From positions 1-39,840 of the forward strand of contig JAAZAA010000174.1 of NCBI GenBank assembly GCA_012514535.1: a DNA stretch of 39,840 nucleotides. Reading direction: 5' to 3'. The stretch comes from Myxococcales bacterium (GTDB lineage: Bacteria; Myxococcota_A; Polyangia; Polyangiales; Polyangiaceae). The position numbers were made by a program, and so were the translations under genes. Below the pieces are notes generated by a model. That model was not told the DNA's origin and did not search any database. It worked only from the letters and a program-made list of their open reading frames with translations. This document shows, one piece after another, positions 1-39,840 of the stretch (position 1 is its first letter; the number at the start of each line of letters is the position of its first letter).

Positions 1-33
1 GGCCCGAGAACGGAGGCTGGCCCGAGAACGGAG
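1..33. repeat. 18-bp-period direct repeat, two copies
   Basis: The 15-mer GGCCCGAGAACGGAG occurs at 1-15 and again at 19-33, separated by GCT, so the period is 18 bases. It lies downstream of the repair-protein gene that ends at 110, and 1-109 holds no convincing gene. It is one of several unrelated short tandem duplications in this window. Confidence 0.85.
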
Positions 34-109
34 CCCAGCCCCGAGCTCGCCTCCGGCTCCCTCCCCTCGGCCCCATCCGGGGACTGACCTCGCGCGGCCA
101 GCGGTGCGC

Positions 110-1432
110 TCACTCGAGCGCGCGCCACAGATACCAGCTCGCCGCGGTCCGGTAGGGACGCCAGCGCTCCCCGTGGGCCTCGAGCTCCTTCGGTGATGGC
201 AACTCCGCGAGCCCGAAGGCGCGCGCGAACCCCTTGCGCACTCCGTAGTCCCCCACGGGCAACACGTCGGGGCGACCGAGGCGGAACATCAAGAGCATCT
301 CCACCGTCCAGCGCCCCACGCCCCGTACGATCGTGAGCCGCTCGATGATCTCTTCGTCGTCGAGGGCCCCGAGCTCCTCCAGGGTCGGGATCTCCTTGCG
401 CTTCGTCCGCTCCGCCAGATCCCGCAAAGACAGCAGCTTCGCCCGGGACAGCCCCACGGCGAGAAGCTCCTCGTCCGCGGCACGGAGGATCTGCTGCGGG
501 GTGGGCCCGTCCGCGGCCCGGGGGAACAGCGCCCGCAACCTGCCGTGGATGGTGCCCGCCGCGCGCGCCGTGAGCTGTTGATGAATGATGGCCTCCGTCA
601 GCGCCGCGAACACGCTGGGGGCGCTCTGGAGGCGCATGCGCAGCGGGCCCACCGCTCGGATCAGCTTGGCGAGCTCGCGATCGGCCTTTCGGAGGTGAGC
701 GACGGCGGCGACCGGGTCGAAGGGCAGCGCCGTCGCCCCGTCGAAGAGCGGCCCCTGGCTCTGGCTCGCGCCGCGCTCCAGCTCGAGCAGGCGCAACTTC
801 GTCGCCGTGCCCCCCGCCGCGGTGAACCCGCCCACCTTGCCCCCCGCGGCCAGCACCCGGTGGCAGGGCACGAGGATGGCGCACGGATTGCGCCGCAGCG
901 CCTGGCCAACGGCTCGCGCGGCGCCCGGCGCTCCGAGGCGCTCGGCCAGCTCCCCATACCCGATGGTCACCCCGGGCGGGATCGTCCGGGCCAGCTCGTA
1001 GACCCGGCGATGGAATGGGGGGACGCCGTCCAAATCGAGATCGATCTCGCCGAGTTCCACCCGCTCTCCCCGGAGCAGCGCCTGCACCCGCTCGATCGCC
1101 CGCTGCACGGCGCGCGGCGGACGCCCCTCCTCCGCCCCGGGAAAACGCTCCAACATGCGCGCGCGCGACAGGGCGTCCCCACCTTCGGGGAGGTGGAGCT
1201 CGACGACGTGCGTCCCGCGCCAGGCGATGGCGCACCGCCCCACGGGAGTGTCGAAGAGCGCGAACGCGACGGGCTGTGTCTCCGCGCCCTTCTGGGCGGC
1301 GCGGAGGCCAGCGCGGCCCGCCGAGGGGCCATCGAGCGAAGAATCACGGCGCGCGCGCCGTGGGCGCGGCGCCGTCTTCGGCGCGCGCCCGGATGATGGC
1401 GTCCTCGCCCCCTTCAGCGGAACAGCTCGCAA
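110..1432 (-). CDS. Fused O6-alkylguanine-DNA alkyltransferase / AlkA-type 3-methyladenine DNA glycosylase
   Basis: Two alkylation-repair activities appear in one chain. Residues below are numbered from the ATG at 1525, the longest reading (471 aa). Residues about 86-250 form an Ogt/MGMT domain with the methyl-acceptor motif PCHRV (Cys221). Residues about 270-471 form an HhH-GPD glycosylase with IHQQLT, the hairpin RGVGRWT and VGDYGVRKG, whose Asp426 sits where AlkA has its catalytic Asp. The Ogt part would repair O6-alkylguanine by suicidal transfer; the AlkA part would excise N3-alkylpurines. The start is uncertain. No ATG, GTG or TTG lies in frame between the upstream lipoprotein stop (1414) and the conserved Ogt domain. 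I chose the TTG at 1432, which overlaps that gene by 19 bases; ATG 1525 is the alternative. It probably shares a transcript with the two genes upstream. Domain calls are firm; the N-terminus is not. Confidence 0.88.
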   Translation of the reverse strand: MRAVPLKGARTPSSGRAPKTAPRPRRARRDSSLDGPSAGRAGLRAAQKGAETQPVAFALFDTPVGRCAIAWRGTHVVELHLPEGGDALSRARMLERFPGAEEGRPPRAVQRAIERVQALLRGERVELGEIDLDLDGVPPFHRRVYELARTIPPGVTIGYGELAERLGAPGAARAVGQALRRNPCAILVPCHRVLAAGGKVGGFTAAGGTATKLRLLELERGASQSQGPLFDGATALPFDPVAAVAHLRKADRELAKLIRAVGPLRMRLQSAPSVFAALTEAIIHQQLTARAAGTIHGRLRALFPRAADGPTPQQILRAADEELLAVGLSRAKLLSLRDLAERTKRKEIPTLEELGALDDEEIIERLTIVRGVGRWTVEMLLMFRLGRPDVLPVGDYGVRKGFARAFGLAELPSPKELEAHGERWRPYRTAASWYLWRALE

Positions 1433-2112
1433 GCGGGCTCCGCAGCGGACAGGATGATGCGCGAAGCGCAGATCTGGGCACCCTGGGCGCAAATCCCGCT
1501 CTGGCAGTCGATGTCGTCGGTGCACGCCTCACCGTTGGCGGCCCGCTCCTCGCAGACCCGAGCCCCCGCCTCACCCACGCAGTTCAAGTCGTCGCGGCAG
1601 GGCACGTCGGCGCTGCAGTCCTTCCCCACACCGCGCTTGGCGATGCAATTATCCCCGTCGCAGTAGAAGCCGGGGGCGCAGAGCGTGTCGGAGTCCGAGC
1701 ACTCCTCACCACCGCCCACGATGGTGGGTTCGATGCAGTCGCCGTCGTCCCCCTCGATGCACGAGAAGGAGCAGGCCCCTTCGCCCCGCAGCACGAGCGC
1801 CGCACCGTCCGCGTCGAGCTCACCCTCCGCCAGCGCGGAGCGCACGGCGTCGAGGCACCCGCGCGCCAAGCTGCGATTGTAAGCGCTCGTCGAAACCAGG
1901 CTCTCACAATGATCCACCTGTGCCTCTCGACAGGTCTCCGCGTCCTTGGCGGCGCACGCGTCGACGACCTCGTCGTTGCAGGCGCGCTTCGCCCACTCGG
2001 CGCAGAAGCCGCTGCGGGTCGCCAGCGGATCCGGCGGGTCGTCCCCTCCACACCCCACGGAGAGGCTCGAAAGGAGGACAGCAAGAAGAATCGTGGCTCG
2101 TCGTGTCGTCAC
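1414..2112 (-). CDS. Cysteine-rich lipoprotein, function unknown
   Basis: A 232-residue protein from GTG 2112. Its N-terminus has the shape of a lipoprotein signal: TTRR, a hydrophobic stretch, then SVGC with Cys21 as the likely lipidated residue. The serine at -3 makes the lipobox imperfect. The mature part has about twenty cysteines. The C-terminal half carries repeated CxxGxxC-type spacings (CAPGFYC, CSADVPC, CTDDIDC, CQSGIC) like the disulfide-rich extracellular repeats common in myxobacterial lipoproteins. A longer TTG start at 2178 would spoil the signal peptide, so I prefer 2112. It lies between the thiopurine methyltransferase and the repair fusion, both on the same strand. I recognise no enzymatic motif; an outer-membrane or surface location is inferred. 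Confidence 0.75.
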   Translation of the reverse strand: MTTRRATILLAVLLSSLSVGCGGDDPPDPLATRSGFCAEWAKRACNDEVVDACAAKDAETCREAQVDHCESLVSTSAYNRSLARGCLDAVRSALAEGELDADGAALVLRGEGACSFSCIEGDDGDCIEPTIVGGGEECSDSDTLCAPGFYCDGDNCIAKRGVGKDCSADVPCRDDLNCVGEAGARVCEERAANGEACTDDIDCQSGICAQGAQICASRIILSAAEPACELFR

Positions 2113-2198
2113 GTGGCCGAGATTACCGCAAAGGCTGGCCCGCGACACCCTTCCGGCCACCCGCCCCGCGGCCCCCAAGCCCCCACACCCACACTTCG

Positions 2199-2855
2199 CT
2201 ACCGCACGCGGAGAAGCCAGACCTGCTCCCGCAGGGACTCGAGCCCCCGCGCCCGGAAGCGCGGCTCTCGTTCGAGGATGTCCACGTCCTCCAACGCCTC
2301 GATCTCACAACGTGACGCGAACAAGCGTTGGACCTCCGCTGCATCCACGCTGAAAGGTGGGCCGGACATGCGCGTCTGGTCGTAGGCGAAGGTCACCAAC
2401 AGGATCGGCGCGGCGGGCCGCAGCGGCGCCAGCAAATGTCGCACGTAGCGCTCACGATCTTCGGGGCGAACCGCCACCAACGCCGCTCGGTCGTAGGCGG
2501 CGTCGATGGGGGCGCTCTCACGGAAGTCCCACCGCCAAAAGTCGCCCACGGCGATGCGCACGCGCTCCCCGGCCAGGCACGGCAAGCCTCCGTCGCGCTC
2601 CTCCCGCGCCGACAACCCGTGCTCCTGGAAGAACGCCTCCGCCGCCTCCCGGACCAGCTCCACCCCCGTCACGAGGAACCCCTGCGCCGCCAACCAGGCG
2701 AGGTCGGCGGCCTTGCCGCAGAGGGGCACGAGCACGCGGGGTTGTGCGGTCGTGCGCAGCCGCTCGGAGAAGCGCTGGAGGTGCGCGTTCGGCTTCCCTT
2801 CGTGAAACCCGATCTGGTTCTCCGCCCAGCGCTTGCGCCAGAAATCCTCGTGCAT
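2199..2855 (-). CDS. tpm: Thiopurine S-methyltransferase family protein
   Basis: 218 residues, the usual length for bacterial TPMT. The N-terminus FWRKRWAENQIGFHEGKPN matches the family signature, followed by an SAM-binding motif I (RVLVPLCGKAADLAWLA) and the GVEL acidic end of the second strand. Family members transfer methyl from SAM to sulfur, and in bacteria also to selenium or tellurium compounds, so a chalcogen detoxification role is plausible. It is cytoplasmic. ATG 2855 begins directly at the conserved region, although no clear Shine-Dalgarno is visible. It is first of three same-strand genes (with the lipoprotein and the alkylation-repair fusion); that co-transcription is suggested only by orientation and short gaps. 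Confidence 0.87.
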   Translation of the reverse strand: MHEDFWRKRWAENQIGFHEGKPNAHLQRFSERLRTTAQPRVLVPLCGKAADLAWLAAQGFLVTGVELVREAAEAFFQEHGLSAREERDGGLPCLAGERVRIAVGDFWRWDFRESAPIDAAYDRAALVAVRPEDRERYVRHLLAPLRPAAPILLVTFAYDQTRMSGPPFSVDAAEVQRLFASRCEIEALEDVDILEREPRFRARGLESLREQVWLLRVR

Positions 2856-3000
2856 GGGCGCATTCTAACAACGATCGGCGCCTGCCGCGCGCCGTCGCCG
2901 TGTCCAGCGGCCCCGCGGCGCGGCGGGCGTGGGCGCTCGGCGACGACCGCGAAGACCCACTCGACCGCTCGGCGCGCCCCTCTGCTCCTTTGCCGGGTTG

Positions 3001-3020
3001 CGGCGCCGGTTACGGCGCCG
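3001..3020 (-). terminator. GC hairpin around the stop codon of the gene at 3010
   Basis: Perfect 7-bp arms CGGCGCC (3001-3007) and GGCGCCG (3014-3020) flank a six-base loop that contains the TAA stop of the gene ending at 3010. No T-run follows, so intrinsic termination is doubtful. It may act as a processing or pausing element. Confidence 0.3.
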
Positions 3021-3645
3021 ATTCCGTCGGCTCCTCCGCTGGTCCGCCTGGCTGAGCCTCACCGGGGGACGGCTGCGCCCCGGGGCTCATCTGCTGTTGG
3101 AACATGCGGAGCTCGTCGACCACCTGGTCGTAGTTGTCGAGCATCTCCTGGCAGCGCTCGGCGGGGAACAGCTGGGTGCGCTCCTGCACCACGGCGCACG
3201 TGGCCGTGTCCGCCCCGAGATCCGCGCAGAGACGATCGATGACCGTGTTGCACACCTCACGCCCGGCCGCGGCGCGCTCCAGGGTCTCAGGGACCGCCTC
3301 GAGCGCCACGTCACAGGCCGCCGGCGGCAAGAGGTTCGCAGCCGCCCGGGCTTCGTAACAGGCGAGCGCCTCCTCCCCCGCGCCGCCGCACACCTGCTGC
3401 TCCCACGCCTCGCACGAAGACGCCGAGCCCGCACGCGGCGACGTGTGCAGGGTGCTCGCGTGGGCGTGTTTGGCGAACCAGCCCGCGGCCCCGCCGACGG
3501 CGAGGGCGAACACCACGAGGACGCCCGTACGGGACGCGGTCCGGAGCGCCCCCTCCGCTGGCTGCTCCCGGACCGCGGCGGGTGTGTCGGCGTCGCTGGT
3601 CCGGGTCGGTCGTTCCCCCTGGTCCTTCCCGTGCTCCTCCACCAT
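3010..3645 (-). CDS. Membrane-anchored hypothetical protein with periplasmic helical domain
   Basis: 211 residues from ATG 3645; an upstream in-frame Met at 3681 is possible but the preceding residues look non-native. A polar N-terminal stretch of about 40 residues precedes one membrane segment (about 41-58, GVLVVFALAVGGAAGWF). A presumably periplasmic domain of about 150 residues follows, with eight cysteines in a pattern of helices (CEAWEQQVC, CYEAR, CDVAL, CNTVIDRLC, CAVVQERTQ, CQEML), ending in a Pro/Glu-rich tail. The even number of cysteines in an exported domain suggests disulfides. I recognise no family. Its stop codon lies in the loop of a GC hairpin. It is divergent from the small membrane protein that ends at 3941. 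Confidence 0.72.
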   Translation of the reverse strand: MVEEHGKDQGERPTRTSDADTPAAVREQPAEGALRTASRTGVLVVFALAVGGAAGWFAKHAHASTLHTSPRAGSASSCEAWEQQVCGGAGEEALACYEARAAANLLPPAACDVALEAVPETLERAAAGREVCNTVIDRLCADLGADTATCAVVQERTQLFPAERCQEMLDNYDQVVDELRMFQQQMSPGAQPSPGEAQPGGPAEEPTESAP

Positions 3646-3941
3646 CCAACGAGCGTAGCCGATCGCCCAAGGAGCAACCACGCGCCGACGCGCCAGCTCG
3701 TCGGCGCCATCCCCGGTGCCGCCCCGGCGTCACCGCGGCCACGACGGACGGTGTTCGTGATAGGGTCGTCCCCATCAACCGCGTCCTGGCCTTCGCTTTC
3801 CTCGCCCTCCTCCTCGGCAAGCTGCTGTTCCGCCCGCAGCTCGCGGCCATCGGTCGTTGGCTCGACGGACTGGTCAACGCGATGCTGATCGCGATCGCCC
3901 TGGCCTACACGGTCCAGATCATCGTGGTCGTGCTCCGCTGA
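3582..3941 (+). CDS. Small two-helix membrane protein, start codon unclear
   Basis: The last 55 or so residues (about 3774-3941) encode two hydrophobic helices, VLAFAFLALLLGKLLF and AMLIAIALAYTVQIIVVVL, separated by RPQLAAIGRWLDGL and ending at TGA 3941. This looks like a real small inner-membrane protein. However, no ATG, GTG or TTG is in frame near its start. The only in-frame ATG is at 3582, giving a 119-residue product whose first 65 residues are low-complexity Arg/Pro and overlap the divergent gene on the other strand. Either an unusual start (CTG or ATC near 3774-3790) or a sequencing frameshift is likely. Function unknown. Confidence 0.4.
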   Translation: MCRRRWSGSVVPPGPSRAPPPSNERSRSPKEQPRADAPARRRHPRCRPGVTAATTDGVRDRVVPINRVLAFAFLALLLGKLLFRPQLAAIGRWLDGLVNAMLIAIALAYTVQIIVVVLR

Positions 3942-3994
3942 GCAGGCGCAGCCGCCGGCTGGGTGCCCGCCTCAATCGCGTCGCAAAGCCGACG

Positions 3995-4033
3995 GGCCCG
4001 TTCGACTGGCCCGTTCGACTGGCCCGTTCGACT
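3995..4033. repeat. 13-bp tandem repeat, three perfect copies
   Basis: GGCCCGTTCGACT is repeated three times head to tail at 3995-4007, 4008-4020 and 4021-4033, with a degenerate fourth copy after it. It sits in the 296-base gap 3942-4237 between the small membrane protein and the end of the beta-barrel gene. I see nothing else in that gap. Confidence 0.92.
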
Positions 4034-4237
4034 GGCTCGGTCGAGGACATGGACTGGGATCGGCCGGGTTGAATCGGCTGGTCTGGATCTGCTGGTCGCG
4101 TCGACGCCAGACAGCACCACCGGGAGGTCCCCGGACGGCGAGCCCTGGAGACTCGGCGGAGCTGGTCCCGCCCGCTCCACCGAGCACACGGCCGCCGTCC
4201 GAGCACGCCCGGACGAGCCTCGACGCGCCAGCACCTC

Positions 4238-5179
4238 TCAGAAGTACGTGAGCAGGCCGACGTAGATCCCCAGCTCCGTCGCCTTGACGTCCGTCTCCGT
4301 CTCGGCGCCGCCCGCCTCGATCTTGTTGCTCCCGGAGAGCCCCAGGTCGAACTTGGGACCGAGCAAGAAGGCGACGTTGTCGGTCGGTGAGATCACGAAC
4401 GGAGCCTCGAAGGTCAGCGCGAAGCGGTTCGCCGTCAGGTCGGCGGCGTCGCCCGAGGTGGTGGCCCAGAGCCAGGTCACGCCGATACGCGGCCATATGC
4501 CGATGCCGTCCGCGAACATGAAGGCGTACCCGACGCGGGGAGCGGCGAGGAACGTCGTGATGCTGTCACCGAGCGCGACGCCCTGGAGCTCCTCGTCCTC
4601 GTCGAAGGACGTGTACGCGAAGCCAAGGGAGGCGCCGATGCTCAGGTTCTCCGCGATGAAGAAGTCGAACCCCATCCGCGGGAAGCTGTACGTGTTGGTG
4701 GTGGTGCCGAGGGGGTTGGACAACACGGACAAGTTGAACGTGGACACCGTCGCGTTGTCGTCGGCGCCCACGTCCACGCTGTCCCAGGTGAAGCCCACGC
4801 CGAACATGCGCTCGGCGCTGATCACCACGTGCCCCATGTCACCGAAGCGCCGCGACTCGTCGTGCTCGCGTCGCTCCTCCTCCCGGTAGGTCGTGGTCTC
4901 CGTGGTGGTCCCGGTGCTCACCCCGCTGCCCGTGTCGACCTCGGTCTCCGTTTGCTGCTCGTACTGCTCCTCGACGTCCTGAGCTGCCGCCGCGGAGGCC
5001 AGGCCCAGCGTCGCGGCGGCGACGGACACGGGCAAGGCTCGCCTGAAGATCGAACGCGCCCCCGAGGGGGCGATCTGGCCGAGCTCCACGTCGGCGTGGG
5101 TCGGGCGCGCACGCGCCCTCTGGGGGCGATCGCAAACTGCGCTCTTCCGTGCGCTGCGCCCTCGACTCGATTCGTTCAT
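4238..5179 (-). CDS. Outer-membrane beta-barrel protein, exported
   Basis: 313 residues. The start is ATG 5179 rather than the ATG nine bases upstream, because AGGAG lies nine bases before it. A hydrophobic signal (VSVAAATLGLASAAAAQ-D) is cleaved after AAAAQ or just before it, but it is preceded by an unusually long basic N-region of about 50 residues; an internal GTG (DVELGQ) could give a more normal signal peptide. The mature protein opens with a Glu/Thr-rich linker (YEQQTETEVD ... TTTETTTYREEERREHDESRR). It then shows alternating amphipathic strands with glycine and aromatic residues (GFTWDSVDVGAD, NLSIGASLGFAYTSF, GLLTYF at the end), typical of an OmpA-barrel-like porin fold. Terminal Phe fits outer-membrane insertion. 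Specific function unknown. Confidence 0.78.
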   Translation of the reverse strand: MNESSRGRSARKSAVCDRPQRARARPTHADVELGQIAPSGARSIFRRALPVSVAAATLGLASAAAAQDVEEQYEQQTETEVDTGSGVSTGTTTETTTYREEERREHDESRRFGDMGHVVISAERMFGVGFTWDSVDVGADDNATVSTFNLSVLSNPLGTTTNTYSFPRMGFDFFIAENLSIGASLGFAYTSFDEDEELQGVALGDSITTFLAAPRVGYAFMFADGIGIWPRIGVTWLWATTSGDAADLTANRFALTFEAPFVISPTDNVAFLLGPKFDLGLSGSNKIEAGGAETETDVKATELGIYVGLLTYF

Positions 5180-5482
5180 GGGAACCATCTCCTCTTCTGA
5201 GTGAATGCATCGGGCGCCCTCACGGGCGCGACTCCTTCCCCCACTACGCACCAAACGGCGACAACTTGCGGCCACCCGCTCACGAAGGACAAACGCCCCG
5301 CGGGCGACGCACCCCCCCACGGGCCGACCCGCCGTTCCTCGCGCTCGGCCGACCCGCCGATGCCCTGCGAGCACGCCTTCGCCACCGGCCCCGCACCGAC
5401 GTTCCGTGCGGACGGGTCGACGCCTCCGTCGGACCGCGCGCCCTCCAGAGCTCACCCCATGCGCAGCAGCGCACGCGCCCAC
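5180..5482. other. Intergenic leader of the beta-barrel gene
   Basis: 303 bases without a convincing gene. This gap must hold the promoter of the beta-barrel gene, read on the minus strand. A hairpin with arms GCGCCC (5214-5219) and GGGCGC (5224-5229) and a four-base loop would lie in its leader, about 35 bases upstream of the start. No clear -35/-10 pair is visible. Confidence 0.45.
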
Positions 5483-6274
5483 TCACCCTTGCAGCAGGGA
5501 CTGGCCGCCGTCGATCCAAACCTCCGTCCCGGTGATGTGACTGGCCCAGGAGCTGGACAGGAAGGCGACCAGCTGGGCGACCTGCTCCGCCCTGCCAGGC
5601 TCACCGTGCGTCAGCGGGATGGCGCCCTCCGGGTACTCGACCGGAGGGCGCGCGTGCTCCAGGTTCCGCTGCTGGGTGTTGTCGTCGATCTCCGTCTCGA
5701 AGGCGCCGGGACAGATGACGTTGACGCGCACGCCGTACCGGGCCAGCTCGACCGCGAGCATCTTCGTGAGCACCACCTGACCCGCCTTCGACACGGCGTA
5801 GGCGGTGGCCCCCGTGTTGCTGAACATGCGGGTCCCGTTCACGGAGGAGCAGACCACGATCGAGCCCCCCTGGGCGCGCATGTGCGGCACGCTGGCCTTG
5901 ATCGTGTAGAAGGTGCCGCTCAGGTTGATGGACAGCGTGCGCTGCCACTCGGCCACGCTCAGGTCTTCCAGCGGCGCCCACACGCCGTTCACTCCGGCGT
6001 TCGCGAACAACACGTGGATCGCGCCGACCTGCGACGCGAACCGATCGATCGCGCTCCGCGTCGCCTCGGCGTCCGAGATGTCCGCCACGAGCACGTGGGA
6101 GCGTCCGCCGAGGCGCGCGATGCTGTCGCGGGTCTGGTCGAGCTCGGCCTCCGTCCGCCCGAGCAACCCCACCTCCGCGCCGAGGCGCGCGAGCAGGCAC
6201 GCCGTCGCCTCTCCCAGCCCCGACCCGGCGCCCGTGACGAGCGCGATCTTGTCCCTGAACTCCCGCTGGTCCAT
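5483..6274 (-). CDS. Short-chain dehydrogenase/reductase (SDR family)
   Basis: 263 residues, classical SDR length. The nucleotide-binding motif is T14-G-x3-G-x-G21, with LLGR (Arg40) after strand two and the NAG motif at 92-94. The catalytic set is Asn117, Ser143/144, Tyr159 and Lys163 (YAVSK). The C-terminus has the usual GTEVWIDGG. It should be a soluble NAD(P)-dependent oxidoreductase. Arg40 slightly favours NADPH, and the substrate cannot be told. It is 55 bases downstream of the envelope protein in the ECF-sigma module and could be co-transcribed with it, but nothing else ties it to that role. Its 3' side faces the beta-barrel leader. Confidence 0.9.
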   Translation of the reverse strand: MDQREFRDKIALVTGAGSGLGEATACLLARLGAEVGLLGRTEAELDQTRDSIARLGGRSHVLVADISDAEATRSAIDRFASQVGAIHVLFANAGVNGVWAPLEDLSVAEWQRTLSINLSGTFYTIKASVPHMRAQGGSIVVCSSVNGTRMFSNTGATAYAVSKAGQVVLTKMLAVELARYGVRVNVICPGAFETEIDDNTQQRNLEHARPPVEYPEGAIPLTHGEPGRAEQVAQLVAFLSSSWASHITGTEVWIDGGQSLLQG

Positions 6275-6329
6275 GCCCTGTGCACGGACCCGGGCCGACC
6301 TCCGTTAAGCTCACCCCACCCGGGCGCGC

Positions 6330-7337
6330 TCAGTCGAGCAACACCCCCACGGAGACCTCGACCCAGGGCCCCCCCAGCCGCTCCCGGTGAACGTCGGCGC
6401 TCCCCTCCGTCCGATCCAACGGGACGCTCCGCAGCACCCACCCACCGGCGAGGCTGGCGTCGAGGCGCAGGTGGCGCGAGAGGCGCGGTTGGACATGAGC
6501 GCTCAGACCGCCGCGGGCCGTCCAGGTGTCTCGCTGCCCCGGGATGCGGTCCACCGTGACCTCCCCCTGAGTGTTGACCAGCGCCGCGGCGAGCGGGACG
6601 CCGACCGCGAGATCCACGGACGGCGTGAGGGGCACCACCCAGCCCGGCTCGACGCTCAGCTCGAGGGCGCTCCAGGTCGGCGCTCCATCCAAGCTGGTGA
6701 GCTGCCCCGCCATCCAGCTCATCGAGAGCTCCACCCGCAGGGGGTGATCCCCGTTCAGCTGGGCGCCGACGGCGGGTCCCGTCCAGTAAGCGCCCTCGGT
6801 GAAGGCGATGCCGCGGGCGCGGGCGCCCAGCGCCAGGCGTCGACGACGCTCGCTCTCTGCTCGCCGCCGGGCGGCCAGCTCCGCCTCCTTCGCTTCGCGA
6901 TCGAGCCGGCGCGCCTCCGCGCGGCGTACGTCCGCCAGACGACGGGTGAGCTCGGCGGCGGCGAGGGCCACGCGCCGAGCCACCAGGGCGGGCGTCCCCT
7001 GGAGGCTCACGCGACGTGCGCCCGCCGACTGCCCCAAGGCCCAGATCTCGACCCGCAGCGCCCCGTCCTCCGGGAGCACCCTGCAGTGCAACGTGACCTC
7101 GCGCTCCTCGTCCCCGTCGAAGCGAGGATCGTCCGGGACGTTGATCTCACTCAGCTCCAGGGCGACGAGGCGCCGGACCACGGCGGGGTTCAGGCGATCG
7201 CCCGTCTCACCGATCTCGACGAACACCCGCGACGCCGCCTGGGCAGCGCCGAGCCCTCCGAAGAACACCACGCCGGCGAACACGACGCCGCGGAGCAAGG
7301 AGCGGAGCGCCGTCGACCGGGGCAGCCCACGCCGCAC
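6330..7337 (-). CDS. Exported protein: periplasmic domain, coiled coil and C-terminal barrel-like domain
   Basis: 335 residues from GTG 7337, which has a purine-rich GGGAAG just before it and begins a good signal peptide (LLRGVVFAGVVFFGGLGAAQA-A). A periplasmic domain (about 27-130, VFVEIGETGDRLNPAVVRRLVALELSEI ...) is followed by a highly charged coiled coil rich in Arg, Glu and Ala (about 130-170). The C-terminal half has alternating strands typical of outer-membrane barrels. It is the third gene after the ECF sigma factor and TPR membrane protein, 214 bases downstream of the latter. Frames extending upstream to 7901 overlap the TPR gene and are not believable. Function unknown; a link to envelope sensing is inferred from context. 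Confidence 0.7.
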   Translation of the reverse strand: MRRGLPRSTALRSLLRGVVFAGVVFFGGLGAAQAASRVFVEIGETGDRLNPAVVRRLVALELSEINVPDDPRFDGDEEREVTLHCRVLPEDGALRVEIWALGQSAGARRVSLQGTPALVARRVALAAAELTRRLADVRRAEARRLDREAKEAELAARRRAESERRRRLALGARARGIAFTEGAYWTGPAVGAQLNGDHPLRVELSMSWMAGQLTSLDGAPTWSALELSVEPGWVVPLTPSVDLAVGVPLAAALVNTQGEVTVDRIPGQRDTWTARGGLSAHVQPRLSRHLRLDASLAGGWVLRSVPLDRTEGSADVHRERLGGPWVEVSVGVLLD

Positions 7338-7445
7338 CTTCCCTTCGCTCCCGCGCCATCGCCCGATGCGTCGGCAGCGGTCTCCCGCGATCTCGCCTCT
7401 CGCTCCGCATCGCAGTCCACCCCGGCCGGGGGCGCGAGTGCAGCG

Positions 7446-7490
7446 CGCAGCAGTGCAGAGCGCAGCAGTGCAGAGCGCAGCAGCGCCGGG
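7446..7490. repeat. 15-bp tandem repeat, 2.6 copies
   Basis: CGCAGCAGTGCAGAG occurs at 7446-7460 and 7461-7475, with a partial third copy to 7490. It lies in the 214-base gap between the TPR gene (stop 7552) and the next gene of the same module (start 7337). Apart from this repeat I see nothing there. Confidence 0.9.
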
Positions 7491-7551
7491 ATCACCGGAC
7501 CAGGGCGCGTCGGAGCGCGGCACGGCAAGGCGCGCCGCGCGCGAGGCGAGC

Positions 7552-8808
7552 TCAGTCGGAGGCTTCCAGCTCGCCGGTGCCGTCGGAGCCGGCATCCTCG
7601 ACGTCGCGCGCCGACGCTCCCGGGGCGTGTCCGTCACGGACGCGGACCTCCCGGGCTTGCCCCTCTCGCGCGAGCTCGTCGCGCTCCCGCTGTGCGCGGG
7701 CGAGCTGCTCCTGGATGTCGCCGAGCCGGCGCCCCTGAGGGAACTCTCTCTCATACTGCGTCGCCAAGGCCCGCGCGCGCTCGACGTCAGCCGCTTCCAG
7801 TGCGACCTCGAATTCCCGGGCCAGCGCATCTTCAGCGAAGTCTCCCTGAGGAGACAAGCTCCGATTGAGCGCGTAGGCCTCCGCGGCGCCCACCGCGTCA
7901 CCCGCTCGGTAGAGCAAGTTCCCGAGCATCATGGCGGCCACGGGCGCGTTCGGGTCATCCGGATACAGCTGGATCACCCGCCGCAGCACCTGAATGGCTC
8001 GCCCCTGCTGCCCCGCGGCGCGAGCGACGTCCGCCAGGGTCATGAGCTCTTCCGCGCTCGCCTGCGCCACGACCGCGTCGAAGCCACCTGCCTCGTCCAC
8101 GGCCTGGAACGCCGCCGCGTACTCGCCTCGATCCACGAGCACCAACCAACGCGGCACCTGCACCTCCGGTGCGGGGCGCGCGGGGACGAACTCCGCCTCG
8201 ACCGGGGCTTCCTCACGCTCCGGCTGCACGGTTGTGGTGGGAGCGCTCCTCCGTGTCACCGCCTGACGTCGCGGCCCGGGGCGTCGCGGGGGTCCTGCGG
8301 GGGCCGCGCTCGGTCGCTCACGGCTCTCAGGAGAGACGTGAGTTTCCTCCACCACCTGGGGCTCCGGCGCCAACAGCTCCGTCGCCGCCATCTCGATCGG
8401 AGGAGCTTCGGGCTCCAAGGTGCTGCGGCCCACGAGCACTCCAAAGCCGAACACGGCAGCGGCCGCGCACAGCGCGACGACGGGGCGCCGTCGCTCACGC
8501 CGCTGCTCCGCCCGCAGGCTCCCCTCGAGGTGCCCCCAGATCCGCTCGATGCGCGCTGGATCTCCCTGATCGCGCCACGCGCCTTCGACCAACGGAAGCT
8601 CTCCTTGCGGCGCCCCGAGGTGCTCCACGTCGTGCATCTCGAGCTGCCGCAATGCCAGCTCGTCCAGCCGCTCCTGCAGGGTACGTCCCGGCGCGGGGGG
8701 CGTCCCCGCCGACGCTCCCTCACTCACAGGGTGCTCCTCGTTCACGGGGTGCCCTCCCTCACTCACGGGATGCTTCGCGCTCGATGGGCGCTTGGTTCCC
8801 TCAGCCAC
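7552..8808 (-). CDS. Single-pass TPR membrane protein, putative anti-sigma partner
   Basis: 418 residues from GTG 8808. The start is set by GGAGG five bases upstream (8814-8818), and the gene overlaps the sigma-factor stop by eight bases; the TTG at 8829 has no such support. Order: a repetitive polar N-terminus with HPVSEGG, HPVNEE and HPVSEGA; a helical cytoplasmic segment (TLQERLDELALRQLEMHDVE ...); one membrane helix (VVALCAAAAVFGFGVLVG, about 98-115); a Pro/Arg linker; then TPR-like helix pairs (about 215-370) including a clear Tol-Pal-YbgF-like stretch (AIQVLRRVIQLYPDDP); and a Glu/Arg-rich coiled tail. The topology and coupling to an ECF sigma suggest an anti-sigma factor, but there is no HxxxCxxC zinc motif. 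Functional role is inference. Confidence 0.8.
   Translation of the reverse strand: MAEGTKRPSSAKHPVSEGGHPVNEEHPVSEGASAGTPPAPGRTLQERLDELALRQLEMHDVEHLGAPQGELPLVEGAWRDQGDPARIERIWGHLEGSLRAEQRRERRRPVVALCAAAAVFGFGVLVGRSTLEPEAPPIEMAATELLAPEPQVVEETHVSPESRERPSAAPAGPPRRPGPRRQAVTRRSAPTTTVQPEREEAPVEAEFVPARPAPEVQVPRWLVLVDRGEYAAAFQAVDEAGGFDAVVAQASAEELMTLADVARAAGQQGRAIQVLRRVIQLYPDDPNAPVAAMMLGNLLYRAGDAVGAAEAYALNRSLSPQGDFAEDALAREFEVALEAADVERARALATQYEREFPQGRRLGDIQEQLARAQRERDELAREGQAREVRVRDGHAPGASARDVEDAGSDGTGELEASD
8716..8772 (-). repeat. In-frame 18/21-bp coding repeat
   Basis: Three tandem units within the TPR membrane gene encode HPVSEGG, HPVNEE and HPVSEG. Each unit is a multiple of three, so the frame is kept. 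It resembles the intergenic tandem duplications elsewhere in this window. Confidence 0.8.
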
Positions 8809-9592
8809 CGGCGCCTCCGTTCTCCGCAAAGGCCACGTCGAGGGCGGCTTGCGCGGCAGCGATCCTGCGCTTCACCGTCGCCAGGGAGCAGTCGACCATC
8901 TGAGCCACGTCGGGCAACGTGTGCCGCTCCACGTAACGCAGCGTCCAGGCGATGCGCTGATCGACGGGGAGGCGCCGCAACACACCGTAGATCTGCGCGA
9001 GCAGCGCACGCGTCTCCGGCCCCGCCGTCTCCGCCGCCAGGGCGTCGAGGTCGATGGCCTCCTGAGCTCCGAAGCCCAAGGTGCCCAGAAACCGTCCGCG
9101 TCGCAGTCGCGAGCGCACGAGGCGAACGACGATGGATCCGAGCCAGCCCCGAAACGCTCCCGCCTCCCGGAGCTCGTCGAGGCGATCGTGCGCTCTCAGG
9201 AAAGCATCGTGAACGATGTCCTCCACGTCCCCGACCCCGCCCTGGATGCGCACCGCCAGGTTGAGGGCGAACGCCGCGTGGCGCCGGTACAGGACCTCGA
9301 AGGCGTTCCGATCGCCCGCTCGGGACAGGGCGACGAGCTGGGCGTCCCCGAGCTCGTCGAGGCCGGGAGGCGGCGGCTCCTGACGCAGGCGTCGGCCGGA
9401 GCGCGCCAGGACGTCGACGACCTCCCCCCGCTCCTCGAAGCCAGGAGCCTCCGACCTCTGCGCCCGCCCCGTCGGCGCGTCGCCCCGGTCCACCTCCCCG
9501 GAGACCGGCTCGTCCGCAGACGCGGGCTCCACCACGCGCAGCGCGGGTCGGGGAGAGGAGGAGCGGAACATCGGGAGGACTCGGGCGGCCAC
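8801..9592 (-). CDS. ECF-type sigma-70 family RNA polymerase sigma factor
   Basis: 263 residues from GTG 9592; ATG 9571 is also possible. After a 75-residue polar N-terminal extension comes region sigma2 (about 86-155: AFEVLYRRHAAFALNLAVRI ... DVEDIVHDAFLRAHDRLDEL ... FRGWLGSIVVR), then sigma4 (about 195-255: LRRLPVDQRIAWTLRYVE ... TLPDVAQMVDCSLATVKRRI helix-turn-helix). Region 3 is absent, as in ECF sigmas. It directs RNA polymerase to specific promoters under envelope or other signals. It is translationally coupled to the TPR membrane protein, the natural candidate for its regulator. A minus-strand terminator-like element lies about 135 bases upstream and may insulate the operon. Confidence 0.92.
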   Translation of the reverse strand: MAARVLPMFRSSSPRPALRVVEPASADEPVSGEVDRGDAPTGRAQRSEAPGFEERGEVVDVLARSGRRLRQEPPPPGLDELGDAQLVALSRAGDRNAFEVLYRRHAAFALNLAVRIQGGVGDVEDIVHDAFLRAHDRLDELREAGAFRGWLGSIVVRLVRSRLRRGRFLGTLGFGAQEAIDLDALAAETAGPETRALLAQIYGVLRRLPVDQRIAWTLRYVERHTLPDVAQMVDCSLATVKRRIAAAQAALDVAFAENGGAGG

Positions 9593-9726
9593 TGTACCAT
9601 CGGCGCCGCCCGGAAGGCCCTACGGGGCACGGAGGCGACAGCCGCTTACGTAGGACGCGCCAGCCTCCCTTTTCGGCTCACCCGTAGGCCGAATTTTCCT
9701 CCTGCTGGAAACCCGGCCCTCGGCAG

Positions 9727-9766
9727 AAAAAAAATCGCGGGGGGCTGAGCCGGTTTCGCTCCCCCG
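9727..9766 (-). terminator. Candidate minus-strand terminator upstream of ECF operon
   Basis: Read on the minus strand, a CGGGGG/CCCCCG stem with an inner AGC/GCT pairing, a short bulge and a seven-base loop is followed by eight Ts (A-run at 9727-9734). It would stop minus-strand transcription arriving from the FHA gene side before it enters the sigma-factor operon. The 257-base gap 9593-9849 must also hold the divergent promoters of the sigma factor and the small lipoprotein. Confidence 0.5.
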
Positions 9767-9849
9767 AGCGTCACATCAGCGCCGGTTCGTTCGCCCTGAC
9801 GGTCCGGCTCCCCGCTTTCGGGGGATTCGCCTAGGGAAGGATTTTTACA

Positions 9850-10083
9850 ATGATCATTCGTAAGTCGATTCTCGCCATTTCTATCGTTTCCCTCGCTTCT
9901 CTCGCCGTCGCCTGTGGCGGTTCGCAGGAAGCCGCGGAGTCCCCCGAGGGCGCGGCGGCCGAGGAGACCCTGGAGGAGCCCGCGGCCGAGGAAGAGGCTG
10001 CTGACGACTACGCGGCCGAGGAAGAGGCCGTCGAGGAGCCCGCGGCTGAGGAAGAGGCCGCTGAGGAGCCCGCCGCGGAGTAA
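9850..10083 (+). CDS. Small, highly acidic Glu/Ala-repeat lipoprotein
   Basis: 77 residues. ATG 9850 has a strong ribosome site GGAAGGA about eight bases upstream. The signal MIIRKSILAISIVSLASLAVACGG ends in a proper lipobox LAVAC (Cys22). The mature 56 residues are almost only Glu, Ala, Asp and Pro, built from repeats of the type EEPAAEEEAA, with no positive charge. Two hairpins frame it: TCCCCG/CGGGGA at 9809-9825 in the leader and an intrinsic terminator just after the stop, so it is a stand-alone transcript. Its base composition at the 5' end is much less GC-rich than its neighbours. It is likely abundant and periplasm- or surface-exposed. An ion-binding or spacer role can only be guessed. 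Confidence 0.85.
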   Translation: MIIRKSILAISIVSLASLAVACGGSQEAAESPEGAAAEETLEEPAAEEEAADDYAAEEEAVEEPAAEEEAAEEPAAE

Positions 10084-10103
10084 TCTCCCACGGTTGGCAA
10101 GGA

Positions 10104-10143
10104 CGACCGGGAGCGGCGATGCCGCCTCCGGTCGTTTGCTTTT
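10104..10143 (+). terminator. Intrinsic terminator of the acidic lipoprotein gene
   Basis: Arms CGACCGGGAGCGG (10104-10116) and CCGCCTCCGGTCG (10122-10134) pair over 13 bases with one mismatched position, have a short loop, and are followed by TTTGCTTTT. It starts 21 bases after the lipoprotein stop codon. Confidence 0.85.
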
Positions 10144-10151
10144 GTGCCTCG

Positions 10152-10178
10152 AGCACGACGGAGCCAGCACGACGGAGC
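10152..10178. repeat. 14-bp tandem repeat, two copies
   Basis: AGCACGACGGAGC occurs at 10152-10164 and 10166-10178, a 14-base period, just past the terminator. The rest of 10179-10289 shows nothing I recognise. Confidence 0.85.
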
Positions 10179-10289
10179 GGTTCCGGGCGGCTGACGTGAG
10201 GCCGCTCCGAGGGGGCCGACGCGCCCCTCGTGTCCACCTGGGCGGGCCCGCCAGGGCCTGACCCTCCCGATGGCGAGCCGATCGGTGCC

Positions 10290-11663
10290 CTAGGCAGCCG
10301 ACGCGGGCGTCGTGTCCACGACCAGGCGCGTCCGCCCCACGAGTAGCTCGTCCCCGTGACTGAGGGCCTGCGCCCCTCGAACCCGCACGAAGACCCCCGT
10401 GCGCGAGCCCAGATCCGTCAGCACGACGGTCCCCGCCTGCTCTTCGATGAGGCAGTGCTGCTCGGAGACGAGGGGGTCGTCGGGGAACACGAGGTCGCCC
10501 ACGGCCGCGCCCACCTGCAAGGTGTTGCCCCGCGCGACCACGCAGGCGCCCAAGGCTCCTCCCTCGAACAGCTGCACGATGCGGAACGACGAAGGCCACT
10601 TCGGCGACGAGTAGAAGTAGGTGGGATCCGGATCCGGACCGTCGTCGGGCACCGGGTTGTGTTCCACGCGCAGGAGCTGGTCACCCACGACGAACTCGTC
10701 TCCGAACTCCAGCTCCACCGGCGTGCGGATGCGCAGGAAGACGCCGTTGCCGCCCTCGAGATCCTCCAGCCACAGGCGCTCGTCACGCCACATGAGGATC
10801 GCCTCCTCGGGATGGCAGAACCGCTCGCCCTCCAGGGAGACGGCGCCGCGGCGCCCGATGATCGCGTCCGCTCCCACCGGCAAGTAGCTCTCGGGCCCCC
10901 CGGAGAGGCTCCGGAGCACGTGGAGTCGGAAGGGTGCGCGCGCCGCCGCCACCGCCTCCGCGCCGACCTCTGCGACGGGGGGTGCTGGCGCGGTCTCTGC
11001 CGTCTCCGCTTCCTTCTTCTTCTTGAGCTTGAGGATGTCGACGTTCGGCGGCTCCGTGAGCGTCTCGATGCCTCCGAGCTCGGCCCCCGCCAGGATGCGA
11101 TCGAAGCTGCCGTCTCGCAGCTTCATCACCATCTCGAGGTGTTGGGCCTTCATCAACGAGCGGACGTACTCGGCCACGTCCGGGCGGTCCACGTGCTCCT
11201 CGTAGCTCCGCTTGTGGCTCTTGATGACCCGGCCGCCGTCCGCGAACAGGTGCGTGATGACGTGGGGAGCGTCGAGCCCGGAGTCCTCCGTCTGGACGTG
11301 AAAGACGGTGTCTCGGAACTTGATGTTGTTATTGAAGCCCATCTGGGCGCGCCGAAAACTCGGCCGGCGCATTTCGGCCTCGAGCTTGTTCAGCCGCTCG
11401 AGATCGAACTGGCGGATGTACTCCTCCAGCTCTCCGTGATCCCCGGAGAGGCCCTGCATGCGCTCGAACGCCATCTGGGCGACGGGCGCGCTCGGGTCGA
11501 TGCGCAACGCGTCCGCCAGGAGGGCCTGCCCCACGGCGTCGTTCGGCCCCGACGCTGCCCAGGCGCTCAGGAGCTGCACCGCCTCGTCGGGACGGCCCTT
11601 GTCCACGAGCCAGCCCGCGACCCTGCCTGCCTTCTCGCGCGCGTCCGTGGTGCTCTCTGCCAC
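10290..11663 (-). CDS. Double FHA-domain protein
   Basis: 457 residues from GTG 11663. Residues 1-75 are helical and TPR-like (AVQLLSAWAASGP ... ALLADALRIDPSAPVAQMAFERM). Residues about 105-200 form an uncharacterised domain (GFNNNIKFRDTVFHVQTEDSG ... VIKSHKRSYEEHV). A Lys-rich and Pro/Ala linker leads to FHA domain 1 (about 246-334, with IIGRRGAVSL and LEDLEGGNGVFL) and FHA domain 2 (about 360-450, with SEQHCLIEE and TDLGSRTGVFVRVRG). FHA domains bind phosphothreonine peptides, usually products of Ser/Thr kinases, which are abundant in myxobacteria. Domain 2 keeps the S-x-x-H and N/T-G features best; domain 1 is more divergent. No kinase is adjacent. Likely a cytoplasmic signalling adaptor. 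Confidence 0.85.
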   Translation of the reverse strand: MAESTTDAREKAGRVAGWLVDKGRPDEAVQLLSAWAASGPNDAVGQALLADALRIDPSAPVAQMAFERMQGLSGDHGELEEYIRQFDLERLNKLEAEMRRPSFRRAQMGFNNNIKFRDTVFHVQTEDSGLDAPHVITHLFADGGRVIKSHKRSYEEHVDRPDVAEYVRSLMKAQHLEMVMKLRDGSFDRILAGAELGGIETLTEPPNVDILKLKKKKEAETAETAPAPPVAEVGAEAVAAARAPFRLHVLRSLSGGPESYLPVGADAIIGRRGAVSLEGERFCHPEEAILMWRDERLWLEDLEGGNGVFLRIRTPVELEFGDEFVVGDQLLRVEHNPVPDDGPDPDPTYFYSSPKWPSSFRIVQLFEGGALGACVVARGNTLQVGAAVGDLVFPDDPLVSEQHCLIEEQAGTVVLTDLGSRTGVFVRVRGAQALSHGDELLVGRTRLVVDTTPASAA

Positions 11664-11723
11664 GTCCCCATCATCGACGTGCCCGGTGACCCAGGCAAGC
11701 CGGAAAAGCCTGTCAGGGCCCGT

Positions 11724-13730
11724 TCAGCCAGACCCGTAGGCGGTGTTCTCGAGCAGGATGACGTTGGTCTTCGACCGGGTCTCGCCGGCGCTCGTCACGT
11801 AGACGGCGGGGCGATCGACGATGGGGCACACCTTCTCACACGCACCGCAGCCGATGCACAGGGAAGGGTCGAGGTGGGGGCGCTGGACCCGCACCGTCTC
11901 GAGGGGCGCGTGGTGTCCCGCCGCCTCGTAGCTGGCCGCGCGCTTCGGGACGTCGACCTCCTCCACCCAGATCGCCTTCGGGGAGGTCGGGCAGAACTCC
12001 TCACAGACGGTGCAGGGGGTCGCCATCGCCCAGGGGAGGCAGCGGCCGCGGTCGAACATCGCGGTGCCGATGCTCACGGGCTTCTGCCCAAGGCCGAGCT
12101 TGGCCTTCTCGTCGATCTTCTGGATGGCCCCCGTGGGGCACACCTGCCCGCACAACACGCACGAGTGTTCACAGTAGCCGATGCGCGGGATGAGGATCGG
12201 CGTCCACAGGCCCTCGAGCCCCGCCTCGAAGTACGCGGGGTGGAGCGCGTTGTTCGGGCACACCTTCATGCACTCGGCGCAGCGGATGCAGCGCTCGAGG
12301 AACTCCCGCTCCTCCACGGAACCCGGCGGGCGGATCACCTTCTCCGAGTACCCCTGGTCGGGCCAGTTGGCGATGCGCGTGGCCGGGACGACGGCGGCGG
12401 CGGCGGCGCCCGTCGCGAGCACGGTGCGCCGCTCCAGGTCCGGCTTCTTCGTCGTGCTGCGGAGCCCGGGCAGGAAGCGGAACTTGATCACGTCCTCCGG
12501 ACAGGCCTGCTCACAATTGAAACACATGTGGCACTCGTCCTGGCGGTGCTTCACGCCGCCCTGAGGGCTGTCCGCCCCCTGACAGTGGACGAGGCACAGG
12601 TTGCAGTCGGTGCACTTGGAGTGGTCCTTCTCCATCCCGAACAGGGAGAAGCGGGACATGAGGCCCAGGAAGGCGCCCAAGGGGCACAGCACCCGGCACC
12701 AGAACCGCGGGACGATGCGGTTCATGAAGAGCACCGCGAGCAACGCGAAGACGATGAGCCAGGTCTGGTGGAAGTAGGCTTGTTCCGGCGTCCAGACGTG
12801 CCCAGCCATCCAATCGAGGGCCTGGTCGCTCGCCCCTTGCAGGGCGGGCACGTTCGTCGCCGCCGCGCCGTCGGCCACACGGATGCCGACGTACTGCAGC
12901 GCCGGGATCAGCCCGAGGCCGATGGAGCGCACCGCGACGCAGATCGGATCGAACATCGCGCCGATGGCGCTCCCCACGAGGGCTGCTCCGAAGGCGCCCG
13001 TCATGACGTAGTATTTCACCCGCTGCCAGCCGCGGGTCTGGTTGGCGCGCACGCGCTTGCCGCCCTTCAGGTAGCGGCTCGGGAAGATCCAACCGAAGAA
13101 GTGGTGCAGGGTACCGAAAGGGCAGATCCAGCCGCAGAACGCCCGCCCCACCAGCACCGTCAGGCCCACGGTGACCAGGGCCCAGACCAGGCCCTGATAG
13201 AGCGTGTGCGTGCTCAGCAGCGTCAGGGCCGCGACGAAGGGATCGGCGAGCAGGAACGCTTCGACGCGCAGGGGCAGGCGCACGGGCTGATCCGCGTCGG
13301 AGACGAAGGTGCCGCGGAAGGCGGTCTGCACGAGCAGGAGCAGGAACAACCCCAGGAAGAAGGTCTGAGAGACGCGGCGCGCCCAGACGAGGGCCGTGAT
13401 GATCCGTCGCGGTGGCAGCCCGGAGCCAGGCCTCCGCTTGCGCTTCTTCGACCAGAAGCGCGCCACCCCGCGTCGCCGAGGGCGCCCCGGCGCGGACGCG
13501 GCGCTCCGACCACTCCCCGAGCACCCGGAACGCGCCGCCACCACTGGCAGATGCACGCGCCGAGGCGGCGCGGGCGACGACCCGCCGAGGTCCAGAGGCG
13601 CCACGCGACCCGGTCGCTCGAGCCAGGGGAGCGGCGACGGCAAGGGGGCGGACGTGACCCCGGGGAGGAACGCTGGCGGCGCCGCTGGCCGGGCCCCGCT
13701 CGGGCTCTTCTCGGGTTCCGCCTGCGCCAT
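11724..13730 (-). CDS. Polyferredoxin membrane protein, NapH-NapG-like fusion
   Basis: 668 residues from ATG 13730, which overlaps the DUF362 stop as TGATG. After a Pro-rich basic N-terminus come about four membrane segments (122-137, 178-194, 240-260, 323-337). NapH-type CxxxCP motifs occur at C199/C203 and C345/C349, and two [4Fe-4S] clusters follow (C373-C383, C400-C410). A Tat-like stretch ERRTVLATGAAAAAVVP (434-450) then precedes a NapG/MauM-like half with four more clusters (C481-C491, C520-C531, C564/C573-C580, C625-C635). In nitrate reduction NapG and NapH are separate subunits moving electrons from quinol to the periplasm; here they appear fused. No nitrate reductase is nearby, so the electron acceptor is unknown. 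The coupled DUF362 protein is the best partner. Confidence 0.85.
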   Translation of the reverse strand: MAQAEPEKSPSGARPAAPPAFLPGVTSAPLPSPLPWLERPGRVAPLDLGGSSPAPPRRVHLPVVAARSGCSGSGRSAASAPGRPRRRGVARFWSKKRKRRPGSGLPPRRIITALVWARRVSQTFFLGLFLLLLVQTAFRGTFVSDADQPVRLPLRVEAFLLADPFVAALTLLSTHTLYQGLVWALVTVGLTVLVGRAFCGWICPFGTLHHFFGWIFPSRYLKGGKRVRANQTRGWQRVKYYVMTGAFGAALVGSAIGAMFDPICVAVRSIGLGLIPALQYVGIRVADGAAATNVPALQGASDQALDWMAGHVWTPEQAYFHQTWLIVFALLAVLFMNRIVPRFWCRVLCPLGAFLGLMSRFSLFGMEKDHSKCTDCNLCLVHCQGADSPQGGVKHRQDECHMCFNCEQACPEDVIKFRFLPGLRSTTKKPDLERRTVLATGAAAAAVVPATRIANWPDQGYSEKVIRPPGSVEEREFLERCIRCAECMKVCPNNALHPAYFEAGLEGLWTPILIPRIGYCEHSCVLCGQVCPTGAIQKIDEKAKLGLGQKPVSIGTAMFDRGRCLPWAMATPCTVCEEFCPTSPKAIWVEEVDVPKRAASYEAAGHHAPLETVRVQRPHLDPSLCIGCGACEKVCPIVDRPAVYVTSAGETRSKTNVILLENTAYGSG

Positions 13731-14734
13731 CACACCTCCACCGGATCGAGGGCGGTGTAGTCCAGAGTGCCGAGGCCACGCTCCTGCCCCAGGAGCAAGT
13801 AGCCGACGCGCTCGGGGCGCTCTCCGATCAGCGTGGCCCCGTAGGCGTCCACGGCGACCTCGTCGAGGCTCGCCACCACCTGGTGCATGTCTCGGGCGTC
13901 GTCGATGTTGCCGCCCTGCGGCCCGTTCCGCACCAGGACGCGGGTGGCGTCCATCACCGTCAAGGTGGGGCGCATGAACGTCGCCAGATCGGCGATGGAG
14001 ACGTCGATGTTCTGGTGGAGCCGATTCCTGCGCCCCCCGAGGATGCCGTACCAGTTCTTCATCGCCGCGGTGAAACGGCACAGGTTGTGGTGCTTGGCGA
14101 CCGGGACGTTGATCACCTTGTCCGCCTCGATCAAGGGCGTGTAGATCGGCCACTCGTCGAGCACGTCGCCCTTCATGCGGAGCTCTCGGAATCGATGGGG
14201 GGCCGGCAAGATGACGTCGGCGCCGAGCTCGTGGGTCGCCCGCCAGATGCCGGAGCGCTGAAAGCACCGGCGCGCCTCGTTGCACGAGGCGTCGGTGACG
14301 ACGACGCGCTTCGCGCCGGCTTCGAAGGCCAACCGCACGACCTCCGCGACGACCCGGGGGTTCGTGTTCGCGGCGTGGACCGGCATCCGATCCCAGCCGA
14401 TGTTCGGCTTCACCGCCACGACGTCACCGCGCCCGACGAAGCGCCCCATCCCGCCCAGGGCCTCGATGGCCCGCCGCGTGAGCACCGCCGGATCCCGTGA
14501 GCTCTTGGCGATGGCCATGCGCGGCCCCGTCCCCCCCGCCCCGCGGAAGTCTCGCACCTGGCGTGCCCCCGTCGGCGCGCGCACGCCGAAGCCGCCGGGA
14601 TCGTAGCGGAGGTGAGCGACGGCCCCCGCGCCGACCAACACGGCGCCCGCAGCACCGAGGCGGTGGAGCACCTCTCGCCGGGACGGGGACGAGGCCACGA
14701 CGGAAGCCGCGAGGCGAGGATCCTTGGAGTCCAT
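13730..14734 (-). CDS. Tat-exported DUF362 protein
   Basis: 334 residues from ATG 14734; longer frames to 15016 run into repetitive intergenic sequence. A Tat signal is seen at the N-terminus: SRREVLHRLGAAGAVLVGAGAVAHL (Arg19-Arg20). The rest matches the DUF362 fold: VVAVKPNIGWDRMP, a Rossmann-like AGAKRVVVTDASCNEA, NVPVAKHHNLCRFTAAMKNWYGIL and LTVMDATRVLVRNGP. DUF362 proteins often carry or partner [4Fe-4S] ferredoxins; this one has none of its own and is translationally coupled to the polyferredoxin, consistent with one exported redox complex. Tat export implies folding with a cofactor in the cytoplasm. Chemical function is unknown. Confidence 0.85.
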   Translation of the reverse strand: MDSKDPRLAASVVASSPSRREVLHRLGAAGAVLVGAGAVAHLRYDPGGFGVRAPTGARQVRDFRGAGGTGPRMAIAKSSRDPAVLTRRAIEALGGMGRFVGRGDVVAVKPNIGWDRMPVHAANTNPRVVAEVVRLAFEAGAKRVVVTDASCNEARRCFQRSGIWRATHELGADVILPAPHRFRELRMKGDVLDEWPIYTPLIEADKVINVPVAKHHNLCRFTAAMKNWYGILGGRRNRLHQNIDVSIADLATFMRPTLTVMDATRVLVRNGPQGGNIDDARDMHQVVASLDEVAVDAYGATLIGERPERVGYLLLGQERGLGTLDYTALDPVEV

Positions 14735-14891
14735 GGGCAAAGAGGGGTTGCTATGGGGCGGGGTCCGCGTCGTCAAGGCATGGTCCCCCGGCCTCCGGCG
14801 CCACGCTAGCCCTCTCGGCCACCCTGCTCCGTTCACCGCGCCGCCTTCGGAGACCCCCTTCCTCCGCGGCACCGCTTCTCCGCCGCCTCGG

Positions 14892-14921
14892 TCTCGGCCA
14901 TCCCGTTCTCGGCCATCCCGT
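14892..14921. repeat. 15-bp tandem repeat, two perfect plus degenerate copies
   Basis: TCTCGGCCATCCCGT is repeated at 14892-14906 and 14907-14921. The following bases (TTTCGGACGGCTCCGT, then TTCTTGGCCGCTCTGCT) look like decayed further copies. Confidence 0.88.
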
Positions 14922-15034
14922 TTTCGGACGGCTCCGTTTCTTGGCCGCTCTGCTGGCTGCTCCTGACCCGAGGCAGTCTCCCGGGAAACCCTCCAGCGTC
15001 GCCGACCGCCACCCACACCGCGCGCAAGGATGCG

Positions 15035-15063
15035 CTAGGCTGTGCCCTCCTAGGCTGTGCCCC
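15035..15063. repeat. 15-bp tandem repeat, two copies
   Basis: CTAGGCTGTGCCCTC at 15035-15049 is followed by CTAGGCTGTGCCCC at 15050-15063, a near-perfect head-to-tail duplication about 100 bases before prfA. Confidence 0.87.
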
Positions 15064-15166
15064 CTCGCGGCCGTGCCCGGCACCTCCTCGCGAGGGCCTC
15101 CTCGTCGTCTCCGCGACCTCGGCGCGTCCGACGTCGCCCTTCTCTCGCCTCTTCGCCTACGCCCCC

Positions 15167-16240
15167 ATGATCCCCGTCGACAAACTCGAGTCGTTCACCC
15201 GCCGCATGGACGAGCTCGACCAGCTGCTGTGTGACCCGGACGTGCTCACCGATCCGCGCCGCATGAACGAGCTCAACCGCGAGCGCGCGCGCCTCGAGCC
15301 GGTGGTGGCCGCCTTCCGCCGTTGGAAATCCCTGGCGCGCCGCATCGCCGAAGATCGCGACGCCCTGAGCGATCCCGAGCTGGGCCCCCTCGTGCGCGAC
15401 GAGCTCCCAGGCCTGGAGGCGGAGCTCGAACAGCTCGAGCGCACCATCCACATCCTGCTCTTGCCCCGGGACCCCAACGACGAGCGCAACACGGTGATCG
15501 AGATCCGCGCGGGGACGGGCGGAGAAGAGGCGGCCCTGTTCGCCGCCGACCTCTTCCGCATGTACGCCCGCTACGCCGAGGACGTCGGTTGGCGCGTCGA
15601 GGTCCTCAGCCGGAGCGACGCCACCGCGGGAGGCTACAAGGAGATCATCGCCCTGATCACGGGCACGAACGTGTACTCGAAGCTCAAGTTCGAGAGCGGC
15701 GTCCACCGAGTGCAGCGGGTCCCCGCCACGGAGACCCAGGGTCGCGTGCACACCTCGACGGCCACGGTGGCGATCCTCCCCGAAGCGGACGACGTCGACG
15801 TCGAGCTCGACGAGAAGGAGCTCCGCTTCGACATCGCCGCCGCTGGCGGGCCCGGGGGTCAGGGCGTGAACACCACCAACAGCGCCGTGCAGGTCACCCA
15901 CCTGCCGACGGGGCTCATCGTCAAGTGCCAGGACGAGCGAAGCCAGCTCAAGAACAAGGCGCGCGCGCTGAAGATCCTGCGCAGCCGGCTGCTCGAGATC
16001 GAGCAGCAGAAGCAGGCGGACGCCATCCGCGACGAGCGCCGGACGATGGTCAAGGCGGGCGATCGCTCCGAGAAAATCCGCACCTACAATTTTCCGCAGA
16101 ACCGCCTCACGGATCACCGCGTCGGCCTCACCTTGTACCGCCTCGACGCGGTGATCGAAGGGGACCTCGGAGAGCTCATCGACGCGGTCGTCACCTGGCA
16201 CCAGGCCGCCCTCCTCGAACGATCGCAAAAAGACGGCTAG
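15167..16240 (+). CDS. prfA: Peptide chain release factor 1
   Basis: 357 residues, normal RF1 length. It recognises UAA and UAG and triggers release of the finished peptide. The codon-recognition tripeptide PAT is present in RVQRVPATETQGRVHTS, which separates RF1 from RF2 (SPF). The catalytic GGQ loop is present as GGPGGQGVNTTNSAVQ. The start ATG 15167 aligns with the expected N-terminus (VDKLESFTRRMDELDQLL). No clear Shine-Dalgarno precedes it. Interestingly, the usual bacterial partner prmC (hemK), which methylates the GGQ glutamine, is not beside it; instead a lineage-specific hypothetical follows directly. Confidence 0.97.
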   Translation: MIPVDKLESFTRRMDELDQLLCDPDVLTDPRRMNELNRERARLEPVVAAFRRWKSLARRIAEDRDALSDPELGPLVRDELPGLEAELEQLERTIHILLLPRDPNDERNTVIEIRAGTGGEEAALFAADLFRMYARYAEDVGWRVEVLSRSDATAGGYKEIIALITGTNVYSKLKFESGVHRVQRVPATETQGRVHTSTATVAILPEADDVDVELDEKELRFDIAAAGGPGGQGVNTTNSAVQVTHLPTGLIVKCQDERSQLKNKARALKILRSRLLEIEQQKQADAIRDERRTMVKAGDRSEKIRTYNFPQNRLTDHRVGLTLYRLDAVIEGDLGELIDAVVTWHQAALLERSQKDG

Positions 16241-16241
16241 A

Positions 16242-16682
16242 ATGGAGGCCGTGAGGGCATCCCCCGATCCAAACGCGTTGCTGTGTGCGCTGATCCTGGC
16301 GCCGGGCACCTACTCGCGGAACCGCTTCTTCGACCTGTTCGAGGCGTCGGCGGCCCGAGAGGTGCGGCGGCGTGCGCGGCGCGTGCGCAGCATCGTCGTT
16401 CAGCTGACCGATCCGTGGCCCCCCCGGGGAGGACGAGAGGGCGGGGAGCCACGAGCGCGCATCGTGACCGAGCGCGTGCTCGACGACGGGCGCGTCCAGC
16501 TCCACTACCGCGTGGACGATCTGAACCTCTCCCGCGTCGCCACCCTCGAGCCCCTCGAGGCCGCCGCCCTCCGCTACGCCCTGCACCGTGCGGGTCGCGG
16601 CGAGGTGCACCCCACGGATCGACGGCTCGTCGAGAACGCGCTGCAGCAGCTCTGCGCCGATCCGGTCGCAGCGTTCGCCTGA
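16242..16682 (+). CDS. Conserved-looking hypothetical protein coupled to prfA
   Basis: 146 residues. ATG 16242 starts one base after the prfA TAG, so translation is almost certainly coupled. The protein is basic in the first half (FFDLFEASAAREVRRRARRVRSIVVQL) and continues through a short beta segment (RVQLHYRVDDLNLSRVATLEPLEAAALRYALHR) to a helical end. No membrane segment, signal or metal motif is visible. It should be cytoplasmic. I recognise no family. Placement suggests, but does not show, a link to translation. It converges on the flavoprotein gene with only 22 bases between stop codons. Confidence 0.75.
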   Translation: MEAVRASPDPNALLCALILAPGTYSRNRFFDLFEASAAREVRRRARRVRSIVVQLTDPWPPRGGREGGEPRARIVTERVLDDGRVQLHYRVDDLNLSRVATLEPLEAAALRYALHRAGRGEVHPTDRRLVENALQQLCADPVAAFA

Positions 16683-16704
16683 GCCGGGACGCCGACCGCG
16701 ACGC

Positions 16705-18759
16705 TCACCAGCGCGCTCGAGCCGGGAGGGACGCGCGCCGCACCTCATCGAAGGCCGCGCGCTCGTCGGGGCTCGGGGCCGTGGCCATCGGGCGCACCCC
16801 CGGCGTGGGATCGACCTGCACCCCGCGCCGCGCCACGGCGAGCACGACGCGCTCCAGGTGCCCCAAGGCGCCCCCCGTCCCGGTGAAGCACGCCGCGGCG
16901 TCGGGTCCCTCCGCGCGCCGCGGCGCCGCCGACAGCTCGCAGCGCGCCCCCGACGCGAGGGTTCCACGCAGCCCCGCGATCGGACGCGCCACGGGATCGT
17001 CCCAGCGGCTCGGGAGCCCGGGGAGCCCTGCGGCCACCCAGTCGCGGAGTCGCAGCTCGCCGCTCCCCTCCGCTCCCAAGGTGAGCCCCTGCTTGAAGAG
17101 CAGGTTCTCCAGCTCGTCCAAGGTCAGGCCCGCGTCCACGTCGACCAGCTGTGATACCCGATCCACCTGGATCAGGGGGCGATCGTGCGGAGCCGCCTCG
17201 CCTCCCGGGAGGGGCGCGCGCCCCACGAGGGTGGCTGGCTCGCCGCGGAACCCGAGCGTGCCCGGGTTGAGCACTCCCTCCGGATCCCAGGCGCGGCCCA
17301 ACAGATCCCGCACCGCGCCGCTCCCCTGCTCCGCGAGGGTTCCTGCCTTGCTGCGCCCGACCCCATGGTGATGGCTCACGCAGGCGCCCGCGGACACCGC
17401 GGCGGAGAGGGCGTCCGCCCAGACGGAGTCGTAACGGAGCAGGGCGCGCTCCGGAGAGCGTCCGTGGCCCACGAAGGTGAAGTAGATCGCCGCGCCGTCC
17501 GGATAACAGTGGCTCACGTGGGCCATCAGCAGGACGCGGTCACCGATCGCGGCGCGCACCTCCCGGTAGACGTCGGCGAGCTTCGACCAGGGCGCGGCGA
17601 CCTCCATCGTGTCGCTGAAGGCCCCCGCACGGAAGACCTTCGACTGCCGGAAGCTCACGTCGTAGCGGTGCTCGTACCAGCTGCGCACGGGTCCCTCGCC
17701 CAGCGGCTCACCACCGAGCTCCTCACACCAGCGCGTCGCCAGCTGCGCCTGTCCCGCTGGATCGCTGACGTTCTCGAAGGAGAGCAGCAACCGCGAGCGC
17801 GCCCGCCCCTGCCGCTCCAGCAGTGAGACCAGGCGGGCGAGCTGTCCGGGTGCCTTGAGCACGCTCCGCAGGGCCAAGGCCTCGAGCGTGTCCAGGGACG
17901 GCAGCCACGATCCGCCGCGCGGCTCCGGCTCGCCGGGCAAGTCCTCACTGCCCTTCGAGGTGTGCAGCACGGAGTCCACCGCGTCATAGAGCCGCGCGAC
18001 CGCCGGCCGTAGCCCCCCCTGGTAGATCACCCGCAAGGCCTCTTGCCCGTCCTCGAAGGTCGGGAAGCTGAAGGCCACCATCGCGCGCTCCGCTGGCGCC
18101 GGGAACAAACGCAGCCCCACACGGGTGATGATCCCGAGGGTGCCCTCGCTGCCGACGAGCCAGGGCACGAGGTCGACGTCACCGCTCCGCGACCGCATCA
18201 CCAGGTGCCGCCCGGAGCCGAGCACGCACTCGAGCTCCGTCACCATGTCCTCGATCTTCCCGTAACGTCCGGAGCACTGACCGGCGCCGCGCGCCGCCGC
18301 CCAGCCACCGACCGTCGAGCACAGGATGCTCGAGGGAAAATGCCCCGCCGTCCGCCCCAGCTTCTCCAGGCGCTGCTCCAGATCCCACCCGAGGAGCCCC
18401 GCGCCCGCTCGCACCTCCGCGCCGTCCTCGGACACCTCGAAGCTGGTGAGTCGTTTGAGATCCACCACGACCGTGCGCGGATCGGGCCAGAACCCGCCGC
18501 ACACGCCGCTGCCCGCCCCGAGCGGAGCGAGCGCGAAGCCCTCCCTGCGGGCGAGCTCCACCAGCGCCGACACCTCCTCGACGTGCTCGGGCCACACCAC
18601 CGCCAAGGGGCGGCTCCCGGGATCGGGGAGCCCCGCGATCAACCCCCGCGGCCAACAGTCTCGCGCGGAGGCGTCGAGATCGGCGAGCCGCGTGCTCACT
18701 CGAGCCTCCCCGAACACCTCCCCGAGCTTGTCCGTCACGCTCCCGGGCACCTGCTTCAC
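16705..18759 (-). CDS. Alkyl-DHAP synthase-like FAD oxidase with extra C-terminal FAD-domain half
   Basis: 684 residues from GTG 18759; frames reaching 19017 cross the divergent lipoprotein gene. Residues 50-222 form the PCMH FAD-binding domain (PLGAGSGVCGG, GHFPSSILCSTVGGW, YGKIEDMV, GSEGTLGIITRVGLRL). Residues 225-505 form the cap and C-terminal oxidase region with CYPDGAAIYFTF and the triple histidine SHHHGVGRSK (463-465), both hallmarks of alkylglycerone-phosphate synthase. That enzyme swaps the acyl chain of acyl-DHAP for a fatty alcohol in ether-lipid synthesis, and ether lipids are known in myxobacteria. Normal homologues end near residue 510. Here about 170 more residues resemble the second half of a PCMH domain. 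A related FAD oxidase of other substrate range is possible. Confidence 0.82.
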   Translation of the reverse strand: MKQVPGSVTDKLGEVFGEARVSTRLADLDASARDCWPRGLIAGLPDPGSRPLAVVWPEHVEEVSALVELARREGFALAPLGAGSGVCGGFWPDPRTVVVDLKRLTSFEVSEDGAEVRAGAGLLGWDLEQRLEKLGRTAGHFPSSILCSTVGGWAAARGAGQCSGRYGKIEDMVTELECVLGSGRHLVMRSRSGDVDLVPWLVGSEGTLGIITRVGLRLFPAPAERAMVAFSFPTFEDGQEALRVIYQGGLRPAVARLYDAVDSVLHTSKGSEDLPGEPEPRGGSWLPSLDTLEALALRSVLKAPGQLARLVSLLERQGRARSRLLLSFENVSDPAGQAQLATRWCEELGGEPLGEGPVRSWYEHRYDVSFRQSKVFRAGAFSDTMEVAAPWSKLADVYREVRAAIGDRVLLMAHVSHCYPDGAAIYFTFVGHGRSPERALLRYDSVWADALSAAVSAGACVSHHHGVGRSKAGTLAEQGSGAVRDLLGRAWDPEGVLNPGTLGFRGEPATLVGRAPLPGGEAAPHDRPLIQVDRVSQLVDVDAGLTLDELENLLFKQGLTLGAEGSGELRLRDWVAAGLPGLPSRWDDPVARPIAGLRGTLASGARCELSAAPRRAEGPDAAACFTGTGGALGHLERVVLAVARRGVQVDPTPGVRPMATAPSPDERAAFDEVRRASLPARARW

Positions 18760-18783
18760 TCGGTCATTTGTACCCCGGGGCGC

Positions 18784-18803
18784 CCCGAACGTATACGCTC
18801 GGG
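18784..18803. promoter_or_regulatory. Palindrome in divergent promoter region, candidate operator
   Basis: CCCGAACGTATACGCTCGGG reads the same on both strands except at one mirrored pair. It lies in the 46-base gap between the divergent flavoprotein (start 18759) and lipoprotein (start 18806). Palindromes CCCCGGGG (18773-18780) and GGGGCGCCCC (18777-18786) abut it. A dimeric repressor site serving both genes is plausible; a hairpin over the lipoprotein ribosome site is the alternative. Confidence 0.45.
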
Positions 18804-18805
18804 CC

Positions 18806-19255
18806 ATGGGTTGCCCGTCCTCTGCCCCTGTCCAGGCCCGCGCCGCGAGGGTCGCCGACCTTTTCGTGCGACGCACTCGGCGGCTCGCTCCGGTCCCGTG
18901 GCTCGCTTCCCTGCTGTTGCTCGGCGGAGCGGGCTGCGGCGGCGCGGCGAGCGAGCAGCCCCCCCTCGGCGCCCCCGCGAGCGCCGCGGCGGATTCGTCC
19001 GAAGACGAAGAGCTCACGTCGGGCGCGACGCAGCGGGAGCCGGAGAGCCGCTGCAGTGACGGCTCCTGTTTCGAGTGCGGCTCCGGCCTCTGCCCGGCGG
19101 GGTTCTACTGCGACGAAGACGCCGTCGGCGGCGCGGCGTGCAGCTGGCTGCCGAGCTGCCCCCAGGAGCCGAGCTGTGCGTGCGTGACCCGCGCCCTCGG
19201 GGCGGGTTGTCGCTGCGAGGAACGCGCCGGTGGCCTCCACGTGAGCTGTTCGTGA
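18806..19255 (+). CDS. Small cysteine-rich lipoprotein
   Basis: 149 residues from ATG 18806. After a basic lead (RAARVADLFVRRTRRLAP) comes a hydrophobic segment and the lipobox-like GGAGC, giving Cys46 as the likely anchor. The lead is longer than usual, so an internal start is possible. An acidic Ser/Ala linker (ADSSEDEELTSG) joins a C-terminal domain of about 70 residues with 14 cysteines (CSDGSCFECGSGLCPAGFYCDE ... CPQEPSCACVTRALGAGCRCEER), a compact disulfide-rich fold like the other lipoprotein at 1414. It is divergent from the AGPS-like gene across a palindrome and may be co-regulated with it. Function unknown; outer surface expected. Confidence 0.75.
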   Translation: MGCPSSAPVQARAARVADLFVRRTRRLAPVPWLASLLLLGGAGCGGAASEQPPLGAPASAAADSSEDEELTSGATQREPESRCSDGSCFECGSGLCPAGFYCDEDAVGGAACSWLPSCPQEPSCACVTRALGAGCRCEERAGGLHVSCS

Positions 19256-19304
19256 GACGGGCGTCGCCGGTCGCTCCCGGAGAGCGCGCCGCGCTGTACC
19301 TTTG

Positions 19305-19320
19305 AAGCGCCGAGCGCTTT
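19305..19320 (+). terminator. Weak hairpin between convergent genes
   Basis: Arms AAGCGC (19305-19310) and GCGCTT (19314-19319) with loop CGA and a short T stretch. It lies between the lipoprotein stop (19255) and the methyltransferase stop (19366). The symmetric A/T ends would let it work in both directions, though it is short. Confidence 0.35.
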
Positions 19321-19365
19321 GCCCGTAACGCGCCCGGCGCGGAGCCGCGACGGCTCAGCGGGCGC

Positions 19366-21090
19366 TCACTTCTTCACGGGCTTCTGCGCGCGGACGATGA
19401 TGCGCGGGGACTGAGGCCCCATGAAGACGCCGGGGGTCGCCAGGTTGCCGCTGGCTTGGGTGACCCGAAACCCGACGTCGTGCAGCAGCTTGCCCAGCTC
19501 GTGCAGGCTGTACAGGCGGAGGGAGTAGGTCACCTCACGGCTCCGCCCGTCGTCGAGGATCAAGGAGCGCTTCACGCGCAGCCGACTCGTGATCCAATCG
19601 AGGGACACGTCATCCATGCAGATGCAGCCGTCCCCCTCGAACCACACGTGGTTCGGCGACTCGACCGCCGCGAAATCGCGGTTGAGCACGTCGAGCAACA
19701 GGACGCCGCCGGGGCGGAGCGCCTTGTACATGCGCTCCGCGACGTTCAGGTTCTTCTCTTCCTCGAAGTACCCGAAGCTCGTGTCCCAGCACAGGACGGC
19801 GTCGAACATCTCGTCGAACGCCATTTCCCGCGCGTCCCCTTGCAGGAAGTTGATCTTCAGCTGCTTCGCCTGGGCGTTCTCTGCGGCCAAGGCGAGCTGG
19901 AACACCGAGAGATCGTACCCGACCACCCCGTATCCCCGCGCCGCGAGCTCCACCGCCTGTTGCCCCTGCCCGCAGCACAGGTCGAGCACGACCGCCCCCG
20001 CCTCGAGGCCGAGGGACTGCTCGATGAAATCCACCTGGCGCTTGACCTGAGCGTCCGTGAGCGGGCGGTAGGCCCGCGCGAAGTCGTCGCCGAACAGGTG
20101 CTCCCACCAGGGTCGGCGGCGGGTCGCCGGGGGCTGCGGCACCTGGCTGCGCGCCTTGGGACGGGGCGGCAAGCTCTTGGCGGGCGCCTTCGGGGGCGGC
20201 GGCTTCGGCGTCTCGAGGGCGAGATCGGCGTCGTCGAGGGTCTCCACGTCGTCGTCCGTGACGACGTTCGGGGCGGTGCTCGCCGCGGTGCTCGGTTCGA
20301 CCGGGCTGGCCGGCGTCGCAGGCGGTGGGCCAGCCTCGACAGGGATTTCCACCGAGCTCGCCGCCGGGTTTTCGAGTGGGGCCACCGCTATGCCGCCAGC
20401 GGGGGTGGCCTCGTCGAAGAGCACCTCCTCCTCGAAGGTGATGGCCGGCTCGGCGCCGGGGAAGTCACCGCTGGGGGCGACGACCTCTTCGATCTCGAGG
20501 GACTCCTCGGGCACGGAGTCTGGCGCGACCTCCACGGCCACGTCGATCCCGTCGAGCCCGCGGCTCCCCTCGAGCGCCGCCGCGTGGAGGGCGGCGGTCA
20601 GCTCGTCGCCTTCGTCCTCCTCGACGATGTCGTCCTCGCGGATCTCCGGCTCGAAGGCGGGCGGGTCGTCGTCGTCACGACCGATCGCGATGACCCGCAT
20701 CGCGTGGATGGGGATGAGCACCGCCGACGTGTCGTCTTCGGGCTCCGGCGGCAAAGGACGGGGACCTCCGTGAGCTTCCCCTTCACCGCTCGCCGCGGCG
20801 TCCCCTCCGCGGGCGGCGGGTTTCGGTGACGTCGAGGGCGTCGGGCGCGGCGGGCGACTCGGCGACAGCACCGGGCGGAGCTCACCGCCGGGGGAGCTCC
20901 CCGGGCGGGGCGGAGGGCGACTCGAACGCTGCGCGAGGGGCTCTGCGGCAGGCGGGGACGAACGGCGCACGAACGACGCCACTTCCCCAGGGGCCGGCTC
21001 CGAGGGGAGCCGCTCACGGGGCGCGGAGGCTGCCGGGGCTGGCGCCTCCGCAGCCTCGAGCGGCTCCTTCTCTCCCTCGGCTTGGTTCAT
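19366..21090 (-). CDS. SAM-dependent methyltransferase with long disordered N-terminal region
   Basis: 574 residues. ATG 21090 overlaps the psd stop as ATGA, so the pair is translationally coupled. Residues 1-330 are low-complexity: Pro/Ser/Arg-rich to about 120, a short ordered-looking piece (SAVLIPIHAMRVIAIGRDDDD, 122-142), then very acidic (EEDEGDE, LEIEEVV, FEEEVLFDE) and Pro/Lys-rich. Residues 330-574 form a class I methyltransferase: motif I VVLDLCCGQGQQAVELA (367-383), acidic GYDLS (391-395), QGDAREM, and the post-motif LRPGGVLLLDVLN. The substrate is unknown. Its pairing with psd makes phosphatidylethanolamine N-methylation worth considering, but the domain is generic. The acidic extension may bind a protein partner. 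Confidence 0.85.
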   Translation of the reverse strand: MNQAEGEKEPLEAAEAPAPAASAPRERLPSEPAPGEVASFVRRSSPPAAEPLAQRSSRPPPRPGSSPGGELRPVLSPSRPPRPTPSTSPKPAARGGDAAASGEGEAHGGPRPLPPEPEDDTSAVLIPIHAMRVIAIGRDDDDPPAFEPEIREDDIVEEDEGDELTAALHAAALEGSRGLDGIDVAVEVAPDSVPEESLEIEEVVAPSGDFPGAEPAITFEEEVLFDEATPAGGIAVAPLENPAASSVEIPVEAGPPPATPASPVEPSTAASTAPNVVTDDDVETLDDADLALETPKPPPPKAPAKSLPPRPKARSQVPQPPATRRRPWWEHLFGDDFARAYRPLTDAQVKRQVDFIEQSLGLEAGAVVLDLCCGQGQQAVELAARGYGVVGYDLSVFQLALAAENAQAKQLKINFLQGDAREMAFDEMFDAVLCWDTSFGYFEEEKNLNVAERMYKALRPGGVLLLDVLNRDFAAVESPNHVWFEGDGCICMDDVSLDWITSRLRVKRSLILDDGRSREVTYSLRLYSLHELGKLLHDVGFRVTQASGNLATPGVFMGPQSPRIIVRAQKPVKK

Positions 21091-21911
21091 GGGGACTTCA
21101 GGAGTGATTGACCGTAACGCACCACTCCCGGCTCGCGGGACAACGTGACCCCTGGCTCGAGCAGCATCACGACCGTCGAGCCCAGATGGAAGATCCCGAT
21201 CTCGTCTCCGCGCTCGACCCGGTAGGGGCTCTCCAGGCGGGTCTCTCCGGGGGGCACCGCGGGTTGAGGGATCATCGAGACGCTGATTCTGCCAACGATG
21301 GTCGCACCCACCATGATGACGCTCACCCGGCCCATGTCCGGAGTGTCGATGCAGATGTTCACCCGGTTGTTCCGGGCGAACAGGCGGGGGATGTGACGCT
21401 CGCCGATGGAGTTGACGGGATACAGGTCACCGGGGATGCCCCGGATCAAAGAGATCTCCCCATCTACGGGGGAATGCACGCGATGGTAATCGCTCGGCGC
21501 GAGGTAGACGACGGCGAAGTGCCCGCCGCGATAGCGCGCCGCATCGCGCCCATCGCCCGCCAGCTCGCCCACGTCGTAGGCCTGGCCTTTGACGAAGATC
21601 CGAGCGCCCGGATCGATGGGGCCATGGCACGACAACCTGCCGTCCGAAGGGCTGACGATCGCGGCGTCGTCGATCGGACGGGCGCCCGGGCGAAGACGTC
21701 GGGTGAAGAACGCATCGAAGCTGACGTACGGGCCAGGTTCCGGCGCGGCCTCCTCCAGGTTGACGCGATAGGCAGCGCAGTAGGCGCGCTCCACGAGCCG
21801 AGACACCGCCCCCGGCAATGGCGCCTCACAGAGGTTACCTACGGCGCGACTGATCCGGACCCGGGGGAGGGCGCGGATGAGCTGTGCGGCAGCGAACGTC
21901 GTTACACTCAC
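21087..21911 (-). CDS. psd: Phosphatidylserine decarboxylase
   Basis: 274 residues, proenzyme length of the type I family. It decarboxylates phosphatidylserine to phosphatidylethanolamine at the inner membrane using a pyruvoyl group made by self-cleavage. The cleavage motif LGST is at 243-246 (FHLGSTVVML), so Ser245 becomes the pyruvoyl. Supporting motifs are FDAFFTRRLRPGARP, VSPSDGRL with the Asp of the self-cleavage triad, and YHRVHSPVDG with the His. ATG 21911 fits the expected start. No phosphatidylserine synthase is adjacent; the downstream coupled gene is a methyltransferase. The 224-base gap upstream holds a CCTGGG/CCCAGG hairpin (22020-22035). Confidence 0.95.
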   Translation of the reverse strand: MSVTTFAAAQLIRALPRVRISRAVGNLCEAPLPGAVSRLVERAYCAAYRVNLEEAAPEPGPYVSFDAFFTRRLRPGARPIDDAAIVSPSDGRLSCHGPIDPGARIFVKGQAYDVGELAGDGRDAARYRGGHFAVVYLAPSDYHRVHSPVDGEISLIRGIPGDLYPVNSIGERHIPRLFARNNRVNICIDTPDMGRVSVIMVGATIVGRISVSMIPQPAVPPGETRLESPYRVERGDEIGIFHLGSTVVMLLEPGVTLSREPGVVRYGQSLLKSP

Positions 21912-22019
21912 GCGGAAACCCTAGCAAATTACGTCGGTTCAGCATCGTAGGCATTTCGCGCGCAGTCGGTCAAATCGGGGAGCCCGTTGCACCGGACGAG
22001 CCGGGCCGCCCCGCACGCG

Positions 22020-22035
22020 CCTGGGCCAGCCCAGG
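22020..22035 (-). terminator. GC hairpin after the gluzincin gene
   Basis: CCTGGG (22020-22025) and CCCAGG (22030-22035) with a four-base loop, in the 224-base gap between the peptidase stop (22136) and psd start (21911). There is no T-run, so it is only a candidate end of the upstream transcript. Confidence 0.3.
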
Positions 22036-22135
22036 AGCCGGAACCCGACAGAGTGCCTACGAGCGCCCAGGGGGCAGCCGAGGCCGAACCTCGGGGGCGG
22101 GGTCAGGAGGCCGGGGGTAGAGGTGGGCGCGTCGC

Positions 22136-23743
22136 TCACTCGCTGCCGCGGGGGCGCAGCTGGCGGACATGCTCACACAGAGCGCGCCGGTCCGGATCCT
22201 CGGGCAGCGGGGGGGCCTGGCTCGGGCCCGGAAGGCGCAGGGGGTACCCTTCGCACGCCACGTCGACGGAGAGCGGGTCCACCGCGAGGGCGTGCTCCCA
22301 GAGCTGCTCGGCCGTCGGCGGAGGGACGCTCCCCTTCGACTCCGGGTCCGTGGGCTCGGGCCGCTCGTCCACCCATCGGGCACGCAGGGCGAGCCACCCT
22401 CCATGCACTGCGTCGATGTCCCGCAGGGTCCCCAACACCTCCGGTGCGTCTCCGCGCCCGGACAACCACGCCGCCTTCGCCCCCTCCCAGCGCAGGGGCG
22501 CGACCATGGGCGCCTGGGGCAGCTCGGGGTCGAGGATGGCGAGGGCCGCGCCGTGCTGGCCGGCGTTGCCGAGGAGCTCGCCGAGGCGCAGGAGCCGGGA
22601 GAGCTCCCGCGGCGACAGGGTGGGGCGTCCCTCGTGAGCGCCCGGTGCCAAGGCCTCGACCTCCTCGAAGGAAAGCCCCGCGTCGGGTTCGCGCTCGCCG
22701 AGGGTCGCGGCCAGGTGGTTCTGCCAGCGCAGCTTCCACTCTTCGAGCCCATAGCCGCTCACGCTCCGCATCGCCTGCTCGGCGTCCTTGGCCACCTTCA
22801 TGTCGGCCAGGAGCAGCGTGAGCGCCGCCGGACCATTCTGCTCGACCCAGTAGCCCATGAAGCTCGAGACCTCCGCGAAGGCGATGCTGGCCGCCTGCGG
22901 CGTCGGCAACATGGCGATGGACGCCCCCAGACGATCGATGCCCACCGCCGTACCGCGACGCAGGGCGTTCCAGGCCACCTCGCTCGGATCGGGCCTGCCG
23001 TCGAAGGGCCGCGGATCCCGCCAGCGCGTCTCCTCGCGCTTCGCGATCCCCTCTTGCAGCCACAGCGGCGCGCGATCCCGTGAGGCGCGGCTGAGCAACA
23101 GGTGTGTGATCTCGTGGGCGAGGGTGTCTTGCCAGGGATAGCCACGGGTCATCGCCCGCGGTGAGATCATGGTGATGCGTCCCCACCGTGCGACCGCCAC
23201 GGTGCCGGTCGTCTCCGCGGCTTGCAGGGGCAGACCGCTGACCGCCGCGAGGGAGAACAGATCGCGCACCAGATCGATCCGCATGGGCCGAGGCAGGTCC
23301 ACCCCGAGGTGCGCCTCGATGGCGTCACGAGCGCGCGCCCCCGAGCCCACGATCAGCGGTACCAGCACCCGGTCACGCTCGTCCTGCAGACGGATCCAGA
23401 TGCCGTGCTCCCGATCCTCGACGATGACGCCCCCCGCGGTGGCCCCCGCGCAGCGCCGCGCCAGATCGTAGAGGTGCGATCCGTCCTCGCGTTCCCGCAT
23501 CACGGGGGACGTGAGCAGCGCAGCGGCGCCGTCGCAGTCCGCTCGATAGATGGCCAGCAGCGCGCGCAGGTAGGTCGCATCCTGACCCCGCGCGCCCTCG
23601 AGGAGCTGCGCCGCCGCGGCGACGTCCAGCTCCTGGATCGCCTCGTGAGCGGCGCCGAGGTTCGAGCGCGCCACCGCGGTACCCGGCCAGGCGATGCCCA
23701 CCAGGGAGGCACACAGGGCGAGCAGTCCGATCCACCTCTTCAT
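22136..23743 (-). CDS. Secreted gluzincin-type zinc peptidase
   Basis: 535 residues. ATG 23743 overlaps the upstream stop as ATGA. A signal peptide is clear (MKRWIGLLALCASLVGIAWPGTAVA-R). Residues 27-100 are TPR-like. The catalytic region has HEITH at 210-214, with E231 in WLQEGIAKREE as the third zinc ligand, 17 residues after the last His; this HExxH ... E layout defines the MA clan. It is preceded by the beta-strand RITMISPRAM and followed by an aromatic SSFMGYWVEQNGP, as in periplasmic peptidases of the M1-like DUF2268/peptidase MA group. The C-terminal 180 residues are helical. It is probably a periplasmic endopeptidase; the target is unknown but may involve the coupled coiled-coil protein. 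Confidence 0.85.
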   Translation of the reverse strand: MKRWIGLLALCASLVGIAWPGTAVARSNLGAAHEAIQELDVAAAAQLLEGARGQDATYLRALLAIYRADCDGAAALLTSPVMREREDGSHLYDLARRCAGATAGGVIVEDREHGIWIRLQDERDRVLVPLIVGSGARARDAIEAHLGVDLPRPMRIDLVRDLFSLAAVSGLPLQAAETTGTVAVARWGRITMISPRAMTRGYPWQDTLAHEITHLLLSRASRDRAPLWLQEGIAKREETRWRDPRPFDGRPDPSEVAWNALRRGTAVGIDRLGASIAMLPTPQAASIAFAEVSSFMGYWVEQNGPAALTLLLADMKVAKDAEQAMRSVSGYGLEEWKLRWQNHLAATLGEREPDAGLSFEEVEALAPGAHEGRPTLSPRELSRLLRLGELLGNAGQHGAALAILDPELPQAPMVAPLRWEGAKAAWLSGRGDAPEVLGTLRDIDAVHGGWLALRARWVDERPEPTDPESKGSVPPPTAEQLWEHALAVDPLSVDVACEGYPLRLPGPSQAPPLPEDPDRRALCEHVRQLRPRGSE

Positions 23744-26550
23744 TGCAACGACTCCGCGTAACGGCGCACCGCCGGGGCGAGGCGCCCGCTCGGTTGCCCG
23801 AGCCCGCGCTGCAAGCGCTCACGAAAATCCTCCGCCGCGTTGCGCTCCCGGGCTCCGGGCACATCTCCGTCGCGCGCCATGGCGCCGCGCTCGCCGCCAT
23901 GATCTCGCTGCGACTCGTTCGACGGATCGCCCTGACTCTCCTCGGCGCGCCCCGTGCGGGAGCGCTCCAGCTGTCGCTGGGCGTCCTGCTCCAGGGCGTG
24001 AGCCCGCTCCGCGTTGCCCTCGGCGAGCTGCCGCGCCGCCTCACGCATCAACCGCGCGGCCTCTTCGAGCCCCTGCACGATCTCTCCGGGCAGCGGCGCC
24101 TCCGCGTCCCGCCCCTTGCGGGCGAGGTCCTGGGCTCGCCCGGCCATCTCCGCCTCCCGCTCGGCGCGCTCTTGCAGCTTGCCCTGCAGCTCGTCCCGCG
24201 CCCTCTCCCGGAGCTGACGCAGGTCCCGCTCCGCTTGGCCCAGCTCTTGGCGGACCCGCTGCCGCGCCTGCTCCAGGTCTTCGGGGTTCAGCCAGGATCC
24301 GCTCCCCTCTCCGCGGCGCCGCTCCGCCTCGTCGAGCCGCTCCAGGGCCCGGCGCCCGCTCTCCACGGCCTCCTCGAGATCGAGGCGCTCGAGGCTGTCG
24401 GCCATGGCCTCCCCGTGAGCACGCCCTTCCGCCGCGACGGCCCGCGCGCTCCCGCTGTCGGCGCCCACCTCGGGCAAGGGAGCCAGAGCCTCCCGGAGCT
24501 CCTCCGCTCGGCGGCGCGCGTCACGGCGTCGCTCGTCACTTCGCGCCGCCTGCTCCGCTTCCCGCAGGAGACGCTCAAGCTCACTGAGCTGCTGCGCGTG
24601 ATCCCCCGCCAGCTCGTCGATCTGATCGGCGAGCTGATCGAAATCGCCCGGTGCTCCCGACGGGGCTTCGCCGGTTCCCTGCCCGCGGCCGGGCATGCCG
24701 CTCTCCACGGCGCCGCCCCCCGCCGAGCCGAACGAGGGCTCCGGTCGACGCAGCCGCGCCGCCAGGTGGACGGCGGCCAGCTCCGCGTGACGCAGATCCC
24801 GCGCCTCGATCGAGCGCCGCACCCGCCCGAGATCCGCCTCGGCCACGCTCCCGAGATCCGCGCCGAGCATCCCCAAGCGACCGAGCGCCTCCGCTCCCGC
24901 GTCCGCGAAGCGGAGCACCGTGGTCACCCCCTCGGGATCTTGCTCCGGCGCGTCCCGCAGCAGGCGGATCCGCACGGCGAGCTCTTCGACCACGTCGCCC
25001 AGGCGCGGCGCCACCCGGCGCGCCTCCTCGGTGGAGAGCCGCCCCAGGAGCACGTCCACCGCGAGCAGCACGTGCTCCGGCGTGGCGCGCTGCGCCCCCG
25101 TGCCCCGCAAGGCCTCGACCTGGGCCTCCAGGAAATGGCGTGGACCGCGCGCGACCTCGAGCCCTCCGGGGCGCTGCTCCAGGCTACGCTCCAGAGCGGT
25201 CGCGACGGCGGCGTGGGCCGCCTCGAGGGCCTTCGCCCGTTCGGCGAGCTCGCGATCCTTGGTGGTGCGATCGACCGCGACCAGATCGACCAGCGCCTCC
25301 CGGATCGCCTTTAATCCCTCATAGCGGGCGGCCTCCCGGGCGCCCACCGGCGGGGGCGAGAGCGTGATCGCCGCGCTGCGCCCCCACTTCGGCCCCGTCG
25401 CCGTGTCGTTGTCCTTGGCCTCGATCGTGATGGACACGGGCAAGAAGATGCGGGCGAGGAACGGATCGTCCGGGGTGAGGGCGTGACCGGCCCGGTAGAG
25501 ACGCTCTTCGCCGGAGAGCTTCACCAGAGGTCGACGCTCCTCGCGGCGCCCCGATCGGAACACCAGATCGATCTGATCGAGGCCGTGATCGTCGCTCGCG
25601 AGGAACCGGAGCTCGAGGCGCTCGAGCTCCCCGAGCTCTTCCGTCCGTGGAGCGCCTTCGAGCACCACCGTCGGCTCCCGATCGGGCAGCGCCGAGATGG
25701 TCCGCTCGAGCGGATCGAAGATCTTCACGTCCCCGAACTGCGCCGCCACCCTGAGCTCGACGGGATCGCGCACCGTCCAGTGGGCCACGAGGCCCCCGCG
25801 CCCGTCGCTCACCAGCGGGACGTCCTGCACGCCGTCCGTGACGACCAGCTGCCGCCCCGTCACCCGCGGTGTCCCGCGCACGGTGATGACGCTGCCCTCG
25901 GGCAAGGTACTGTTGCCCTCCGGCAGGAGCAGGGCGCGGCGCGTCTCCCGCAAGTACGCAGGGAGCTCGACGGTGACGAGGGGCTCCGCGAGGTAGGCCA
26001 GCTCGAGGGGAGCCTTACCGCGCCGCGCCAGGAGCACGTCGAGCCCCTCCACCACGTGCAGCGGCAAGGCGAGGGCCATGCCCAAGCTGCCGAGCGCCGC
26101 GAGGATCCAGCCCGCGCGCCACGCACGCGCGCGCTTCTGGGCCGCCCCGGCGACGGCGTCGAGGGACGCTTGCTCGAGCAGGCGCTCGTAGTGGAGGCGA
26201 GCGAGCTCCTCCGATTCCCCCGACCCCGCGGCGACCCGCGCCGCGAGCGACTGTGCCCGGAGCGTGCGCTCCCCCAGGGGGCGGCTCACGGCGAACAGCA
26301 CGCGCCGCACGATGCCCCGCGGATCGCGCCAAATCCGCCCTTCGCGCCAGGCGAGCCCCACCAGGGTCAGCAGGCCCGCGACGAGGATCAGCCCGCTGCT
26401 CGCTCGGGCCGCCATGGTGCCCAGCCGCGCCAGCTGCGAGACCAGGGCCACGCCCAGGACCACGCCCCACAAACAACACCAGAAGACCGGTGAGCGCAGG
26501 CGCCCCAACCAGGTCGCACGTAGTTGTTCGAGGCGCTCGGGCACGGGCAC
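23740..26550 (-). CDS. DUF4175-like membrane protein with long coiled coil
   Basis: 936 residues from GTG 26550. Membrane helices lie near 24-42 and 52-68, with a third near 147-165. A large extracytoplasmic part follows, with Ig-like beta segments (YLAEPLVTVELPAYLRETRRALLLPEGNSTLPEGS in pieces, then RFLASDDHGLDQIDLVFRSGRREERR). That DDHGL region is characteristic of DUF4175-type proteins. Residues about 410-620 are helical. Residues about 640-880 are a very charged Glu/Arg/Ala coiled coil (LSELERLLREAEQAARSDERRRDARRRAEEL and similar). It is coupled to the downstream gluzincin by ATGA. An envelope structural or chaperone-like role is a guess; the family has no settled function. Confidence 0.72.
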   Translation of the reverse strand: MPVPERLEQLRATWLGRLRSPVFWCCLWGVVLGVALVSQLARLGTMAARASSGLILVAGLLTLVGLAWREGRIWRDPRGIVRRVLFAVSRPLGERTLRAQSLAARVAAGSGESEELARLHYERLLEQASLDAVAGAAQKRARAWRAGWILAALGSLGMALALPLHVVEGLDVLLARRGKAPLELAYLAEPLVTVELPAYLRETRRALLLPEGNSTLPEGSVITVRGTPRVTGRQLVVTDGVQDVPLVSDGRGGLVAHWTVRDPVELRVAAQFGDVKIFDPLERTISALPDREPTVVLEGAPRTEELGELERLELRFLASDDHGLDQIDLVFRSGRREERRPLVKLSGEERLYRAGHALTPDDPFLARIFLPVSITIEAKDNDTATGPKWGRSAAITLSPPPVGAREAARYEGLKAIREALVDLVAVDRTTKDRELAERAKALEAAHAAVATALERSLEQRPGGLEVARGPRHFLEAQVEALRGTGAQRATPEHVLLAVDVLLGRLSTEEARRVAPRLGDVVEELAVRIRLLRDAPEQDPEGVTTVLRFADAGAEALGRLGMLGADLGSVAEADLGRVRRSIEARDLRHAELAAVHLAARLRRPEPSFGSAGGGAVESGMPGRGQGTGEAPSGAPGDFDQLADQIDELAGDHAQQLSELERLLREAEQAARSDERRRDARRRAEELREALAPLPEVGADSGSARAVAAEGRAHGEAMADSLERLDLEEAVESGRRALERLDEAERRRGEGSGSWLNPEDLEQARQRVRQELGQAERDLRQLRERARDELQGKLQERAEREAEMAGRAQDLARKGRDAEAPLPGEIVQGLEEAARLMREAARQLAEGNAERAHALEQDAQRQLERSRTGRAEESQGDPSNESQRDHGGERGAMARDGDVPGARERNAAEDFRERLQRGLGQPSGRLAPAVRRYAESLQ

Positions 26551-26686
26551 CCGCCGAGCATAGCGCCCCGGGCGTGGGGGGACAGTGTCTCGACCTGGCT
26601 CTCCACCCGGCGCTCCACCTGAGCCCCGATCCGGTCAGCGGCAGCGCGCGACTGCGGCACCCCGTTCGGTGTCCTAAACTGGCGCG

Positions 26687-27469
26687 GTGGATTCGAACGC
26701 CGGCATCGAGGGACTCCTGCGCACGATCCTCGCTCTCCCCACCGTCGAACTGCGGGTGCGATCGCTCCGTGAGAGCTTCGCTGCTCCCCCCGAGCTCCAG
26801 GGGGCCGCCCTGGACGGGATCTGCGCCGCCGCTCTGCAGGGGGACACACGCGCCCGGGAAGTCATGCTCCCGCTGGCATTGAGCCTGGCCCAGCTCGCAG
26901 ACTGGGACGGCGCCGGCGAGCACCCCGATCGGCGCAAGCTCCGGGAGCTCGCGGAGCGCCGAGCCTGGTGGGCGCTCGAACGGCTCCTGCGCTCGGCGCC
27001 CTCGAGCGAGCCCCTCTCCGCACCCGAGCTGGCCGTCCCGGACTACGGCGCCGGCCGTGAGCTCACCGTGGGCGAACGACGCTCCCTCGCGCGGCGCCCC
27101 CCTCGGGCGCAGATCGAGCGTCTGCTCCAGGATCCCCACCCGCTCGTGGTCGAACAGCTCCTGGCCTCCCCACAGATGACGGAGGCGGACGTGCTGCGCC
27201 TCGCCAGCCGTCGTCCGCCCCACCGCCCCGGGCTCCGCATCCTCAGCGGGAGCTTGCGGTGGCTCACGCGTCCGCGGGTGCGCCTCGCCCTGGTGCTCCA
27301 GCCCACGTGTCCGGTGGAGGTGACCGTCCCTCTGTTGCACGTCTGCGGGCGCCGGGAGCTGAGCTCCGTGGTCCGGGATCCGGCGCTGCCGCCCCTGCTC
27401 CGCAGCACCGCCCGGGAGCTCCTGGAGCGCAGCCCGCCGTGGGGCCCGCCGGCGGCGCCTCTCCAATGA
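26687..27469 (+). CDS. Hypothetical helical-repeat protein
   Basis: 260 residues from GTG 26687, with no strong ribosome site. No signal peptide or membrane span. The sequence is helical and Leu/Arg-rich. The stretches ARRPPRAQIERLLQDPHPLVVEQLLASPQMTEADVLRLAS and RPRVRLALVLQPTCPVEVTVPLLHV in its second half resemble HEAT-like leucine-rich helix pairs as seen in myxobacterial conserved hypotheticals. Its end is odd: the stop TGA falls inside the first copy of an 18-bp direct duplication, so the last residues are encoded by repeat DNA. It is divergent from the DUF4175-like gene and convergent with the Fe-S oxidoreductase. Function unknown. Confidence 0.7.
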   Translation: MDSNAGIEGLLRTILALPTVELRVRSLRESFAAPPELQGAALDGICAAALQGDTRAREVMLPLALSLAQLADWDGAGEHPDRRKLRELAERRAWWALERLLRSAPSSEPLSAPELAVPDYGAGRELTVGERRSLARRPPRAQIERLLQDPHPLVVEQLLASPQMTEADVLRLASRRPPHRPGLRILSGSLRWLTRPRVRLALVLQPTCPVEVTVPLLHVCGRRELSSVVRDPALPPLLRSTARELLERSPPWGPPAAPLQ

Positions 27470-27488
27470 ACGGCGCCTCTCCAATGAA
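27453..27488. repeat. 18-bp perfect tandem duplication over a stop codon
   Basis: CGGCGCCTCTCCAATGAA occurs at 27453-27470 and 27471-27488. The TGA of the helical-repeat gene (27467-27469) is in the first copy and an identical TGA in the second. Confidence 0.93.
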
Positions 27489-27548
27489 GAGCTCACGAAG
27501 TACGAGGGGGCTACGCGACAGCTCGGGCGACGGGCGCCCGCGGCGTGC

Positions 27549-27572
27549 GGGGGCCCCTGCGTGAGGGCCCCC
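27549..27572 (-). terminator. GC-rich hairpin at end of Fe-S oxidoreductase gene
   Basis: Perfect 8-bp arms GGGGGCCC (27549-27556) and GGGCCCCC (27565-27572) with an eight-base loop, nine bases beyond the stop codon of the gene at 27581. No T-run, but it is very stable and lies between convergent genes. Confidence 0.5.
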
Positions 27573-27580
27573 TCGCCCCC

Positions 27581-29848
27581 TCACTCCGCGGCGCTCTGAC
27601 TCGGGACGGTGAGCTCGCACGCCTGCGCCAGGAGCTCGACGACGTCGAGGTTCTTCACCACGTCTTCCTTGGACTCCGCCTTCAGGCCGTCCGTCAACAT
27701 CGTCATGCAGAAGGGGCACGCGCTGGCGATCGTCTCTGCGCCGGTCTCCAGCAGCTGCTTGGTCCGCTTCACGTTCACGCGGTCGTTGTTCTGCTCCTCC
27801 ATGAACATCTGCGCGCCGCCAGCGCCGCAGCACAAACCCTTGCTGCGGTTCCAGCCGTCGACCTCGACGAGCTCCACCCCCTGGATCTGCCGGAGGATCT
27901 CGCGCGGCGAGTCGTAGATGCCGTTGTAACGACCGAGGTAACACGAGTCGTGGTAGGCGACGCGCGCCTTCACGGGCCGCGTCGGCTCGAGCTTCTTCTC
28001 CGCGACCAACCCCAACAAGAAATCCGTGTGGTTGATCACCTCGAGCTCGATCCCGAAGTCCGTGTACTCGTTCTTCAGCGTGTTGAAGCAGTGGGGGCAG
28101 GTCGTGACGATGCGCTTCACGCCCCCCTGCTCCCGGTAGCCCGAGAGCGTGGCCACGTTCGTCTCCGCGAGCATCGAGAAGAGGTACTCGTTGCCGGCGC
28201 GACGCGCCGGATCTCCGGTGCACGTCTCTTCCTCGCCGAGGATGGCGTAGTCGACCCCCGCGGCGGTCAGGAGCTGCGCCGTGGCTCGGGCGATCTTCTT
28301 GGCGCGGTCGTCGTAGCTGGCGGCGCACCCCACCCAGAACAACACCTCCGCGGTGGGATGCTCGGCGGCCATCCGCACCCCGAGCCCCTCGGCCCAGTTG
28401 GCCCGATCCATACGGGAGAGGTTCCAGGGGTTGCCGTTCACCTCCATCCCCTCGAAGGGCTTGTTCAGCTCCGCGGGGAACTCGCCCCGGATCACCACCA
28501 GGTTGCGCCGCATCTGCACGATCTTGTCGACGTAGGTGATGTTCACCGGGCACTGCTCTTCGCAGGCGCGGCAGGTGGTGCAGGCCCACAGGACGTCCGG
28601 ATCGATGATGTCCGGCACCAGGTCGCGCTGCGCTGCGACGCCTCCCCCGCCGGGCTTCACCTCGTCGGGTTGCTGCGAGCCGTCAGCGGCCGCCGCCGTC
28701 AGCTCCGCGGCCTGGGCCTCGGCGGACTCCCCCGGTGCCCCGACGTCCGTCGCCTTCGCCACCTTCTCCTGCAGGCTGTAGAGGTGATCGCGCAGATCGA
28801 GGGTGTAGTGCTTCGGGCTCAACTTCTTGCCGGTGAGGGTCGCGGGGCAGTTGTCGCTGCAGCGCCCGCACTCGGTGCAGGTGTAGAAGTCGAGCATGTC
28901 CTTCCAGGTGAAATGCCCGATGCGCGCGTAGCCGATGCGCGCGGCCCCCATGTCCTCGCTCTCGCTCGCCTTCTCCACGAGGCCCATGAGCTCCTCCGTG
29001 TCCTTGGCGAGGGGACGCAGCCGCCCGGGGCGCTGGAGGTCGGAGAGGAAGATGTTCGGCAGCGCCGTGATGATGTGGAAGTGCTTCGAGTAGGGGAGGA
29101 TGTTCAGGAAGACGAGCACGAGGATCGCGTGCGTCCAGAAACCGAGCTGCCCCAGCCCGATCAGCGTGTCGAGCCTCGCGCCCGCCAGCAACGACGCGAA
29201 CACCCCGCTCGCGGGCTCCGGATAGAGATGCCAGGTCAGGGGGCCCTCGGCCGCGCCGAGGGGGGCGATCATGGCGGCCGCGGTGTCGCAGCTCGACGAC
29301 GCGGCTCCGGCGGCGCACAGCTCCGCGTAACGGTGGTTCAGTACCGTGATGGCGCCGTCGTAGATGAGATCGGCGATCATCATGGTGGCGATGATGCCGA
29401 GGATGAGCAGCCCCTCGAGCCCCAAGGCCATCCGCCGCTGCGGGCGGATCACCCGGTAGTAGACGAAGATGCTCGTACCGATGAGCACGAGGGTGGCGAA
29501 GACGTCCTTGAGGAACGCGTAGAAGCCCCCCAAGCCGCCGTCCGGCGCCAGGATCCACAGGTTGAACGACGGATCGAACCCGCGCCCCCAGAGCACCAGG
29601 GTGCGCAGCAGCAGCACGACGAACCCCAGGAAGATCAGCTGGTGCCCGATGCCCGCCCAGAAGTAGTACCGCATCTTCTTCTGGTAGAGCCCGAACGTCC
29701 AAAGCGTGGCCAGCCGCTCCGGGATGCGATCCACCCGCGACTCCCACGTCGGCGCGCCCAGCCGGAGCAACGCCCAACGCCGGCGCGCGCTCCACACGAA
29801 CAAACCAACGAGGCCCACCAGGACGCCCGCCATCACCCACGGATTCAT
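27581..29848 (-). CDS. EtfD-like membrane Fe-S oxidoreductase (HdrD/GlpC-type CCG domains)
   Basis: 755 residues from ATG 29848. About six membrane helices in residues 1-260 (NarI/HdrE-like) precede two [4Fe-4S] clusters, C324-C334 (CTECGRCSDNCP) and C423-C433 (CTTCRACEEQCP). Two CCG domains follow: C508, C543, C584/C587 (TTCPHC), then C636, C673-C674 (GLCCGAGG) and C711/C714. This is the layout of EtfD, which passes electrons from electron-transfer flavoprotein to menaquinone during fatty-acid or amino-acid oxidation. No etfAB is in the window. The roughly 60-residue Ala/Gly/Asp linker between the two ferredoxin clusters (about 362-418) is longer than expected. It is last in a four-gene minus-strand cluster, 34 bases after the DnaJ-like gene. 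Confidence 0.9.
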   Translation of the reverse strand: MNPWVMAGVLVGLVGLFVWSARRRWALLRLGAPTWESRVDRIPERLATLWTFGLYQKKMRYYFWAGIGHQLIFLGFVVLLLRTLVLWGRGFDPSFNLWILAPDGGLGGFYAFLKDVFATLVLIGTSIFVYYRVIRPQRRMALGLEGLLILGIIATMMIADLIYDGAITVLNHRYAELCAAGAASSSCDTAAAMIAPLGAAEGPLTWHLYPEPASGVFASLLAGARLDTLIGLGQLGFWTHAILVLVFLNILPYSKHFHIITALPNIFLSDLQRPGRLRPLAKDTEELMGLVEKASESEDMGAARIGYARIGHFTWKDMLDFYTCTECGRCSDNCPATLTGKKLSPKHYTLDLRDHLYSLQEKVAKATDVGAPGESAEAQAAELTAAAADGSQQPDEVKPGGGGVAAQRDLVPDIIDPDVLWACTTCRACEEQCPVNITYVDKIVQMRRNLVVIRGEFPAELNKPFEGMEVNGNPWNLSRMDRANWAEGLGVRMAAEHPTAEVLFWVGCAASYDDRAKKIARATAQLLTAAGVDYAILGEEETCTGDPARRAGNEYLFSMLAETNVATLSGYREQGGVKRIVTTCPHCFNTLKNEYTDFGIELEVINHTDFLLGLVAEKKLEPTRPVKARVAYHDSCYLGRYNGIYDSPREILRQIQGVELVEVDGWNRSKGLCCGAGGAQMFMEEQNNDRVNVKRTKQLLETGAETIASACPFCMTMLTDGLKAESKEDVVKNLDVVELLAQACELTVPSQSAAE

Positions 29849-29882
29849 CGTTTCGTGTTCCTTGACGAAGACCGGCTCGGGG

Positions 29883-30392
29883 TCACAGCCATCCCGCGAG
29901 CCAGAGCAGCACTACGAACAACACGGTGAGGCCAACGGCCACGAGCACGCTGCGCCGAATCAGCTCGCGCCGCTCCTCCGGCGAGATGGTCAACGGCCGC
30001 TCCTGCGCGAGCGATCGGACCACCCCCGCGCTGGGAGCGTCCGCGACCGAGACACGCAGCAAGAGGAGCCCACGCCCGTAGGGTCGATCCGGAGGCGGCA
30101 AGCCCCCTGCGTCGGGGATGCGCAGCACGACGTCCCCCACCTCGCTGACGGGCAGGGTCACCGACACGACCTCCGGGGCTTCGTCCCGCTCGCGCAGGGT
30201 CAGCGCGCCGGAACGCTGACACGCGTCGCACCCTCCCCCCTCGCAGCGCGCGCAGCTCAGGTGGCGGGGGAGCTCGACGTCGATCGCCGCCCCCTCGGAG
30301 AGCCACCCGGCCGGCACGGAGATCCGGTGCAGCACGTCCGGGCCACGCTCGTCGTCGACCGCCTTCGTGACCTTACCGAGTACCTGTCCCAC
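29883..30392 (-). CDS. Tail-anchored protein with DnaJ C-terminal-like domain and zinc knuckle
   Basis: 169 residues, start 30392, overlapping the upstream lipoprotein gene by 20 bases. Residues 20-45 (LHRISVPAGWLSEGAAIDVELP) and 74-117 (VVSVTLPVSEVGDVVLRIPDAGGLPPPDRPYGRGLLLLRVSV, read in parts) follow the strand pattern and the IPxxG turn of DnaJ C-terminal substrate-binding domains. A compact CxxC-x4-CxxC (C47, C50, C55, C58) stands where DnaJ has its zinc region, reduced to one knuckle. There is no J domain. A single membrane helix at about 148-167 ends the protein, so it is tail-anchored with the domain in the cytoplasm. It may dock unfolded or Fe-S client proteins at the membrane; that is inference. 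Confidence 0.7.
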   Translation of the reverse strand: MGQVLGKVTKAVDDERGPDVLHRISVPAGWLSEGAAIDVELPRHLSCARCEGGGCDACQRSGALTLRERDEAPEVVSVTLPVSEVGDVVLRIPDAGGLPPPDRPYGRGLLLLRVSVADAPSAGVVRSLAQERPLTISPEERRELIRRSVLVAVGLTVLFVVLLWLAGWL

Positions 30393-31098
30393 GTGAAGAA
30401 GAACGTACCCCCAAACCTTCCGCGCCGAAATCTCCGCCGAGCCGAAAGGTGAGGACCTGCTCGTCCTCCTCGTGGGTCAGCTGCACGACCCGATTGTAAG
30501 CACTGCCCCCGAGCCGAGCCCCGATCCGTACGGTGATCGGGGGCTCCGCAGAGCCCAGGGCGTCGAGCCGCACCGCGACGCGATACTCCCCGGCGACGGG
30601 CTCGTCACCATCGAGGTAGACGCTCTCGTAGTTCTGACCGTGGCAGAGGTGCTGGTCTCCCGGGCAATCCTGCACCTTGGTCAGTCCACATCCACTCACA
30701 TGCCCCACCTCGGCCACCTCACCGCCCGGGTCGGTCACGTGGAGATCGACGTCGACGTCGGGCTCCGCCCACGCCGCCATGAAGTGCACGAGGCCCGCCC
30801 GCACCCCGCAGCCTTCGTCCAGCAGGCCGTTGCAGTTGTCGTCGAGGGCGTTGAAACACAGCTCCGGTCCCGTCGGGACACAGGGCCCGTCGAGCACGGG
30901 GGCGCTCCCTCCCATCTGGTCGCGCTGCTCCGTCGGCCCGCGCACGCCGTCGCTCTTCCCGGTCAGCGTCCCGCGCTTCGAGCCACCGCAGGCGCCCCCC
31001 ACGGAAATGGCGACGAGGGCCGCCACGGCGACCCTCATCCCTCCGAACGGTCTGCGGCGGGGCGTCCCGCGACCGCGGTCTGCCCCGTCGTCCGTCAC
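30373..31098 (-). CDS. Lipoprotein with MopE-like calcium motif and DUF2135-type domain
   Basis: 241 residues; ATG 31098 overlaps the HEAT gene stop (ATGA), but the second Met (31038) gives the better signal peptide: MRVAVAALVAISVGGAC, with Cys37 (long numbering) as anchor. Residues 72-98 hold a CVPTGPELCFNALDDNCNGLLDEGC motif (split as CVPTG and NALDDNCNGLLDEGC), the calcium-binding-like repeat of MopE-type proteins. Residues 103-225 resemble a YfaP/DUF2135 beta-sandwich: AAWAEPDVDVDLHVTDPGGE near its start and GEYRVAVRLDALG further on. Three more cysteines suggest disulfides. Expected on the outer membrane. It belongs to the HEAT/DnaJ-like/EtfD cluster; why an envelope lipoprotein sits there is unclear. 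Confidence 0.78.
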   Translation of the reverse strand: MTDDGADRGRGTPRRRPFGGMRVAVAALVAISVGGACGGSKRGTLTGKSDGVRGPTEQRDQMGGSAPVLDGPCVPTGPELCFNALDDNCNGLLDEGCGVRAGLVHFMAAWAEPDVDVDLHVTDPGGEVAEVGHVSGCGLTKVQDCPGDQHLCHGQNYESVYLDGDEPVAGEYRVAVRLDALGSAEPPITVRIGARLGGSAYNRVVQLTHEEDEQVLTFRLGGDFGAEGLGVRSSSRGTGTR

Positions 31099-33782
31099 TT
31101 GCTCGCCGTCTCCGGCACCTTCACGCCGCTCACGAGCTTCGGGTTCATGAGCTGGAAGTGGGCCTCGCCCGCCAGCTTACCCGTCTCGCCCTCCTCGTCC
31201 CGGAGCGCGAGCAGAGCCCCCTGCTCCTTCATGAAGAGCAGGGTGCGGATGGCGCCCGCCCGCTTCTCGGCGTCGGAGCCCCGCGCCATGTCGTAGAGCC
31301 GCTTGCGCAGCACCACGCGGGTGAACGAGTGCGGCCCGTTGTCGAAGATCAGGTTGTCGAACTGCTTCTCCAGCAGGACGGGCGCCCACTCCTGGGGCGT
31401 CTGCTTGATCTCGACGCGGGAGATCGCCACGGCGTTGTCCACGTACTTGAACAGCACGCCCGTATCCAAGTCCGCCTTCGACCAGTAGCCGAAGCTCTTG
31501 AACCACAGGTCCTGCAGCTCCTCGAGGGCCACCTGGGGCTTGTCGGCGTAGAAGGCCACGGCCCGCGCCGCCGCCGAGGGGCTGCCCCCCAGGATCAACG
31601 CCAGCGCGGCGTCGTTCAGGAGGTTCTCGTCCTTGGCCAGCTCGAAGAGCTTCGCCTCGGTGTCCGCGTCGATCCCGCTCTTGGCGATGGCGCGCGCCAC
31701 CTGGTTGCGGGTCTCGAGCGCCTGATCCCGGTTCAGGAGCGTGAGGAGCGCGGAGGCCGTGCCCGGCACGGGGCGCTGGATCAGGGCCTCGAGCAGGCAC
31801 TTGCGCCGGAACGCGTCGGGGGGGTTCTGCCCCTCGTACTGCTGGATCTTCTCCGCGATCGTCAGGAAGTTTTCGGGCGTCGCCACCCAGGCCAGGGCCG
31901 CGCAGGCGCTCTCCCGCGCGTTCTCGTTCTGCGAGGAGTCCTCGATGAACTCGAGCAGCGGTCCGAAGGCCTTCGGGTCACCCCACTCGGACAGACCGTC
32001 CGCGGCTCCCTTGCCGATGGCGTTCAGGGACATGCCGAGGATCGCCAGCCCGCCCTGATACATGGCGTCGTTGGAGATGTTCAGGTTGCTCGGCTTCTTC
32101 TTCAGCATGTCGAGCAACACGGGCCAGGACTTCTGGTCCTTCATCATGCCGACGTAGCGCAGCGCGCTCTGGGCGATGACCCACTCCTCGGGCATGGGCG
32201 GCTGCTGTCCCTCCTTGGGGAGCGGGACCTGCGGGTTGGCCCACTTGCGGAGGGCCTCGATGTCCTTCTGGGAACCCATCGCCGCCAGGGCGCGCAGGCC
32301 GTTGGCGTGGGGGCTCGGCATCTCGTGGATCCAGAAGATGACCGCGTCCTCGGCCTGCTCGGCGATCTGCGCTCGCTTGTCGGGGTGCAGCACCGCCAGA
32401 TCGGCGATCATGCGCGCCGCCTCGCGGCGCTCGGCGTCGTCGCGCTTGAGCGCCATCTCCCAGTCGTACTGGTCGCTGTAGATCTTCAGCGGATCCATGC
32501 GCAGACGCTTCGCCAGCATCGGCACGGCGCGCAGGTCGCCGATCGCGGCCAACGCGGACGCCGCGCGCGTCTGGTAGTGGATGTGCTTCTCCACCTGGAG
32601 GTACTCGTACAGCGCGTTGCCCGCCCGCGGATCGTTCAGCTCGTCGATGAGCCCGAAGATCTGCTTCTTGCGGTACCAGTTCGTCTGCGGGTCCGACTCG
32701 TCCACCGCATACAGCGCCAGCACGAGGCCGATGCCGCCCACGCCGTCCCGGAGCGCCTGGAGGTACTTCTCGCGGGAGTCCTTGTCCGCGTCCCTGAGCT
32801 TCGCGATCAGGGGCTCGCGGGACGCCTTGTCACCGATCTTGCCGAGGCCCGGCGCCGCCTGCCGCGCGACGTCGTGCTCGGGATCGTCGAGGAGCTTGAT
32901 GAGCGTCTCCGTCCACTTCGGCTCGGCGTTGCGCGACAACACCGTGGCCACCAGCTGACGCACCGAGGGGCTCTCGTCGCCGGCGAGCTCCGCGAGCCGC
33001 TCCAGGGGGACCATCTCGGTCAGCTTGTTCGGATCGAAGGCGACCCCGCCGCCGAGGCGCTGCACCGTCGACAGCTCGCCCCTGCGGTAGATGGCCATGA
33101 TCTCCTCGAAGGCGGCCTGCTCGCCGAGGATGACGAGGGCCCAGGCGATCTGCGGCTTCGCGCCGGCGCCCGCCACCTTCAGCGCCTCGAGCAGCGCGGG
33201 CTTGGCGCTGTCCGCCGCCGGCGAGCCGTAGTGAGCGAGGGCCGTCGCGGCCATGCTCTGCAGCTTCGGCTCCGGGGACTTCAAGGCCTGGATGGCGAGG
33301 GCCACCCCTTGCTCGTCCCGCGCCCACGCCAGCTGCTTGAGGGCCTCTTGCTTGATCTCCGTGATCCCGCCCGTGTCGCCCGGCTTGCTCGCCCAGATGC
33401 GCCACTGCTCGGCCTGCTCGTTCTTCGGGAGCACGAAGATGTTCTTCATGTGCTCGGCGGCCTGATCGATCGTGAGGGCTTCCTCATCGCCGGAGCCGCT
33501 CAAGGCGAACACGGCGCCCGCTCCCAGAGCCACCACGAGCGCGGCGATGGCGATGAGCTTCGCCTTGCCGCCCTTCTTGAAGTCCCCATCGCCCCCGTCG
33601 AAGCCGCCGCCACCCCCCGGGATGCCGCCGGCGAGGCCGCCGCCGAAGCTGGCGGGCCCGTCATCGGGCGGAGGCCATTGCGCCGCGAGCACCTGCTCGC
33701 GCGGACTTTCGCCGAGGTGGGGCCCAGACGTGGGGGGTGCCGGGGGGCGGGGTTCAAAGTTCGGTCGATTCGCCTCGAGCAT
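31095..33782 (-). CDS. Large HEAT-repeat protein with N-terminal membrane anchor
   Basis: 895 residues. ATG 33782 has GGAGG five bases upstream. Residues 1-72 are Pro/Gly-rich and disordered (GGGLAGGIPGGGGGFDGGDG). One membrane helix follows at 75-94 (LIAIAALVVALGAGAVFAL), leaving about 800 residues outside the cytoplasm. These are helical HEAT/armadillo-like repeats, recognisable by pairs such as LQSMAATALAHYGS, VRQLVATVLSRNAE, VARQAAPGLGKIGD, TRAASALAAIGDLRAV and NARESACAALAWVAT. Such solenoids are protein-binding scaffolds. It heads a cluster of four minus-strand genes with overlapping or short junctions. The 217-base gap before it, shared with the divergent CPBP gene, must contain its promoter. 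Confidence 0.85.
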   Translation of the reverse strand: MLEANRPNFEPRPPAPPTSGPHLGESPREQVLAAQWPPPDDGPASFGGGLAGGIPGGGGGFDGGDGDFKKGGKAKLIAIAALVVALGAGAVFALSGSGDEEALTIDQAAEHMKNIFVLPKNEQAEQWRIWASKPGDTGGITEIKQEALKQLAWARDEQGVALAIQALKSPEPKLQSMAATALAHYGSPAADSAKPALLEALKVAGAGAKPQIAWALVILGEQAAFEEIMAIYRRGELSTVQRLGGGVAFDPNKLTEMVPLERLAELAGDESPSVRQLVATVLSRNAEPKWTETLIKLLDDPEHDVARQAAPGLGKIGDKASREPLIAKLRDADKDSREKYLQALRDGVGGIGLVLALYAVDESDPQTNWYRKKQIFGLIDELNDPRAGNALYEYLQVEKHIHYQTRAASALAAIGDLRAVPMLAKRLRMDPLKIYSDQYDWEMALKRDDAERREAARMIADLAVLHPDKRAQIAEQAEDAVIFWIHEMPSPHANGLRALAAMGSQKDIEALRKWANPQVPLPKEGQQPPMPEEWVIAQSALRYVGMMKDQKSWPVLLDMLKKKPSNLNISNDAMYQGGLAILGMSLNAIGKGAADGLSEWGDPKAFGPLLEFIEDSSQNENARESACAALAWVATPENFLTIAEKIQQYEGQNPPDAFRRKCLLEALIQRPVPGTASALLTLLNRDQALETRNQVARAIAKSGIDADTEAKLFELAKDENLLNDAALALILGGSPSAAARAVAFYADKPQVALEELQDLWFKSFGYWSKADLDTGVLFKYVDNAVAISRVEIKQTPQEWAPVLLEKQFDNLIFDNGPHSFTRVVLRKRLYDMARGSDAEKRAGAIRTLLFMKEQGALLALRDEEGETGKLAGEAHFQLMNPKLVSGVKVPETASK

Positions 33783-33999
33783 GAGTCCTCCGTGGAAAGA
33801 CCCCGCTGTCTCGCTCGCGCCAGCAGCCCTCAGGGGCAGCCAAGTTCCACACGATGCGCCAAACGGGGTCCACTTCCGCTAACTTCGCGCCGCGAGACAT
33901 TACCTAGTCCCCGGCGGGCTCGAAAGCTCGATTTCTTCCAGGGATGGAAAGCGGGGCGCCCCCGGGCGTCGTGCTCACGGGAGCCACCCCGACAGGGCC

Positions 34000-34800
34000 A
34001 TGACCACATTTGGAAAGTTCCGTTTGCGAGAGAACCCCTTGGGGGTGGCCCTGGTGGTCTCGTGCTGCGCCGCCGCTCTGTCCTATCTGCTCCCGCCGGC
34101 GTACTCCGCCACCGCGGTGGGTCTCTGGTTCCTCGTCGCCACCTACGCGCTCACCCTCCGCGAGCCTCCGTCGGCCGGCCCCACGAACGCGGCCGACTCC
34201 TCCGCCAACTCCGTCGCTGACCCCGCCGCCGACCCCGTCGATCCGGCGTCCCCCGAAGCCGACAGCGCGGCGCGCTGGGGCCTGTCTTTGGGAGGCCTCC
34301 TGGATCGGGAGCCGCTGAGCGGCCCGCGCCTCGCCCGCGCGACCCTCCGCGCCCTCGGCTACGCCGCGGCCCTCGCCCTGATCACCCTGCCTCCGTTCTG
34401 GCTCGGGTTCGTGTTCTGGTACGGCGCCGAGGGCGCCTTCACGCCGACCGTCGACTGGCGGCTCCTCGACGAGGCCCTCGGTCAGCTGCTGGTGATCGCT
34501 CTGCCCGAAGAGGCGTTCTTCCGCGGCTATCTCCAGACCTCCCTCGAGGAGCGGTGGCCGCCACGGCATCGCGTCCTCGGAGCGCCCCTCGGCTGGGCCG
34601 TGGTGGTGACGAGCGCGGTGTTCGCCCTCGGCCACCTGGCGACGGTCCCCGAGCCCGCCCGCCTCGCCGTCTTCTTCCCGTCCCTCGCCTTCGGCTGGCT
34701 GCGCGCGCGCACCGGAGGCATCGGGGCGGGAGTGCTCTACCACGCGAGCTGCAACCTCTTTGCGTCGTTTCTGGGGCGTGGCTACGGTCTCCTGCCGTGA
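34000..34800 (+). CDS. CPBP-family glutamic intramembrane protease
   Basis: 266 residues with about six membrane helices. The active-site motifs of the CAAX/bacteriocin-processing (CPBP, Abi) family are present: E170-E171-x3-R175 (PEEAFFRGYLQ), H212 (FALGHL) and H248-x3-N252 (YHASCN). A polar insert rich in Ala, Asp and Pro (58-92) follows helix two. Myxobacteria use CPBP relatives (myxosortases) to process MYXO-CTERM surface proteins; whether this is one cannot be decided, and no protein with such a tail is encoded here. Its stop overlaps the nadC start (GTGA), so it is the first gene of a coupled trio with nadC and birA, an unexpected companion for cofactor genes. Confidence 0.85.
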   Translation: MTTFGKFRLRENPLGVALVVSCCAAALSYLLPPAYSATAVGLWFLVATYALTLREPPSAGPTNAADSSANSVADPAADPVDPASPEADSAARWGLSLGGLLDREPLSGPRLARATLRALGYAAALALITLPPFWLGFVFWYGAEGAFTPTVDWRLLDEALGQLLVIALPEEAFFRGYLQTSLEERWPPRHRVLGAPLGWAVVVTSAVFALGHLATVPEPARLAVFFPSLAFGWLRARTGGIGAGVLYHASCNLFASFLGRGYGLLP

Positions 34801-35651
34801 TTCCCAGGCATCTGCTCGACGAGGTCGTGCGCCGGGCCCTCGACGAGGACCTCGCTGGCGGTGACGTGACGACGGACTCCGTCGTCCCTCCCGACGCCGC
34901 GGCGGTGGGGCGCGCCATCGCCAAGTCTCCCCTCGTGGCGTGCGGCGGCGACGTCTTCGCTCGCGCCTTCTACGCGATCGATCCCGGGGTCCGCGTCGAG
35001 CGGCTCGTGGACGAGGGCACGCGCGTCGACGCGGGGACCGAGCTGTGGCGGGTGGAAGGCAGCGCCCGCTCGCTGCTCCTGGCCGAGCGCACCGCCCTCA
35101 ACTTCGCGCAACGCCTCAGCGGGATCGCGAGCCTCACTCGGCGCTTCGTCGACGCGCTCCCGCCGGGCGCGCGGACCCGCGTAGCAGACACCCGCAAGAC
35201 CACCCCCGGCCTGCGCGCCTTCGAGCGCTACGCCGTGCGCATGGGCGGCGGACACAACCACCGCGACAGCCTCGGCTCGGCGGTGATGATCAAGGACAAC
35301 CACATCGCCGCAGCGGGGGGCATCGAGCCCGCGGTCGAGCGCGCCCGCTCACGGGCCCCTCACACCAGCCGCATCGAGGTCGAGGTGACGGATCTGGAGC
35401 AGCTCGACGAAGCCCTCCGGCTCGGCGTCGAGATCATCATGCTCGACAACTTCGACGACGCGCGCACCGCCGAAGCGGTGCAGCGGACAGCGGGGCGCGC
35501 CCTCCTCGAGGTGTCCGGGAACGTCGGGCTCGACCGCGTCACCCGGCTCGCCCAGCTGGGCGTCGACGTGATCAGCGTGGGAGCGCTCACGCACTCCGCC
35601 CCGGCGGCGGACATCTCCCTCGCCCTCGAGCTCATCGGGGTCGCTGGGTGA
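34797..35651 (+). CDS. nadC: Nicotinate-nucleotide pyrophosphorylase (carboxylating)
   Basis: 284 residues, normal length. It converts quinolinate and PRPP to nicotinate mononucleotide in NAD synthesis. GTG 34797 shares GTGA with the preceding stop, and the N-terminus LLDEVVRRALDEDLAGGDVTTD is the family opening. Other signatures: SLLLAERTALNFAQRLSGIAS, VADTRKTTPGLRAFERYAV, GGGHNHRDSL, MIKDNH and the phosphate-binding end LLEVSGNVGLDRV with ISVGALTHS. All catalytic Lys/Arg/His positions appear intact. nadA and nadB are not in the window. It couples to birA at its 3' end by the same GTGA arrangement. Confidence 0.96.
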   Translation: MIPRHLLDEVVRRALDEDLAGGDVTTDSVVPPDAAAVGRAIAKSPLVACGGDVFARAFYAIDPGVRVERLVDEGTRVDAGTELWRVEGSARSLLLAERTALNFAQRLSGIASLTRRFVDALPPGARTRVADTRKTTPGLRAFERYAVRMGGGHNHRDSLGSAVMIKDNHIAAAGGIEPAVERARSRAPHTSRIEVEVTDLEQLDEALRLGVEIIMLDNFDDARTAEAVQRTAGRALLEVSGNVGLDRVTRLAQLGVDVISVGALTHSAPAADISLALELIGVAG

Positions 35652-36577
35652 TCTCCGGGACGCCGTGGTTCGATCCAGCGCGCTTTCATCGGGCCCTCGG
35701 CGCCCAGGGCTGCGGCTGGGGTGAGCCCCTCGTCGCCGTCCCGACGACGACCTCCACGAACGACCTCGCGCTCACGGCGGAGCGCGCCGGGGCGACCGAG
35801 GGCGCCGTCTACGTGGCCCGCGAGCAGACCCAGGGGCGCGGCCGGCGCGGCAACCCGTGGTGGGCCGCCGCGGGGGACAACCTCACCTTCTCGGTGCTGC
35901 TCCGGCCTCGGCTCCCTGCCGCGAAGGTGCACTCCCTGCCCCTCGTCGTCGGGCTCGCCGTGCGCGAGGTGGTCGCCCAACGCCTCGGCGCCGCCCTGGC
36001 CCTGCACGCGCCCCCCGTGCTCCTCAAGTGGCCCAACGACGTCTGGGTGGGCGCCCGCAAGATCGCTGGGGTGCTCGTGGAGAGCCGTCTCCGCGGCGAC
36101 GAGGTGAGCGCCGCGATCGTCGGCATCGGGCTCAACGTGCACACCCTCGTGTTCCCGGAGGAGCTCATGGGGCAGGCCACCTCCCTGGCCCGAGAGCTGC
36201 GCCCGCGTCGCTCCTCCTCGAGGGCGCCCGCGCCCCCGCGCGAGGTTCCCCGAGAGGCGGGCCTCGACGTCGACCCAAGGACGAGCCCGGAGGTGGACGA
36301 CTTGGTGGACGACACACCGACGCTGGCCTTCGAGGAGATCCTGGCAGAGCTCCTGGGCAGTCTCCAGGCGCGTTACGAGCGCTTCCTCCGCGACGGGCTC
36401 GAGTCGTTCTTGCCCGAGCTGAGCGAGGCGGACGCCCTCCGCGGGCGCTCCGTGCGCGTCGACGAGCTCGAGGGGATCGCGGCGGGCATCACGGCGGAGG
36501 GAGCTCTGCGGCTCTGCGATCGCGCGGGCGAAGAGCGCGCCGTCCACGCCGGCCACGTCACGCTCATCGATCGCTGA
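35648..36577 (+). CDS. birA: Biotin--[acetyl-CoA-carboxylase] ligase (class I)
   Basis: 309 residues from GTG 35648, overlapping the nadC stop as GTGA. It attaches biotin to carboxylase carrier domains. Motifs: PTTTSTNDL (32-40), the biotinyl-AMP loop GRGRRGNPWW (63-72), LLKWPNDVWVGARKIAGVLVE (125-145, in parts) and IVGIGLNVH. There is no N-terminal helix-turn-helix, so it is the non-regulatory class I form. It carries a roughly 40-residue Arg/Pro then Asp-rich insert (186-226) between the catalytic core and the C-terminal SH3-like domain (267-309), absent from typical enzymes. It is the last gene of the coupled CPBP-nadC-birA trio and converges on a sigma-factor gene 32 bases away. Confidence 0.94.
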   Translation: MISGTPWFDPARFHRALGAQGCGWGEPLVAVPTTTSTNDLALTAERAGATEGAVYVAREQTQGRGRRGNPWWAAAGDNLTFSVLLRPRLPAAKVHSLPLVVGLAVREVVAQRLGAALALHAPPVLLKWPNDVWVGARKIAGVLVESRLRGDEVSAAIVGIGLNVHTLVFPEELMGQATSLARELRPRRSSSRAPAPPREVPREAGLDVDPRTSPEVDDLVDDTPTLAFEEILAELLGSLQARYERFLRDGLESFLPELSEADALRGRSVRVDELEGIAAGITAEGALRLCDRAGEERAVHAGHVTLIDR

Positions 36578-36609
36578 GGTGCGCCGCGCGGCAGGGGGCG
36601 CTCCGAGGC

Positions 36610-37149
36610 TCAGGCGGCGTAGGCGACGGAGCCCTCGCCGCGCGCCCGCGGCGGCTCCGCCAGGCTGCTCGCCAGGCGCTTGCGGCCCCGATGGAGCCGG
36701 CTCATCACGGTCCCCACGGGCACCTCGAGCAGCCCCGCCGCTTCGCCGTAGGTCATGTCGTGGAGATCCACGAGCCGCACGACGCTGCCGATCTTCTCGG
36801 GGAGCTCGTCCAGCGCCTGCTCCAGCTTCGGCGAGAGCCACGGCTGCAGGGGCGCCTGCCGCTCGCCCCGCTCCATCAACGCGATGCGCTGCAGGACGCG
36901 CCGCTCGATGCCGCGCCGCCGGCACTGGCTCATGAAGGCGTTGTGGAGGATGCGCGTCAGCCAAGCGGCGAAGTTCGAGCCCGGTTCGTAGGAGCGCTCG
37001 AAGCGCAAGGCCCGCTCCATCGTGTCCTGCACGAGATCGTCGACCTGCTGGGCGTTGCGGGTGAGGGCGAGCGCGCGGCGCCGCAGCATCTGGCCGCTGG
37101 CGGCGAGATCCCGACGAAACGTGTGCTGTGACGAGGTGAGGGAGGACAT
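36610..37149 (-). CDS. Orphan ECF-type sigma-70 factor
   Basis: 179 residues from ATG 37149, fixed by AGGAG six bases upstream; a TTG at 37203 in the same frame is less likely. Region sigma2: QMLRRRALALTRNAQQVDDLVQDTMERALRF and GSNFAAWLTRILHNAFMSQCRRRG. Region sigma4: ALDELPEKIGSVVRLVDLHDMTYGEAAGLLEVPVGTVMSRLHRGRKRL, a typical helix-turn-helix. Length and absence of region 3 make it ECF, of the RpoE/EcfG-like size. No anti-sigma or zinc-finger gene is beside it: neighbours are birA (convergent) and the NAD(P)HX repair gene (upstream, same strand). It may therefore be controlled in trans or at transcription. Confidence 0.92.
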   Translation of the reverse strand: MSSLTSSQHTFRRDLAASGQMLRRRALALTRNAQQVDDLVQDTMERALRFERSYEPGSNFAAWLTRILHNAFMSQCRRRGIERRVLQRIALMERGERQAPLQPWLSPKLEQALDELPEKIGSVVRLVDLHDMTYGEAAGLLEVPVGTVMSRLHRGRKRLASSLAEPPRARGEGSVAYAA

Positions 37150-37282
37150 GGCTGGCTCCTGAGGCGACGTCCGAGCGAGGACTGACTCCCGCCTCCATCG
37201 CAAGCTTCGTGCCAGCCTCCTGGGAACTCGCTCCCGCCGCCGAACCCGCGAAAAAACCGCCTTCGCCGCCCGCCGGCCCGCG

Positions 37283-38932
37283 TCACCCGCGGGGGCGGCG
37301 TGTCAATCTGGCAACCGCCCCGGGCCTCCCCGAGCCAGAACGGCAACGTCGCCCGAAGCTCGCTGGCGCCTCCGATGGCGCCTCCGATGGCCCGCGCCGC
37401 GCCGCGAGGAGCGCGCCGAGCGCGCGGGGCACCCCATCCGCGACCTCCCGCGCCAGCACGCCGCGATCGAGCCCTCCCCGAGCAGCCCGCAGCTCTCCCG
37501 CCAGCCCGTGCACCGCGACGCCGAGACAAGCCGCCTCCAGGGGCGCGTGGTGCACCAGGAGGGCCGCCACGACCCCGGTCAGGACGTCGCCGGTCCCTCC
37601 CGTCGCCAACACCGGGCTGCCCCAAGGGGAGATCCGCGTCACCTCGGCGGGGGTGGCGATCAGGGTCCGCGATCCCTTGAGCACCACCGTCGCGCCGAAG
37701 CGAGTGCACAACGCGCGGACGGCGCCGAAGCGGTCCGCCTCGACGTCCGCCGCGCCGACGCCGAGCAAGCGCGCCGCTTCTCCCGGATGGGGCGTGAGGA
37801 CGCGCGGCCCCGGTCCCAGGCTCCCCTCGCCGCCTCCACGCACGGCCAGCAAGTGCAGGGCGTCCGCGTCCAGCACGACGGGCTCACTCCGCGCGAGGAC
37901 GGCCTCGAGCACCCGCCAGGCGGCGTCGTCGAGCCCGAGCCCCGGCCCCACGGCGACGACGTCGGGGCTCGTCTGGTCGAAGACGGCGGAGGGCTGCGCC
38001 GGATCGATCCGCGCCGTCATCTCTTCGTGAACGCCCCCCTCGAGCTGCGCCGCCGCCTCCGGCCACGTCGCCACCGTGACCAGCCCGGCTCCCGCGCGGA
38101 GGGCGCCGCGGGCAGCCAGTCGCGCCGCGCCGATCTTCCCCGGGCTCCCGGCGACGAGCACCACCCGCCCCGACTGACCTTTGTGCGCCGACACGGCGCG
38201 GGGGCGCAGCGCGGCGCTCACGTCGACGTCCTCCAAGAGGAAGGCCGCCGGCGCCCCGTCGGCGTCCGCCCGGAAGGCCTCCTGCGGCACGCCGATGTCC
38301 GCCACGAAGATCTCTCCCGCGAGCTCGTGACCGGCGGAGCCGAAGAGTCCCCGCTTGGGGTAGGCGAAGGTCACGGTGGCGTCCGCACGCACCGCGACCC
38401 CGAGCACGGCGCCCGTATCCGCGTCGAGCCCCGAGGGCACGTCCAGCGCCAGGACGCGAGGCCCGGCGGCGTTCACCGCCTCGATCCAGCTCGCCAACGG
38501 CTCGCTCACGGGTCGATTCGCGCCCGTCCCGAGCAGGGCGTCCACGACCAGATCCACGCCAGCGAGGGCCTCACGCAGCGCGGGGAGATCGGGCGCCGTG
38601 GGGAGCCCGCCGGAGTTCACCGCCGCCCAGGCGCGCGCCGCGAGGAGCGCGTCGCCGCGCAAGCCGTCCGGCGGGATCGCGCTGAGCACCTCGACCTCGA
38701 TCCCCGCCGTCCGCAGTCGCCGGGCGACGACGTACCCGTCGCCTCCGTTGTTGCCGCCCCCGCACAACACCAGGACCCGACGCGGCGACGCCCCGCTCGC
38801 CTCGAGCAACGTCAGCGCCACCTCCGCGGCGCCTCGTCCGGCGTTCTCCATGAGGACGACGCCGGGTACCCCCGCTTCGATGGCGCGCCGATCGAACGAC
38901 CGCACCTGCTCCCGGGACAACACGGGCTGCAT
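37283..38932 (-). CDS. nnr: Bifunctional NAD(P)HX epimerase/dehydratase
   Basis: 549 residues from ATG 38932; longer frames run into the repeat-rich gap. It repairs hydrated NADH and NADPH. Residues 1-225 are the YjeF-N epimerase (VLMENAGRGAAEVAL, GGGNNGGDGYVVARRL at 58-73, DALLGTG, DVPSGLDADTG). Residues 245-515 are the ADP/ATP-dependent dehydratase (VVLVAGSPGKIGAARLAARGALRAGAG, PHPGEAARLLG, VVLKGSRTLIATP, and the nucleotide loop GGTGDVLTG at 445-453). The last 30 residues are a basic, low-complexity tail (from about 514) including the duplicated PSEA encoded by a 12-bp repeat. The nearby nadC makes NAD, so the region is NAD-themed, though the genes are on opposite strands. Confidence 0.96.
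   Translation of the reverse strand: MQPVLSREQVRSFDRRAIEAGVPGVVLMENAGRGAAEVALTLLEASGASPRRVLVLCGGGNNGGDGYVVARRLRTAGIEVEVLSAIPPDGLRGDALLAARAWAAVNSGGLPTAPDLPALREALAGVDLVVDALLGTGANRPVSEPLASWIEAVNAAGPRVLALDVPSGLDADTGAVLGVAVRADATVTFAYPKRGLFGSAGHELAGEIFVADIGVPQEAFRADADGAPAAFLLEDVDVSAALRPRAVSAHKGQSGRVVLVAGSPGKIGAARLAARGALRAGAGLVTVATWPEAAAQLEGGVHEEMTARIDPAQPSAVFDQTSPDVVAVGPGLGLDDAAWRVLEAVLARSEPVVLDADALHLLAVRGGGEGSLGPGPRVLTPHPGEAARLLGVGAADVEADRFGAVRALCTRFGATVVLKGSRTLIATPAEVTRISPWGSPVLATGGTGDVLTGVVAALLVHHAPLEAACLGVAVHGLAGELRAARGGLDRGVLAREVADGVPRALGALLAARRGPSEAPSEAPASFGRRCRSGSGRPGAVARLTRRPRG
37365..37388 (-). repeat. 12-bp tandem repeat in the 3' end of nnr
   Basis: GGCGCCTCCGAT at 37365-37376 and 37377-37388. 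The unit is a multiple of three and yields PSEA-PSEA in the basic C-terminal tail of the enzyme. Confidence 0.88.
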
Positions 38933-39312
38933 GTCCGGGACGGTAGCACTCGGTGAGCGAGCCCGCCCAGAGCCCGCCCGCCGTACCCGAGGGGCCGCAG
39001 CGTGGTCACGAGTCGTCCGCCCGTCGGCCGTCGACGACGCCGCCACCGGCCGGCCGTCGCCGAGCTCGCGGTGGTCCGCGAGCCTCGCCCTCCAGTCGTC
39101 CCTGTCGTCCGTGAGGACGGCACGCCCTTCGGCGAACGGGCTCGGCCCCGCCGACTCAGCCAGCCCGTCGCTCGGTTCGTCGAGCTCCGTTCGTCGTGCT
39201 CGGCCCGCCGTGCTCCGCCCGCGTTGATCGGCCCGCGGTGATCGGCCCGCGGTGCTTGGCCCGCCGTGCTCGGCCCGCCGTGCTCGGGCGAGCTCCGGGC
39301 GGGCCGCCCTGC
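38933..39312. other. Intergenic region with minisatellite-like array
   Basis: 380 bases between the NAD(P)HX repair gene and the glycoside hydrolase, both on the minus strand, with no supportable gene. It should contain the nnr promoter. Its most notable content is the 14-bp array at 39196-39292; the preceding 80 bases are also Cys/Gly-codon-like GC repeats of poorer quality. Confidence 0.6.
39196..39292. repeat. 14-bp tandem array, about 6.5 copies
   Basis: Units begin at 39196, 39210, 39223, 39238, 39252, 39266 and 39280. The consensus is GTGCTCGGCCCGCC, with variants GTGATCGGCCCGCG and GTGCTTGGCCCGCC; one unit is 13 and one 15 bases long. No spacer separates units, so it is a direct minisatellite-like array, located just after the stop of the hydrolase gene read on the minus strand. 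Confidence 0.9.
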
Positions 39313-39840
39313 TCACCGCAGGGTGTAGTCGCGGAACGTGCCGTCCATCATCAGCAGAGACAGCACCCGCCAGGACGTATTGTAATAGATGCTGCCGTCG
39401 TTGACGTGGTTGGCGTCTCCGACGATGAGACGATCCGGGGTGTACAGATCCTCGTAGGCCCCATCGACGAACTCCTGGTGGGCCGCGTCGTACATCGCGC
39501 CCACGCCCGCCGGTCCGACGAAGGCAGCGGCGCGGCTCCCGTCCACGGAGAACTCCGGTCGCGGCGTGCCGTCGAGATCGTAGCCGTCGATGATGTTCTC
39601 GAGCCCCACCTCCTCGTAGAAAGACGTGATCTTCGCCAGATAGTCCTTGGCTCGCGGCTCGCCGTGCCAGCACCAGTCCTGTCCGATGCGGAACGGGGTG
39701 CGGCACGAGTCGAACTGGAAGTGGATCGGGTGACCGCTCGACTGGCTGGTGGGGTTGCCATAGCCGTCGCACCAGGCGGGCACGAGGCCGTTGTCGGCGT
39801 TGCCCTGCTCCTCGTTGAGGGACGCCTCGAGGATCTCGTA
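39313..39840 (-). CDS. Glycoside hydrolase family 8-like protein, C-terminal part (runs off window)
   Basis: The frame is open to the window edge, so at least 175 C-terminal residues are seen and the N-terminus is missing. GTG 39783 is only an internal codon: EILEASLNEEQGNADNGL continues upstream in frame. The core motif FQFDSCRTPFRIGQDWCWHGEPRA matches the D-x-x-R-x-P-x-R region of GH8 (endoglucanase, chitosanase, xylanase family), whose Asp acts as or near the catalytic base; quoted here in parts as FDSCRTPFRIG and DWCWHGEPRA. It continues through YLAKITSFYEEVGLENIIDGYDLDG and a helical end (YYNTSWRVLSLLMMDGTF). Probably a secreted polysaccharide hydrolase. Family assignment rests on this motif alone. 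Confidence 0.7.
   Translation of the reverse strand, partial: YEILEASLNEEQGNADNGLVPAWCDGYGNPTSQSSGHPIHFQFDSCRTPFRIGQDWCWHGEPRAKDYLAKITSFYEEVGLENIIDGYDLDGTPRPEFSVDGSRAAAFVGPAGVGAMYDAAHQEFVDGAYEDLYTPDRLIVGDANHVNDGSIYYNTSWRVLSLLMMDGTFRDYTLR

Follow-up and report, generated by a model that had tools for sequence, protein, structure and literature searches.

A DUF362 protein with a predicted LarA-like fold travels with a putative dual Sec-Tat polyferredoxin: a possible quinone-linked use of the nickel-pincer nucleotide

Introduction

Polytopic polyferredoxins have been described as fusions of NapH and NapG (Tooke et al., eLife 2017; PMC5449189). Four of their transmembrane segments are inserted by Sec and a fifth, poorly hydrophobic, by Tat; in the protein of the delta proteobacterium MLMS-1, reporters fused after segment 5 were exported, and low hydrophobicity is an experimentally established trait of this Tat-dependent segment (PMC5449189). 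In the lactate racemase LarA, K184, R75 and H200 bind the nickel-pincer nucleotide (NPN), with H108 and H174 as catalytic residues (PMC11770544). Some LarA homologues have only one of these two histidines, retaining H108 and losing the other (PMC12611868). Pfam clan CL0471 holds DUF362 (PF04015) together with DUF2088/LarA, and the same work used DUF362 simply as an outgroup for LarA (PMC11770544). In the literature searched we found no function assigned to DUF362 (COG2006, PF04015), no paper linking it to NPN or LarC, and no text joining it with NapH. The NPN biosynthesis proteins LarB, LarC and LarE occur in many genomes that have no LarA, where it may be DUF362 proteins that use the cofactor. 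Here we analyse a stretch of 39,840 nucleotides from a Polyangiaceae bacterium of the Myxococcota (contig JAAZAA010000174.1; hereafter the window), in which a DUF362 gene adjoins a gene for a NapH-NapG fusion.

The gene pair and its spread

On the minus strand of the window, the TGA stop of the DUF362 gene and the ATG start of the fusion gene overlap by one base in the string TGATG (Table 1). An initial annotation, made from the letters alone, had reported this coupling between a Tat-signal DUF362 protein and a NapH-NapG fusion, and both genes are indeed found where it placed them. It had also proposed looking for the pair elsewhere and listing its neighbours. A genome scan for relatives of the fusion yielded 148, of which 80 were kept, in Myxococcota and related deltaproteobacterial bins. 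Of the 69 Myxococcota loci long enough to tell, 68 have a DUF362 gene immediately upstream. With so many relatives and so constant an adjacency, the two genes are a real unit, beyond chance. The same arrangement recurs in nine distant Myxococcota loci retrieved by a phylum-wide search and on a replicon of Parabacteroides distasonis (Bacteroidota), and the fusion is present in each of the 16 genomes sampled from the family to which the window belongs. The other neighbours vary by clade over about 80 loci, being prfA/rpmE-like genes, hemE-hemH-hemG-like genes or kinases, and no third enzyme common to all lineages was seen among the loci compared.

Several neighbourhoods deserve mention in their own right. 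In 13 distinct loci of more distant lineages the pair is immediately preceded by a DUF6599 gene, so that the ancestral module may have been made of three genes. At two of these loci a gene for an aldo/keto reductase with a Tat signal lies 3' of the polyferredoxin gene (L133:9468-10733 and L134:7069-8292). In one clade, genes resembling hemE, hemH and hemG follow the pair, in some cases after a gap of 4-31 bases. Haem biosynthesis was considered as the role of the pair and set aside: such genes accompany it in only 8-9 of 80 loci, all of one clade, and prfA/rpmE-like genes are found elsewhere. Two other minus-strand genes of the window are worth recording: one (27584-29911) encodes a large Fe-S oxidoreductase of the membrane that has two CCG domains and resembles heterodisulfide reductase, the other (16705-19017) a glycolate-oxidase-like FAD enzyme.

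Table 1. Features of the gene pair (window coordinates) and related loci in other genomes
Feature	Position	Strand	Remarks
DUF362 gene	13730-14734	-	334 aa, first of pair
NapH-NapG fusion polyferredoxin gene	11724-13730	-	668 aa; ATG at 13730, stop at 11724
Tat signal of DUF362 protein (SRREVL, hydrophobic helix 19-43)	14606..14734	-	helix in model
R116, putative counterpart of LarA R75 (NPN phosphate)	14387..14389	-	invariant in 68 close rows; near R75 (hhalign)
H216, putative counterpart of catalytic LarA H174	14087..14089	-	in register; invariant in 68 rows
K226, putative counterpart of LarA K184 (covalent NPN lysine)	14057..14059	-	in register; invariant in 68 rows
H240, putative counterpart of LarA H200 (nickel ligand)	14015..14017	-	invariant in 68 rows; within one column (hhalign)
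Conserved N-terminal motif of fusion, LPSPLPWLERPGRVAPLD	13590..13643	-	common to close relatives
Internal twin-arginine and weakly hydrophobic fifth TM segment, ERRTVLATGAAAAAVVPATRIA	12369..12434	-	
NapG-like domain, four [4Fe-4S] motifs, predicted periplasmic	11826..12290	-	16 invariant Cys; NapG model 90 bits
DUF6599-DUF362-polyferredoxin loci	L066-L069, L071, L072, L078, L080, L127, L130, L132, L133, L134		
Loci with hem-like genes downstream of the pair	L020, L028, L030, L033, L042, L045, L058, L082, L084		
larB-larC-larE cluster of genome G187	L150:9359-13979 (G187 C33)	one strand	cyclase-like gene is squalene-hopene-cyclase-like

The fusion polyferredoxin

The N-terminal part of the fusion is NapH-like, with four hydrophobic regions, a C-x3-CP motif present twice (C199/C203 and C345/C349) and two cluster motifs (C373-C383 and C400-C410); the NapG-like part adds four more (C481-491, C520-531, C564-580 and C625-635). 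The 24 cysteines of these six [4Fe-4S] motifs, and likewise those of both C-x3-CP motifs, are invariant in 74 aligned relatives. Their spacing gives the two and four clusters originally read from the sequence. Between the two sets of clusters lies ERRTVLATGAAAAAVVPATRI (residues 433-453), and the stretch ERRTVLATGAAAAAVV has a conserved twin-arginine ahead of a weakly hydrophobic segment and an invariant arginine after it. Of the paired arginines, the second never varies in the 74 relatives and the first is kept in at least 90% of them; R452, after the fifth segment, is likewise invariant. That segment is short, and its Kyte-Doolittle peak is 1.41, whereas helices 1, 2 and 4 reach 1.8-2.0. Every sequence trait that serves as a criterion for dual Sec-Tat polyferredoxins in PMC5449189 is found in the window's protein. 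By its sequence the fusion is thus of this known kind, and export of its C-terminal domain is predicted. The initial annotation was right to see in the internal Tat-like stretch a transmembrane segment; the idea is not new, such a segment having been demonstrated in the MLMS-1 protein.

The first 100 residues are of low complexity, but they contain a motif, LPxPIPWLxxxGxVxxLD, that is common to relatives, and the reading frame is therefore real. The best family models found for the fusion are NapG (90 bits) and NapH (78 bits), scores far below the respective equivalog cut-offs of 269 and 234 bits, and the NapH domain family takes in NosR and MauN. A sequence search for solved structures returned no relative of the DUF362 protein or of the fusion; the structure model of the latter was poor (pLDDT 50) and was left out of structural inference.

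No nitrate reductase was found among the window genes tested, as had been noted at the outset, and a comparison of about 80 loci showed no reductase gene consistently linked to the pair; absences in the window's own genome are those given by family searches. On another contig of that genome (C433, L096), a NosR-like gene stands beside a NosD-like gene and the C-terminal part of a nitrous oxide reductase-like protein. Nitrate or nitrous oxide respiration was tried as the role of the pair and rejected, there being no linked reductase and NosR having its own locus on a separate contig.

The DUF362 protein

The partner matches PF04015 only, at 170 bits for a gathering cut-off of 24, and R19 and R20 of its Tat signal are at least 90% conserved in 68 aligned rows. 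Its AF2 model (pLDDT 85) retrieves LarA-family structures with Foldseek (E 1e-6) and again with VIA, where LarA-family chains score Z 14.5-17.5 (malate and lactate racemases 17, single-histidine LarA homologues 15.5, a structural-genomics entry 14.5) and the next unrelated chains 5.5. Compared with the LarA N-domain, the model aligns over 207 residues (Z 17.5, rmsd 3.0), and the structural alignment with LarA stops at residue 307 of 334. Judging by this model, the protein almost certainly has the LarA N-domain fold, in agreement with the Pfam placement of its family alongside DUF2088 (PMC11770544). It has neither a LarA C-domain nor a Lar_N Pfam match.

The residue register comes from an hhalign profile alignment of DUF362 with Myxococcota LarA homologues. 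This alignment is weak (E 0.002-0.008, probability at most 13%), and it fits the shift of about 42 residues given by the structural comparison. It gives the probable counterparts entered in Table 1; H216 and K226 are 10 residues apart, exactly as are H174 and K184 in LarA. None of H216, K226 and the adjacent N227 varies among 31 diverse DUF362 proteins; the equivalent of R116 is not conserved in some distant ones. LarA H108 is without counterpart, the region S150-C151-N152 standing in its place.

Two observations on other contigs touch on this family. Genome G178 has a single open frame (C62:80803-81621) that is matched by DUF362 (1e-54) as well as by Lar_N (3e-5), so that the common descent of the two shows directly in the sequence. 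In the window's own genome (C163, L094), a Tat-signal DUF362 paralogue adjoins a tatA-like gene.

DUF362 and the nickel-pincer nucleotide across genomes

A survey of 188 Myxococcota genomes detected LarC in 116 of the 121 that carry DUF362 and in 20 of the 67 that do not (Fisher 1e-22, a significance inflated by kinship). Removing the genomes with a Lar_N match leaves 108, 59 of them with LarC, and the association persists: 44/46 with DUF362 against 15/62 without it (6.5e-15, where again the genomes are related and the value overstates their independence). LarA itself does no better as a predictor, LarC accompanying it in 77 of 80 genomes. LarC is present in every one of the 28 fusion-bearing Myxococcota genomes, seven of which lack a Lar_N match, and within the window's order the presence or absence of DUF362 and LarC agrees in 31 of 32 genomes. 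A case in point is G187, which alone among the sampled genomes of its family has DUF362 or LarC. It has both: larB, larC and larE are grouped on one strand with a gene for a Tat-signal DUF362 protein and a cyclase-like gene, and the search for Lar_N gave no match in this genome. Far from there, in Streptomyces sp. NBC_01450 (NZ_CP109481.1), a LarA-less cluster has a DUF362 gene some 4 kb away from larE-larB-larC. Genome context thus links DUF362 to NPN. The DUF362 proteins of these two clusters are paralogues that are not beside a polyferredoxin. The Streptomyces region (L155:4278-12377) also has genes for a putative cyclase (arylformamidase-like), a DAHP-synthase-like protein and a chorismate-using-enzyme-like protein, and it looks like a biosynthetic gene cluster using the nickel-pincer cofactor.

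To be sure, the link has exceptions. Family searches detected no LarC in the DUF362-bearing control genome Bacteroides ihuae, which speaks against universality, and the 188-genome survey found none in G010 and G039, two DUF362-bearing genomes of one genus. The window's own genome has LarC and LarE, together with four DUF362 genes and a LarA homologue.

A possible mechanism and its alternatives

The initial annotation had proposed an electron path from quinol across the membrane to a periplasmic acceptor that it left unnamed. The path fits what we see; its direction, borrowed from NapGH, is an assumption, and the reverse is equally likely. As for the acceptor, the best candidate for electron partner of the fusion is the DUF362 protein itself, since no other gene stays beside that of the fusion from lineage to lineage as the neighbours change, and since the protein combines the fold with the ligand residues of an NPN enzyme. 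The two proteins would then form one membrane redox unit. The four Sec-inserted helices of the fusion would carry the quinone-reactive NapH-like part, with its two clusters in the cytoplasm; the weakly hydrophobic fifth helix would be passed to Tat, so that the four-cluster NapG-like domain ends in the periplasm, where the Tat-exported DUF362 protein would be its redox partner. With R116, K226 and H240 where LarA holds NPN, and H216 at the site of a LarA catalytic histidine, the protein may carry NPN, or a molecule closely related to it, incorporated as it folds ahead of export. Without the C-domain, we infer, the side that holds the cofactor would be free for a partner protein to dock. A hydride taken from the substrate (or given to it) would not be returned as in racemases, and electrons would flow through the clusters to the quinone (or from it). 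Taken in full, the reading of the DUF362 protein as a periplasmic redox enzyme of NPN type, with the polyferredoxin as its link to quinones, is a serious possibility that stops somewhat short of probable. The wider claim, that DUF362 is a second large class of NPN enzymes whose periplasmic member performs net quinone-linked redox chemistry through the polyferredoxin, is put forward a little more tentatively still. To our knowledge, net redox chemistry is not a reaction class known for NPN.

A LarA fold may also house another cofactor, a bound metal or nothing at all. The DUF362 protein of the pair would still be the redox partner of the polyferredoxin, and the LarC link would come from DUF362 paralogues elsewhere in these genomes. 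B. ihuae, G010 and G039, with DUF362 and no LarC detected, lean this way, as do Parabacteroides, which keeps the pair, and the window's genome, whose four DUF362 genes and LarA homologue could account for its LarC and LarE. However, all the arginine, histidine and lysine counterparts are kept in exactly the paired DUF362 subfamily, and LarC is missing from none of the fusion-bearing Myxococcota genomes sampled, even where Lar_N has no match; we consider this account rather unlikely, if deserving of real weight. The view that NPN is present and used in quinone-linked turnover must also be set against one in which the polyferredoxin helps to assemble or reductively reactivate either the cofactor of DUF362 or a different exported enzyme. 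Such a role has been suggested for NosR-type and MauMN-type proteins; the inclusion of NosR and MauN in the NapH domain family speaks for it, and the gene order, DUF362 first and fusion second, is that expected of an accessory. Yet no third enzyme accompanies the two proteins in all the lineages compared, and six clusters make a long path for a maturation step, making such a role improbable.

Less probable again is the reading first given to the locus, of a NapGH-like quinol dehydrogenase feeding a distant periplasmic reductase, with DUF362 as an accessory. NapG and NapH are the best family models, and the genome has a NosR gene next to a nitrous oxide reductase-like gene; against this, those models score well under their equivalog cut-offs, NosR has a locus to itself, and no conserved reductase gene was seen beside the pair in about 80 loci. 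Finally, the short and weakly hydrophobic segment 5 might suggest that the NapG-like half stays cytoplasmic and that the internal twin-arginine is a chance remnant. This is hardly credible, with the twin-arginine and the arginine that follows conserved in 74 relatives and low hydrophobicity typical of a Tat-dependent segment 5 (PMC5449189).

The pair hints that NPN, the cofactor of a nickel-using lactate racemase, may also serve real redox chemistry. If a quinone-linked NPN enzyme is truly at work here, the hidden hydride chemistry of the cofactor is also used for net oxidation or reduction, and a very common domain of unknown function would receive its first function.

Comparison with known systems

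Like the MLMS-1 polyferredoxin, the window's protein is a NapH-NapG fusion with a twin-arginine before segment 5, positive charge after it and four periplasmic cluster motifs (a location predicted for the window fusion); it differs by its low-complexity N-terminal extension and by the coupled DUF362 gene, PMC5449189 making no mention of DUF362. The new element is this partner, rather than the type of fusion. With the NapGH quinol dehydrogenase the fusion shares domain make-up and cluster number, but it is one polypeptide, has no nap operon in the window and falls far under the equivalog cut-offs. The DUF362 protein is a member of PF04015 well above the family cut-off. It resembles the LarA/LarAH superfamily in its predicted N-domain fold and in the probable counterparts of R75, H174, K184 and H200. 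It departs from LarA in lacking the C-domain and H108, and in being, by prediction, exported by Tat and joined to an electron-transfer protein. Unlike the redox role proposed here for DUF362, the LarA enzymes with established activity are redox-neutral isomerases.
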